Both the position numbers and the translations under genes were made by a program. 64,000 nt of DNA, taken from contig CM077155.1 in assembly GCA_039583875.1 (NCBI GenBank), positions 10,156,043 to 10,220,042 on the forward strand, read 5' to 3'. The number at the start of each line of letters is the position of its first letter. The stretch's first letter is position 1. Below the pieces are notes generated by a model. That model had not been told where the DNA came from. It searched no databases and saw nothing but the letters and a program-made list of their open reading frames with translations. Source of the DNA: Platanthera guangdongensis. Lineage: Eukaryota; Streptophyta; Magnoliopsida; Asparagales; Orchidaceae. Below are positions 1 to 64,000 of the stretch, in pieces.

Positions 1-194
1 GGATGATCCTTTAGATGTCTTATTACTGGAGACAATCTATCTACACCTTGATTTCCTTCAGTTTCCCCATCAATTTGTACTACATTTTCTTCATCATCAG
101 CTTGTGTGTCTTGTACTCCTCCTGGACAACATCAATCATTTTATTCATCCTGCCTTGCAGGTTAGTCTTCACTAATGGTTAGCTTGTCCATCTT

Positions 195-1172
195 TTACTT
201 TAGACCTGTAGAGCTACAAGAAATACTAGACAACTCAAAGTTTATTAGTTTAGTTTCATCAAAAACTACATGTACAGACTCTTCTACAACTTGAGTAGTC
301 AAGTTGTAGACTCTATATGCTCTACTGCGATTGTTGTACCCAACAAATATCCCTTTTTGGGATTTGGCAGCAAACTTAGTTAAATAGTGCTTGCCATTAT
401 TAAGAACAAAACACTTGCTACCAAAGATCCTAAAATATGATATGTTTGATTTTCTGCCTTTCATAATCTCATAGGGTGTCTTTTTGTTACTTTTAGTGAT
501 GGATGCTCTATTGAGAACATGACATGCAGTGTTTACTGCCTCAGCCCAGAAATATTCTGGGAGATAAGTGTCACTTAGTAGTGTTCTACCAGCCTCAATA
601 AGAGTCATATTCTTTCTTTCAGCAATACCATTCTGTTGAGGAGTTCTTGGTGAGGAGAACTGTTGATGAATCCCTAGTTCTTCACAAAATCTTGTCATGC
701 ATTTAGACTGAAATTCAGTCCCATGGTCACTTCTGATTTTGACCACAGAACTGTTAAGTTAATTCTGAATTTGCCTAACAAAATTGTGGAAGACAGTAGG
801 GGTTTCAGATTTCTGCCTCAGGAAGAAAACCCATGTAAATCTAGAATAGTCATCCACAACCACAAATGTGTAGACTTTCTTACCTAGACTATGAACTGGC
901 ATAGGACCAAATAGATCCATATGCAGGAAGTACAAACACCTCACTGAGTCTTTAGTATCAAGACTATGGAAGGAGGTCTTAGTCTGTTTGCCTTTTTGAC
1001 AAGCTAAACACACACCCTCCTGGATGCACTTGACCTGAGGACCATTCCTCACTAACTCCATACTATAAAGTTGGCCTATTGACTTATAGTTCAGGTGAGC
1101 CAGCCTCTTGATCACCTGTTCTTCTAATCTGACAGCAATTCCTAATAAAAGAGGTGTCATAACCAAGATCAC
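195..1172 (-). pseudogene. Integrase of Cop-1
   Basis: The N-terminal zinc part has HLNYKSIGQL and CLACQKGKQT. The core has VVDDYSRFTW (first Asp), IRSDHGTEF (second Asp, intact) and QQNGIAERKN (Glu). The C-terminal part ends with KGIFVGYNNRSRAYRVYN, typical of copia integrase. A TAA stop at 759-761 separates the two halves, and the frame changes from that of protease. Confidence 0.9.
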
Positions 1173-1425
1173 TCAGTTGGCTTATGCTTATTAAGTTATG
1201 TTTCAAACCTTTCACATAAGCCACTTGGGTGATAATGATGGAATTATTAGAAATGTTACCAAACCCTTTGATGACCCCCTTTTCAGATCCACCAAAGATC
1301 ACTTTGGGTCCATTCTCTATAGGAGTGTAATCCTTCAACATCCTTCTTGTTCCAGTCATGTGTTTGGAACATCCATTGTCCAAGTACCATATTAGGGTAT
1401 GACTACTTGGACTCACCTGCATCAA
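1150..1425 (-). pseudogene. Aspartic protease of Cop-1, altered active site
   Basis: The protease would cut the polyprotein. The conserved opening is WYLDNGCSKHMTG, followed by KVIFGGSEKG and LKHNLISISQL, which are characteristic of copia protease. The catalytic triplet is Asp-Asn-Gly instead of the usual Asp-Ser-Gly. The frame shifts after LGYDTSF toward the integrase part. It is inactive as read. Confidence 0.85.
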
Positions 1426-1431
1426 ATAAAA

Positions 1432-2303
1432 TTATTTAACCTTAGAACCCCAATAATTATTGGGTTCTAGGTTCAGGTTAGACTGAAACTTGTCATACTT
1501 GCCTGCAACCTTTCTGACAGGTAAGCTAGCATTCTTCCTGACAGTAGTGTTGTGCCAACAATCTAGGGCATAATGTCCCACTTTGTCACAATGCCAGCAC
1601 TCATATCTATTGTATCTTTTCTTAGATACAGGTTTAACAGCATTGCTGTCAGCAGACCTTAAAACTGTAGGTACAGTAGTCCTTTTCTTAAGTGCTGCGA
1701 CTGATGCATCAAACATTAATGATTCCTGATGAACATAATTTGTTTGTACATGGGCTGCCCTATTGGAAATAACACCCTTGTCATTTAGATTACCAGGCTT
1801 ATAATGACCATGAGTAATGTCATGGTCATACTTGTGAGTGGGCTACATCACTTTCCTGAAAGCAATAGGGAGTTTGAAGGCTAGTGCCTGAACTGGGGCT
1901 TTGCCTTTTCTTTTGGAATTAGCTTCCCTAGTTCTTCCCTTGAAACCTAATCATGTCTTACCCTTTTGGAGAATGAAGTCATCAATTAAGGGTAAGACTG
2001 ACTTTGGATTTGAGAACTTAGCCACAAGTTCCTTCTCTCTTTGAAGTCTCACTTCCATACTCTTGATTTGGTCATTTTTAATGTAATTGTACCCATCTGA
2101 ATAAAAGTTATATTTTTCAATTTGGCAACTTCATTCATCTTCAGATCCAACATTTTTTCTGAATCTGATGCAGCCAGTTTAAGGGATGAAATTTCCTTAG
2201 CCTGGTTTTTGATAAGGTTTTTGCTTCTCTTAAGTGTTTGCAATAGATCACCATACTCATCAATAAGTTGATGAACATCCCCTTCAGATTCTGAACCATC
2301 CAA
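1432..2303 (-). pseudogene. Gag-protease linker of Cop-1: coiled coil and second zinc knuckle
   Basis: 2303-2049 encodes a heptad-like acidic/basic helix (LIDEYGDLLQTLKRSKNLIK), likely a coiled coil. 1716-1432 contains a second CCHC knuckle, CWHCDKVGHYALDC, just before protease. A long linker with coiled coil and a second knuckle is known in some plant copia lineages. The frames are interrupted, and 1717-2048 reads only as degenerate polyprotein. Confidence 0.65.
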
Positions 2304-2393
2304 ATCTCTTGATGCAGATGCTTCTGATTCTGATCCAGTATAATAATCAAAAACTGTAAATAGACTGTTTACCTTGCTGGGACCAGGATGATC

Positions 2394-3703
2394 CTAGCAT
2401 TGATCTTCCTTAGTCAAAGCCATCAGCCCTCTGTAGTGATGATCTTCAGTTCCATTCATTGAGTCCAGCATTTGCAAGAACTCAAATTCTACAGAATCCA
2501 CTTCAGTAGTAAACAATCCTATATAAGCTTCAGCTTCTGTCTCTTCTCCTAAATCTGATGATGAGGAATCAGTCCAGCTTTTCTGCTTCTTTGCAACCAA
2601 GGATCTCTCCTTCTTGCCCTTATTTTGCTGCTTCTTTTTTATCTTTAGATTCCTTTCTTTTATCAGGACAATCAGCTATGACATGCCCTGACCTGTTGCA
2701 GCAATAACAAATAGTTTTAGAAGAAATTTGTTTACTGGGATTAGAGCCATACCTGTCATCCTTAGATGCTTTCTTTTCTTGTAATAGTCATCCTTGGAGT
2801 AGGATGAAGATGGCTTTGTTCTCCATTTCTTCTTCTTCATGCACCTTTGAAACTGCCTTGTGAAGGCAACAAAGTCTTCATCAGAGTTGTGACTGTCTGA
2901 AGTGTTGATGTCAGTATTTTCAGATTCAACTTCAGCAATTTTCCTAGGAGGAGAAGGTGACTTTCTCCCGCCCTTTCTTGTAGCTTCAGCCTTAAAGGCA
3001 ACTGACTTTTCTCTATATTCAAACTTATTACTTTTCTCCTCCTCCTTTCTAGCAGTGAGCTGCATCTCATAGGATAACAATTTTCTAAATAAGGTTGGTG
3101 GAGGTGTATATGCAAGCTTGGCCACCTCTTTGATGGTACATATTTTAGTATCTCAATCCTTGATCAGAGATCTGAGAAACTTGTCATTTAATTCATAAGT
3201 GCTAAAACTCTTCCATAGGTCATTAGCTCATTAACAATTCTGAAGAATTTCTTATAGCATTCAGCTATGCTATCTATCTTAGCTTGTCTAAAGCTTTCAT
3301 ATTCTTGATTTAGCATGGACTTCCTATCCTCTCTCACTTCCTCTGTTCCCTCCATATAGACAATCAAAGTGTCCCACAACTCCTTGGAGGTTTTGCAGTG
3401 AACCAGATTCTGGAATGTGGATCTATGACACTCACAATTATGTTCTGTGCCCTCTTGTCTAAGATTGCTAGTATGATCTCTTCCTTAGTCATTTCTGAAT
3501 AAATTTTAGGAGTCTTGAGATTAGCATCAAGAACTGATATGTTCATATGTACAAATGGTCCTTCTAGAACTGTGATATAAATTCTTGGATCAAATGCTTC
3601 CATGAATAATCTGACCCTCTCTTTCCATATGCCAAAATATTCTTTCCTACAGAATAGGAAGCTTCATGGATCCAAGTTCCTTCTGATTCTCACCTGAACC
3701 CAT
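2394..3703 (-). pseudogene. gag: gag of Cop-1 (broken)
   Basis: Gag forms the cytoplasmic particle that packages element RNA. The likely start is ATG at 3703, 80 bases after the LTR (N-terminus MGSGENQKELGSMK). The frame then breaks before the conserved block FGIWKERVRLFMEA. The UBN2-type gag fold follows (about 3603-3190, motifs RAQNIIVSVID and EYESFRQAKIDSIAE), then a basic/acidic stretch and a CCHC zinc knuckle CYCCNRSGHVIADC (2709-2668). There are frame changes near 3650, 3370, 3150 and 2760. Cop-13 gag is clearly homologous. Confidence 0.85.
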
Positions 3704-3762
3704 TTTGTCTAACTGATAACTGCCTTATAGATCCACTCAGACTGTTAAATCTATTCTTGAGA

Positions 3763-3780
3763 AACCTCCCTCTGATACCA
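3763..3780 (-). other. Primer-binding site of Cop-1
   Basis: Minus-strand TGGTATCAGAGG begins two bases after the LTR end. It matches the 3' end of initiator methionine tRNA, the usual primer of plant copia elements. Confidence 0.85.
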
Positions 3781-4076
3781 CTTGAAAGAATTGGTTTCAA
3801 GATACCTTAAACACCTAGAGGGGGGGGGGGTGAATAGGTTCAATTCTTTTTATTCAGGCAAATAATGTAAATTACTTGTTAGACAGTCTTAGCAATATTT
3901 ATCATAGTACAGTTCACAACACAGATTTAAACAAAATAGCAACACAGAAGACACACAGTTTTATAGTGGTTCCCCAAGTGATGGGTACATCCACTTTCCC
4001 CCTTCGCCTATCTAGCAGTGTACTAGATTTGGCCTAACTCCATTCTTTATTCTCAAATCCTCAGATCTTACAACTC

Positions 4077-4396
4077 AAAACCCAGAATGGTTCCTACAAC
4101 TCAGACTTCAGCAAGTCCTACAGCTCAGATCCTCCCAGAGAATCCTACCTCAGAGTGACTCCACACTCCTACAACTCAGGCAATCAAGCCCTACCTCAGC
4201 CTCTTCAACTGGCCTACAAATCAGAGAAATTAATCTCCTACCTCAGGACTCAGCCCTACCTCAGCCTCTTCAACATGCCTACAACTCAGAGAAATTAATC
4301 CCCTACCTCAGGCACTCAGCCCTACCTCAGCCTTTATAGATTTAGGCTTACAACTCAGAGAGATAACTCTCCTACACTCAGATCTATAAAAGATCC
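4077..4396 (-). other. Leader hairpin array of Cop-1 (about 14 units)
   Basis: On the plus strand, units follow the pattern CTCA-arm-loop-complementary arm-CTAC. Arms seen are AACC/GGTT, GACTT/AAGTC, GAGTG/CACTC, GGC/GCC, GCC/GGC, GAGA/TCTC, GGC/GCC, GCCT/AGGC, GAGAG/CTCTC and GATC/GATC. About four units are weak or decayed. Stem sequence changes from unit to unit while complementarity is kept. The array lies downstream of the TATA box, so it should be in the RNA leader. Confidence 0.8.
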
Positions 4397-4739
4397 TACA
4401 GTGAAATTGATTACCAAAACAAATAGAACCTTCACCCAGGTAGAGAGAGAAAGGGTTGAAGGTTTTTTTGGTCAGTTCTTGATAGATCTGACAGCTTTAG
4501 ATCCAACCTATCTTAGCTTCTTCAAAGCTTCTTGAATTTGAACAAAGTAAGGTTGATCTTCTTGGAGATGATCTTCAATCAGCTTCCTTCTTTTGATTCA
4601 GATGTGGCTCTGAATTCTTCGTGCAGATTTGTTCTGGATCTTCCCTTAGAGACTTGTTGATTTCTGGATGAAGACTTCTCTTCTTCCTCTTAGTTGTTGG
4701 TTGTCTCTTCTTGTTCATTTTTTGTTGATACAATAGGTC

Positions 4740-4747
4740 TTTATATA
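4740..4747 (-). promoter_or_regulatory. TATA box of the Cop-1 LTR
   Basis: Minus-strand TATATAAA lies about 170 bp downstream of the palindrome array and about 960 bp before the LTR end. It occupies the same place as TATAAATA in Cop-13, so it probably sets the U3/R border. Confidence 0.65.
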
Positions 4748-4914
4748 GACCCCATCTGAGGTTACCGGCTGATCTGGTTCCTAACGGCCTTCTGACAGCT
4801 CTGACAGATATAACTACTTTGTTGGTTGTGACCGCTATCAAGTCTCCAGTCATGATATCTGATACTTCATTGAACTTTAACTCAACAGCAAAGTGTTGAG
4901 ACAATTCTTCAAAT

Positions 4915-5304
4915 GTGTCGACATAAATAGATCATGTGTCGACACAATCCTTGGTGATGTCGACACAGCTCACATAATGTCGACACAGATCTTCTTTTTC
5001 TTCTTGACACAGCTTCTATGAAATGTGTCGCCACAAGTCCTGTGTGTCGACACAATAACTTTTAGTCTCGACAAAGTTGATGTTGACAGAATTCTGGAGT
5101 GTGTCGACACAAGTCCTGTGTGTCGACATAAGTGTTGTCGACAGAATTTTGAAATGTGTCGACACAAGTCCTTCTTGTCGACACAGTTGTTGTCGATAGA
5201 TTTTCTATGTGTCGACACAAGTCCTGTGTGTCGACACAATCTGGCTCCTGGTGTCAACACAGCTCTTCCCAAGTGTCGACACAATTTTTGTCAAGTGTCG
5301 ACAC
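4915..5304 (-). repeat. GTGTCGACAC palindrome array in Cop-1 U3
   Basis: The perfect 10-bp palindrome GTGTCGACAC and near copies (TGTCGAC, GTGTCGCCAC, GTGTCAACAC) recur roughly every 20-30 bp between otherwise unrelated spacers. The array is upstream of the TATA box in element orientation. Several variants differ by C-to-T or G-to-A, as expected for decay of methylated CG. Confidence 0.88.
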
Positions 5305-5442
5305 TTGCACTTAGAAACGTTTTCTACATTTTCTTAACCTGCACATTGAAACTCAAAACAACATCAAATACACATTGATGAATATCATTGAGTTAGGTGA
5401 GGCTTCTCCAAATTTGGTACACATTTTCCAATGTACCCAACA

Positions 5443-6360
5443 CTGCCTTCAGTAGCAGATATGGGTTGTTCGAGTTTACCGTGATGCCCTGCGGGCTCAC
5501 GAATGCACCGTCGACGTTCATGAGCCTCATGAATCGGGTGTTCGAGGCATATTTGGATGTGTTCGTCATCATGTTTATTGATGACATCCTCATCTACTCG
5601 AGGATAGAGGAGGAGCACACACGACATCTGATGCTGACTCTGGAAAGATTGCGGGAGCACCGGCTTTATGTGAAGTTCAGCAAATGATAGTTCTGGTTGA
5701 GGGAGGTGGCTTTACTAGGCCATATCATCAGTGATGCTGGGTTGGGAGTGGACCCGACCAAGATTCAGGCAGTTCGGGATTGGCCGCAGCTAAAGTCGGC
5801 CACAGACGTGCAGAGTTTTCTAGGACTTGACAGTTACTACCGAAAGTTCATGGATGGATTTTATCGTATTGCCCTTCCACTCACATCCCTGACGAGGAAT
5901 GATGCGCCCTTTGTCTGGACCCCTCAGTGCGAGGTGTCTTTTCAGGAGCTGAAGGATCGACTCAACTCGGCTCCTATACTTGCCCTCCCTTCGGGGAAAG
6001 AAGGATTCCAGGTCTACACCGACGCTTCCTACCAGGGCATGGGTGCAGTGCTGATGCAGAATGGTCATGTGATAGCATACGCTTCACGACAGCTGAAGAA
6101 GCATGAACAAAACTACCCAGTTCATGACTTAGAGATGGGAGCAGTCATATTTGATCTGAAAGTTTGGCGACACTATCTGTACGGTGTCCACTACGACATT
6201 TACTCCGATCACGAGAACTTGAGGTATGTGGATACACAGAAGAAGCTGAATATTAGGCAGAGATGATGGGTGGATTTTCTAGTAGACTACCAGTACGAGA
6301 TGCACTACCACCAAGGGAAGGCGAATGTGGTGGCAGATGCGCTCAGCCGGAAGGATACAA
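5443..6360 (+). pseudogene. Reverse transcriptase (C-terminal part) and RNase H of Gyp-2
   Basis: The RT shows [14 protein letters not shown] and the catalytic box [10 protein letters not shown]. The connection shows [14 protein letters not shown]. RNase H shows [34 protein letters not shown] and ends at [10 protein letters not shown]. Stops occur at 5685-5690 (TGA TAG, two in a row) and 6264-6266 (TGA where relatives have Arg). The RT N-terminus is missing because Cop-1 inserted there. Confidence 0.92.
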
Positions 6361-6479
6361 ACTCTACAGCAGGACCGCAGATGATGGCCTTGGAGTTGGT
6401 CCAGATGTTGGACACATTGCAGATATCCCTGGTGTCCGAGGATCACCCAGAGCTGTACCAGGAGTACCTAGCGTTGTTG

Positions 6480-7002
6480 GTTTCCACAGATGACATTCGA
6501 GACCGAGTCAGAGATGGGCAGAGGCAGGATGCCAAGCTAGAGCCGATATTCTGGGCCATAGAAGCAGACACTGCTGGTGATTACACACTGAGGGATGGCC
6601 TAGTGTATTTCAGAGGACGAGTTTACAAACCAGAGGCAGGCCAGGTCCGGGAAGACATCATGAAGGAGGCTCACTGCAGTCGGTATTCAGTACACCCGAA
6701 AGTTACGAAGATGACTGTGGATCTAAAGAATACCATGTACTGGCCGGGCATGAAGAAGAATCTCACCTACTTAATGACCCACTACGAGGTGTGCTAGCTG
6801 GTGAAGGCAGAGTGCAGAAACCCCGCATGATTGTTGCAGCCACTCCCAGTGCCGGAGTGGAAGTTCAATGATATCGCGATGGACTTCATACATGGGCTTC
6901 CCCGATCACAGACGAGAAACGATTCGATCTGGGTGATCGTCTACTGGCTGACAAAAGTAGCCAGATTTATCCCGATCAGAAAGGATGACTCGGTTAGTGT
7001 GC
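6480..7002 (+). pseudogene. Integrase of Gyp-2, N-terminal half
   Basis: Motifs include GLVYFRGRVYKP, the zinc-finger histidines in EAHCSRYSVHP, MYWPGMKKNL and the first catalytic Asp in AMDFIHGLPRS. Stops lie at 6795-6797 (TAG) and 6828-6830 (TGA). One zinc-ligand Cys is not seen (HYEVC). The reading stops at DDSVSVL, where Nonauto-3 is inserted, and continues at 15218. Confidence 0.9.
6998..7002. repeat. Target-site duplication TGTGC of Nonauto-3 (partner 15218-15222)
   Basis: TGTGC stands directly before TGATGAATTG at 7003 and directly after AACCATCA at 15217. Skipping one copy rejoins the Gyp-2 integrase sequence. This confirms both ends of Nonauto-3. Confidence 0.95.
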
Positions 7003-9891
7003 TGATGAATTGTAAATATACGTATTTTTGTATACATTAATTTAGTTGTTTTCATTTATTTTCGTCATTTTTACTTATTTTTGCTCAATAAAATGCTCCT
7101 ATTTTATAAATATATTACTAACTTATTTTATTTTATTTTTCAGGAAAAAACAAAAATCTGCCAAAAATTACAAAGTCACGCCCGTGACATATTGGTCACG
7201 CCCGTGACCAGGGCGTGACACGTCAAATTCCAGTGAAATCAGGAAATTTTGAAGAGAAATGCTTGACACGCCCAGCGTCACGCCCATGTCACCCGACACG
7301 GGGTGTGACCAAAGCCCGTGTCCACCCGCTCGACATTTTCTGCTCGACGTTTGTCGAGTGTAGACACCACCCAACACGCCTAGAGTCACGCCCGTGACCT
7401 AGGGCGTGACACCTCTTCCCGCTCGACGATTTTCAACTCGACATTTTCCGCTCGACGTTTGTCGAGTGTCGACACCAACCGACACGCCCAGAGTCACGCC
7501 TGTGACCTGTGGCGTGACATCTCCGTCTGGCCGACAAGACCCGCGCGACGACATTTTGATGCACCGCGCCCAGATACAGCTGCTTGACACGCCCAGCGTC
7601 ACGCCCGTGACCTGGGGCGTGACCACTGCGAGACCGACACATGTCCAGCCCGAAGTCAACTTTCTCGTCAAATCGCCGGCCGCCTTCTCAAATAGTACTA
7701 ACACGCCCATGTCACGCCCGTGACCAAGGGCGTGTCCCATGTAAATTTTTGTCTATAAATTCCAGTGTTCTGCTTGAGTTCCTGTTCCCCTTTTTTGAAC
7801 CATTTTGCCTTAGGGAGGTGCCGCCTAGATGTATTCCAATGCTATGTAAGGGAAATTTCTCCCCCTCTCCTTAGTTTTTGTTTTCGTTCTTTTGTAACTC
7901 TTTTTTCAGCTTAATGAAATGTTAAATTTTTTATCTTCTTGTGTTATGTTGGAATGGATCTAAGCCCCTCTTTATGCAATCTTATTTATGCTTTGCTTTA
8001 GCTTTTGTTTTTCATTCTTTTAAATGAGTGTGTGTGTGTATGAGTGTAAATGTTACGTTTACATTTTCATAATTTCGTTACTTAGACTTGTTTAGATTGT
8101 GATTGTTATAGCTTTACTTGCATTCATATAGATCCGTCAAAAACGTTTTCAAAGTGATTTTCATTTATTTTAACTTAGATTTTTTCCCCTTTTTTTGGTT
8201 GTAAAACTTTTTCGTTATTTTCAGTTTATTCTCACTTTTTTAGCACTTTTACGGAGTTATAGGAATGATAATATAGTCGTTTTAATTTTTCGTGCACTTT
8301 GATTTTTCTTTTAAACTTTTGCTCCTTTTATTTTTCTGTCTTCATTTTAATCATTTCTACCGCATTCTAGCGGTAAAAATGTATTCATTTTTATTTTTAG
8401 AGCATTTTCATTTTGCATTTATTTGCAAAAACGTTTGCTCCATTTAATTTTTATTTTCACTTTTTATGCATTTCTACCGCATTCTAGCGGTAGAAATGCA
8501 GTTGTTTTCATTTTTAGATAACTTAGTTTTTTACATTTTTGTACTTATGCATCTATTTTCACCTGCTCGTTAGAGTTAAATGACGCTTTGCTTTATTTTA
8601 ATTCTGTCGAGTGTGTGCGTGTGTTTGTAATTTTCTTTATTTCCGTCTACTCATTCGAGTTAAATGGCAGGTCTTTATTTTCCCTACTCATTTGAGTAGG
8701 ATTTGTGTGTGTGTGTTTTACTTTATGTCGAGAGAGTGTGTGCGTGAGTTTTACTTTATGTAGAGTGCGTGCGTGTGTTGCATTTATTTAGTCCTACTCG
8801 TTTGAGTAGGACACGCTTTCTTTCTCCCGCCCACGCATTTGCGCCGGGACTCGCAATTTACAGCTTTCTTTAGTCCTACTCCCTTGAGTAGGACTTGCAA
8901 TTTTCAGCTTTCCTTTACTGCTTTCATTTTATCGCTTTCATTTACTGCTTTCCTTTACTGCTTTATTTTCTGCTTTTCCTGCAAGCCGTCCCCATTCCGA
9001 TGAGTGGCTAACCGTTCTTAGCCCTCGGTATCGAAGAGCATTGGGACAGATAAAATAGCTTAAAATAACTAAAGGTCTCATTTTTCTAATTAATTAAAAG
9101 TACTTAAGGTTTGCCCGGGATTAACGACGCGTAGGACCACATATCGATGTGTGGGCCCTATTTTCGTTTTCCATACGCTCGCCGAGAGGCCGTGCGTATG
9201 GACAGATCACCCTTTGGCAAAGAGAGTTCCGCACTAACCCTCGAGAGAGGAGGCGCGCCAACTCTACCGGATTGGGTTCCCCACCCAATAGCGGGGTTCT
9301 TAGCGTAATGCGGGCGTTAAGAGGAATCCTTCGTCGGACGAGAGCCCGGTCGAATAGTCATAGCGTTCAGGTGAGCGATAGCCCTATAGCTAGGTGAGCT
9401 CATTCTAGTGGAAGCTCCACGGCCAAGTCTCCGCCTTAATTAATTAGAAATTTAGGAGCTCTTTTTATTTAAAGTCTATTTTAGTTCAATTGTTTTTTCG
9501 GTGCCATCGAGCTAAGCTCTTTATCGGCACCACCTTCTAGCTTTCTTTTTATGCTTTCTTTTTACGTTTTCTGCCTTTCTTTTATTAGATATAAAAATAT
9601 TACCCGACAAGTAATTATCGGTAAAATAATAGTCCCCTCCAGGGAAGAGTAGAAATAATCGAACCGGCCCCGAGAACAATACGACCTCGATATTCCACCC
9701 GGAATATCCTGTACTACTCACAATAGGTGCACTTGCCTCCTTTCGTTAAAACTCCATCTAACCCGTTTTATATCCAAATAAATAAATACGCGCTCCCCAT
9801 TTTCTAAATAAAAAAAATCACTTCCGCTTTACTTAAATAAAACCGCCGGGGCGCCGCGCTTCATAATAAATTTTTGAAGTTTTAACCACCA
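7003..9891 (+). repeat. 5' LTR of Nonauto-3 (2.89 kb)
   Basis: It runs from TGATGAATTG to TTTTAACCACCA. The first 740 bp are rich in GTCACGCCCGTGAC and GTCGAG motifs. The middle is T-rich with small hairpins and TG microsatellite (about 8028-8040). 9115-9420 is a GC-richer block, and the tail is AT-rich. It has segments missing from the 3' LTR (about 8820-8880 and 9841-9870). Confidence 0.93.
7175..7736 (+). repeat. GTCACGCCCGTGAC / GTCGAG motif array, Nonauto-3 5' LTR
   Basis: GTCACG-CC-CGTGAC inverted repeats and shortened forms (GGGCGTGAC, CACGCCCAGCGTCACG) alternate with GCTCGAC and GTCGAGTGTCGACAC. Open frames on both strands here are side effects of stop-poor GC-rich repeats. Confidence 0.85.
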
Positions 9892-9897
9892 AGTTTT

Positions 9898-9915
9898 TGG
9901 CGCCGTTGCCGGGGA
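9898..9915 (+). other. Primer-binding site of Nonauto-3 (tRNA-Asp type)
   Basis: TGGCGCCGTTGCCGGGGA begins six bases after the LTR end. This is the aspartate-tRNA primer site known from Athila/Tat-type plant gypsy elements, unlike the iMet-type sites of the other elements here. Confidence 0.88.
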
Positions 9916-10770
9916 GTAGTCGTTTTCGTTATTTTGAACCCTGGAAATCTATTAATTTAACCTTATTATAAAAAACTACATATAATAATAATAATAAACT
10001 AATTAAAACAAAAAAAAACTTTAAAAATATATTTTTATCATATTATTATTATTTATAAATATTTTTCTGAAATGACGTCATTTTCTACTAACACAAAAAA
10101 ACAACAAAAAAAACTAACTTAAAAACTAAAAAAAACAAACTCTAAAAGCTTGAAAAAGTATGAAACCTAAAAATTTAAAAACTCTACCAAAACCTAAAAA
10201 TTCAAAAAATCAAAAATCTAAAAAATCTAAACCGAAAAAAAAAAACAAAACCTCAAAAAAAAACTCTAAAACCAAAAACCTAAAAAAATCTAAAAACTTC
10301 AACAATGAATAAACAACAAACATATTAAAAAAAGAGAAAACCTTTAAAACTTAAAAAACTAAAACACCTACTTAAAAACAACTACAAAATAAAAAACGCC
10401 CTAAAAAAAATACATGTGTATAAAGTTTGTCTATTTATTTTTTTTAACTTGTTTCTTTTGTTTCGCTTCGGCGCGCTTCCATTCTTGTGCACGCTAGGGG
10501 TGCGCATTTCCATCACACTCACGTAGCTAAGGCCTTAACTACCTTCGACTCTCCCACACACATGCCCCTACCGCCCGCAACCTTTTAGCCGACTTTTTTT
10601 TTTTTTTTTGTTTTTTCTATTATTGTTTTGCTATTCTTTCGTCTTCTCACAATAATGCAGGGTTTCAGCCGGGTCTCCCGCACTCTTCTAAAGGAAGCTC
10701 CTACCCTTCTCTTTTTCTTTTTGTACTTATTATATTTTGTATATTATCTGTTCCGCATACTTAGATTGCA

Positions 10771-10808
10771 ACATTGGGGACAATGTTGGGTTTAAGTATG
10801 GGGGTGTT
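10771..10808 (+). other. Internal hairpin plus second purine tract, Nonauto-3
   Basis: ACATTG-GGGA-CAATGT forms a perfect 6-bp stem. Eight bases later comes AAGTATGGGGGTGTT, nearly identical to the tract before the 3' LTR (AAGTATGGGGGTATT). It could be a central purine tract or a duplicated 3' end. Confidence 0.6.
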
Positions 10809-12404
10809 TTCGTATTTCTTTATTTCTGCACTTTACAAAAACGCATAAAAATACAAAACATTACAAAAAAATAAAACCTAAAAATTTTTTCCTTGTTTTT
10901 ATTTTCATACAACTTCAAAAAAAAATCATAAAACTCAAAAAAATTTCAAAAAATCTTTTTACTTTGTAAATAGTTTTGTAAAAATCTCCCCCCTTCTTCT
11001 TATTTATAAAAACTCGCATCTTGCCTGCCCGCGACGTTCGACTCATCGAACCAATCATTCAAATAAGAGTCTGTTCACAGGTTGCATTCGAGTTTTTACT
11101 TTGTACCCTTTTAAATATCTCTCTCTCCACTATCTTCTTTTTAAATAACATTTCTTTCTCTCCTCATTCTTGTAAATTACTCATCATAAAACACTAAAAC
11201 ATCATCAAAAAAATTAGAAAAACCAAAAATCCTAAAAAAAGAAAATAACTCTAAAAATCCTAAAAAATAAAATAACCCTAAAAATCTTAAAAAGATAATA
11301 ATTAAAACACAAAAAAATGATAAAAACTCTAAAAAATTCCAAAAAAATGTTTTGTTAAATTATATAACAAAATAATTCGAATATACCATATCTTAACCCT
11401 TTTTGCTTTCCAAAAATCTAGTTTCGAGTTAATTTATATGCGAATTTTAGTTATTCTTTGCTTACTATTCGTTTATTAATTAAAGTTCGATAGATTTAAG
11501 TGTCTAGGGTTAAGATTTAAAGAATCTTTTATGTCTTTTCCTTATAATAGGGAACTTGTTTTTCACCACCACTTCTAATTTTATAAATAGAAGCTCGTTT
11601 TTATGTTAAAATAACATCCATGTATTTTAATTATTTCTACTTCATGCTTTTAGAAACATTGGAACGTTCATTTTAAAAAGTTTGCTCTCAATACTTTTGA
11701 TTAAAAGCTAGTTTTCTTTTTGAAAAATAAACTCACTTCCTTTTTTTTCATGTCTTACTTGACATGTTTTCCCTATCCCTTAAAAGATCTTATGTCAATG
11801 GGAATAAGATTTCATTCCATAAACATAGGCACCCAATATTTAAAAAGATTATATGTTATGGAGTAAGAGGATAAAATTCATTACTCCTACACATATACAT
11901 TAGGTTATTTATTATTTATGAAGAAAGAAAAAAATTATTATGTGTTAGGAAAAATAAGATTTTGTTTTCCTAACTATCAAAAAGAAAAACATTGGAGGTT
12001 CGAGAAAAAATTACCTCACGTCAATATTCAAGCATTCTTCATAAACCACCAAACCACTTGGCCTATTTCAATGATTGTAGAATTAATTTAAATTTTTTGA
12101 GAGCATAACTTTTAAATTGCATTATTTCCTTTAACCTGTTTTAAAGCTAAAGTTTTGTATATAAATCCAATCCATCTTTGTTAAACTAACAAAAATAAAT
12201 TTTTGCTTTCTATTTTATTTTATTTAGAAGTCTTTTTTGAAACTGTTCCTCTATTCATAACATTTCAAACTAGGATTTAATTCTTTAACCCTGGATGTTT
12301 ATTTTAATCTCACTTTTAATTAATTCAAGGGGTAGCCAAACTTAGGATTTCTTTTATTCCTTATAAGTTCATCTCCAACTTTTGCTCTGGAATAACAAAA
12401 GCTT

Positions 12405-12419
12405 AAGTATGGGGGTATT
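12405..12419 (+). other. Polypurine tract of Nonauto-3
   Basis: AAGTATGGGGGTATT stands immediately before the 3' LTR start TGATGAATTG and would prime plus-strand DNA. Confidence 0.8.
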
Positions 12420-15217
12420 TGATGAATTGTAAATATACATATTTTTGTGTACAATAATTTAGTTATTTTCATTTATTTTCGTCATTTTTACTTATTTTTG
12501 CTCAAAAAAATGCTCCTATTTTATAAATATATTACAAACTTATTTTATTTTATTTTTCAGGAAAAAACAAAAATCTGCCAAAATTGCAAAGTCACGCCCG
12601 TGACATATTGGTCACGCCCGTGACCAGGGGTGACACTTCAAATTCCAGTGAAATCAGGAAATTTTGAAGAGAAAAGCTTGACACGCCCAGCGTCACGCCC
12701 GTGTCACCCGACACGGGGTGTGACCAAAGCCCGTGTCCACCCGCTCGACATTTTTCGCTCGACGTTTGTCGAGTGTCAACACCAACCAACACGCCTAGAG
12801 TCACGCCCGTGACCTAGGGCGTGACACCTCTTCCCGCTCGACGATTTTCAACTTGACATTTTCCGCTCGACTTTTGTCGAGTGTCGACACAACCGACACG
12901 CCCAGAGTCACGCCCGTAACCTGGGGCGTGACATCTTTGCCTGGCCGACAAGACCCGCGAAACGACTTTTTGATGCACCGCGCCCAGGTCCACCTGCTTG
13001 ACATGCCCAGCGTCACGCCCGTGACCTGGGGCGTGACCACTGCGAGACCGACACGTGTCCAGCCCGAAGTCAACTTTCCCGTCAAATCGCCGGCCGCCTT
13101 CTCAAATAGTACTGACATGCCCCATGTCACGCCCGTGACCAAGGGCGTGTCCATGTAAATTTTTGTCTATAAATTCTAGTGTTCTGCTTGAGTTCCTGTT
13201 CCCTTTTTTGAACCTTTTGCCTTAGGGAGGTGCTGCTAGATGTATTCCAATGCTTGTAAGGGAAATTTCTCCCCCTCTCCTTAGTTTTATTTTTGTTCTT
13301 TTGTAACTCTTTTTTCAGCTTAATGAAATGTTAAATTTTTTATCTCTTGTGTTATGTTGGAATGGATCTAAGCCACTCTTTATGCAATCTTATTTATGCT
13401 TTGCTTTAGCTTTTGTTTTTCATTCTTTTAAATGGGTGTGTGTGTGTGTATGAGTGTAAATGTTACGTTTATGTTTTCATAATTTCGTTACTTAGACTTG
13501 TTTAGATTGTGATTGTTATAGCTTTACTTGCATTCCTATAGATCCGTCAAAAATGTTTTCAAAGTGATTTTCATTTCTTTTAACTTAGATTTTTTCCCTT
13601 TTTTGGTTGTAAAACTTTTTCGTTATTTTCAGTTTATTCTCACTTTTTTAGCACTTTTACGGAGTTATAGGAATGATAATATAGTCGTTTTAATTTTTCG
13701 TGCACTTTAATTTTTCGTTTAAACTTTTGCTCCTTTTATTTTTCTGTCTTCATTTTAATCATTTCTACCGCATTCTAGCGGTAGAAATGTATTCATTTTT
13801 ATTTTTAGAGCATTTTCATTTTGGGTTTATTTGCAAAACTTTTGCTCCGTTTAATTTTTATTTTCACTTTTTATGCATTTCTACCGCATTCTAGCAGTAG
13901 AAATGCAGTTGTTTTCATTTTTAGATAACTTAGTTTTTTACATTTTTTGTACTTGTGCATCTATTTTCGCCTACTCGTTAAGAGTTAAATGGCGCTTTGC
14001 TTTATTTTAATTCTGTCGAGTGTGTGCCTGTGTTTGTAATTTTCTTTATTTCCGCCTACTCATTCAAGTTAAATGGCAGGTCTTTATTTTCCCTACTCAT
14101 TTGAGTAGGATTTGTGTGTGTGTTTTACTTTATGTTGAGAGAGTGTGTGCGTGAGTTTTACTTTATGTAGAGTGCGTGCGTGTGTTGCATTTATTTATTT
14201 CTACTCGTTTGAGTAGGACACGCTTTCTTTAGTCCTACTCGTTTGAGTAGGACTTGTAATTTTCAGCTTTCCTTTACTGCTTTCATTTTATCGCTTTCAT
14301 TTACTGCTTTCCTTTACTGCTTTATTTTTGCTTTTCCCGCAAGCCGTCCCATTCTGATGAGTGGCTAACCTTCTTAGCCCTCGGTATCGAAGAGCATTGG
14401 GACAGATAAAATAGCTTAAAATAACTAAAGGTCTCATTTTTCTAATTAATTAAAAGTACTTAAGGTTTTGCCCGGGATTAACGACGCGTAGGACCACATA
14501 TCGATGTGTGGGCCCTATTTCTGTTTTCCATACGCTCGCCGAGAGGCCGTGCATATGGACAGATCACCCCTTGGCAAAGAGAGTTCCGCACTAACCCTCG
14601 AGAGAGGAGGTGCGCCAACTCTACCGGATTGGGTTCCCCACCCAATAGCGGGGTTCTTAGCGTAATGCGGGCGTTAAGAGGAATCCTTCGTCGGACGAGA
14701 GCCCAGTCGAATAGTCTTAGCGTTCAGGTGAGTGATAGCCCTATAGCTAGGTGAGCTCATTCTAGTGGAACCTCCACGACCAAGTCTCCGCCTTAATTAA
14801 TTAGAAATTTAGGAGCTCTTTTTATTTAAAGTCTATTTTAGTTCAATTGTTTTTTCGGTGCCATCGAGCTAAGCTCTTCATCGGCATCACCTTCTAGCTT
14901 TCTTTTTATGCTTTCTTTTTATGTTTTCTGCCTTTCTTTTATTAGATATAAAAATATTACCGACAAGTAATTATCGGTAAAATAATAGTCCCCTCCAGGA
15001 AAGAGTAGAAATAATCGAACCGGCCCCGAGAACAATACAACCTCGATATTCCACCCGGAATATCCTGTACTACTCACGATAGGTGCACTTGCCTCCTTTC
15101 GTTAAAACTCGATCTAACCCATTTTATATCCAAATAAATAAATACGCACGCCCCATTTTCTAGATAAAAAAAATCACTTCCGCTTTACTTAAATAAATTT
15201 TTGGAGTTTAACCATCA
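12420..15217 (+). repeat. 3' LTR of Nonauto-3 (2.80 kb)
   Basis: It is co-linear with 7003-9891 from TGATGAATTG to AACCATCA, with scattered substitutions and several small indels. It lacks the 8820-8880 and 9841-9870 segments of the 5' copy. Confidence 0.93.
12591..13152 (+). repeat. GTCACGCCCGTGAC motif array, Nonauto-3 3' LTR
   Basis: Second copy of the array at 7175-7736, with the same motif order. Several CG positions differ by transition (for example CGTCAC versus CATCAC forms). Confidence 0.83.
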
Positions 15218-16136
15218 TGTGCTGGTTCAGAAATTCGTGGAGTAGTTCGTCCGTTATCATAGCGTACCTAGGACGATTGTATCGGATCGCGATGAACGGT
15301 TTACGTCCAGGCAGTGGAGAACCGTGCAGACTTACTTGGGCACTCGGCTAACATTCAGTACAACTTTCATCCCCAGACTGATGGGCAGATGGAACGCGCT
15401 AATCGGACTTTGGTAGATCTGCTGCGACTTTGCATATTGGATCGCAGTGAGCCTTGGGAGGAGCTGTTGCCACTGATCGAGTTCTCATATAATAACAGCT
15501 ACCAGTCCAGTATAAGGATGGCTCCTTATGAGGCCCTATACAGACGAAGGTGTAGGACTCCACTGTCGTGGATACAGGACGAGGATCCGAAGGAATTGGG
15601 TTCAGAGTTTGTTGAGGACACCGAGGCTCAGGTGAGGTTGATATGGGACAGGATGTTAGAGGCACATAGCCGACAGGCTAAGTATTACGACGCTCGGCAT
15701 CGTCAGGTGGAGTTCCAGATTGGGGACCGAGTATTCTTGAAGATACGACAGATGCATGGGGTTTCACGGGTACGCGGTTGGAAGATAAAGCTCAGCCCAA
15801 GATATATGGGGCCTTATAGGATCTGGGAGCGGATCGGTCCCTTGGCATACAGGCTGGAGCTACCACTGGAGCTGGCTAGTCTACACGATGTGTTCCATGT
15901 CTCCTCTCTTAGGAGGGATCTATTACACCCAGTGTAGCGGATAATAGCCACAGATGGGCCGGTAGCATCTGATCGGTCAGTTCACCTAGAATCGGTCCGG
16001 ATTGATGACAAGGGAATACGAGTCTTGCACCGCAAGAAGGTCCATTGGTCAAGGTCCTGTGGAGGAATCATGGGTGAGAGGAGCACACATGGGAGCCTCA
16101 GGACTTGATGCAACAGAGGTTCCCGGAGCTTTTCAG
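15218..16136 (+). pseudogene. Integrase of Gyp-2, C-terminal half, with chromodomain-like tail
   Basis: It continues from 7002 with a TAG at 15243-15245, then IVSDRD (second catalytic Asp), a one-base frame change near 15365, and HPQTDGQMERANRTL with the catalytic Glu. YEALYRRRCRTPLSW and KLSPRYMGPY follow, then LHDVFHVSSLRRDLLHP. The frame ends at 15937. In another frame (about 16050-16136) VKVLWRNHG, a TGA, then EEHTWEP and RFPELF match the end of a chromodomain. In chromoviruses that domain steers integration to heterochromatin. Confidence 0.88.
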
Positions 16137-16276
16137 TCAGGTATTACTCACAACCTCTAGGGATGTTATAATTTTTCCTTTCATACTTGAAACCCCGTAG
16201 GCCTAACTAGAATTTCGAGGATGAAATTTTTTGTTTATATATTGGGATTTGTAACATCCCTCAAACAACTATACCC

Positions 16277-16321
16277 CCTAGGAGTGGTTTTGTCATGACT
16301 AGGTCATGACAAAACCCTAGG
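16277..16321 (+). other. Long hairpin near the Gyp-2 LTR start
   Basis: GGTTTTGTCATGAC (16286-16299), loop TAG, GTCATGACAAAACC (16303-16316): a perfect 14-bp stem. CCTAG on the left and CTAGG on the right extend it across a small bulge. It lies about 30 bases inside the LTR. Confidence 0.85.
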
Positions 16322-19300
16322 AAGCCCAAGAAGGCCAAGTGAACCTAGGAATGTAGGTGAGATCATTATGGTATGCAAATAGTAGATTCCTAAACCCTAG
16401 TTTAGGATGACCATGAGACTTTACCATGACTCTGAGACCCCACCAAGGTCTCACCAATCCATTTGGAGGGCCATTAGAGCCCTCAGGGTCCATTGGGATT
16501 GACCCAGGGTGGCCAAGTTGACCTAGAACCACCCTAGGCCTAATTGGGCAAGGTGCCCTAACCAAGGGCAGTGTGCCCTAGTAAAGCCCAACCAACCATA
16601 CCAGGGTCTTCCTAGACCTAATGTGGGGTCAATGGGTCACTAGGGACCTATGGAGGGCGTCAAACTAGTTAAGTTGACCAAAATCAACTCTAACCCTAAA
16701 TGAGTCAAACTGACATATAATGGGTCAACTGACCTCCCCTTAGCATGTGGATCCCACTCATGTCCTCCTAACCCTATGGTGAGGTTAATGGGTCACCTAG
16801 GACCCATTAGGGTCAACTCTAGAGCCTAAGTTGACCCAAGTCAACCCTAGCCCTAAACTGGTCAAAGTGCCCTAACTAAGGGGCAAGTCACTGTCAGAGT
16901 GCAAGTTAACCCTACCCAAGTACTTATAGACTTTAGGGGAGGCCCATGGGTCACCAAGGACCGATTGGGGTCAACCCTAGTGGCTAATTTGACCAAAGAC
17001 AACCCTTGGGTCAAAGTGGTCAAACTAGCCTAAATGGCTAACTCAAGCCCAATCCAAGTGCGCTAGACCCAGGCAAGTGTCGCCCATTGGTCTAGGAGGT
17101 GGTGAGACATATTTTGGGCCCACCAAATTCAGAAATGGGTGACTAGGAGAGAGAAAGAGGGAGTTACCCAAATTTGGAGGAGAGAGAAGGTTAAGCTTAA
17201 TGGCCATCATGGCCATGGAGGCCCCATAACTCCCCTTTTGATGGGGCTTTAACTCCTTGGAGGCAGGAGAGGAGTTTTCAGGAGGTGGCCGACCAGTGGG
17301 GAGGCTCAGCCACTCAAATTTGGTGAAACTGCAAATCACCATTAATGGCGTTAATGGTGTCATGAAGAATTGGGGAGTTACAAACCTCCTCTCCCCAATT
17401 ACTTCATTAGAGACCTTCACCACGGAAAGGGGAAGAGTTTCCCCCGATCACATTCCAGTTACAGCGGAGTTGGTGTGGAGGATGCAGAGGAGCTGAAGCT
17501 TGGTGGTCGGCAATGGCGAGGAGGCACAACACCCGCTCTCAGGCCGCGATTCAGGTCCTCCTCCTCTCCTTCTTCCATGGGTATATCGTAACAACACTTA
17601 GGGCCAAGTTTCTGGCTCAATTGAACCCGATCGGGAGAGCTTTTCTCTAGATTTTTCCGCAAAAAACAACCCATCGGGTTCGCCGGAATAGGCTCCTACG
17701 GCGGCTATGCCGCCGCCTGACGATATCCACCACCTCAACGGAGGTGGTGGTGGTCGTACCGGCCAGGGAGGTGGCCGGATGGACGGTGGTGGCATTTAGT
17801 AATTGCTCCAGGCGAGTTAAATCGGTGCCGTTGGCTAGAGGTTGAAGATAACCGGCAGACGCTCGATCTGCGCAAAGATTCGCGCTGGCACTGATTTTAA
17901 ACTATAGGTTATGTATTTCAGTTATTTCAATTCTATCACACAATTTGAATTTAATGTTTTTAATTTTAAAAATACCTAGGTGCTAATTCTGAGAAAATAG
18001 TCAACATAAAATTTGTAGCCTTGTGGGTCTAGTTTAATTCAAAATTGACTTAAACCAATTTGAGTGTCTGGTTTGACCAGGGCACTCATTTTGGTGTGGT
18101 CTATACCTAGAATTAGGCAGAGATTAAAATGGGTGCCCACTCTTCATCTCTTGTCCAAATAGCTTGAAAGTTGTACATGGAGTCACCCTAGTCTATACGT
18201 AGGTCCTGCCCAAAAATGAGAATTTTGGGGGCAATGTTTCCATAGTTTTTGGAATTATTTAATTTCTCTAGGATAAATTAATTGGGGACCAAATGGCCTC
18301 CAAACTCATCTAAATTTTGCTGAGTGGTGCTTGGGGTCATCATAGGGCTCTGGTTAAAATTGCATCTCTTTTGGAGGTGGTTTGAATTGAAATCATGCAA
18401 ACCCTAGCCTTGCCATAATAAGGGTATTTAGGTCAAAAAGTGCACTTTGGGTTTTGAGTGGCCAAATCACCCCAACAGATATTAAAATTGGGGCCACTAA
18501 CTTGGCATGGCTTTTAACACCTTCCCCTAGAAGATGGGGTGGATTGGAATGTATTTGACCTAGGACCTAAGACCAAACCCTAAGGAAGGGCTTTTGTGTC
18601 TTGTGAAGGGCATGGGGTCAAAGACCTTGTATGGACTTCAAATTTGGTAGGGAGGGTACTAGGGTAGCTAAAGCCCTCTGGTAAACATCTTAGGGGATTT
18701 GGGAAAGGAAAGGCCCCACAAAACCCTAACCCTAATTTAGGGCACAAACCTTGTAGTGATAGAATAGGGTACTAAAACTCATTGAACAGTAATGAAACTT
18801 GGGTAGTATGGTCATAGGGGTAAAAAGAATCTCTGGAAATTTAATTGGGAATTTTGAATCAATACTTTTAGTACTTCCTTTGTAAGGCATGCGTTAACTC
18901 TACTTAAATATTTGGTTATTGTGAATTCACTGTCCATTGAAAAGTCATAAAAATTAGGCAGGGGGAGTTTTAGAATATTATTCTCATGTATAAATTTTTA
19001 TTAGAATTTTTGAATACATATTTGCAGTACCTACTTCACAAGCTCATTAATTTGGAAACTTGTTCAATATTTTATTTAGAGCTCATTATTTGTTGATAAA
19101 TTATGAAACTTGACCTAGAGCATTTATATCCTTATAATCATCCTAGAATTTTCGCAGAATTTTTGGAAGTATTCTTGCTCTATTTATCTCTTAAAATAAT
19201 TTATTGTAGGTTATATTTAAAATTAGGATTAGGGGTTTCAACAATGCTGAAAAATTGAGAGACTTTGGAATCTATGTTAAATAATCATCTTGTATTTAAC

Positions 19301-19447
19301 ATAAATATTGTGGAGCATTTGTTTGTTTGACATTGGTACTTCATGTTCAAACTTGGGGTTTTGGATTACTAGAATAATTAAATAAATTATCAGATAAATT
19401 AAGAAAATTATGAAATTCTGAATTTAGGCTAACAAGGTCACGACAGC

Positions 19448-19490
19448 CCTCCAATAATTATTATAGGGATACGGGATGATTATTTGGAGG
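19448..19490 (+). other. Bulged hairpin in the Gyp-2 LTR
   Basis: CCTCCAATAAT (19448-19458) pairs with ATTATTTGGAGG (19479-19490), with one extra T. The loop is 20 bases. Confidence 0.7.
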
Positions 19491-20018
19491 ACCTCCCATT
19501 TTACACATCATATAACTTAAGTTGGTCTGCATTTAGTAAAACTGCCGAAGTTATGTTGGAATATGAATTTGAGCACATGAGTTGAGGTTAGATGTTTGCT
19601 GGTCTGGATAAATAAAAATGAGTTCATCATTGGAAGTTAGGATGAGTAGAGTGTTGGATTGGCTAGTGTTAGGTGGTGCTCGGGATCGGCGAAAGATCGT
19701 TTTTCCCGTGGAGAGGAAGTGTCAAATACACTAGGTTTAGATCCAATCGACCATTCAAGGGTCTAGGAGTTGGGTATTAACCAATAAAAATAAGTGCCTT
19801 GCGAAAGGGAACTTTGGGCTTCAGCGCATCGTAGTTCCTAGTGCCCTCGAGAGCCCTTCACGGGGAATACCTTGGACAGTCCTGCGCCAACCTAAACAGT
19901 AGGAATTATAAACTGGTATGCAAGAGTAACAAGTAAAACTGGGGTTTCACCTTCATTAATCTCGATGTCTCGGGATGTTAGGTTGGGACACACGGGCAGT
20001 AGGCTTAGTGGATTTGGT

Positions 20019-20152
20019 GATGGGCAGGATTGGCCCAGCGAGCTTTGGCTCGGTAGTTGTTTGTGATGGGCAGGTTGGCCCGACGAGCTTTGGCTCGGTT
20101 GTTGTTTGTAACGGACGGGATGGTCCGGGGAGCTTTGGCTCGGTTGTTATAC
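20019..20152 (+). repeat. Three 45-46-bp tandem repeats in the Gyp-2 LTR
   Basis: Units start at 20019, 20065 and 20110. Each has a GGGCAGG/TTGGCCC part followed by AGCTTTGGCTCGGT and a TTGTTTGT-like tail. The third unit is most diverged (GGACGGGATGGTCC, still self-complementary). Confidence 0.85.
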
Positions 20153-20551
20153 ATCAAGGTAGCATGTGCATAAAGTATAAGTTGGCAGGTCTTCGGTATT
20201 GGAGAGTCGATGCACCGACGCCAATACGTTGACTCGGCAAGTGTGGTTTAGCACTTGGCCAAGTAAAGTCTGGTGCTCCAGCCGGCAAGAGTACGCAGGA
20301 GCTCCGCTTAGTGCATCAGCATTGAGGCGTGCGATAGGTCTGACTGGTAGTGCAATTACTGGTTTAGAGGTTGGCGAGGCCCAACCCACCGCTTCCGTTT
20401 GCCACTACGGAGGTATCCTGGGAGGTTCGGCTCCAGAAAGGGGAAACTAAAGGTCTGTGTACATAGAGTCGAGTGGGTGTGTTGCATTTGCATGTTCACA
20501 TCATGGCATAATTGTATTTAATAGCATAACTATTGCATACAACCCCGACAG

Positions 20552-20731
20552 CTATTGTATAAGTGGTATGAGACGCTTTATACAATAGGCCCTGCAAAAC
20601 GACCCCTTGGTCTATAAGTTCATACGAGCGTGCTTATAAATTAATGTTTTATTTCAGTATCTTTATATGTATGCTTGTTAGAAAACCGACACCCTATCGT
20701 ATAAATTGGAATTGTACTTTTTATACGATAG
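20552..20731 (+). other. Twin hairpin modules with a compensatory pair, Gyp-2 LTR
   Basis: Copy 1: CTATTGTATAA (20552-20562) with TTATACAATAG (20578-20588). Copy 2: CTATCGTATAA (20694-20704) with TTATACGATAG (20721-20731). The T-A pair of one copy is a C-G pair in the other. Both are preceded by CCGACA-like bases and followed by CCCTGCAAAA and CCCTTGG. Confidence 0.85.
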
Positions 20732-21403
20732 GAGCCCTGCAAAAGATCCCTTGGCTTATGTGTTTTCATATAAGTTAAGGTTACTTTTCTTGTTCAGTTA
20801 TTCTTACCATCACTCTATCTTATATACTATAGAACTGCTAGATTAGTTCTGCCGCCATCTGCTTATATTTGCTATTCTTCACTTTCATGTCCTCTTCTTT
20901 CCTTCTCCATGCTCGGTGCCTAGGGGCCATGGGGGAAGGGGCGGGGGATGATAGGACTTAGTCTTTTAGACTAACAGTTTTCGAACCGCATCATTTTAGG
21001 GGATCGTGGACCCCAGCATGAAGGAGCAGCCCCAGAGGTAGGCACGCTTAGAGATAGGGCAGTCTACTACCAGAGTTCAGACAGCAGGGACTGTGAGTCC
21101 TGATCTCTAGTAGTTATATTTATTTTGCTTCTGTGATGAGAGATATGTAGTGAGGACTTGATGTACTGGGCATGAGCCCAAGATTTAGTACTTTTTATTT
21201 CTGTGGACACTCCCTTTGTGTAGATTATTTACTATATATGTGATTTCTTTGGACTTGCCTTTTTATATTTTGCTATAGATGTGATCGATTTGGCCGACAA
21301 GATCGGCATTTTGTAGTGATGACCTTCACGGACGTGAAGGTGTCACCGCAAAGCGGCGGTTCTGGGCCTAAGACCCTGGTGTTTCAAAAAAGGGGGTCTT
21401 ACA

Positions 21404-21694
21404 TTACGAGCGCTTATGCTTGACTTGGGAGAAGTCTATCATCATCCTTTCCCTATGTTCTGTGATAATAAAGCCTCTATTTACATATCGAAGAATCCTA
21501 TCTTCCATGAGAGGATAAAGCACATTGAATTTGGTTGTCATTTCATCAGAGAAGAGCTGTTGAAGAACCATATTTGCACTTTGTTTGTCACTTCTAATAA
21601 AAAATTGGCATACATCTTCACAAAACGAGTTTCTGCTTCTCTTTCAGATGTTTATGGTAAGCTGTGCATGGTTAATATATATGCTCCAGATTGA
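21404..21694 (+). pseudogene. RNase H C-terminus of Cop-4
   Basis: The frame opens exactly at the Gyp-2 border with LRALMLDLGEV. It continues with MFCDNKASIYISKNPIFHE, RIKHIEFGCHFIREELL and KKLAYIFTKRV, the classic copia pol ending, to a TGA at 21692-21694. The open frame is intact but only about 96 codons remain. Gyp-2 removed the N-terminal continuity. Confidence 0.92.
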
Positions 21695-21701
21695 GGTGGA
21701 G

Positions 21702-22002
21702 TGTTAGAGTTCGGCGTTTTGATGGTCTAGTCTCAACGAGTTGTAGTTCGGGTAGCCAGGCGGTTTGTCCAAGCGGACGGATTGTGTGGCGGTTTGGTTA
21801 GTGGCAGCGGTTATGTCTAGCTGCTATCTTGGAGGTCTGTTTGTTTAGTAGTGTTACGGTTTGGTAGTCGGCTTTATATAGGGGTTTCCAGTTTTGTAGA
21901 GTTCCTGCAGCTATGGTTTAGAGGCTAACCGCAGCTGCGGACTGAAGATTAGTCACAACAGCGATGTGGAGACTTTCCGCAACAGCGTTGAAAGATAATA
22001 GT
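21702..22002 (+). repeat. 3' LTR of Cop-4, first part
   Basis: It starts TGTTAGAGTTCGG after the tract TTGAGGTGGAG. It contains repeated GGCGGTTTGG and CCGCAAC words, the perfect palindrome CCGCAGCTGCGG (21929-21940) and a TATA-like TATATAGG (21875-21882). It continues at 23869. Confidence 0.8.
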
Positions 22003-22203
22003 TGTTAACCTAAATTACCTAGAGGGGGGGTGAATGGGTGAGTTATGCGTCTTTTGCGGAATAAAAAAAATCTTAGAACACAGCACAGATCTATCTACTA
22101 AAATATCACAGACGAGACAAGATTTATAGTGGTTCCCCGATCTTGGGTACATCCACTTTCCCTCACCGATCTAGCAATAAACTAGACTCGGCTACTCCAC
22201 TAT

Positions 22204-22344
22204 CTCGGATTGAAAATCAATCCTACCCTCGGAACAAAGTTCCTACAATCTCAATCCAATCCACTGAATCTACAACTCGGAAAAAACACCTTCCTATAAA
22301 CTCGGAGTGGAAAACTCCTACACTCGGAGAAAAATTCTCCTACC
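22204..22344 (-). other. Leader hairpin array of LTR-5 (5 units)
   Basis: On the plus strand, units follow CTCG-arm-loop-arm-CTA. Arms: GGATTG/CAATCC, GGAAC/GTTCC, GGAA/TTCC, GGAGT/ACTCC, GGAGA/TCTCC. The constant flank is CTCG here instead of CTCA. Confidence 0.8.
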
Positions 22345-22629
22345 GAAATGAAATTCAAGTATTGGAAAATACAAACAGTGAAATCGTCTAATTCAGATAT
22401 GAAAATAAAACAGAAACTGGAATCTTCTTCTTTGCGTTCAGCTTTATCAGAAAAGTTGAAAAAGGATTCTCGGCAATCAGTAGATCTGAACTTCTTGCTT
22501 CCACGATCGGACAGATGATGAGTATGTGAAAATCGATCTCGATCTGGAGAGCTTTTTCTGTGTATTTCCTCTGAAGATCGAAACCCTTGCCGGAGAAGAA
22601 CAGTGGCGGCGGCGGCTTTCGTTCCGTGA

Positions 22630-22649
22630 AGAGAGAGAGAGAGAGAGAG
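22630..22649. repeat. (GA)n microsatellite in LTR-5
   Basis: About ten GA units in the LTR leader part. Confidence 0.85.
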
Positions 22650-22749
22650 GAAATAGCGATTATTTTGGAAAGCGACGGCTGCAAAACTCAGAATAATTTT
22701 CTTCTTGAAAGTTCTGTTTTTTCATTAGGGTTTGTCGATTATACAAGAC

Positions 22750-22757
22750 CTTTTATA
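22750..22757 (-). promoter_or_regulatory. TATA box of LTR-5
   Basis: Minus-strand TATAAAAG lies about 125 bp downstream of the ACTCGAGT array and upstream of the hairpin array, as in Cop-1 and Cop-13. Confidence 0.6.
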
Positions 22758-22880
22758 GGAGTACTAATAACGGTCATAATCAGTTTTAATGACGTACACG
22801 TGGAACAATCATATCACGATATTTGAAAATCTGTCAAATCTGGACTTAGAAGAAATTTCAGAGAAAATGAAGTCATATAC

Positions 22881-23543
22881 ACGAGTAGGTATAAAACTAC
22901 TCGAGTAGGTCAAGGACTACTCGAGTAAGCAGAGTGAAATTACTCGGGTATACAAATCAAGACTACTCAAGTAGGTTAAAGACAACTACTCGAGTGTATA
23001 TAAGCAATTACTCAAGTACGTTGAAGATCTACTCGAGTTCATAGAAAATTTGCTCGGGAAGGAGTTGAGCTACTCGAGTACAAGTTATACTACTCGAGTA
23101 GGCAGAATTGAACTACTCGAGTGATTAGAGGAACTACTCGAGACAAACACTTAGAAATATTCTGCACACGGGAAAACAGCTAACCTAACTACTCGAGATA
23201 AGAGAAATCTTCTCGAGTATATGAAATACTTACTCGAGTATATCTTAACTACTCGACATAGAGAAGATTGTTACTCGACACAGTGTCGAGACTTACTCGA
23301 GTATATGACTTAGACTACTCGAGTGTTTTACTTAGAAAAGTTTGGAACCTGAATTCTGGGCAACTCGAGTAGGAAGAATGATCTACTGGAGTAGTTAAGT
23401 AAGCTACTCGAGTATGTCAATGAACTACTCGAGTGTTTTACTTAACTTCACGAGAGGAAAAATTTTCTTACTCGAGTATACAGACGTTTCACTCGAGTAT
23501 ATCTCAAGCAATCTACTCGAGTAGTTAGGGACCTACTCGAGTG
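22881..23543 (-). repeat. ACTCGAGT palindrome array in LTR-5 U3 (about 27 sites)
   Basis: CTACTCGAGTAG, its 8-bp core ACTCGAGT, or one-base variants (ACTCAAGT, ACTCGGGT) occur about every 18-28 bp for 660 bp. Spacers are unrelated to each other. Two sites read ACTCGACA, close to the GTGTCGACAC motif of Cop-1. Confidence 0.92.
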
Positions 23544-23868
23544 AAATACTTAAAAAAAATTCTATCAGCAATTTTCTTCTTCTACTAGAAGGGAATCAGC
23601 ACCAAGTCTTTACACCGTCCTATAGCTTGAATATGAAGTGTATCCCAATAGAGAGGCTACACATGAGTCAACACTTTGGAGCACACAATGAGGGATTACA
23701 CTGTATGGTCATGTGTTTGATGACCCATTGTAGACTGACATTGGTCTACACTTCCCATTGTAATCATGCAAACACATAACTCAAACAAAGCATCAAATAC
23801 AAACTAATTCATCTTATTTCCAGGGTGACTTCATCAAATCTGGGTTAATGTGGGTATAGTTCCCAACA

Positions 23869-24406
23869 AGCATCCTGATGGTTAGCCACATAAGCGGCCT
23901 GGAGACATTCCGCAATCACTTCCTGGAGACTTGCCTCAGCAACGACCTGTTGGTTAGCCGCAACAGAGGCCTGTTGGTTAGCCGCAACAGTGTCCTTGAG
24001 GCTTACCGTAGCAGTAGTGATGGCAGCATCCAACTGCAGTCTGGTGGAAACCCGCAGTTGCGGTCTGTCGGCTAGCAGCGGCGGTCTAGTGCTCTTTAGT
24101 GGCGGTTTGGTGGCTTATCTCTGTTGCCTCTAGGTGATCAGCAGCTTTGTACAGTGTTGCTGTTTGATTGTGTCAAACCGCATAAGCCGCACTGATCATA
24201 TATAGTCCCACATCTCTTGTTGTATTTTGACATCTCTGCCATTTTCTATATATATGGTGGCATACCTATGTAATGTTTATCTTTTTGGAGCAATAAAATT
24301 TTCGTTTATTTAGCTCTTTTTTACAATCATAAAGTCGTCTGGCATGATGATTTACACGGATACTAAGGTGGTGGTCCTTTATCCACTGCCAACCCAAGTT
24401 CCAACA
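23869..24406 (+). repeat. 3' LTR of Cop-4, second part
   Basis: The same GTTAGCCGCAACAG-type words as 21702-22002 resume here. Then come TATATAGTCCCACATCTC, AATAAAAT (possible polyadenylation signal, 24292-24299) and the end TTCCAACA at 24406. Confidence 0.75.
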
Positions 24407-24510
24407 GTAAATCCAAATACAATAATAAATGTGAATAAAAGACCCATGACTTAGCATCAGATTATCACAGTGATGCAAAGAAAGAAAATCCAGAAATTTC
24501 TTAGGGTATA

Positions 24511-24970
24511 CTCGACGAATTTACTTTTCACTCGACAATTTTGGTTAGACTACATGAGAACACTCGACGAATCCACTATTCACTCGACGAATTCTACTCA
24601 GCTTCACGAGAACACTCGACGAATTTGCCTTGATCTCTTATGAACACTCGATGAAATCTACATAGAACACTCGGAGAAATTGCTTAACCTCTCGACGAAT
24701 CTTACTTAGATTCCTTGACTAATTTAACCAACTATACGGGAACATTGGACGAATTCGGCTCGACCACACGATATCACTAGACGAATTCGGCTAGATTTCA
24801 TGAAAACACTCGACAAATTCGGCTAGGCTTCACAAAACCATTCGACGAATTCATCTTGTCCTCTCGTGAACACTCGCCGAATTCTACTTAAACTCTCAAC
24901 GAATTCTACTTGGATTATACGAGAATACTCGACGAATTTCACTTGATTTCTCGGTAACACTCGACGAATC
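24511..24970 (-). repeat. CTCGACGAA array in LTR-6
   Basis: CTCGACGAAT and variants (CTCGATGAA, CTCGGAGAA, CTCGCCGAA) recur about 18-20 times in 460 bp. Unlike in the copia LTRs, the array lies downstream of the TATA-like box at 25453. Confidence 0.85.
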
Positions 24971-25452
24971 TGCATAGAGCGAATTTTACAAATCTTCAAA
25001 TCCAAAATTTCGAACACCAAGGAGACAAAACATGTTTCCCTTGGATCTTAATGAGAAAGAAAAAAAGGGAGAACAACATTAATAACAAAATAAGAGGGGT
25101 AGACCGCCACTTGCCTTAGTTCTCTTAATTTCTAGCTTCCTTGGCACACCACGCCACTGATCGGCAATAACAAATTCCTAACAAGTAAATTCTGAAAGAT
25201 TTGGGGCAAAAACGAGGGTTAGGGCTACTCGCCATAACCATAAAAAATCCATGAAATTTAAAATACTCACCACACACTCAAAGATCTAGGTGAAAGCAGT
25301 CTAAATCTCTACTCCGACGATGATTTCCAACACTCTAGATCTGATGGCAGCGGGCAGAAGACTTTCATAAAGGCCTTTTCCTCCTCCTGTCGTGTGATTG
25401 GGTTGGACGGAAGAAGTAGGAGTTCTGAAAACCTAATTTCTGAGGGATTCGG

Positions 25453-25460
25453 CTTTTATA
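25453..25460 (-). promoter_or_regulatory. TATA box of LTR-6
   Basis: Minus-strand TATAAAAG about 160 bp after the LTR start. Confidence 0.5.
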
Positions 25461-25629
25461 GGGGAATCTTTTCAATTAAATAATATAAAACTTATGCCAT
25501 TACATTACATAGTTGCTGTTTAATAAGAAATGGACAACGTACGAAACTCTCGAACTAACGTAATGCCCTTATGCTATTATTATGCGACTAAATTAATTAT
25601 CGAAAATTCAGGGGCGTTATAGGGGGCTT

Positions 25630-26470
25630 GCATAAACTAACTGACCTTTCCTATTGAATAACAAATATTTGGTCTGATAACTATCAGATAGATGAGTGTT
25701 CCCACAAATCATCTGTACATAGTACTGTTAGAAAGAAGAGATGAATCTTCTGTCCAACCTTTGTGATTGCCAACGACCATAGAACAACGAACTAGTTTTG
25801 CCCCAAGAGGGCCAATTTCTTTTAAGAGATCTAACATATACTTACATTGTGAGAAAACCACATAGTTGTGTTTTCACAAGATTTCTATCCCAAGGAAGTA
25901 CTTAGAAGAGCATATATCTTTTGTAACAAAATGTTGTCAAAGATGCTTCTTTGCTAGATAAATTTCTTCCTTATTATTACCATTAAGGAGAATATCATCC
26001 CCTTAGTGGTATCTTGAATAAAAAGAAAACGATCAACAAAACTATGAGTGAAGCCTATAAGAGAGACAACCCCGCTGAACTTTCCGATCCAGGCCCGAGG
26101 ACTTTTCTTTAGACCATCAATTGCCTTCCATAACCTGCATACCTGAGACTACCCCGGAGCAACATACCCAAGAGGTAGCTCTATATAAACCACCTCTTAT
26201 AGATCACCACACAAAAAGACATTCTTGACATCTAACTGACACATCTCCCAACCCTTATTCACAGCAACAAAGAAAATATCCCGGATCGTGCTGATACGAG
26301 CAACTGGGGAGAATGTATCAAAAAAATAAACACCATATGTCTGAGTAAAGCCTTTGGACATAAGTCGAGCCTTATAATGGTCAATAGTAACTTCTGGATA
26401 TAATTTGATGACAAAGACCCACCGGTAACAAACCACATCCACACCGAGAGGAGGAGGAACAAGAGTCTAA
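25630..26470 (-). pseudogene. Reverse transcriptase remnant of Cop-7
   Basis: The N-terminal part reads WVFVIKLYPEVTIDHYKARL, GFTQTYGVYFFDTFSPVARI and QLDVKNVFLCGDL. The C-terminal part reads YMLDLLKEIGPLGAK, MYR, FVGTLIYLIVIRPNICYSIGK and ends FMQAP at the LTR-6 border. The catalytic YVDD region (about 25990) is too decayed to read with certainty. Confidence 0.82.
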
Positions 26471-26939
26471 GTACCCCATTCGGTTAAGGTTGTCATTTCC
26501 TCATTCATTGCTGCCTTCCAATGCGGAATATTAAGAGCCTCCTAATAGTTAACCGACACAATATTGGTCGAAATAACAAGTGCAAATCTTCATCCAGTTG
26601 GGGACAGACGAGCATAAGACACTATATCATGAATGGAATGTTTAGCGCATGTTCAAACTCCCTTTTATAGAGTAATAAGAATAAGAACTGACCTGTCTTC
26701 GATAGGAGGTCCATCTGTCGAAGAGATTACTAGCCTGGGAACTGTCAGCAATGACTCTAAAGGCGATGGAGAATCAGAACATAGAGGTTAAGATAATGGC
26801 GTAGGTGGTGGAACAGACGCAAACATAGGTATGAAAGGAGTTGAAAGAAATGATGAAGAATCGTACGGGGAGAGAGTAGAAGTTCGAGAGAAATAAGACA
26901 TATCTTCAAAAATGTGACGTCAACAGAAATAAACTATTT

Positions 26940-27960
26940 CTATACCAGGGGATCAAAACAACGATACCCCTTTTCTGTCGAACAATAACCACGAAAAACA
27001 CACTTGACTGAGCGATGTGAAAGCTTGTCATGAATAAGAGACGGAGAATACACAAATGCTATGCAGCCAAAAACATGGAGAGGTAAAGAAAAGGGCGGAG
27101 CATCTAGATGTAAAATTTCGAACCGAGGAAGGAATATGGTTGATAAGATAACAAGAATGAAGCATATCATGTCCCCATTATGAACGAGGAACATTCATCC
27201 GTGAGATAACTGTATGAGTAACATCTAGGTGATGTCGATTTTTGGGCTCAGCAACCCCATTTTGTTGTGCATGTAAGGACAACTCGTTTGATGAACTTTA
27301 CCGCGATGCATACAAAATCAAAAAACTGGTGACTAAGGTATTCTCGATCGTTATCAGTGCGAAGAGTTTTAATTGAAACATCAAACTGAGTTTGTATCGT
27401 ATTATAAAATTGCACGAACATAGAATAAAGGTCAAAACGTTCTCATAAAAGATACAACCAAGTACAACAAGAGAAATCATCAACAAATGAGACAAAATAT
27501 AAACTTCCTCTTCCAACAGTTCGAACAGGGGCAGGACCCCAAAAAACAGAATGAACAATTTCAAATGGATGAGAAGAGCTACGTCCTTGTCTTGAGGGAA
27601 ACAAGAATGATGATGCTTGCCAAGTTGGCATGCCTCACAGTTGAAGGAGGAGTCCTCCCTTAGTAAATCTCACAGGAGTTGGTAGATGAGACGAGGTGGA
27701 GGATGAACAAGGCGAAGATGCCACTATATAAGAAAAGCAGAGTAAGTAGTGACATTGTCAAGGAAGAAGAGCCCATTAATTTTAGTCCCAGTAGAAATCG
27801 TCTCCTTGGAGTGCGGATCCTAAAAAGAACAAGTAGTATAAGTAAAGGTAACTGTGCAGTTCAACTATTTATAAACAGCAGGAACGAAGATTAAATTGCA
27901 TGGAAAAGATGGGACGTAAAGTGTGTCCTCAAGCTGCAAGGTTGGAGTAATACAGGCTGT
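26940..27960 (-). pseudogene. Protease end and integrase remnant of Cop-7
   Basis: About 27930 reads LQLEDTLYVPSFPCNL, typical of the copia protease end. WHLRLVHPPP and CEACQLGKHH give the integrase zinc region. VDDFSCCTW carries the first Asp, and FGCIAFVYSP with CVFRGYCSTEKGYRCF the C-terminal part. Several stops interrupt it. 26471-26939 is the unrecognisable linker toward RT. Confidence 0.82.
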
Positions 27961-28340
27961 ACCAAACCGCAGACAGGAGACGGAGTACCATTCACAACAA
28001 AAAGTTGAGGAGATAGGTTATTGAAAGTCTTTGTTTTCAAGGATAGCTAAATCACCTAGAGGGTGGGGGGGTGTGAAAAGATTTCTTAGTACTTAGTGAC
28101 TATCTTTTGTTTTCTTTGTTATTAGAGGCTTTATAAGTTGATTAGTTGAAGCTTTCAAGATATGCAACCTGCAATAAAACCAGCACAAAGAAAACACACA
28201 AAGCATACTGGATTTATAGTGGTTCCCCTAACTTGGGTACATCCACTTTCCATCCCACCTATCAAACTATCTTGTTGGACTAGGCCAAACTCCTCAAAAT
28301 ATGCTCCTTAAAGCTTACACCTCAGGCCCTCAGCATTACA

Positions 28341-28721
28341 CTCAGAACACCAGCAAGTTCCTGCACTCATTATCCTTTTCAGGACACCTACCTCAGAACT
28401 GACAGGTTCCTACCTAAAAACCCTGCAGTGCTCCTACACTTAGTGAACCTCAAGCCACCTACCTCAGGCTTACACAAAGTCCTACAGCCCAGGCTTCTCA
28501 GCCCTACAGTTTCAGGAACACATCCAAACTCTCAGAGTGCTGCAACACTCCTACAGCTCAGTACCAAACAGGTACCTACCTCAGTGCCCTTCCAAGGACC
28601 TACAGCTCAGTGATTAATTAATCACCTATCTCAAGCACAAGTGCCCTACCACTCAGATCCACACTTGGATCCTACCTCAGAGCAACTTTGCTCCAACCAC
28701 TCAGATCCAAAAGGATCCTAC
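28341..28721 (-). other. Leader hairpin array of Cop-8 (about 12 units)
   Basis: Plus-strand units CTCA-arm-loop-arm-CTAC have arms GAAC/GTTC, GAAC/GTTC, GGCT/AGCC, GAGTG/CACTC, GTACC/GGTAC, GTGATT/AATCAC, GCAC/GTGC, GATCC/GGATC, GAGC/GCTC and GATCC/GGATC. Two more (GGCTT/AAGTCC, GTGCC/GGAC) are imperfect. Closing pair G-C and flanks are constant, inner pairs vary. Confidence 0.85.
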
Positions 28722-28738
28722 AAGATGAAAGTGGGTTG

Positions 28739-28743
28739 GTGAG
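28739..28743. repeat. Target-site duplication GTGAG of Cop-9 (partner 57311-57315)
   Basis: GTGAG stands directly outside TGAAAGTGAGG (28744) and directly outside GGATCCAACA (57310). Both copies are exact, although 28.6 kb now separates them. Confidence 0.95.
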
Positions 28744-29156
28744 TGAAAGTGAGGGGTTAGATCTGGAATACTCTAGAGGGGGTGAATAGAGTATCCTTAC
28801 AAAACTTTACAACTTTTTGCCACAAATAAAACTTATGAATAAAACTATCGTAAGTTAAGTTAATCTACCACATGTGCTGTAGAATATAAACTAATTAAAT
28901 ACTAACACAACTATCCTAACTAGCACAGCCACAGTAAGAAACAAAAGAAAAGAGCAACTAGACAACACAAGAAATTTATAGTGGTTCCCCAACCTGGGTA
29001 CATCCACTCTTCTACCACCCTTATAGGAATCCACTCCAAATTTTGATCAGGTGCCTAACACCAATGAGCTTTTGATCATGTGCTCAAAAACCAAACCTCA
29101 AGTCTTTTGGTCAGGTGACTTGCAATCAGGAATACCTTTTGAATGGAGTTAAGAAC

Positions 29157-29164
29157 CCTTTATA
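29157..29164 (-). promoter_or_regulatory. TATA box of the Cop-9 3' LTR
   Basis: Minus-strand TATAAAGG, identical to the 5' LTR copy at 55801-55808. Gyp-10 separates it from its upstream region. Confidence 0.6.
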
Positions 29165-29180
29165 CAGTGGGGGTGAGAGA

Positions 29181-29185
29181 TTGAT
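29181..29185. repeat. Target-site duplication TTGAT of Gyp-10 (partner 45053-45057)
   Basis: TTGAT precedes TGTAACACCCC at 29186 and follows GCATTACA at 45052. Both copies are exact, and the Cop-9 LTR sequence resumes with TATGTCTTC as in the intact 5' LTR. Confidence 0.95.
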
Positions 29186-29338
29186 TGTAACACCCCAAAG
29201 CCAATTTGGGTTCAGGCACGGGTGACACGGGCTGGGACACGGGCATGTCCCAGGGCGTGTCGTGCTTGGGTTGAGCAGTTGAGTATGGAATTGACGAAAC
29301 TGATTCGACGGAGGGAACATGCCAGGTGACACGGGCGT
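29186..29338 (+). repeat. 5' LTR of Gyp-10, first part
   Basis: TGTAACACCCCAAAG to GTGACACGGGCGT; it matches 43046-43199 closely. Gyp-11 begins at 29339. Confidence 0.92.
29334..29338. repeat. Target-site duplication GGCGT of Gyp-11 (partner 39363-39367)
   Basis: GGCGT precedes TGTAACACCCCAG at 29339 and follows GGTGTTACA at 39362. The Gyp-10 LTR continues after it with GGCCCATC, as in the 3' LTR (GACCCATC). Confidence 0.95.
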
Positions 29339-29404
29339 TGTAACACCCCAGTTTTGCAAGAGAGTCAGTGTGCAGTTCTGGAAAATTTTGGGTTTCTGGA
29401 AGGA

Positions 29405-29812
29405 GGCACACGGCCTGCGACACGGGCGTGTCGCAGGGCGTGTCGAGGCCGTGTCGACACTCGGTCCAAGTGTCGACACTTTCGCTCGACAAAGTGTCGA
29501 GAGTAGGGCACACGGCCTGCGACACGGGCGTGTCGCAGGGCGTGTCGAGGCCGTGTCGACACTCGGTCCAAGTGTCGACACTTTCGCTCGACATTGTGTC
29601 GAGAGTAGGGCACACGGCCTGCGACACGGGCTTGTCGCAGGGCGTGTCGAGGCCGTGTCGACACTCGGCCCAAGTGTCGACACTTTCGCTCGATAATGTG
29701 TCGAGATTGGGGCACACGGCCTTTGACACGGGCGTGTCACAGGGCGTGTCCCGCTTGGTCGATGATCTTCGCTCGACATTTTTCCGCGGTGTCGACACAA
29801 AGCCTGTCGACG
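29405..29812 (+). repeat. 102-bp tandem repeats, Gyp-11 5' LTR
   Basis: Units start at 29405, 29507, 29609 and 29711 (the last diverging). Each has GACACGGGCGTGTC, GGGCGTGTCGAGGCCGTG, two GTGTCGACAC-type palindromes and GCTCGAC. The length is a multiple of three with few stops, which creates false open frames on both strands. Confidence 0.93.
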
Positions 29813-30698
29813 GGTGTCGAGACTTGGCACACGGCTTGGGATACGGGCGTGTCCCAGGCCGTGTCACCTCTCTGATTGGTTTCAGGGCCGTGTCGTTGGA
29901 GGCACACGGCCGTGTCACTGGGGACACGGGCGTGTCGGATTGAACACGGGCATGTCGGATGCCCGTGTGCGGTTCCAGGCGTGTCGATTTGAGATGGCGA
30001 ATGAGGCACATGGCCCTGGACACGGGCGTGTGCTAGGCCGTGTTCGGCCCAGGTCTTTTATTTTCCAGGCGGATCGTGGCCATTCTTTCCCAGATTTTAG
30101 GATCTGACGGTTCAGTATTGTTCTTGTTGAGTTAAGTCCGAGAATAGGGTTGAAAACCCTCATTCTCTTCCAAGCTTTCTCTTACTAAAGATCTAGAGAG
30201 AAGTGAGGACAAGGAAGAAGGGGAAAGAGAGTTCGGGCTGTAGGAAGGGTTTCGGTGCTCCAAATCGCGAACCGAGTCCAGATTCGTGGAGCTTAGATCA
30301 TTGCGAAGGTTTTCCTCCGGCTATTTTGCCATGGTAAGGAAGATGAGTCAGAAGGTAACGACATTTCTCCTCTCGGTCTTTAGGATGCATGTTTTAGGAT
30401 CGTTTTCTTCTAGATTTTGGGCACCAACCACTCGAATGAGAGGTGTTTTGGTTGCCAAGGTTCAAGAAGAACCTCCGGGTCGATTGAATCCGTCCCCGAC
30501 ATATTTTGCATTAGAGATACGCTCCGCTAGTGGATTAGGCATGGTGGGTGAAGCCATAGTCGCGACCGTTAGTCCGACTCGGTGATGTTGCATACGAACT
30601 TAGGGATTCGTAGAGTTTCCGATGCAGCAAGATGTCGTTTGTGATGTGGTGCTGATTTTCCCTTTTGCTTGAAAGAGTACGTGTGATCGGAATCGAGC

Positions 30699-30824
30699 AA
30701 GGTTAGCTCCTCGTGGCGGTAGATGGTTTCCTTGGGGGACAAGGTTAGCTTCGTATGAGTTGGAGATGGTTTCCTTAGTGGACAAGGTTAGCTCCGCACG
30801 AGTTGGAGATGGTTTCCTTGGTGC
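30699..30824 (+). repeat. 42-bp tandem repeat x3, Gyp-11 5' LTR
   Basis: CAAGGTTAGCTCC...GATGGTTTCCTTGG units start at 30699, 30741 and 30783. The 3' LTR has the same at 38116, 38158 and 38201. Confidence 0.88.
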
Positions 30825-31948
30825 GCGGGAACGCTGCAGTACAAATGAGGGATTAGGGTGGTTTAGTCTTGGTTTGTGATGTGCCAAGGCATGGCTATGT
30901 CTCCGTGGTCGCCTGGCTATCCCGTGATATGTACGTCATGCGTGGTGAGTGTCCCGGCGAGACTAGTCCCTTCTGTGAGACTGACGAGAATGCCAAGCTT
31001 GGGGCAAGCCCGGGCAATGAGGCCATGAGCCGGTGGGGTCCAGCAAGGCTTCTTAAAATCGGTCAATTTGTGTTTGTTGGAATCCTGACATGAGACGTCA
31101 GAATTTGCAGGCAAGCCCGGGGCTAAGCCTTTGAGCGGGTGGGGCTTAGGCAAGATTCCATGTGGCGGCCTGTGTGCCGTTTGAGGGAGTTGTGCCTCCC
31201 TTAGTGTTTGCGGCTTTATGTCAATGGGGAAATGATGAGTACCCAATTGATGTGATGTTGTGCTAGATGCATACGCAGTAGGGTGCCTTGGGTGAAACCC
31301 AGGTGTTGCATTCATGTTGCATAAGTAGGCCCTTTTATTAAATTCTCAACCAGTAGAGAACGTGTATGTTGATTGAGACATCCAAGCCTGATTTAATGCA
31401 TTTCTATTTATAGATATTTATATTGCATACGAAGTGCTGACTTGCAGGTTGGAGTGTTCCCCGGGGTCCGTTAGGGGCGGCCGGGAGGAGATGTGTTGTT
31501 ACACAGTTTGAGGTCAGCGTTTGCTGACCCACGTTACTAATAAATTTTACAGGGCAAGGATCGCATGCAGGAGCTAGCACGCCGGCCAGAAAGGCCTAAG
31601 CCCCATGAAGTGTTTTCTTTTTTTGTAGCGCTACTGTTATGATGTTGTATGATTGAGACTCTTTTGTCCTGCTTGCATGCCGAGGTGGACTAGGAGTGTT
31701 GTGCACATTCTTGACTACTATTCTTTTTTACTTGAGTTTGGACTTTTGTTGTAAGGCCCTAAGGCCATTGTTGTGACTCTTATAGTAGTGGATAACTTCT
31801 AGTTGTGCTTTGTTTCCGCTGTGTTATGCAAGTGTTTTGAGTTTGGGTAGCTATATCAACTTATAATACTAAAGCTGTGGCATTCGTATGTTGTGGGGCC
31901 TCGGCCGGACCCATATTATACGGTTATTACATGAGAGGTGTTACAATT

Positions 31949-31966
31949 TGGTATCAAAGCGAGGTT
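31949..31966 (+). other. Primer-binding site of Gyp-11
   Basis: TGGTATCAAAGCGAGG, three bases after the LTR end, is an iMet-tRNA-type site with one change from TGGTATCAGAGC. Confidence 0.8.
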
Positions 31967-33258
31967 AGATTCGAGGTCAGTGCATAGAGAAGTTATCCAC
32001 ATAAGAGTAACGTGGGACCGTGAGTGTCCTTATGTTTTAGTCTTGAGATTGGAGACTAATCCCTTATTTCTTGTTTTCCTAAAGAGTGCAAGCAACGAGG
32101 CGGGCACTTCAAGAGCAAGGGAAGAACTCTCGGTGAGCAGTGCCACTGCTCCAGGTCTTCTGGGCACGGGTGTAAACCCGGCCGACTTCTGCCGTATGCT
32201 TGCAGAAGCGATGGTGGCGGCTCGAGCTACAGCTGTAGCCCAGGTAGCAACCCCTGCTACACCGGACACGGCGACGGCCGTGCCAGGCGGAGAAGCCAGG
32301 CGAGTGGAGCCTTTGGCAGAAAGGGTGGTGGTAGGACATGGAGACCGACACATGAAGTATTTCCTGAGTTTCCATCCCCCGTCTTTCAAGGGTGTTGGAA
32401 CGCCATGCAGAGGATTGGTGGGTTCGTATTCAAGAACTTTTGAGGGGGGCGGAGACGCCAGAGGAAAAGAAATCTGAGTATACGGCGTTCATGTTGGAAG
32501 GAGACGCCAAGTTGTGGTGGGTGAGCCTTAGTGGCCGCCAGTTCCCTGGGCGCACCCCGTCGGTGGAGGAATTTGGGGACGCTTTTCTAAAGAGATATAT
32601 TCCCGTTTCTACACGGCTGGCACTTCAGACACAGTTCCTGCACTTAATACAGCGGGACAGGACGGTGGACGAATACGTGCAGGAGTTCACCCGATTGGGT
32701 CGTTATGCGGGAACGACAATGGCCGATGATATAGAGAGGGATAACCTCTTCTACCAAGGGTTAAGGGAGAATCTGAGGCAACCCCTCATCTCCATGAAGA
32801 GAGCTGGTTTTAGTGAACTTGTTGAAGCTGCCAGGAGTTTGGAAAATGATCTGGAGCAGACCCAGCGTCGTAAGGGTTTCACTCCCAAGCATGGGGAAGG
32901 GAAGCATCCCCAATCCTAAGGGAGGTCGGAAGGGAGCAGATGGAGGAAGAAGCCTCACTTTTTCGGGTCCTATGAAAAGAGCAAGTGGGCGCCAGGAGGT
33001 TCTCACTCTAGGGGACCACCGACGTGCTACAACTGCGGGAAGGTTGGGCACATAGCTCGTGTTTGTCATCAAGGGGGAGCGGAGCAAGAGGCGAGGCAGG
33101 AGCAGACTGTGCGCTCCGGCCCCAGTGCTGCAGAAAAAGGGAAGATGGCGGAATCTAGCGCTTCTCGGTTCCAACCTGTGCAACCAAGGGCTTACAACCT
33201 TGGGCAGCAGGAAGCGATCCGTCAAACCGATGTGGTGACAAGTATGAAGAAAATTTAA
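31967..33258 (+). pseudogene. gag: gag of Gyp-11
   Basis: The N-terminal part reads VNPADFCRMLAEAMVAA and FLSFHPPSFKGVG. After a frame change near 32395 the retrotransposon gag domain follows: AEDWWVRIQELL, FMLEGDAKLWW, EEFGDAFLKRYIP, VDEYVQEFTRLGRYA. A TAA stops it at 32917-32919. The same frame then continues to the CCHC knuckle CYNCGKVGHIARVC (33025-33066) and a TAA at 33256-33258. The start codon is uncertain. The protein would form the particle and bind RNA through the knuckle. Confidence 0.88.
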
Positions 33259-33295
33259 GTTTGCATTTGTGCTCCATACTTTTTAGACCCCTTTT

Positions 33296-34192
33296 GTGAG
33301 ATGTCTTGTTGTAGGCTTCGTGTTAGTTTCTGGATACCCCGCTAGGGTATTGTTCGATACGGGAGCTTCGCACTCTTTTTTTGCGGAGAGTTTCATCCGA
33401 AGGGTAGGAGTCGAGTCTTTTTCGGCGGACGCGGAATTGAAAGTGCGCATGCCTAATGGGTCATCTATGACCACCGGGGCTAAAGGGCGCATCTGTTGGG
33501 AGCTAGATGGAGTTGACTTCGTTTTGGAAGCAGCTGTGTTACCGTTAGTAGAGTTCGATATCATTTTGGGCATGGACTGGCTTGCAGAGCAGCGCGCCAG
33601 CATTGATTGTTTATCCAAGGTAGTGACCGTAAAGAGTAAGGGGCAAGCGGAAGTCAAATTTGTGGGCCTTTGTGGAGTATCCCATTCCCTAATTACGGCC
33701 ATGCAAATTATGCGGGCGGTTAACCAGGGTGGTGTGGCGCTGGTAGCGTTGTTGGAGGTTCGTCTCTCCCAACTATCTATTGAGGAAGTGCCTGTGGTGG
33801 CAGAGTTCAAGGATGTGTTTTCGGATGAACTTCCTGGAGCGCCTCCTCGGCGGGAGATCGACTTCTCGATCGAGTTAGTGCCGGAGGCTAGACCGGTGTC
33901 GCGTCCTCCATTTAGGATGGCACCAAAGGAGTTGGCGGAACTTAAGGTACAGTTACAGGAACTGTTGGAACAAGGGTATATTAGACCCAGTTCTTCACCG
34001 TGGAGCGCGCCGGTGTTGTTTGTAAAGAAGAAAGACGGTAATATGCGCCTATGCATAGACTACCGAGAGCTGAATAAATTGACCATCAAGAATAAGTATC
34101 TGATTCCTCGGATAGATGATTTGTTCGACCAATTGGTGGGGTCAGTGGTATATTCAAAACTGGACTTGAAGTCAGGCTATTATCAGCTGTGA
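33296..34192 (+). pseudogene. pol: Protease and RT N-terminus of Gyp-11
   Basis: The aspartic protease has the active site [12 protein letters not shown] (about residues 18-29) and the flap-side motif [20 protein letters not shown] linker leads to [61 protein letters not shown] and [12 protein letters not shown] with the first catalytic Asp. It stops at a TGA (34190-34192) where relatives have Arg. Confidence 0.93.
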
Positions 34193-35257
34193 ATTCGGGA
34201 TGAGGACATACCCAAGACTGCTTTTGGGACAAGGTACAAACACTTTGAGTTTACGGTGATGTCGTTCGGGTTGACGAACGCACCATCGGTGTTCATGGAT
34301 CTGATGAATCGAGTATTTCGGGATTACTTGGATTCGTTTGTGGTTGTCTTCATTGATGACATCTTGGTGTACTCCAAGTCTGAAGTGGAGCATGAGACCC
34401 ACTTAAGAGTGGTCCTGCAAGGGTTGAGGGAGAACCAGTTGTTTGCAAAGTTCTCAAAGTGCGAGTTCTGGTTAGCCAAGGTGGCATTTTTGGGCCACGT
34501 GATTAGTGGTGATGGGGTGGCAGTGGATCCAGCGAAAGTGGAAGCCATCAGAGATTGGCCGGTGTTGAGGGCCGTGGCGGAAGTCCGAAGTTTTCTTGGA
34601 CTAGCCGGGTATTATAGGAGATTCGTGGAGAATTTCTCGAGGATATCTTTACCCCTCACCTCACTCACTCGCAAAGACCATAAGTTTGTATGGACCCAAG
34701 AGTGCAATCAAGCATTCGAGGCTCTGAAGGAGAGGCTTATGGTGGCTCCAATCCTGAATCTACCGCAAAGGACCAATGGATTTCAGATTTTCAGTGACGC
34801 ATCGGGATGCGGTTTGGGTTGCATTTTGGTGCAACATTTCAAGGTGATAGCTTTTGGGTCTAGACAGCTGAAACCCCATGAGAGGAATTACCCCGTCCAT
34901 GACTTGGAGTTGGCGGCGGTAATCTTCGCGTTGAAAATATGACGACACTATGTGTATGGCGCAAGGGTGGAGATCTTCACGGATCATAAAAGCCTGAAGT
35001 ATCTCTTGGATCAAAAGGACTTGAACATGCGGCAACACAGATGGGTTGAGTTCCTTGGAGACTATGAGGTGGTGATTCAGTATACGCCAGGTAAAGCCAA
35101 TGTGGTGGCGGATGCCTTGAGTAGGAAGTACTCGGGGCAAGGAAATTGGATCGAAGCTCATGATGAGCGGTTGGTACGGGAATGGGAGTCCCTTGGATTG
35201 GAATGTGTTGCGAGAGGCAAGTCTAGCGTGGCTCGATTGAACTGGATTGAAGTATAA
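34193..35257 (+). pseudogene. pol: RT C-terminus and RNase H of Gyp-11
   Basis: The same frame continues after the TGA with [32 protein letters not shown] and the catalytic [10 protein letters not shown], then [18 protein letters not shown]. RNase H starts at [18 protein letters not shown] and reads [17 protein letters not shown]. There a TGA (34940-34942) replaces a Trp codon. It continues [20 protein letters not shown] to [11 protein letters not shown] and a TAA at 35255-35257. Confidence 0.94.
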
Positions 35258-36700
35258 AACGACTTGTCCGATTGCATTCGGGAAGCGACTTGGTTGGATG
35301 TGGAGTTTCAACCTTTTGTGTTGGAGGCTCAAAAGGACGAGAGCAGCGCCTGGGAGATGATTGATGGGATTCTGAAAAAGGACGGAAGGGTTTGTGTACC
35401 GCAGTTCGGCAAACTCCGTGAGGAGTTGATGTTTGAGGCTCACTTCACAAAGTACTCCATTCACCCGGGCAGTACAAAGATGTACTTGGATATGAAGAAA
35501 TCCTTTTGGTGGCCGGGGTTGAAGCGGGACGTGGCTTTGTATGTGAATCATTGCCAAACTTGCGCCTTGGTGAAGGCCGAGAGTCAGAAGCCGGGCGGGT
35601 TCCTGAAGCCCCTTCCAATCCCTGAGTGGAAATTTGATGACATCTCCATGGATTTTGTACATGGTTTGCCGAGATCGCAGCAGGGTAATGATGCAATTTG
35701 GGTGATTGTGGATCGCCTAACCAAGGTGGGCCACTTCATCCCAAATCGGAAGGAGGACGGCGTGGAGAAGCTGGTGGAATTGTATGTACGCAACATTGTG
35801 CGACTACATGGAATTCCTAAGAGCATAGTTAGCGATCGAGATGGACGATTTACGTCCAAAGACTGGAGAATGGTTCAGAAGAGTTTGGGTACGAAGCTAA
35901 AGTTCAGTACGACGTTCCATCCTCAAACAGATGGGCAAACTGAAAGAACGAACCGTACTATGGAGGATATGTTGAGGATGTGCATTCTTGACTTCAGAAA
36001 GAAATGGGAGGATCACCTCTTCATGGTGGAGTTCACATACAACAACAGTTTTCAAGCAAGCATAACAATAGTACCATACGAAGCTTTGTATGGGAGGCGG
36101 TGTCGAACGCCGATGTCTTGGGCAGAGGCGGGAGACACCAAACTTTTGGGAAAGGATGTGGTAGTTGACACTTGTGAGTTGGTACGGACCATCCAAGAGC
36201 GTATGAAGGTGGCGCAAGACAGGCAATCAAAATACTTTAATGCTCGTCACCGGAAGTTGGAATTTGCAGTTGGTGATTGGGTATATCTGAAGGTCAAGCC
36301 GTTCAAAGGCGTCTCACGGATTCGCCGACTCAAGAAGTTGAGTCCAAGGTTTTTGGGGCCTTTTGAAGTTGTTGAGCGGGTAGGAGAAGCAGCCTATCGG
36401 TTGGCGTTGTCCACAGATTTGAGTGGATTGCATGACGTCTTCCACATCTCCGTTTTGAGGAAGGCCTTGGTGGAGGCTAGCGTAGTGATTGAGCCGGCAT
36501 CGGTGCTGATTGAGGAAGACTTGAGGATGCGGTCCTCCCAATTGCTATAGAGGATTCGGAGACTCGACAGTTGCGAAATAAAGAAGTTAGACTCGTGAAA
36601 TTTCGATGGGACAACTGCGGTCGTGAGGAGTTTTCTTGGGAGCGAGAACAGGCCATGCTAGAAGATTATCCAGAACTCTTCTTGTCAGGTACAATTTAAG
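35258..36700 (+). pseudogene. pol: Integrase and chromodomain-like tail of Gyp-11
   Basis: The zinc region shows EAHFTKYSIHPG and HCQTCALVKAE. The catalytic core has ISMDFVHGLPRS, SIVSDRDGRFTS and PQTDGQTERTNRT (Asp, Asp, Glu all present). YEALYGRRCRTPMSWAEAG, KLSPRFLGPFEVVERVG and LHDVFHISVLRKAL follow. The main frame ends at 36550. A shifted frame from about 36530 reads LRNKEVRLVKFRWDN, EEFSWEREQAML and DYPELF, a chromodomain-type ending. Confidence 0.93.
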
Positions 36701-36743
36701 TTTTGTACCCTTTTGTTTTAAAATTTCGGGACGAAATTCTGTT

Positions 36744-36757
36744 AAGTGGGGGAGAGT
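36744..36757 (+). other. Polypurine tract of Gyp-11
   Basis: AAGTGGGGGAGAGT directly before the 3' LTR start TGTAACACC, after the usual AAATTTCGGGACGAAATT. Confidence 0.88.
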
Positions 36758-39362
36758 TGTAACACCCCAGTTTTGCAAGAGAGTCAGTGTGCAGTTCTGG
36801 AAAATTTTGGGTTTCTAGCAGGAGGCACACGGCCTGCGACACGGGCGTGTCGCAGGGCATGTCGAGGCCGTGTCGACACTCGGTCCAAGTGTCGACACTT
36901 TTGCTCGACAAAGTGTCGAGAGTAGGGCACACGGACTACGACACGGGCGTGTCGCAGGGCGTGTCGAGGCCGTGTCGATACTCGGTCCAATGTCGACACT
37001 TTCGCTCGACATTGTGTCGAGAGTAGGGCATACGGACTGTGACACGGGCGTGTCGCAGGGCGTGTCGAGGCCGTGTCGACACTCGGCCCAAGTGTCGACA
37101 CTTTCGCTCGACAATGTGTCGAGATTGGGGCACACGGCCTGTGACACGGGCGTGTCACATGGCGTGTCCCGCTTGGTCGACGATCTTCGCTCGATGTTTT
37201 TCCGCGGTGTCGACACAAAGCCTGTCGACGGGTGTCGAGACTTGGCACATGGCATGGGACACGGGCATGTCCCAGGCCGTGTCACCTCTCGGGTTGGTTT
37301 CGGGGCCGTGTCGTTGGAGGCACACGGTCGTGTCACTGGGGACACGGGCGTGTCAGATTGAACACGGGCGTGTCGGATGCCCGTGTGCATTTCCAGGCGC
37401 GTCGATTTGAGACAGCGAATGAGGCACACGGCCCTGGACATGGGCGTGTGCCAGGTCGTGTTCGGCCCAGGTCTTTTATTTTCCAGGCGGATCGTGGCCA
37501 TTCTTTCCCAGATTTTAGGATCTGATGGTTCAGGACTGTTCTTGTTGAGTTAAGTCCGAGAATAGGGTTGAAAACCATCATTCTCTTCCAAGCTTTCTCT
37601 TACTAAAGATCTAGAGAGAAGTGAGGACAAGGGAGAAGGGGAAAGAGAGTTCGGACTGTAGGAAGGGTTTTGGTGCTCCAAATCGCGAACCGAGTCCAGA
37701 TCCGTGGCGCTTAGATCGTTGCGAAGGTTTTCATCCGGCTATTTTGCCATGGCAAGGAAGAGGAGTCGGAAGGTAACGACATTTCTCCTCTCGGTCTTTA
37801 GGATGCATGTTTTAGCATCGTTTTCTTCTAGATTTTGGGCACCAACCACTCGAATGAGAGGTGTTTTGGTTGCCAAGGTTCAAGAAGAACCTCCGGGTCA
37901 ATTGAGTCCATCCCCGGCATATTTTGCATTAGAGATCCGCTCCGCTAGTGGATTACGCATGGTGGGTGAAGCCGTAGTCGCGACCGTTAGTCTGACTCGG
38001 TGATGTTGCATACGAACTTAGGGATTCGTAGAGTTTCCGATGCGGCAAGATGCCGTTTGTGATGTGGTGGTGATTTTCCCTTTTGCTTGAAAGAGTACGT
38101 GTGGTCGGAACCGGGCAAGGTTAGCTCCTCGTAGCGGTAGATGGTTTCCTTGGGGGACAAGGTTAGCTCCGTATGAGTTGGAGATGGTTTCCTTGGTTGA
38201 CAAGGTTAGCTCCGCACGAGTTGGAGATGGTTTCCTTGGTGCGCGGGAACGCTGCAGTACAAATGAGGGATTAGGGTGGTTTAGTCTTAGTTTGTGATGT
38301 GCCAAGGCGTGGCTATGTCTCCGTGGTCGGCTGGCTATCTCGTGACATGTACGTCATGCGTGGAGAGTGTCCCGGCAAGACTAGTCCCCTTCTGTGAGAC
38401 TGACGAGAATGCCAAGCTTGGGGCAAGCCCGGGCAATGAGGCCATGAGCAGGTGGGGTCCAGCAAGGCTTCTTAGAATCAGTCAGTTTGTGTTTGTTGGA
38501 ATCCTGACATGAGACGTCAGAATTTACAGGCAAGCCCGGGGCTAAGCCTTTGAGCGGGTGGGGCCTAGGCAAGATTCCATGTGGCGGCCTGTGTGCCGTT
38601 TGAGGGAGTTGTGCCTCCCTTAGTGTTTGCAGCTTTATGCCAGTGGGGAAATGATGAGTACCCAATTGATGTGATGTTGTGCTAGATGCATACACAGTAG
38701 GGTGCCTTGGGTGAAACCCAGGTGTTGCATTCATGTTGCATAAGTAGGCCCTTTTATTAAATGCTCAACCAGTAGAGAACGTGTATGTTGATTCAGACAT
38801 CCAAGCCTGATTTAATGCATTTCTATTTATAGATATTTATATTGCATACGAAGTGCTGACTTGCAGGTTGGAGGGTTCCCCGGGGTCCGTTAGGGGCGGC
38901 CGGTAGGAGATGTGTTGTTACACAGTTTGAGGTCAGCCTTTGCTGACCCACGTTTCTAATAAATTTTACAGGGCAAGGATCGCATGCAGGAGCTAGCACG
39001 CCGGCCAGAAAGGCCCAAGCCCCATGAAGTGTTTTATTTTTTGTAGCGCTACTGTTATGATGTTGTATGATTGAGACTCTTTTGTCCGGCTTGCATGCCG
39101 AGGTAGACTAGGAGTGTTGTGCACATTCTTGACTGCTATTCTTTTTACTTGAGTTTGGACTTTTGTTGTAAGGCCCTAAGGCCATTGTTGTGACTCTTAT
39201 AGTAGTGGATAACTTCTAGTCGTGCTTTGTTTCCGCTGTGTTATGCAAGCGTTTTGAGTTTGGGTAGCTATATCAACTTATAATACTAAAGCTGTGGCGT
39301 TCGTATGTTGTGGGTCCCCGGCCGGACCCATATTATACGGTCATTACAGGGGAGGTGTTACA
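36758..39362 (+). repeat. 3' LTR of Gyp-11 (2.61 kb)
   Basis: Co-linear with 29339-31945. The 102-bp units start at 36824, 36926, 37027 and 37129. Motif copies show C-to-T and G-to-A differences from the 5' LTR. Confidence 0.95.
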
Positions 39363-40371
39363 GGCGTGGCCCATCTGATACGGGCGTGTCAGTAGGCATG
39401 TAACCTTGTTTGACGAATTGTACTCGAAGATCGTCGAGTAATGTGTACACGGCCTGGGACACAGGCGTGTCCCAGGGCGTGTTTGCGTGACACGGCCTGG
39501 GATACTGGTGTGTCCCAGGGCCGTGTGACTCTCAGGTGAATTTGAGATTTTGCTGAGTAAAGTACACGGGTGGTCAACACAGGCGTGTCAGGCAGGACAC
39601 GGGCGTGTAGGGTATGACACGGGCATGTCACATGGCTGTGTACTGGTTGGATTTGAGTCGGTTGCCTGCCGCTTAAGTGACACGACCTGTGACACGGGCG
39701 TGTCACAGGGCATGTGAGGCCGTGTTCAGGGTATTTTTGGGTAAATTCGAGCCTCTCATTTCCCTTATCTTGGATCCAAAGGCCAGGCTGCTTCCAGGTG
39801 GATCAAGGCCGGGAAAATGGGATAAATCCCCTTTATCTTCATCTCCTTCTTCTCCTTTTCATTTCAAGAGAGAGAAAGAGAAAGGGAGAGCAAGGGAAGG
39901 AGAGAAGGAAGGAAAGCTAGCTGTTGGAGGAGCCGTGGAGTGCGGAATGAATATCCAAGAGCGGATTCATGAAGGCAAAGCCGAGGCTATGACTTCCATC
40001 CGGCTACTTCATGGCATCGAAGCGATCTTCAAGGATAACGATCTCCTTCTTGGACATCGAAGTCTTTTCGTTATGCATGTACGTGGAATCCTCCACCAAG
40101 AGGTGGATTTCGTAAGCGATTCCTTGGTTGAGTCTGCATGTAGAGCCGAAAGTATGGAGTACGGCATAGGCATGCTGTGTGAAGCCCATCTGGACAGGTA
40201 GTCTGGATTGGTCATGCTCATGGGTAAACCAGAGAAGACTCCGTGGATTTGATGATATGAGATATATACTTTTCTTTATTGGATGAATGAATGATATGTG
40301 ATGTGCATATGCATGTATGGAGGCTTTGAATAGGCTCCGGGTTATGTGAGAGATCATTGGTAGCATGCTCA

Positions 40372-40612
40372 GGAAGCGAGCACCTGGCCTGCTACACCAC
40401 TAAGGTGGGTTGATCTAGATAGAGCAGAGATCGATGGGCGGCAGTTCCTGGGAAGCGAGCACCCGGCTTGCTGCACTACAAAGTGTGGGTAGATCTGGAT
40501 TAGGTTGATAGATCGATGGGTGGCAGTGTCCGGGAAGCGAGCACCCGGCCTGCTGCACCACAACGTGTGGGTCGATCTGTTTTGGTTGGTAATGTTTCAG
40601 GTGCCCTGGGCG
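40372..40612 (+). repeat. About 80-bp repeat x3, Gyp-10 LTR
   Basis: GGAAGCGAGCACC-type units begin at 40372, 40451 and 40533, each with a CTGC-CAC...GTGGGT and a GATCTAGAT or GATCGATGGG part. The 3' LTR has them at 44203, 44282 and 44364. Confidence 0.87.
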
Positions 40613-40643
40613 CACGGAGCGTTGGGTGGATACCAACATTTGT

Positions 40644-40712
40644 GATATGGTTATGGTTGCTAGATTGATATGGTTGTGGTTGCTAGATTGATATGGTTGT
40701 GGTTGCTAGATT
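40644..40712 (+). repeat. 23-bp repeat x3, Gyp-10 5' LTR
   Basis: GATATGGTTGTGGTTGCTAG units start at 40644, 40667 and 40690. The 3' LTR has only two (44475, 44498). Confidence 0.9.
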
Positions 40713-41247
40713 GCTAGAGAGATTATGATATGATAATGCATACAGGGAAGGAACCACTGCCCCGGGTAAGGGGTAGGGTCGTTATAATGGGTCAGCTAAT
40801 GCTGACCGTTACTTTGTTTGCCGCTCTTGCGTGGATATGTGTTTGCAGGTGTTATTGCTTGATATGAAATGAGCGGACTGGCGGCTTGCTGCTAAAGGCC
40901 CTTGAAGGCTATGCAAAACATGGTTGGATTTCATGTGTGGCTGACCTGCGTGCCGATGTACGAAAATGTCTTTGTGTAAAGAGAAACATGTAAAGCCTTA
41001 AGGCCATGTGTGCGTGAGTTGTATACATTCCTGGTTTGGATATATAAATGTGGAGTTTATATAGTCGTGGACATTCTTTGAGTTGAGTTCATAGTAACTG
41101 AAAATGCTGCGCTATAATGCATTGAGTTAGGATGCGAGTAGATTTTGATTTCCACCCGTAATTTCGCCGCTTGTCTATGTCATATGGCGTGGGGCCCCGG
41201 CCGGACGCACCATTATATGCTACGTGACGAGTGGGGGCGTTACAAAG

Positions 41248-41262
41248 TGTTATCAGAGGCAG
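41248..41262 (+). other. Degenerate primer-binding site of Gyp-10
   Basis: TGTTATCAGAGGCAG, three bases after the LTR end, is a changed form of TGGTATCAGAGC. Confidence 0.65.
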
Positions 41263-41410
41263 GTTTAGATTGTTTGGGAGGAGAGAACATAATTGAACTC
41301 ACAAATGTCCACTAGGAATGTATTTCAAGCACGTAAGAGGCATGAATGTGTAGTCAATGTATAATTCCCATTATGATATGGATGAGTACTGGTGTTTTGT
41401 ATATTGCTAG

Positions 41411-42486
41411 GTGGCGAGGAGTGGTGCTGGGCAGCCGGAGCCCCAACAATCTGATGAGAGTGTAGCACCAGCTGCAGTGCCTACACCTCCCTCGACGGAG
41501 ACCATACAGGTGGTGACGGAGACGGTGCTTGCGGTGTTACAGGCACAGCCTATGGGGCAGGCAAGGCCTGCAGGAGTACTAGTATAGGCTAGTGCAATGC
41601 AAGAGCGTGATGCAGTTGTGGCGGAAGAGCAAGAAAGAAATGATGCATTAAAATGTTTTATGGAGTTTCATCCACCTACGTTTGGTGGGGCGATTTCCCC
41701 ACGCAGGCGGAAGATTGGTTGGCTCGAGTAAAGAGAATCCTGACTGCAATCAGGATGGTGAAGGAGCATAAAGTGACTTTAGCCACTTTTCTGTTGGAAG
41801 GAGACACGAGATTATGGTCGGATGAGATGGAGGTGCATCAGTTGGCAGGTCGAGGATTAGCGGAGGTTTCAATGGATGAATTCTCCCGATTATTTCTCAC
41901 CAAGTATTTACCAGTGTCACAGCGGATTGTGATGGAGATTGAGTTTCAATGCCTGGTGCAGGGTGAGGCTGATATTGATACGTACCTGTATGAGTTTACC
42001 AGACTGGGGAGATATGCGTGGTCTACCTTCGCTGAGGAAGCGCGAAAGACGAATCGCTTTTATGAGGGACTGTGGGATGAGTTGAGGTTAGTTCTCCCGA
42101 GTTCAGTGAACCAAGGCTTCCAAGCCTTGGTCGATATGGCCCGTGCTTTGGAAAAAGATTTGAAGCGGTTACAAGAAAAGAAGAGACTGGTAGTGGACAA
42201 GCTAGAATTCAAAGTACCACAATCAGAGCAGTCGGAGTTTAGAAGACTAGAAAAGAAAAGGTTTAGACCTGTTGAATTAGCTCTGTCAACTGTTTCTTCG
42301 GGGGAAACGTATGGGCCAGGAAGTGGTGAGACACGGATATGCTATAACTGCGGGAAGAAAGGACATATCACCCGTTTTTGTTGGAATGCCCCGTCAGGAA
42401 GTGAGAAAAAACAGGTGCGTCATATGAAGAAAAGTGTAAAGAGTGATCGAGTCATCTACATCCCGGACGCAACCTCGATTGCATAA
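41411..42486 (+). pseudogene. gag: gag of Gyp-10
   Basis: An upstream frame begins near 41411 (VARSGAGQPEPQQSDES), has a TAG at 41586-41588 and reaches FMEFHPPTFGG. After a frame change near 41680 the gag domain runs on: AEDWLARVKRIL, FLLEGDTRLW, MDEFSRLFLTKYLPVSQR, DTYLYEFTRLGRYAW, FYEGLWDELR. The CCHC knuckle CYNCGKKGHITRFC lies at about 42341-42382, and the frame stops at 42484-42486. The best frame starts at ATG 41653 (277 codons). No protease or RT follows. Confidence 0.88.
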
Positions 42487-43045
42487 TATGGACTTGCAAG
42501 AGCCGCAAAGCTCAGTTAGTGAAATTAAGCCGCGAGTGTTCAATTTCGAACTTCAAGAGCCGATAAAACGATATCTGCAAAATCAGGCGGCTGAGCAGCG
42601 GAAGGAAACGTAGAGTAGTAATATGTGTCACTTGGAGGATGTGCCTATAGGAGATGTATGAGGATGCACTACTGCTGTGAATAGTGGTGATGATACTATT
42701 GTACATATAGGTGTTGTGGTATGTTGAATAATAACATGTGGGTGCACACTTGTGATATTTCGTGATCGATCAATTATGATATCTGTCTATTAGAATGTTT
42801 GTGGTTATAACACACTTGTTAAATTTGGTGGATGAATGTGCACATGTGGGTTCGGAATGTATGTATATGCTGTATGGTTGTGTAGTTTGTGTGACGCCTT
42901 GGGTGAGACAAGCCACGACCTCTGAGCTCAAACCCGGCTTGCCTCTTCGAGTGCTCGGTTGCAGTGGGTGCAACCTTGCGTGATTGTGTGGCTGATTGTA
43001 GTGAGCGAAATTTGAGGATGAAATTTCTTTGAAGGAGGGGAGGAT
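42487..43045 (+). other. Gag-to-LTR spacer of Gyp-10 with purine tract
   Basis: There is no pol motif in any frame. The end has ATTTGAGGATGAAATTTC and the tract GAAGGAGGGGAGGAT (43031-43045) directly before the 3' LTR. Confidence 0.8.
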
Positions 43046-45052
43046 TGTAACACCCCAAAGTTAATTTGTGTTCAGGTACGGGTGACTCGGCCTGGGACAC
43101 GGGCGTGTCCCAGGGCGTGTCATGCTTGGGTTGAGCAGTTGAGTGTGGAATTGACGAAACTGATTCGACAGAGGGAACACGCTAGGTGACACGGGCGTGA
43201 CCCATCAAACAAGTGTGTGTCAGTAGGTGTGTCCCCCTGTTCGATGAATTATGCTCAATGATCGTCCAGTAAGGTGTACACGGCCTGGGACACGGGCGTG
43301 TCCCAAGGCGTGTTTGCGTGACATGGCCTGGGACACGGGTATGTTCCAGGGCCGTGTGACTCTCGGGTGAATTTGAGATATTGCCGAGTGAAGTACACGG
43401 GTGGTCAACACGGTCGTGTCGGGCAGTACACGTGCATGTAGGGCGTGACACGGGCATGTCACACGGCCGTGTACTGGTTAGATTTGAGTCAGTTACCTGC
43501 CGCTTAAGTGACACGGCCTGTGACACGGGCGTGTCACAGGGCGTGTCAGGCCGTGTTCAGGGTATTTTTGGGTAAATCTGAGCCTCTCATTTCCCTTATC
43601 TTGGATCCAAAGGCCAGGCTACATCCAGGTGGATCAAGGCCGGGAAAATGTGATAAATCCCCTTTATCTTCATCTCCTTATTCTACTTTTCATTTCAAGA
43701 TAGAGAAAGAGAAAGGGAGAGCAAGGGAAGGAGAGAAGGAAGGAAAGCCAGCTGCTGGAGGAGCTGTGGAGTACGGAACGAAGATCCGAGAGCGGATTCG
43801 TGAAGGCAAAGCCGAGGCGGTGACTTCCATTCGGCTACTTCATTCCACCGAAGCGATCTTCAAGGGTAACGATCTCCTTCTTGGACATCGAAGTACTTTC
43901 GTTATACATATGCGTGGAATCCTCCACCAAGAAGTGGATTTCGTAAGAGATTCCTTCGTTGAGTCTGTATCTAGAGCAGGAAGTATGAAGTATGGCATAG
44001 GCATGCAGTGTGAAGCCCATCTGGATGGGTAGTCTGGATTGGTGATGCTCATGGGTAAACCAGAGAAGACTCCGTGGATTTGATGCTATGAGATATATAC
44101 TTTGCTTTATTGGATGAATGAATGATATGTGATGTGCATATGGATGTATGGAGGATTTGAATAAGCTCTGAGTTATGTGAGAGATCATTGGTAGCATGCT
44201 TGGGAAGTAAGCACCCGGCCTGCTACACCACTAAGGCGGGTTGATCTAGATAGAGCAGAGATCGATGCGCGGAAGTGCCCGGGAAGCGAGCACCTAGCTT
44301 GATGCACTACAAAGTGTGGGTCGATCTAGATTAGGTTGAGAGATCAATGGGTGGTAGTGTCCGGGAAGCGAGCACCCAGCCTGCTGCACCACAACGTGTG
44401 GGTCGATTTTTTTTGATTGGTAATGTTTCAGGTTCCCTGAGCGCACGGAGCGTTGGGTGGATACCAACATTTGTGATATGGTTGTGGTTGCTAGATTGAT
44501 ATGGTTGTGGTCGCTAGATTGCTAGAGAGATTATGATATGGCAAAGCATACAGGGAAGGAACCACTGCACCGGGTAAGGGGTAGGGTCGTTATAATGGGT
44601 CAGCTAATGCTGACCGTTACTTTGTTTGCCGCTCTTGGGTGGATATTTGTTTGCAGGTGCTATTGCTTGATATGAAATGAGTGGACTGGAGGCTTACTGC
44701 TAAAGGCCCTTGAAGGCCGTGCGAAGCGTGGTTGGATTTCATGTTTGGCCGGCCTGCGTGACGATGTACGAAAATGTCTTTGTGTAAAGAGAAACCTGTA
44801 AAGCCTTAAGACCGTGTGTGCGTGAGTTGTATACATTCCTGGTTTGGATATATAAATGTGGAGTTTATATAGTCGTGGACATTCTTTGAGTTGAGTTCTT
44901 GGTAATTGAAAATACTGCGCTAGAATGTATTGAGTTAGGATGCGAGTAGATTTTGATTTCCACCCGTAATTCCGCCGCTTGTCTGTGACATATGGCGTGG
45001 AGCCCCGACCGGACCCACCGTTATATGCCACGTTACGAGTGGGGGCATTACA
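43046..45052 (+). repeat. 3' LTR of Gyp-10 (2.01 kb)
   Basis: TGTAACACCCCAAAG to GGGGGCATTACA. It is the uninterrupted counterpart of the split 5' LTR (2.03 kb). GACACGGGCGTGTC motifs occupy 43080-43560. The three 80-bp and two 23-bp units lie at 44203-44520. Confidence 0.93.
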
Positions 45053-46494
45053 TTGATTATGTCTTCTCTTTCTCGAAACAACTGAGAAGACTTATGTGGA
45101 TTTGATGTTAGCAGATTCAGGGTGATAGACCTTCAAACTATTGCTTTATCCAGATGAACTCCCGAAACTTCTTGACAAATAGAAGATTTGCTGTCCTTTG
45201 AAGAGTCCTGGAAGAAGACAGAAGAAGACTCTTCATTTGGATTGGATGTTCTTCTTCTTCTTCAGCTTGATGTACTTTCTCTAGTTAGTGCTTGTTTTTC
45301 TGTATCAGCTTTCTTTTTCTTTTTGTCTCAGAGAATTGTCGAGAAAGAGCAGCAGAAGATTCTTGATTAATAGACTGACTGTCTGTCTCTCTATCTGTCT
45401 GTGTAAGAAAGAGATGGAAAATCCCTTTTTGTATATACCATATTATATTTCTTTTGAAATTTAAAATTCTTCTGCATTCATTGCTGACGGCCTGGAGAAT
45501 ATTTTGCATTGAATGATTTCCCCAACTGTCCCACTGAAAAACGGCAACCAATAATCCCGATGAAGACCGTAATCAATACTTGCTTCTAACTGTAATATTC
45601 AGAGAATATTTTAGCATTGATTACTCAGGAATTCTTGTCATAGAATAAGGACAGATGGATGAAAATAACTAAGTCTGGTTCTTCACAGAATTCGTCGATC
45701 TGGGTCCAAAGTTCGTCGAGCTGTGAAGTCAAGTTCGTCGACCAGATAATGGTTGTTCGTCGAGCTGAGATCCAAGATCGTCGACCGCAAAACAGACAAC
45801 TGCTTTCTCTAGAGCTTTGCCAATTCTGTGTATGAAGTTTATCGAGCTGTTAATGTAAGTTCGTCGACCGGAGTTCAGCAAAGTGTTTCTGGACTTAGAA
45901 TATTCTGGAATGAAGTGTTGAAGTGGAGTTGCCAGAAATCGTCGACCTGAGAACTAGATTCGTCGACCTGAGAACTTCTAACTGCTAGATATGTCTTGCC
46001 AGGAATGTGGTCTAAGTTCGTCGAGCTGAGAAGGTGAATTCGTCGGCTGGAGTATGATCCTGGACTTAGGATATTTACTTGTTTCTGGAATAGGATGTTG
46101 AAGTAGAATACCCATAGATCGTCGACTTGAATATCAAGTTCGTCGAGTGGAGTTTAGAGAAATTCTTGACTTGAAATGTTGAAGTAGTGTCCATAAATCG
46201 TCGACCTGAGTCCCAAGTTTGTCGAGCTCATCTCAGATAATTGTCTCTAAGATCGTCGATCTGAGCACGGCATTCGTCGACCTGAGTTCGATGAACGTCG
46301 AACTCATTTTCTGAGTCTCTGAAATTTCTCTAAGTCTTGAGTCTTTATGCAGTCTCTTGATGGGTGGTCCATGTAGTGTTAACTCCAAGGACTTGGCTTA
46401 TACTCTAAGACATAACCATGAGTTTGGCTATACATGTTGGGTCAGATGATCCTAACTTAGTGAACCTAGCCCAAATCAAACTAGGGATCCAACA
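45053..46494 (-). repeat. 3' LTR of Cop-9, promoter-distal part
   Basis: On the minus strand it begins TGTTGGATCCCTAG at 46494, next to the purine tract. It matches 55829-57310 and carries the TCGTCGA array. It continues at 29185 beyond Gyp-10. Confidence 0.92.
45691..46302 (-). repeat. TCGTCGA motif array, Cop-9 3' LTR
   Basis: About 19 copies of TTCGTCGA or ATCGTCGA in 610 bp, mostly in pairs separated by CTGAG or CTGTG-like words. A few end copies are inverted (TTCGACGAA type). Confidence 0.9.
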
Positions 46495-46508
46495 ATCTCC
46501 CCCTATTT
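46495..46508 (-). other. Polypurine tract of Cop-9
   Basis: Minus-strand AAATAGGGGGAGAT directly before the 3' LTR start TGTTGGATCC. The same tract precedes the Cop-8 LTR (59410-59423). Confidence 0.88.
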
Positions 46509-46684
46509 GGGTGAGGTCACTAATTACAGACTCATAATGTAACAAAAATTTACAAAGCATGAAAACATATATCTGGCAGGAAAAATTAGTATATGCAGCA
46601 GATATATATACAATAAGCTTTGTATCAGGAAATATAAAAAGTAGTTTTCAAACTAACTCAGAAATATTAAAGATAGTTCTAGTT

Positions 46685-49630
46685 TCATTTCTTTTGCTTT
46701 TTCTCATTTTGCTTCTCCTCTTTGCCTTTCTCTCCAGACTGAGTGAATATAATTTCCCTGTCGGGATCAGCAGCTTGCACCTTTATCATTGTCATGTCAG
46801 CAGCCCCTATGATTTTTAGAGATGTAGCCATGGGCACTACTGCTTTTGGATGCAGTTTCATATAATCATTAACATTGAAAAATTTATTAGCTTTAGCAAA
46901 CCTATTCAGCTCTTCCTTCTTGTACTTGGACATTGTTGTGTATTCAGATGTATCCTTCCCTTCATCTCTAGCTTTGTTGATCATGGAAAGGTCAACCAGT
47001 TCCAGAAACCTGGCCATCCTTGCAGTTGTAGCTGTTTTAGGATCTTCAAATGGTATAGGAGAAGCAGGTCTTTTGGAGCTTTCATCTTTTTGATGTTCAG
47101 TTAGTTGTTGCTGTTTTTGTTATTGATGGCGCTGTTGTTGTTGTTGTTGGTGCTACTTGCCAGAAGAATAGGATCTCTGCTGGCTGCGTCCTAAAGATGA
47201 AGACCTACCCTGATGTCTTTGATAAGTTTGAAACTGAGTAGGCCTTGGAGCTAGAAAACTGGAAGCACCAGCAGCTGGAGGAGGAGGTGGAGGAGGATCC
47301 TTCCTGAATCTTTATGGGGGTGGAGAATATCTTCTGCTTCTTTTCCTTTCTTTATGTTCATTTTTGGACAGCACATCCAAGCTGTCATGCCCTTGTAAGG
47401 AGTGATCATCTACAATATATAGTATGGAGTGTCATTGGCAGGATTGGGCTTTGGAGTAGGAGGTGGAGGAGGTTTCCTTTTCTTAGAAACTTTCTTTTTC
47501 TTAGGTTCTTCATATGAGTCCTCATCTGCATCCTCATCATCATCAGTGGAGTCTTGATGGTTAACATATAATGCATTTAATGCTTTTAAGGCTGCAGTAG
47601 ATATTTCAGGTTTCTCTGGCTGGGAGGGAGCTGGAGGAGGAGCTGCAACTAGAGCTGGAACAGGAGCTGGAAAGCTGGTCATAACAGTGCTTTCATCAAC
47701 TGTCTTACTTTCCTCTTCTATATCAGCCATGAACAAGGCATCCAGATCAGGCATACGTGAGTCATCCATAACAAAAATTGGGGCTGAAATGGCTGTTGTA
47801 GGGGATGAAATAATAGGGGAAACAACTCTTGGAAGAGATGGAATGGTTGGAGCTTTAGGAACAGCAAAAATGGCCTTTAGTTGCTTGGCAACTTTGGGGA
47901 TTATTGGTGTGGTGTAAGGGATTATAGCCAAAGATGACTTAATACTATCTTCTGGAAGAGAGCTCAAATGAGCTGTATCAAAAATTCTTAACAAGCTTGA
48001 TAGATCTACTGTGGAATTAATAATGTAATCACCAACAGTGGTTATTTCTTTTGTGGCAGTATCATCCACATCCATGTCAATATTAATAAAATGAATCAAA
48101 TCAAATAAATCATCATCAGCATCTACTGCTGCTATTTCTGCGGCTAATTCTGTTGTTGTTGCTGTTGGTACTGTTGTTGCTGCTGTTATTGTTGTTGTGG
48201 ATACTGCTACTGCTGCTTCTTCATCAAGTATCTCCCCCTGCCTGGTTTCAGTGCTAACTGGAGCCAGGCCCCTAAGTGAAGAGGGGGCGGCAGAGAGAGC
48301 ATGGATTTGAGCAGCAAGAGAAGATATGGAAGTAGAAAGAGGGGAAATAACCTCTACTATAAAATTTTTGAGGAGAGGTGTAAGCAGTGCAATAAGAGAA
48401 GTAGTGATGGAGGGATCCAATGGTAGAGTTGTAGATGGTGTGGCAGAATGTGTTGGTATGGAAACAGATGTAGGGATGGAAGTAGTTGGTGGAGTGGAAG
48501 GGAGAGCATATTGCATGGTTGTATCTTGTGGAGAAGGACTATTGAGAGGGGAGGAGAGTAGATTGAATGTTGGGAGGTAAGGGAGATGAAAGTGGTAAGG
48601 GAATGTGGGTATCATGGGGGGACTGAGGTGGGGTTGGTTGTGGTCATTGAGATGGAGAAGGTTGTTGAGATTCCTGAGGAGGGGAAGAGGGGATGTCAGT
48701 AAGATCAATTGGTGGAGAAGTGGCAAGAGATGTAGCTGGAGTAGAAATATGAGTAGGTTGTTGAGGTTGTTGGTGTGGTTGTTGGTTTGGTTGGTGTAGA
48801 GAAGGAATGATGGAAGAGGATGGAGGTGTAGGATGGATTTCTTCAGAAGGGTGGGGAGTGGCAGGATCAGCCCTTATACTTTCAAAAGCTTTGGTGGCAG
48901 AGGAGGAAGCCTTAGATGGCTTTGTGATGGTCCTCTCCCACCTGCCAAACAGGGCACAAGTGAGCCTTCTGATGGCATTAATGAATATGGTCAGAGAGAC
49001 CAGAGATTTAGCAGCTTTTTCTTTCAAGAAGATCCCTAGGATCCTTCCAAAACCGACTTCCTTTTTATTATTCTTTTTCTTTATCAGATCAAACAGGATC
49101 TGAGCCCAGTTCACCCTTTTCTTGTTAACTACTGCACACACAATCAAAAATTGGTGCCTGCTTATATAGTCGTGTGCAGTGTGCTTGCCCAGCAAGACTT
49201 TGCCTACAATGTCTGCTAAGAATTTGAATTCAGCAGAAAGATGCTTCTTCAGCAATTTTTTAGGGGTTTTTCTAGAATAACCCATTAGACTTAGCATCTC
49301 ATCATACGCTTTAGTATCCATTTCTAAATCCTCTTCACCATTACTTAAGCCAAATATTTCTGTTAAAATGGCGGGAGTGAGAGAAACAGTATTACCCGCG
49401 ATTGTTCCAGACATGGTGTTATCATATGTGGTAGAAGAAGTATACACCCATTCCCTGATTTTTGTGGCAGATATCTTGATTCTAGTTGACAGAAGATTCT
49501 TCAGTTGTTGGTCTTCAAGTAGTTGCAGGATATCTAGGAAGATGGGGTCAGAGTGTTGGAAATAGTCAAAATTGACATCAAACCCTGTGTCAAATTTCAT
49601 TGCGGCAAGAGTTCCTGCTTGAATCGCCAT
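46685..49630 (-). pseudogene. Extra 3' reading frame of Cop-9 (about 980 codons, broken)
   Basis: It starts at ATG 49630 (MAIQAGTLAAMKFDTGF). Residues 1 to about 235 form a helical domain with ILTEIFGLSNGEEDLEMD, KHLSAEFKFLADIVGKVLLG and ISRHQFLIVCAVVNKKRVNW. It resembles the domain often labelled putative plant transposon protein (family knowledge, not searched). A Ser/Thr/Pro-rich middle, an acidic stretch, a basic-proline block (KKKKVSKKRK), an SR-like basic block (KERKRSRR), a Gln run and a C-terminal domain (NRFAKANKFFNVNDYMKLHP, Lys-rich end) follow. Breaks: TGA at 48644-48646, frame changes near 48540 and 47425, and stops near 47310, 47156 and 47122. I see no signal peptide or clear membrane helix, so an envelope role is not supported. 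Confidence 0.8.
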
Positions 49631-49805
49631 GAGAGCACCTGCAAGAGAAAAGCAAAGATCAAGTGCAAAGTATCTGAAAGCGCGGGACGGAGGTCGAATA
49701 AAACCTAGATATAAGGTTTTACAGAATATGAATCGACAAAGTTCGTTCCACGAAAATTTAAAAATTCTTCGATCTGAGGTTGACGAAATAATTTAGAGTT
49801 AGACA

Positions 49806-49995
49806 ATTCGTCGAGCTCAGTCTGAAGATGTGAAGACATTTCGTTGAGCTCCGTTCGACGACAGTTTTCTGAAGTAGATTCGCCGAGCTTCGTTCGACGG
49901 AAACAACTTCACTCACAGAGAGTTCGACGAATATCTCAAGAACTTCCCCAGTTCGTCGAACTCCGTTCGACGAACTTTGGCAAATTCGTCGAGGG
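49806..49995 (-). repeat. TCGTCGA motifs between pol and the extra frame, Cop-9
   Basis: About nine TTCGTCGA/TTCGACGAA motifs lie in this spacer. They include a perfect 10-bp hairpin GTTCGTCGAA-CTCCG-TTCGACGAAC (49951-49975). 49631-49805 has only scattered copies. Confidence 0.88.
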
Positions 49996-50004
49996 TAGAC
50001 AAAA

Positions 50005-51585
50005 ACTAAACTAAGTCTTCTCCATTGATCATTCCAAGCTGATTTATAAAGAACAAGCTATTTCTCTCATCCAGAGGTTTGGTGAATATATCAACTCTTT
50101 GTAAATCAGTGTAGATTTAGACAAGATTAACTTTGTTTTTGTCTACACACTCTCTAATGAAATGATGCCTAATATCTATATGCTTGGTCCTACTGTGATG
50201 AACTGGATTTTGTGCTATGACTATAACACTTGTGTTATCACAAAATAGAGTTGAATTATTTAAGTTGAGAACATAATCTAGGAGTTGATTTTGGATCCAC
50301 AACATCTAGGAATAGTAATTGCCAGCAACTATATATTCTGCTTCAGCTGTTGATGTAGACACAGATGATTGTTTCTTACAAAAGCAAGACACTAATCTCA
50401 TCCCAAGGAACTGACAAGTTCCTAAGGTGCATTTTTTGTCCACCCTGCATCCTGCAAAGTCAGCATCTGAATATCCAGTTAAATCAAATTCTGACTCAGT
50501 AAGATACCATATGCCTAGACTAGGACAACTCTTTATATATCTCAAAATTCTTTTTAAGAAAATTAGGTGAGATTCTTTAGGGTTCACCTAGAACATAGCA
50601 CAATGGCATGTGGCAAACATAATATCAGGTCTGCTTGCTGTAAGGTATAGTTTCTGATCCACAGGTTTCCCATGTGCATCAGAGTCTATTACAACATTTG
50701 TAGCCATGGGTGTTTTCTTTGCTAAGCCATCAGCCATCCCAAATTTTTTTATAAGCTCTTTAGCATATTTAGATTGGGAGATGAAGATGCCATCAGGGAG
50801 CTGCTTCACTTGGAGACCAAGGAAGTAGGAGAGCTCACCCATGCTACTCATTTCAAATTTGAATACATGAGATCAGAGAATCTCTTGCATAATTTGGAAT
50901 TAGTAGACCCAAATATGATGTCATCCACATAGATTTGTACTAACAAGGTTTGGTCCTTATGATTTCTAGTGAAAAGTGTTTTATCTACTATGCCTCTAAT
51001 GAATTTATGCTCTATTAAAACGCTAGCTAGGGTATCATACCAAGCTCTTGGAGCTTGCTTTAGAGCATACAGAGCTTTATGCAATTTAAAAACATGATAA
51101 GGATGAGTTGGAGAGACAAAACCTGGAGGTTGCTCAACATAAACCTCTTCTTTAAGTACTCCATTCAGAAATGCACTCTTCGCATCCATCTGATACACCT
51201 TGAATTTCTTGTAGGCAGTATAGGCTAGAAAAATTCTGATGGTCTCTAACCTTGCAACTGGTGCAAAGGATTGATCATAATCTATGCCCTCTTCTTGCCT
51301 GTATCCTTGAGCAACAAGCCTAGTCTTGTTCCTCACAACTATACCTTAGACATCTAGTTTATTTCTATATACCCATTTGGTTCCAATGACTGGGTAGTCT
51401 TGAGGTCTTGGAACTAAATCCCAAACTCTACATCTCTCAAATTGGTTAAGTTCCTCTTGCATTGCAATGATCCAGTGGGGATCCTTCTCAGCATCTCTTA
51501 TGGATTGAGGTTCAACCTGAGAGAGAAAACAGACATGCATCAAGCCTTGGTTGAGTTGATGCCTTATCTCTACACCTGTTGACAT
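50005..51585 (-). pseudogene. pol: Reverse transcriptase and RNase H of Cop-9
   Basis: The RT begins HWIIAMQEELNQFERCRVWD and VIGTKWVYRNK. It continues [58 protein letters not shown] and the catalytic [12 protein letters not shown]. Then LSYFLGLQVKQLPDGIF, RHase motifs YSDADFAGCRVDKK and STAEAEYIVAG, and CDNTSVIVIAQNPVHHSR, RTKHIDIRHHFIRE. Breaks: TAA near 51343, a frame change at 50850, and TAGs at 50588-50590 and 50306-50308. Confidence 0.93.
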
Positions 51586-51834
51586 GTCTCCAATTACTTA
51601 GGATCTGGGGTGATCCCTGAGTGTGACAAAGTCAGTTGGTGGAGTTGGTTCAACAACAACATTTTGAATTAATTCCACTTGTGGAATTGAGTTTGCTGTT
51701 GGATGAGGTTCAGTCACTTCAGTTCCTTCTTCTTCATCTTGTGGAGAAGGATGTGTTGGAGCCACCTGGGTGAGGCTTACTCCATCTAAGTACTCACACA
51801 AGTGCGGTACCTGCAAAGGATTGCTGGTAGAAAT

Positions 51835-52720
51835 CTCTTTCTACTTGTAAGACATATTAGCCTCATCAAAAGTAACATGAATATATTCTTCTATTTTTAA
51901 AGATGATTTATTGAATACCATATAAGCTTTGCTTACTTAGGAATATCCTAGAAAAATTCCCTTTTCAGCCTTAGCTTCAAACTTTCTAATGTATTTCTTG
52001 TTGTTATTATGTATATAACATATACAACCAAATACTTTAAAATAGTTGATTTTATGTTTCTTTCCTTTAAGTAATTCATAGGGAGTCCTATTCTTTAGTT
52101 TATGTATTAAACTTCTATTCAGGACATAATTTGCTGTGCTTACAGCCTCTGCCTAAAAGGATATGGGCATGTAAGCATCTGTAAGTAATGTACCTGCAGC
52201 TTCAATTAGGGTCCTATTTTTCCTTTCAGCTAACCCATTTTGTTGGGGAGTTCTAGGAGCTAAGAAATAGTGCATGATACCTTCCTTCTCACAGAACTCA
52301 TGTATAAGAAGAGACTCAAACTCTGTACCATGATTACTTCTGATCAATGCAACATGAGTAGAGTACTCAATCTGTATGGTCCTGAGAAAATCTGTAAGAA
52401 CTTTAAAGGTATCTGACTTAGATCTCAGAAAAGACACCCAAGTGAACCTTGACAAGTCATCTACAATGACTAGGGTAAATGATTTCCCTCCTAGGCTTTG
52501 TACAGCAATGGGTCCAAAAAGAACCATTTATAGCAAATACAAAATCCTAAGTGAATCACTTTTATTTATTGATTTAAAGCTAGATTTAGTTTTCTTACCT
52601 AATTGACAAGCCCTGCAAAGGCCTTCCTTCTTGTAGGGGCCAGAAGGTAAGGGCCAGAAGGTAAGCCTCTCACAAGGTTATCTTTTGATAGCCTAATAAT
52701 ATTTTTCATATTAACATGAC
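51835..52720 (-). pseudogene. pol: Integrase of Cop-9, second catalytic Asp changed
   Basis: The zinc region reads GLCRACQLGKKTKSSF. The core reads VIVDDLSRFTW (first Asp), then IRSNHGTEF, where the second catalytic Asp is Asn, then QQNGLAERKN (Glu). After a stop near 52153 the C-terminal part runs YFWAEAVSTANYVLNRS, YFKVFGCICYIHNN and KGIFLGYS. 51586-51834 is the Pro/Thr-rich linker toward RT. Confidence 0.9.
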
Positions 52721-52745
52721 CTAGCCTTTTATGCCATAATTCATT

Positions 52746-53135
52746 CTAAGTACTAACTATATTGAGTAGGCAGATATCTGAATTGGCAGAATAAAAATTA
52801 ACTAAGTAGATGTTGCCTTGTCTATTTCCAATTAAAATAATTTGTTTTTCTTTATTGGATATAGTGCAGGAGGTTGAGTTAAAGTGTACCTGATAACCTT
52901 CATCACATAATTGACTTATGGATATGAGGTTATGTTTGAGTCCTCTGACATATGTCACTTTCTTGAAGGTGACAGCTCTAATTTTCACTTCTCCATAACC
53001 TTCTAACTGGCCACATTTTGAATCACCAAAGATTACCTTTAGCCCCAGCTTGGAATTATAGTTGATTAGGTTGTCCTTGCTGCCAGTCATATGTTTGGAG
53101 CATCCTCTGTCCAGGTACCAGGTTTGATTAATCAC
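52746..53135 (-). pseudogene. pol: Protease of Cop-9, active site Asp-Arg-Gly
   Basis: WYLDRGCSKHMTGSKDN, KVIFGDSKCGQLEGYGE and GLKHNLISISQLCDEGYQ identify copia protease. The usual Ser after the catalytic Asp is Arg. The frame ends at 52746 near the integrase zinc region. Confidence 0.88.
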
Positions 53136-53370
53136 TGGACAACCCTTTTCCTGTAGTAAAAACAGTTAGTTGTTCTTGACCCAGGTTACCTTGGGTCCTT
53201 TATATTGCTGATATGAGAAACTAGATATCACAGAGAATTCTGGTTGAGATTTGTATCATAAAGGATGATATCTTCTTGGTGGAATTATACAATCAGCTAA
53301 TGGATTAAATGGTTTCCTAGGTTTATTAGAGTTGCTGTTACAATTATAATTTTTGTTAAGACTTTCTGGG

Positions 53371-53612
53371 TTCGACGAATTATTGTGAGTTCGTCGACCA
53401 GAGTTCAATGAATTGGGATAAGATCATCGATCTCTGCCCAGAGAATGACCATAGTCATTTCTGTGCCCCACGTTCGTTGATCTCTGCTCGACGAACCATA
53501 CAGAGTTCATTGATCGCAGTTAGACGAATAATTATAGTTAAAGTTTACATTCAGAGTTCGTCGATTAGAGTTCGACGAACTATTCATGTTTCGTCGATTT
53601 GAGTTCGACGAA
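53371..53612 (-). repeat. TCGTCGA motif cluster in the gag-protease linker of Cop-9
   Basis: About nine copies of TTCGTCGA/TTCGACGAA and decayed forms lie inside what should be coding sequence. In one frame they give Ser/Asn/Arg-rich text (SSNSNRR). Confidence 0.85.
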
Positions 53613-53716
53613 ATCTGCTAAGCTTTGTTTTTACTTGTTTTTAGTTTTTGTTATTTTGATTTTTAAGGTTTGATATTTCTTCTGTGATTTGTTTATTAGT
53701 TATTATCTCTTTGCCT

Positions 53717-55281
53717 TTAGCAGAAACAAACTTGATGGGGGGTTGACAAAATATTTTTCTTAACAATGGGGGGCAAACTTGATGAAGCACCCAAGCCCAG
53801 CTTGCCATTTAGTCTGGCATTGACAGTGTTTGTAATGTCCATCAGCTTGAGGCTTCTCCCATTGAGAGTTTCCTCAAGTTGTTTAGCCTCACACAACTCA
53901 GTATTTAACAGGATAATTTGTTCATTAACTAAATTTAATTCATCCTTTAACCTGTTATTTTCAGAAATAACATTTTCTTGGTTTCCTAGTTTTTCCCTAA
54001 GTGTCTTAATTTCCTTTTCTGAATTTATTAAATCTATGCACATGATTTTAAATTCAGATTTGAATGAATCAGAGTTATAATCAAAAGAAGAAAATACCTA
54101 ATTAGCTTCAAATTCTGAAGCTTCTTCATTGTCAGATGCATCTTCATCTGATTGGCTCCTGGAGGCATTAATGGCCATGAGGCATACTTTTTGGCCCCTG
54201 CCTCCTCTTCTTCTTCACTGGAGCTGGAAGATGAGGATTCCTCTTCTGATTCACTGCAGCTTTCAGCTATAAATCCTTTCTCCTTCTTCTTGTGTTTGTT
54301 GGAGGAAGGCCTGCTGCTTTGCTGTCTTCTTGTATCCTTCTCTCTTCTCTTCTCCTTCTTCTGAGTCTCTGGACACTCTGAGAGGAAGTGTCCAGGTTTT
54401 TTGCAGCCAAAGCACACCACTTCTTTAGTGGGGGTTTTATCATACCTTGGTTTGTCATCCAGCCTGGATGACTTTCTTCTGAAGTCATTCCTTGCCATCT
54501 TATAGAATCTCTTGGCAAAGAGAGACATCATTTCTTCATTCATTGTTGGAGTCTCAGTCTCTTCAGCATCTTTGAATGTAATGCTGTGCTCCTTCCTTGC
54601 TGGTGGAGGTATTCTTTGCTCAACTGCCTCTCTGGATTTGATGAGCTGTTCATAGGACTTTAGCTTTCCTAAAAGAGATTCAGTGGAAATCTCATTCAGG
54701 CTCCTGACCTCCTTGATGGGCCAGATCCTTGAATCCCATGAGCTTGGAAAGCACATAAGGATTTTATCATTCACCTCTGTGACGGTGATGTCCTTGTCCA
54801 AGGTTTTCAGCTCATTGATTATTGAGCTCAAACTATTGTACATGTCAGCTACTGATTCAGCTTCCTCCTTCTTGAAATTCTCATATTGGGATATGAGATT
54901 GCATCTCCTATCCTTTCTTTCATCAGCAGATCCAGCCACCATTTGATTGAGGGAATCCCAGATGGCTTTGGCTGATGTGCATTCAACCACTTTTTGAAAA
55001 ATGTCATCTGACATTGTTTGGGCCAGAATATTCATGGCCTTGGCATCAACAATTTTTGCCTTCTTTTGGGCCTCAGTCCACTCAGGTGGTTGAACTGCAT
55101 TGTTGCTGGATGTTGCTATAGAGGTGGAGGCAGGTGGTTGAGGAGGACCTGTCACAATGGAATTGAAAATATCTTCATCAATAGAGTTCATATATAACTT
55201 GATTCTTGCCTTCCAGATGGCAAACCTATTTAGGTTGCAAACTGGAGGTCTGGTGCTTGCATACTCTTTGTTCTATGACAT
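53717..55281 (-). pseudogene. gag: gag of Cop-9
   Basis: The likely start is ATG 55281, but codon 3 is TAG (55273-55275). The best open frame begins at ATG 55191. FAIWKARIKLYMNS and the UBN2-type gag region follow (KAIWDSLNQMVAG, LISQYENFKKEEAESVAD, ILMCFPSSWDSRIWPIKE). The CCHC knuckle is CFGCKKPGHFLSEC. A Lys/Arg-rich then Ser/Glu-rich acidic segment follows, then (after a frame change near 54160 and a stop near 54100) a coiled coil LREKLGNQENVISENNRLKD. Confidence 0.9.
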
Positions 55282-55371
55282 ACTGTGTGTGAATATCTAA
55301 TAGAAATGACAAGACAGATCTAACTCAGGATATTTGGTTCAAGGGTTAGCTTGTACAACCAAAGGAATCCA

Positions 55372-55384
55372 GGCTCTGATACCA
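55372..55384 (-). other. Primer-binding site of Cop-9
   Basis: Minus-strand TGGTATCAGAGCC two bases after the LTR end; iMet-tRNA type. Confidence 0.88.
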
Positions 55385-55800
55385 ATTGAAAGTGAGGGGT
55401 TAGATCTGGAATACTGTAGAGGGGGGTGAATAGAGTATCCTTACAAAACTTTACAACTTTTTTCCACAAATAAAACTTATGAATCAAACTATCCGAAGTT
55501 AAGTTAATCTACCACAGGTGTCGTAGAATATAAACTAATTAAATACTAACACATATATCCTAACTAGCACAGCCACATTAAGAAACAAAAGAAAAGATCA
55601 ACCAGACAACATAAGAAATTTATAGTGGTTCCACAACCTGGGTACATCCACTCTTCTACCACCATGGTAGGAATCCACTTAGATTTTTGATCAGGTGCCT
55701 GACACCAATGAGTTTTTGTTCAGGTGCTCAAAAACCAAACCTCAAGTCTTTTGATCAGGTGACTTGCAACTAGGAATAACTTTGGAAGGGAGTTAAGAAC

Positions 55801-55808
55801 CCTTTATA
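55801..55808 (-). promoter_or_regulatory. TATA box of the Cop-9 5' LTR
   Basis: Minus-strand TATAAAGG about 700 bp downstream of the TCGTCGA array and about 415 bp before the LTR end. Confidence 0.6.
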
Positions 55809-56510
55809 CAGTGGGGGTGAGAGATTGATTATGTCTTCTCTTTCTCAAAACAACTGAGAAGACTTATGTGGATTTGATGTTAGCAAAGGCTCCCCCTGAG
55901 ATGTAGAATGGTTCAGGAAATTAGAGCTTTGGTTCAGGGTGATTGGCCTTCAAACTATTGCTTTAACCAGATGAACTCCTGGAACTTCTTGACAGATAGA
56001 AGATTTGTTGTCCTTTGAAGAGTCCTGGCAGAAGACAGAAGAAGACTCTTGATTTGGATTGGCTATTCTTCTTCTTCTTCTTCAGCTTGATGTACTTTCG
56101 CTGGTTAGGGCTTGTTTTTCTGTATCAACTTTCTTTTTCTTTTTGTCTCAGAGAATTGTCGAGAGAGAGTAGAAGAAGATTCTTAATTAACAGACTGACT
56201 GTCTGTCTCTCTATCTGTCTTTGTAAGAAAGAGATGGAAAATCCCTTTTTGTATATACCATATTATCTTCCTCTTGAAATTTGAAATTCTTCTGCATTCA
56301 TTGCTGACGACGTGGAGAATATTTTGCATTGAATGATTTCCCCAACTGTCCTATTGAAAAACGACAACCAATAATCCTAATGAAGACAGTAATCGATGGT
56401 TGCTTCTAACGGTAATATTCAGAGAATATTTTAGCATTGATTACTCAGGAATTATTGTCATAGAATAAGTACAGATGTATGAAAATAACTAAGTCTGGTT
56501 CTTCACAGAA

Positions 56511-57120
56511 TTCGTCAATCTGGGTCCAAAGTTCGTCGAGCTGTGAAGTCAAGTTCGTCGACCAGATAATGATTGTTCATTGAGCTGAGATCCAAGATCG
56601 TCGACCGCAGAACAGACAACTGCTTTCTCCAGAGCCTTGTCAATTCTGTGCATGAAGTTCGTCGAGCTGTTAATGTAAGTTTGTCGACTGGAGTTCAACA
56701 AAGTGTTTCTGGACTTAGAATATTTTGGAATGAAGTGCTGAAGTGGAGTTGCCAGAAATCGTCGACCTGAGAACTAGATTCGTCGACCTGAGAACTTCTA
56801 ACTGCTAGATAAGTCTTGCCAAGAATGTGGTCTAAGTTCGTCGAGCAGAGAAGGTGAATTCGTCGACTAGAGTATAATCTTGGACTTAGGATATTTACTT
56901 ATTTCTGGAATAGGATGTTGAAGTAGAATACCCATAGATCGTCGACTTGAATATCAAGTTCGTCGAGTGGAGTTCAGAGAAATTCTGGACTTGAAATGTT
57001 GAAGTAGTGTCCATAAATCGTCGACCTGTGTCCCAAGTTCGCTGCTCAGCTCAGAGAATTGTCTCTGTGATCGTCGAGCTGAGCACGACTTTCATCGACC
57101 TGAGTTCGACGAACGTCGAA
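56511..57120 (-). repeat. TCGTCGA motif array, Cop-9 5' LTR
   Basis: Same array as 45691-46302. Some sites are now TTCATTGA, TTTGTCGA or TTCGTCAA, that is, with C-to-T or G-to-A changes relative to the other LTR. Confidence 0.9.
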
Positions 57121-57310
57121 CTCATTTTTGATTCTCTAAAAAACTCTAAGTCTAGAGTCTATATGCAGTCTATTGATAGCTGGTCCATGTAGTGTTAACT
57201 CTAAGGACTTGGCCTATACTCTAAAACATAACCATGACCCTGGCTATACATGTTGGGTTAGATGATCCTAACTTAGTGAACCTAGCCCAAATCAAACTAG
57301 GGATCCAACA

Positions 57311-59409
57311 GTGAGTCTTGATTGGACATAAAAAAAATTTCTCTCTGCCAATCTACCTTGGCCGAGTTAAACTCAGCCCAACTTTAACATCAGGAATTTA
57401 TTTCCTGAGTCTACCTATAATGAACTAAGATTTACTTAGTCCTAACTACTTCACAACAACAAGTATATATTTACTTGAGAATGAAGTGACTTGCAGAACA
57501 ATGTTCTGCCCTTCTCTGAACTGAACCTGAAGCTCAGCGCTAACTTCTTATTCATAACACCAGTGATATTCCTGTTGGAGCTGTGAAGTGACTACAGCAC
57601 AAATAGCTACAAACTGAGCTTAAAGTTTCTCAGCTCAACTTCTTCAGAGCAACAAGTATGCTTGTGCTGGAAGCAACTTGCAGAACCCTGTTCTGCCCCT
57701 TATTTTTTCCTGGGCTGAGGTGATTCAGCCGTAACTTTGACTCCTAAGGAATATTCTGCCGAGCCTTCTTTTAGATCTCTGCTTCATCAAGCTTTCTTCT
57801 CTTCACAGCTTATAGATAAAGATCTTCAGGATATTGCTTATATAACTGGAACTGTAAAGGATCTGCAGCAGGGGTCGCCCCTTGGCTTCTTTCTCTTTCC
57901 TCTGAGAAATAATTTGAACTTGCTTACTGGTTCGGGTGAGAATGACACCAACTATCTTTCTTGAGATCACAGATCCTGCAGCTGGGGTTAGGCCTTAGCT
58001 GCTTTCTTTTCCTCAGAGTTTAACTATGAACTTAGTGAAGTTGATGAAGAAGATAACAACTAACTTACTCTTCGTCTTGCTGACTTGAGCTTCCTGTTTT
58101 TTAGCACAACAACAATGGCTATGAAGAAGAACAGCCAGATGGCTCCTCAAAATAAGGCTGCTTTCCTCTATAAATCCTTTTCCTTTTATTGATTATGACC
58201 TAGCGACTCTTTGAGTAGTGGGCCCCACGCCATTAATGTGCAACAACAACCTTGCTTTAACTCAACTGTCGTACAGTAGATCTGCGGCAAGATTTATTGC
58301 ATACTGTAACCACCCGCCACTAATTTGAAATATGTTGACTTGTGGACTTGTTAACTTCACCAGCTGTGGACGTAGCCAAAAATTAAGCATCATTAGTATA
58401 GGTGTTGAGTGAGGGTCCTTCACTCAGTGCCAAATCACTTAGACAGATTTACTTTCTCTTGGCGTTGAGTGAGTTGCCTTCACTCAATGCCAAACAACTT
58501 AGAATATAAATCTGTTTCTAGGCGTTGAGTGAATCAGCTTCACTCAACGACAACTTGCTTTGCTCAGCTTTATGCTGCTTGGCGTTGAGTGAGTGAGCAT
58601 CACTCAACGCCAAACTCCTTAGACAAAATTCTGTCTTCACTAGGCGTTGAGAGCGTTGAGTGTGTCTTCATGACTCAATGAGTTTTGTCCTAGAAAAATC
58701 TTTCTGTATCTTAGGCGTTGAGAGCAAACTCTGTTCGACGAACTCTGAACTCAGCTCGATGAATTCTGAACTCAATTCAACTAGCTCAGAATCTCAAACT
58801 CTGAGCATAGTTCGACGAACGATGAGATCAGCTCGACGAATTATGAACTTAGTTTGACTAACTCAGATTCTCAAGCTCTGAGCTTAGTTCAACGAACTTT
58901 GAGAACAACTCAACGAACGATGAACTTAGTTTGACTAACTCAGAACTCAGTTAGACTAACAGCTTTTTGCTGGGTGGCATTGAGTGTGTCTTCATCACTA
59001 AATGCCAAACTACTTAGTCATATTTCTATCTTTAGCTTTATGGCATTGAGTAAGTCAAGTCCACTCAACGCCCGTGGACATAGCCATATTTCCAGGTTGC
59101 CAATAGTTACTCTTAGAGTAAATAATCTATATTCAACATTTTTTGCTTACCTGGCATTGAGTGAATAAACTTCACACAATGCTTGTGGACTTTGGCAAAT
59201 TCCTGCCTTTCCAGCATCTTCTCTTATTGTCCAACTTTCTGCCCTATGACCACCTATCACATCACTTGGACAATCTGTCTGGACTTGTTCCATGAAACAT
59301 CATGCACATTATGAGCTTAAACAACATCAAATACAGTTATGCTCTTAGTGTTAATGGTGATGCCTCTTCAAATCCACTCTAGGGAACATTGTGGGCAATG
59401 CACCTAACA
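57311..59409 (-). repeat. 3' LTR of Cop-8, promoter-side part
   Basis: On the minus strand it begins TGTTAGGTGCATTG at 59409, after the tract AATAGGGGGAGAT. It holds hairpin and TCGACGAA motif arrays (58401-59186). 57316-58400 is gene-free and has a TATA-like TATATAAG (minus, about 57840). It continues at 28738. Confidence 0.85.
58401..59186 (-). repeat. GGCGTTGAGTGA hairpin array in Cop-8 U3
   Basis: Eight or so hairpins of GGCGTTGAGTGA-loop-TCACTCAACGCC type recur every 60-70 bp, except for a gap filled by TCGACGAA-type motifs (58729-58950). The best is a perfect 14-bp stem with a 7-base loop (58579-58592 / 58600-58613). Most others differ by CG-to-TG or CA changes. Confidence 0.88.
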
Positions 59410-61142
59410 ATCTCCCCCTATTTGAAGAAGGCAGAACACCCAGCAATACTAAGAAGCATTAACATAAAAAGCAGATTAACTTTATGTACACCATTTAACT
59501 GCATTGACTCAATAAATCAAGTCAATGCATACTTATACTACTTGAACAATTGCTCAAGTAATATGCACCCTCCTTTATACCACTTAATATTTAAATGGAG
59601 AAATAATAAAAGCACTGACTCAACTTGACCTGATCATGTTAAGTATTACTTCCACATATCCCTCTTATGTATTGCCTCCCATCTCCCCTTTTCTGGCTTC
59701 TTCAATAGGTATATCTATTATGGGAGGAGATTGGATCAAGGGAGAGATTATCTCTTGATCATAGTCAAAGTCCTATGTTGATACTACTAAGAAAATTAGC
59801 CTATTAATCACACCACTTGAATAGGGGTCATAGCTTTTGTCTTGATACATTGAAACCACACAACACTGTATCGCTTGAACTTGCTGCACACATAGTTCCA
59901 CTTACTGGTGACACCACCTCACTACAGCCCCTTGACTCTTGAATGAACCATGGATCCACTTGAGCTGACTGCTAGCTATTCCTCTTCTCCTGTAACAATA
60001 CTGTTTTATCAGCAATAGTCCTTCTTAGACTCAAAGAAGATTATGACTATGTCATAAGAAATCTCCCCCTTAGTCTGTGCAATGTCCTTAGGACAAACTG
60101 ATCAGCAGTGAAGATCTCTGATCATCTACAATAGCTAGTTGCTCCTTCTCAACAGTAGACTGATCCGGTTCCAGCAAGTGCTGGACTTGCTTCCCTCAGC
60201 AGGAGCACCACTATAATCATATCTAATGGACACATAAGTCCATTTAAGTCCTGATACCACATGAGAATCTTTTGAAAGACACTAAAATTTCTGTTTGGTA
60301 ATTTTAAGTTCGACGAATTTTTCAGATTTCGTCGAGCTCTGTTCAACAAATTATTCTAATTTCTTCGAGCTCCGTTAGATGTATGATGGTGATTTCGTCG
60401 AGCTCCATTCATGCCGATGCTTAGCAACTCCATAGCACTTGAAAGCCTTTTTATAGTATTGATATTACCTCAAAAATAATCTTCCATAGAGCTATTACTG
60501 GATTTACAGCCACTGTGCACAGTAAATCCCTTGCACCTTTCACAGTCTCTTATTTCTGAGCCAGATCTTCTCCCCTTTTTTAGCAACAGACTTGCCTTTA
60601 GCTTCAGCTTTCTTATCAGCAACACAAGAGTGTTCAGCCCACGGAGTACTATCTTGATCATTATATTGATCTGCCCACTTGATCACTCCTTTCTTGGTTT
60701 CTGAATAGACAGGGAGGAGCTGGTCTGCTTGGATTCTTTTCTCCCTTTAGCTGATTGCAAATGATACTAATGGTGCAGCTGCCAGCTTTCTCTTATCATG
60801 AGGCTGAATTTTCTTCTGCAGTTGCTGACTTTGAGACCATTTGAACCTTGAATGATCTTTCCTTGAAACATCATTTCATTCTGATACCAAGTCTTTCTTT
60901 ACACTACTATTCCAAATAGGAATGAGCTGACTTGTATCAACAATAGCTGAAGCAATCCAGCTGTTCTTGTAAACTGATTTGCTTGTCATCTTCAACCAGG
61001 TGCCATTACTGGGTAGTTTCCCTCTCAGCCTCTGCACTGTCCATAGGAACAAGCTGATCCTCAGCAGTAATGCTGATCTATTCTATGTTGGGGAAACTCT
61101 GGATAAGAATCAAGATTGTTCAGCAACCTTGACTGAACATGA
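59410..61142 (-). other. Internal 3' region of Cop-8, no intact gene
   Basis: The purine tract is at 59410-59423, and a second tract (minus AAGGGGGAGAT) at about 60061-60070. A related but decayed copy of the latter's surroundings lies near 61015. TCGTCGA motifs occur at 60310-60410. Short minus frames (60149-60349, 60470-60661) show no recognisable domain. Repeated purine tracts before the 3' LTR are known in Sireviruses. Confidence 0.6.
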
Positions 61143-61299
61143 TGTTGGATCCCTAGTTGGATTTGGATTGGATTCACTAAACTAGGATGTTTGATCCAAC
61201 CTGTATAGCCAGGGTCATGTTTGTATCCTAGAGTCTAGGCCATGTCCTTAGAGTTAACACTTCATGAACCAGCCATCAACAGACTGCAGAAGACTCAAG
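61143..61299 (+). repeat. LTR-12: start of a Cop-9-family LTR
   Basis: TGTTGGATCCCTAGTTGG and the next 150 bases match the start of the Cop-9 LTR (46494 or 57310 read on minus), with moderate divergence. It is cut at 61299 by Cop-13; the rest lies outside the window. Confidence 0.85.
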
Positions 61300-61444
61300 T
61301 GTTGGGTACATTGGTCAAATGTACCTGATTTGAAGAAGCCTTCCCTAACTCAATGATATGCATCATAATGTATTTGATGTTTGTTTGAGTTACTTGTGCA
61401 GGTTAGGTATACACTGGACTGAAGCTAAAAGTTTCTAAGTCCAT

Positions 61445-62436
61445 GTGTCGACACCCAGAGGAAAAGTGTCGACACTTGAGAAAGCTTGTGTCGACACCCA
61501 GACAAGTAGTGTCGACACTTGAAGTCATTGTGTCGACACCTGGAATGAAGAGTCGACACCAGTCAGAAAGTGTCGACACTTGGAGCTGTGTCGACACTCA
61601 GTGAAGAAGTATGCAGAAAAGCTGTGTCGACACTTAGCAGAAGTGTCGACACCTAGAAGAACTGTGTCTACACCAGAAAGTGTCGACACTTGGAGCTATG
61701 TCGACACTCAGCAAAAGTATGCAGAGTCTAAGTAAAAGTGTCGACACTCAACACAATGTGTCGACACTATGCTGAAGAGTCAGTATTTGAAGTAAGTGTC
61801 GACACTCAACACAATGTGTCGACACTATGCTGAAGAGTCAGTATTTGAAGTAAGTGTCGACACTCAACACAATGTGTCGACACTATGCTGAAGAGTCAGT
61901 ATTTGAAGAAAGTGTCGACACTCAGCACAATGTGTCGACACACAACCAGGAGAGTCAACACTTGAAGAAAGTGTCGACACTCAGCACAATGTGTCGACAC
62001 TTAGTTGAAGACTCTACACTTGAAGAAAGTGTCGACACAAGGAGCTGTGTCGACACTTAGCAAAGAACAGAAAAATTACAAAATATTCTAAGTACAAGTG
62101 TCGACACTAAAGGAATGTGTCGACACTCAGCTGAAGAAACAAAAGTGAAGACTTGTGTCGACACCAAGAAGCAGTGTCGACACTTGACAGTTTCAACACA
62201 TGAAGATGTGTCGACACAAAGAACATGTGTCGACACTTAGAAGAATACAGTTAAAGAATGAAGTACAAGTATTTGTGTCGACACTCAATTTAAGTGTTGA
62301 CACATGCAGAAGAATCTGTGTCGAGACATACAAGGAATTGTGTCGACACCTTGTAGACTTGTGTCGACACTTACACAACATGTGTCGACACTTAGTCTAT
62401 AAGTGTCGACACTTAAGAACAGAAAGTCTCGACACT
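61445..62436 (+). repeat. GTGTCGACAC palindrome array in Cop-13 U3
   Basis: About 40 sites with GTGTCGACAC or TGTCGACA cores in 1 kb, alternating with 10-25-bp spacers. Part of it has expanded as 58-bp tandem units (61738-62028). Confidence 0.92.
61738..62028 (+). repeat. 58-bp tandem repeat x5, Cop-13 U3
   Basis: Units start at 61738, 61796, 61854, 61912 and 61971. Each holds two palindromes, GTGTCGACACTCA and TGTGTCGACAC. The first three are nearly identical. Confidence 0.93.
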
Positions 62437-62568
62437 ATCTGACAGTTAGAGAATTTCAAGAAGTGACTGGTTGACATGACAGCTGCCGATCCAGCCGGTC
62501 TACTGCAACTGTCAGAGGAATCAGAAGTCTGTTATGAACCGGATCAGCCGGTTACCATGAAGGAAGCC

Positions 62569-62576
62569 TATAAATA
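62569..62576 (+). promoter_or_regulatory. TATA box of Cop-13
   Basis: TATAAATA in CCTATAAATAGGC, about 130 bp downstream of the palindrome array and 890 bp before the LTR end. It is a strong plant-type TATA box. Confidence 0.75.
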
Positions 62577-62994
62577 GGCACCCATTGTTTACAGAAATTG
62601 ATTGATTGTTGGTGGTTACAAGTAGTTGTGAAGAATACTTAAAGTGGTTGATCAGATTAAATCAAGAAGTAATACATAGAGGATCAACACAAGAAGATCT
62701 GACAGTCCAACTGCAGATCTAAGAAGTTGGAGAGAGAGATAGCTCCAATCAAGAATTCAGTCTTTGGAACTAAGGCTGAGAAGAAGGATTCAGAAACATC
62801 TGGATCTCAAGAAGCAGAGGTCAAGGAACAGCTGCAGAAGATTCAGACTAATTCAGTTCTAACTCAAGAAGCTTTGAAGGAAGCTAAGTCAGTTTGGATC
62901 TAACTGAGTTCTTCCAAGAACTCTTCAAGAAACTCTCAACTCCTCTCTTATTTTCTGAGTTGTAGAGTTAGCAATTGTATTTCTATTTTAACTT

Positions 62995-63203
62995 GTAGGA
63001 TCCATTGGATCTGAGAGAATTGTAAGCCTATATTATAAAGGCTGAGGGTAGGGCTTGATTGCCTGAGTGTAGGAGTTGAAGAACTCTGAGTGTAGGCCTT
63101 AATTGGCTGAGTGTAGGCCTGGGTGGCTGAGTGTAGGCCTTTGTGGCTGAGTGTAAGGCTTTGGGCCTGAGGTGTAGGAACCTAGTTGGGTTCTGAGCTA
63201 GTG
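62995..63203 (+). other. Leader hairpin array of Cop-13 (9 units)
   Basis: In sense orientation units read GTAG-arm-loop-arm-TGAG. Arms: GATCC/GGATC, AGCCT/AGGCT, GGC/GCC, GAGTT/AACTC, GCC/GGC (three times, 20-bp period at 63100-63160), AGGC/GCCT and GAA/TTC. The array lies downstream of the TATA box. Confidence 0.83.
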
Positions 63204-63467
63204 GAGAAGTTTGGCCGAATCTAGTACACTGCTAGATAGGCGAAGGGGGAAAGTGGATGTACCCAAAGATTGGGGAACCACTATAAATCTTGTGTATTCT
63301 GTGCTGTGATTGTGCTGTGTTGTGAATTGTTGTGTTTGCTGTGAGAACTTATTCAGAAATCTGTGTTATAAAACTGTTGTGCTGCCAACAAGTTTTAAAA
63401 AGGTTTTGGTCACCTATTCACCCCCCCCCCCCCCCCCTCTAGGTGTTTAGGTACCATATCTTTCAAG

Positions 63468-63485
63468 TGGTATCAAAGCGAGGTT
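63468..63485 (+). other. Primer-binding site of Cop-13
   Basis: TGGTATCAAAGCGAGG two bases after the LTR end; an iMet-tRNA-type site with one change. Confidence 0.82.
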
Positions 63486-63570
63486 CCTCAAAAAGGACTA
63501 ACTGTCTGAGGAGATCCAGTTTGGCAGATTCAGTGTAAGTCAGGAAACAGTTTCAAGAAAATCAAGAAGC

Positions 63571-64000
63571 ATGGGTTCTTCAGAGAATCACAAGGAATTG
63601 GGTTCAATGAAACTGCCCATATGCAGAAAATAGATTTTGGAATCTGGAAAGAAAGGGTAAGGCTGTTCATGGAAGCCTCTGACCCTAGGATCTACATCAC
63701 AGTCAAAGAGGGGCCCTATGTGCCCATGAAGATCTCAGTATTGGATGCAAATCAGAGGACTCCTAAGGATTTCTCTGAGATGACCAAGGATGAAATTGTC
63801 CTAACCACTATGGACAAAAGGGCACAAAACATAATAGTAAGTGTCATTGATGATGCAACTTTTCAGAACCTAATTCACTGTAAAATAGCAAAAGAAATGT
63901 GGGATACCCTCATTGTCTATATGGAAGGTTCTGAAGAAGTTAGGCAAGATAGGAAGTCCTTGCTTAATCAAGAGTATGAGAGCTTTAGGCAAGGAAAAGG
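63571..64000 (+). pseudogene. gag: gag start of Cop-13 (cut by the window)
   Basis: ATG at 63571 gives MGSSENHKELGSMKLP and runs into a TAG. In another frame FGIWKERVRLFMEASDPRIY, ISVLDANQRTPKDFSEMTKD, RAQNIIVSVIDDATFQ, EMWDTLIVYMEGSEEV and LLNQEYESFRQGK follow to the window end. The frame break lies in the same place as in Cop-1, but with a different offset, so the two copies broke independently. Confidence 0.88.

Follow-up and report, generated by a model that had tools for sequence, protein, structure and literature searches.

The 64,000-nucleotide stretch analysed here (the window) carries four arrays of small hairpins in which the flanks and linkers are constant and the stems differ. The arms covary both between units and between related arrays, which supports the view that pairing rather than stem sequence is conserved. 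The arrays occur in several types of LTR. The host of array A, our main subject, is by its sequence features the LTR of a Sirevirus-type Ty1/copia element.

Array A lies at 28341–28724 on the minus strand, where the original prediction had placed a hairpin array ending at 28721. On the plus strand it reads as CTCA-arm-loop-arm-CTAC units. The element itself runs on the minus strand, and the search pattern GTAG...TGAG put forward with the prediction turned out to be the sense form of the unit, GTAG-stem-loop-stem-TGAG. Within the sense unit (GTAG-G..arm-loop-arm..C-TGAG) the inner pairs change jointly, between flanks and a closing G-C pair that stay constant. Each hairpin comprises 4–7 bp, and the linkers between hairpins, UGAG-N(0-3)-GUAG in the sense strand, are G-rich. 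About 12 units, ten of them with perfect 4–6-bp stems, had been predicted. We read 16 unit positions; about 12 of them, counted by eye, have at least 4 contiguous pairs with G.U allowed, and a strict scan, which asked for 4 or more pairs between TA...GAG flanks, retained 7 units. The other arrays of this design are B (4079–4400, minus strand), C (62995–63200, plus strand), and D (22200–22345, minus strand), the last with CCGAG instead of CTGAG flanks. The next pair outside the constant G-C is G.U in the sense strand (C.A in the antisense) for most units, and G-C in most units of D. C-type arrays repeat nearly one stem (GGCC...GGCT) several times and clearly hold recent unit duplications. A second unit, similar in sequence to TAAGCCTATATTATAAAGGCTGAG, has a fixed place in B- and C-type arrays (B, C, L047, L048, L050, L044a, and L060) and is hardly changed, unlike its neighbours.

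A conserved LTR box, sense GGGGAACCACTATAAA, lies downstream of array A (28213–28228, minus strand). With at most 3 mismatches, it was found at 15 places, one of them poorly matched, in 20 random 10-kb stretches (200 kb in total). Six of these 15 sites carry an array: two in L044 (L044a and L044b) and one each in L047, L048, L050, and L060. At seven other box sites the leader is different and has constant-loop hairpins, resembling by eye those of the window's LTRs E and F. This E/F-type leader (28975–29130 and 55619–55800 in the window; also L041, L042, L045, L046, L052, L058, and L059) shows near-constant GAGC...GCTC and GGTG...CACC hairpins with a repeated ACCTGATCAAAA-like loop. The minus strand of L053 has four perfect hairpins at the corresponding place of the LTR, just sense-upstream of the box near 7354; their stems are distinct and their linkers quite different, which may represent this design with changed linkers. 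The box was absent from three further 5-kb stretches, and its pattern gave no match in the viral contigs.

To set the pairing against chance, units were parsed using nothing but their flanks (TA followed by G or A, up to the next GAG), yielding 100 units in 10 arrays. Inner pairs 3–5 were Watson-Crick in a fraction of 0.763, a value lowered by mis-registered stretches kept in the set (for example in L044b, L047, and L060), compared with 0.302 (sd 0.029) when the 3' arms were re-dealt; none of 2000 re-dealings reached the observed value. Complementarity beyond a shuffled control had been set as a test in the original prediction, and the arms lie far above the re-dealt control used here. In array A alone (10 parsed units) the fraction was 0.833 compared with 0.318 (sd 10%), again with 0/2000, bearing out the predicted combination of constant flanks and closing G-C with covarying inner pairs. 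The observed pairing was reached in 0/2000 re-dealings each for B, L044b, and L050, in 1/2000 each for C, L044a, L047, L048, and L060, and in 2/2000 for D. A position matrix of the 85 distinct units, computed after removal of units shorter than 13 nt, gave z values of 10.9, 10.6, 7.1, and 4.8 at pairs 3, 4, 5, and 6, with off-diagonal values from -3.3 to 3.5; it showed no signal at pairs 1, 2, and 7, of which pairs 1 and 2 are constant. Among the 100 parsed units, 48 distinct 5' arms of 5 nt were counted.

Hairpin density alone is little proof, because an any-flank scan found densities of five perfect hairpins per 160 nt elsewhere too, for example in the gag/pol coding regions of L047 and L060 and in other tandem palindromes; it is the linker-anchored covariation that bears the case. 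The whole-array folding energy was no better than that of shuffles for B (z 0.45 sense, -0.43 antisense), and for A the z values were -2.29 and -2.35, respectively.

Comparison of related arrays gave a similar picture. Two-sided changes kept a standard pair in 35 of 48 cases (33 Watson-Crick, 2 G.U; the rest 1 A.C and 12 other), compared with 21 of 44 in a control with the partners slid by one (12 Watson-Crick, 9 G.U; the rest 5 A.C and 18 other); all ordered pairs of arrays enter these counts, so that differences are non-independent and may count twice, and some aligned units are non-orthologous. For example, GAGTT/AACTC in array C of the window and in L047 corresponds to GAGAT/ATCTC in L060. 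Uncompensated drift of the arms in related families, named beforehand as a refuting outcome, is not the pattern of most of these two-sided changes. One-sided differences, counted twice in the same ordered comparisons, comprised 31 G.U, 15 A.C, 58 other, and 9 Watson-Crick combinations.

The position of the arrays within their LTRs was then mapped. Array and conserved box lie in the downstream (sense) part of LTR A (28037–28744, minus strand; boundaries by eye), together with a C-rich block that is mutated. This part is a fragment cut at 28744 by a later insertion, and no genome copy extends past query position 525. The U3-side part, with GGCGTTGAGTGAG...CTCACTCAACGCC palindromes, lies at 57306–59421 (minus strand; boundaries by eye) and is contiguous with the array in copy L002. 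The later inserted element that splits LTR A, with LTRs E and F, spans 28745–57305 (minus strand; by eye). GTGAG stands on both sides of it, as a 5-bp target duplication would leave, and it holds nested elements, including one whose LTR has a 102-bp tandem repeat (29405–29750, again at 36824–37168).

In three LTRs, a TATA motif separates the U3 palindromes from the array: LTR B (4740–4747, minus strand), LTR D (22750–22757, minus strand), and LTR C (62569–62576, plus strand). The corresponding palindromes are GTGTCGACAC in B (4936–5304, minus strand), CTACTCGAGTAG in D (22878–23541, minus strand), and GTGTCGACAC in C (61445–62440, plus strand). In the sense direction, all three LTRs show palindromic U3 repeats, the TATA motif, about 350–430 nt, the array, the box, and the LTR end. 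The palindromic word repeated in U3 differs from one LTR type to the next and lies upstream of the TATA motif in those LTRs with an assigned motif; in LTR A the word is GGCGTTGAGTGAG...CTCAACGCC (58399–59080). Because it is downstream of the TATA motif, the array probably lies in the R/U5 leader. The predicted placement in a transcribed leader thereby gains support from B, C, and D, but in LTR A (28 kb) no clear TATA motif could be assigned. For another set of Sire LTRs, the available text of PMC3601003 infers a very short R.

The assignment to Sirevirus is based on the following features. In the text available from PMC2829016, the group is defined by a 5' LTR/PBS junction of CA / A(T or G)TGG / TATCAGAGC. 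LTR F of the window reads CA-ATTGG-TATCAGAGC, and LTR B and L060 read CA-AGTGG-TATCAGAGG, with 8 of 9 PBS letters. The junction of LTR A is not intact in the window, and its copy L002 has one further change beyond the B/L060 form. A C-rich block near the LTR end, a putative integrase signal, reads CTATTCACCCCC... in B, C, and L060 and is mutated in A and D. Both junction and block agree with the description in that text. Pfam identified a copia-type Gag in L060 (PF14223 and PF00098) and in the element with LTR F (PF14223). In L060, which bears a C-type array, LTR end, PBS, gag, and pol occur together on a single stretch, and its gag zinc knuckle scored 22.1 bits against a cut-off of 20.8. Within the gag region (L060:1653–3119), about 290 residues separate this Pfam-identified CCHC motif from another one recognised by eye.

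We tentatively propose that the array is a structure-conserved leader element whose G-rich linkers are presented to the zinc knuckles of Gag. Each unit would be an independent hairpin, and selection would keep self-pairing and the constant linkers and leave the stem sequence free. The hairpins would most likely form on the genomic RNA (or the first cDNA made from it) and keep at least a dozen evenly spaced G-rich linkers open. Gag of the same element could then dock on these linkers in a multivalent way through its CCHC zinc knuckles, either in packaging or as a chaperone of reverse transcription, and the differing stems would stop the units from pairing with each other. Transcription, the folding strand, Gag binding, and function are what we infer here. 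This was our first guess because the linkers are conserved and G-rich in the sense strand, the stems are kept only as stems, the gag region of one array-bearing element has zinc knuckles, and HIV-1 NC offers a parallel: according to the available part of PMC7395439, it takes up exposed guanosines. The near-identical stem repeated in C-type arrays counts against a need for the stems to differ.

Folding predictions were made for both strands in sets of 15, 14, and 12 arrays, which exclude L044b and include 6, 5, and 3 of the 40 copies of array A, respectively, besides the window. Folding the sense RNA had been set as a test; the intended pairs had a mean predicted probability of 0.29–0.66 there, but the antisense RNA gave 0.49–0.84 and was higher in 15 of 15 arrays. 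When pairs were limited to 40 nt, the antisense was higher in 13 arrays, equal in 1, and lower in 1. Of the claim that the RNA fold and not the sequence is kept, the covariation of the arms across units and related arrays stands, and the folding does not single out the sense RNA. As single-stranded DNA, both strands formed the intended pairs about equally (0.54–0.80, 12 arrays). In the predictions, the G/U-rich linkers of the sense RNA pair with other segments, and the nearly G-free antisense linkers stay open. Relative to re-dealt arms, native arms raised linker exposure in the sense strand in 8 of 14 arrays (2 equal, 4 lower), or in 10 of 14 with pairs of at most 60 nt, and in the antisense strand in 13 of 14. 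The lower sense pairing, the 4 of 14 arrays with exposure below the control, and the shuffle-like folding energy of B count against the Gag platform.

These predictions fit nearly as well a role on the minus-strand (antisense) cDNA in reverse transcription, where an array in the strong-stop DNA would limit self-priming or pace strand transfer. We consider this role doubtful. In its favour, the intended hairpins are predicted to form better on antisense than on sense RNA, with open linkers, and about equally on both strands as single-stranded DNA. Against it stand this absence of a strand preference as single-stranded DNA and the outer pair, which is G.U in sense for most units. Inner G.U pairs also outnumber A.C pairs, 9 to 4 among the 85 distinct units, which is not significant.

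Slightly less probable again is the absence of any function, with tandem duplication multiplying the units and template switching across imperfect palindromes continually perfecting the arms. Such template switching would yield covariation without selection, and the recent unit duplications in C-type arrays fit this process. If it were ongoing, recent copies should bear its mark. Of 6929 first-look candidates (4.25 Gb, 274 contigs), 40 were scored, giving 43 matching pieces and 40 copies of array A including the window. All 40 copies were aligned, and per-pair variants were counted at 14 of the 16 unit positions of A, with the register of copy L002. Two-sided changes to Watson-Crick pairs numbered 24 compared with 16.0 expected over all 83 pairs, 17 of the 24 coming from one pair of one unit. 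In the unit GGGCAC...GTGCCT, pair 5 is A-T in 20 of 39 copies and T-A in 17 of 39. With two old polymorphic pairs left out, 6 such changes were found compared with 3.4 expected, and 129 of 1000 shuffles reached 6. Ongoing mutational perfecting of the arms is therefore not supported by the recent copies, and the process leaves the constant linkers across LTR types unexplained.

The copies also record how the array decays. Stem columns had the fewest cells deviating from the column mode (5.8%); loops had 9.9% and the remaining columns 8.2%. The commonest unit forms often pair better than the units of the window; for example, GGTGCCTGGAAGGGCACT occurs in 18 of the 40 copies where the window reads GGTCCTTGGAAGGGCACT. 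This suggests that the weak units of the window are mutations of that copy itself, and its array a decayed version of a better-paired one. The tree of the 40 copies is star-like (internal length 0.31, terminal 2.37), and most changes are therefore late decay. Its internal branches carry 8 changes to G.U and 9 to A.C, a ratio that speaks against folding of the sense strand, and its terminal branches 73 and 39; without pair 2, these numbers are 5 and 9, and 44 and 34. One-sided variants of Watson-Crick pairs retained a standard pair in 15 of 26 cases when common to at least 3 copies, a figure inflated by recurrence, many of these variants being C-to-T at pair 2, and in 17 of 101 cases when rarer. 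The former comprised 15 G.U, 5 A.C, and 6 other combinations, and the latter 17, 20, and 64. Methylation could drive the recurrent C-to-T change in the CTG context at pair 2.

An effect on translation or stability of the long leader independent of Gag, such as ribosome shunting or insulation of the 5' UTR, is improbable: the array does lie between the TATA motif and gag in array-bearing LTRs, but such an effect gives no reason for constant linkers. Least likely of all is a DNA-level feature akin to the Sirevirus palindromes, acting as sites for host regulators or as source or target of small RNAs, since the stems have no common word and one DNA-binding protein could hardly read them, 4–7 bp are short for Dicer, and the array is on the opposite side of the TATA motif from the palindromes. 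Its precedents, as far as the available texts go, are the palindromic repeated motifs of Sirevirus LTRs (PMC2829016) and the excess of small RNAs mapping to palindromic Sirevirus regions in maize (PMC10760457).

The Gag platform thus remains our tentative reading: mutually distinct hairpins with constant linkers may form a multivalent nucleic-acid platform whose fold and G-rich linkers are selected and whose stems are free, perhaps kept different against cross-pairing. It could recur as a standard leader component across a large Sirevirus group in plants, for packaging or reverse transcription. Plant LTR retrotransposons make up much of large plant genomes, and to our knowledge little is known of their packaging and leader signals. 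With its covarying repeats and constant linkers, the array offers a concrete candidate for such a signal that can be put to the test. The original prediction knew of no named element of this form; in agreement, Rfam 15 at the gathering score gave no match on either strand of the 64-kb window, and mainly open-licence papers, in the parts available, yielded no description of an array of covarying hairpins on the downstream side of a TATA motif.

Three known systems invite comparison. BARE of barley is likewise a plant copia element, and conserved dimerisation and packaging signals are mentioned for BARE2, but the available part of PMC3735527 describes no hairpin array with covarying stems in its leader. 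The psi packaging signals of HIV-1 share leader hairpins, exposed G-rich segments, and a CCHC Gag, as a functional analogy only; psi consists of a few individual hairpins in the text available from PMC7395439, whereas the array is a long series of one design. Closest are the RM boxes of Sireviruses, many short palindromic units in the LTR of the same kind of element (PMC2829016; siRNA link in PMC10760457, both as far as available). In RM boxes a single word recurs, on the upstream side of the TATA box; the array instead has distinct stems, constant linkers and, in B, C, and D, a downstream position, and so differs from RM boxes in both word repetition and place. LTRs of the window carry both, the U3 palindromes of B, C, and D each repeating one word. 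Palindromic repeats in Sirevirus LTRs were thus already known from these sources, and the covarying array on the other side of the TATA motif, which the available texts do not describe, is a candidate structure-selected element now set apart from the sequence-repeated U3 palindromes.
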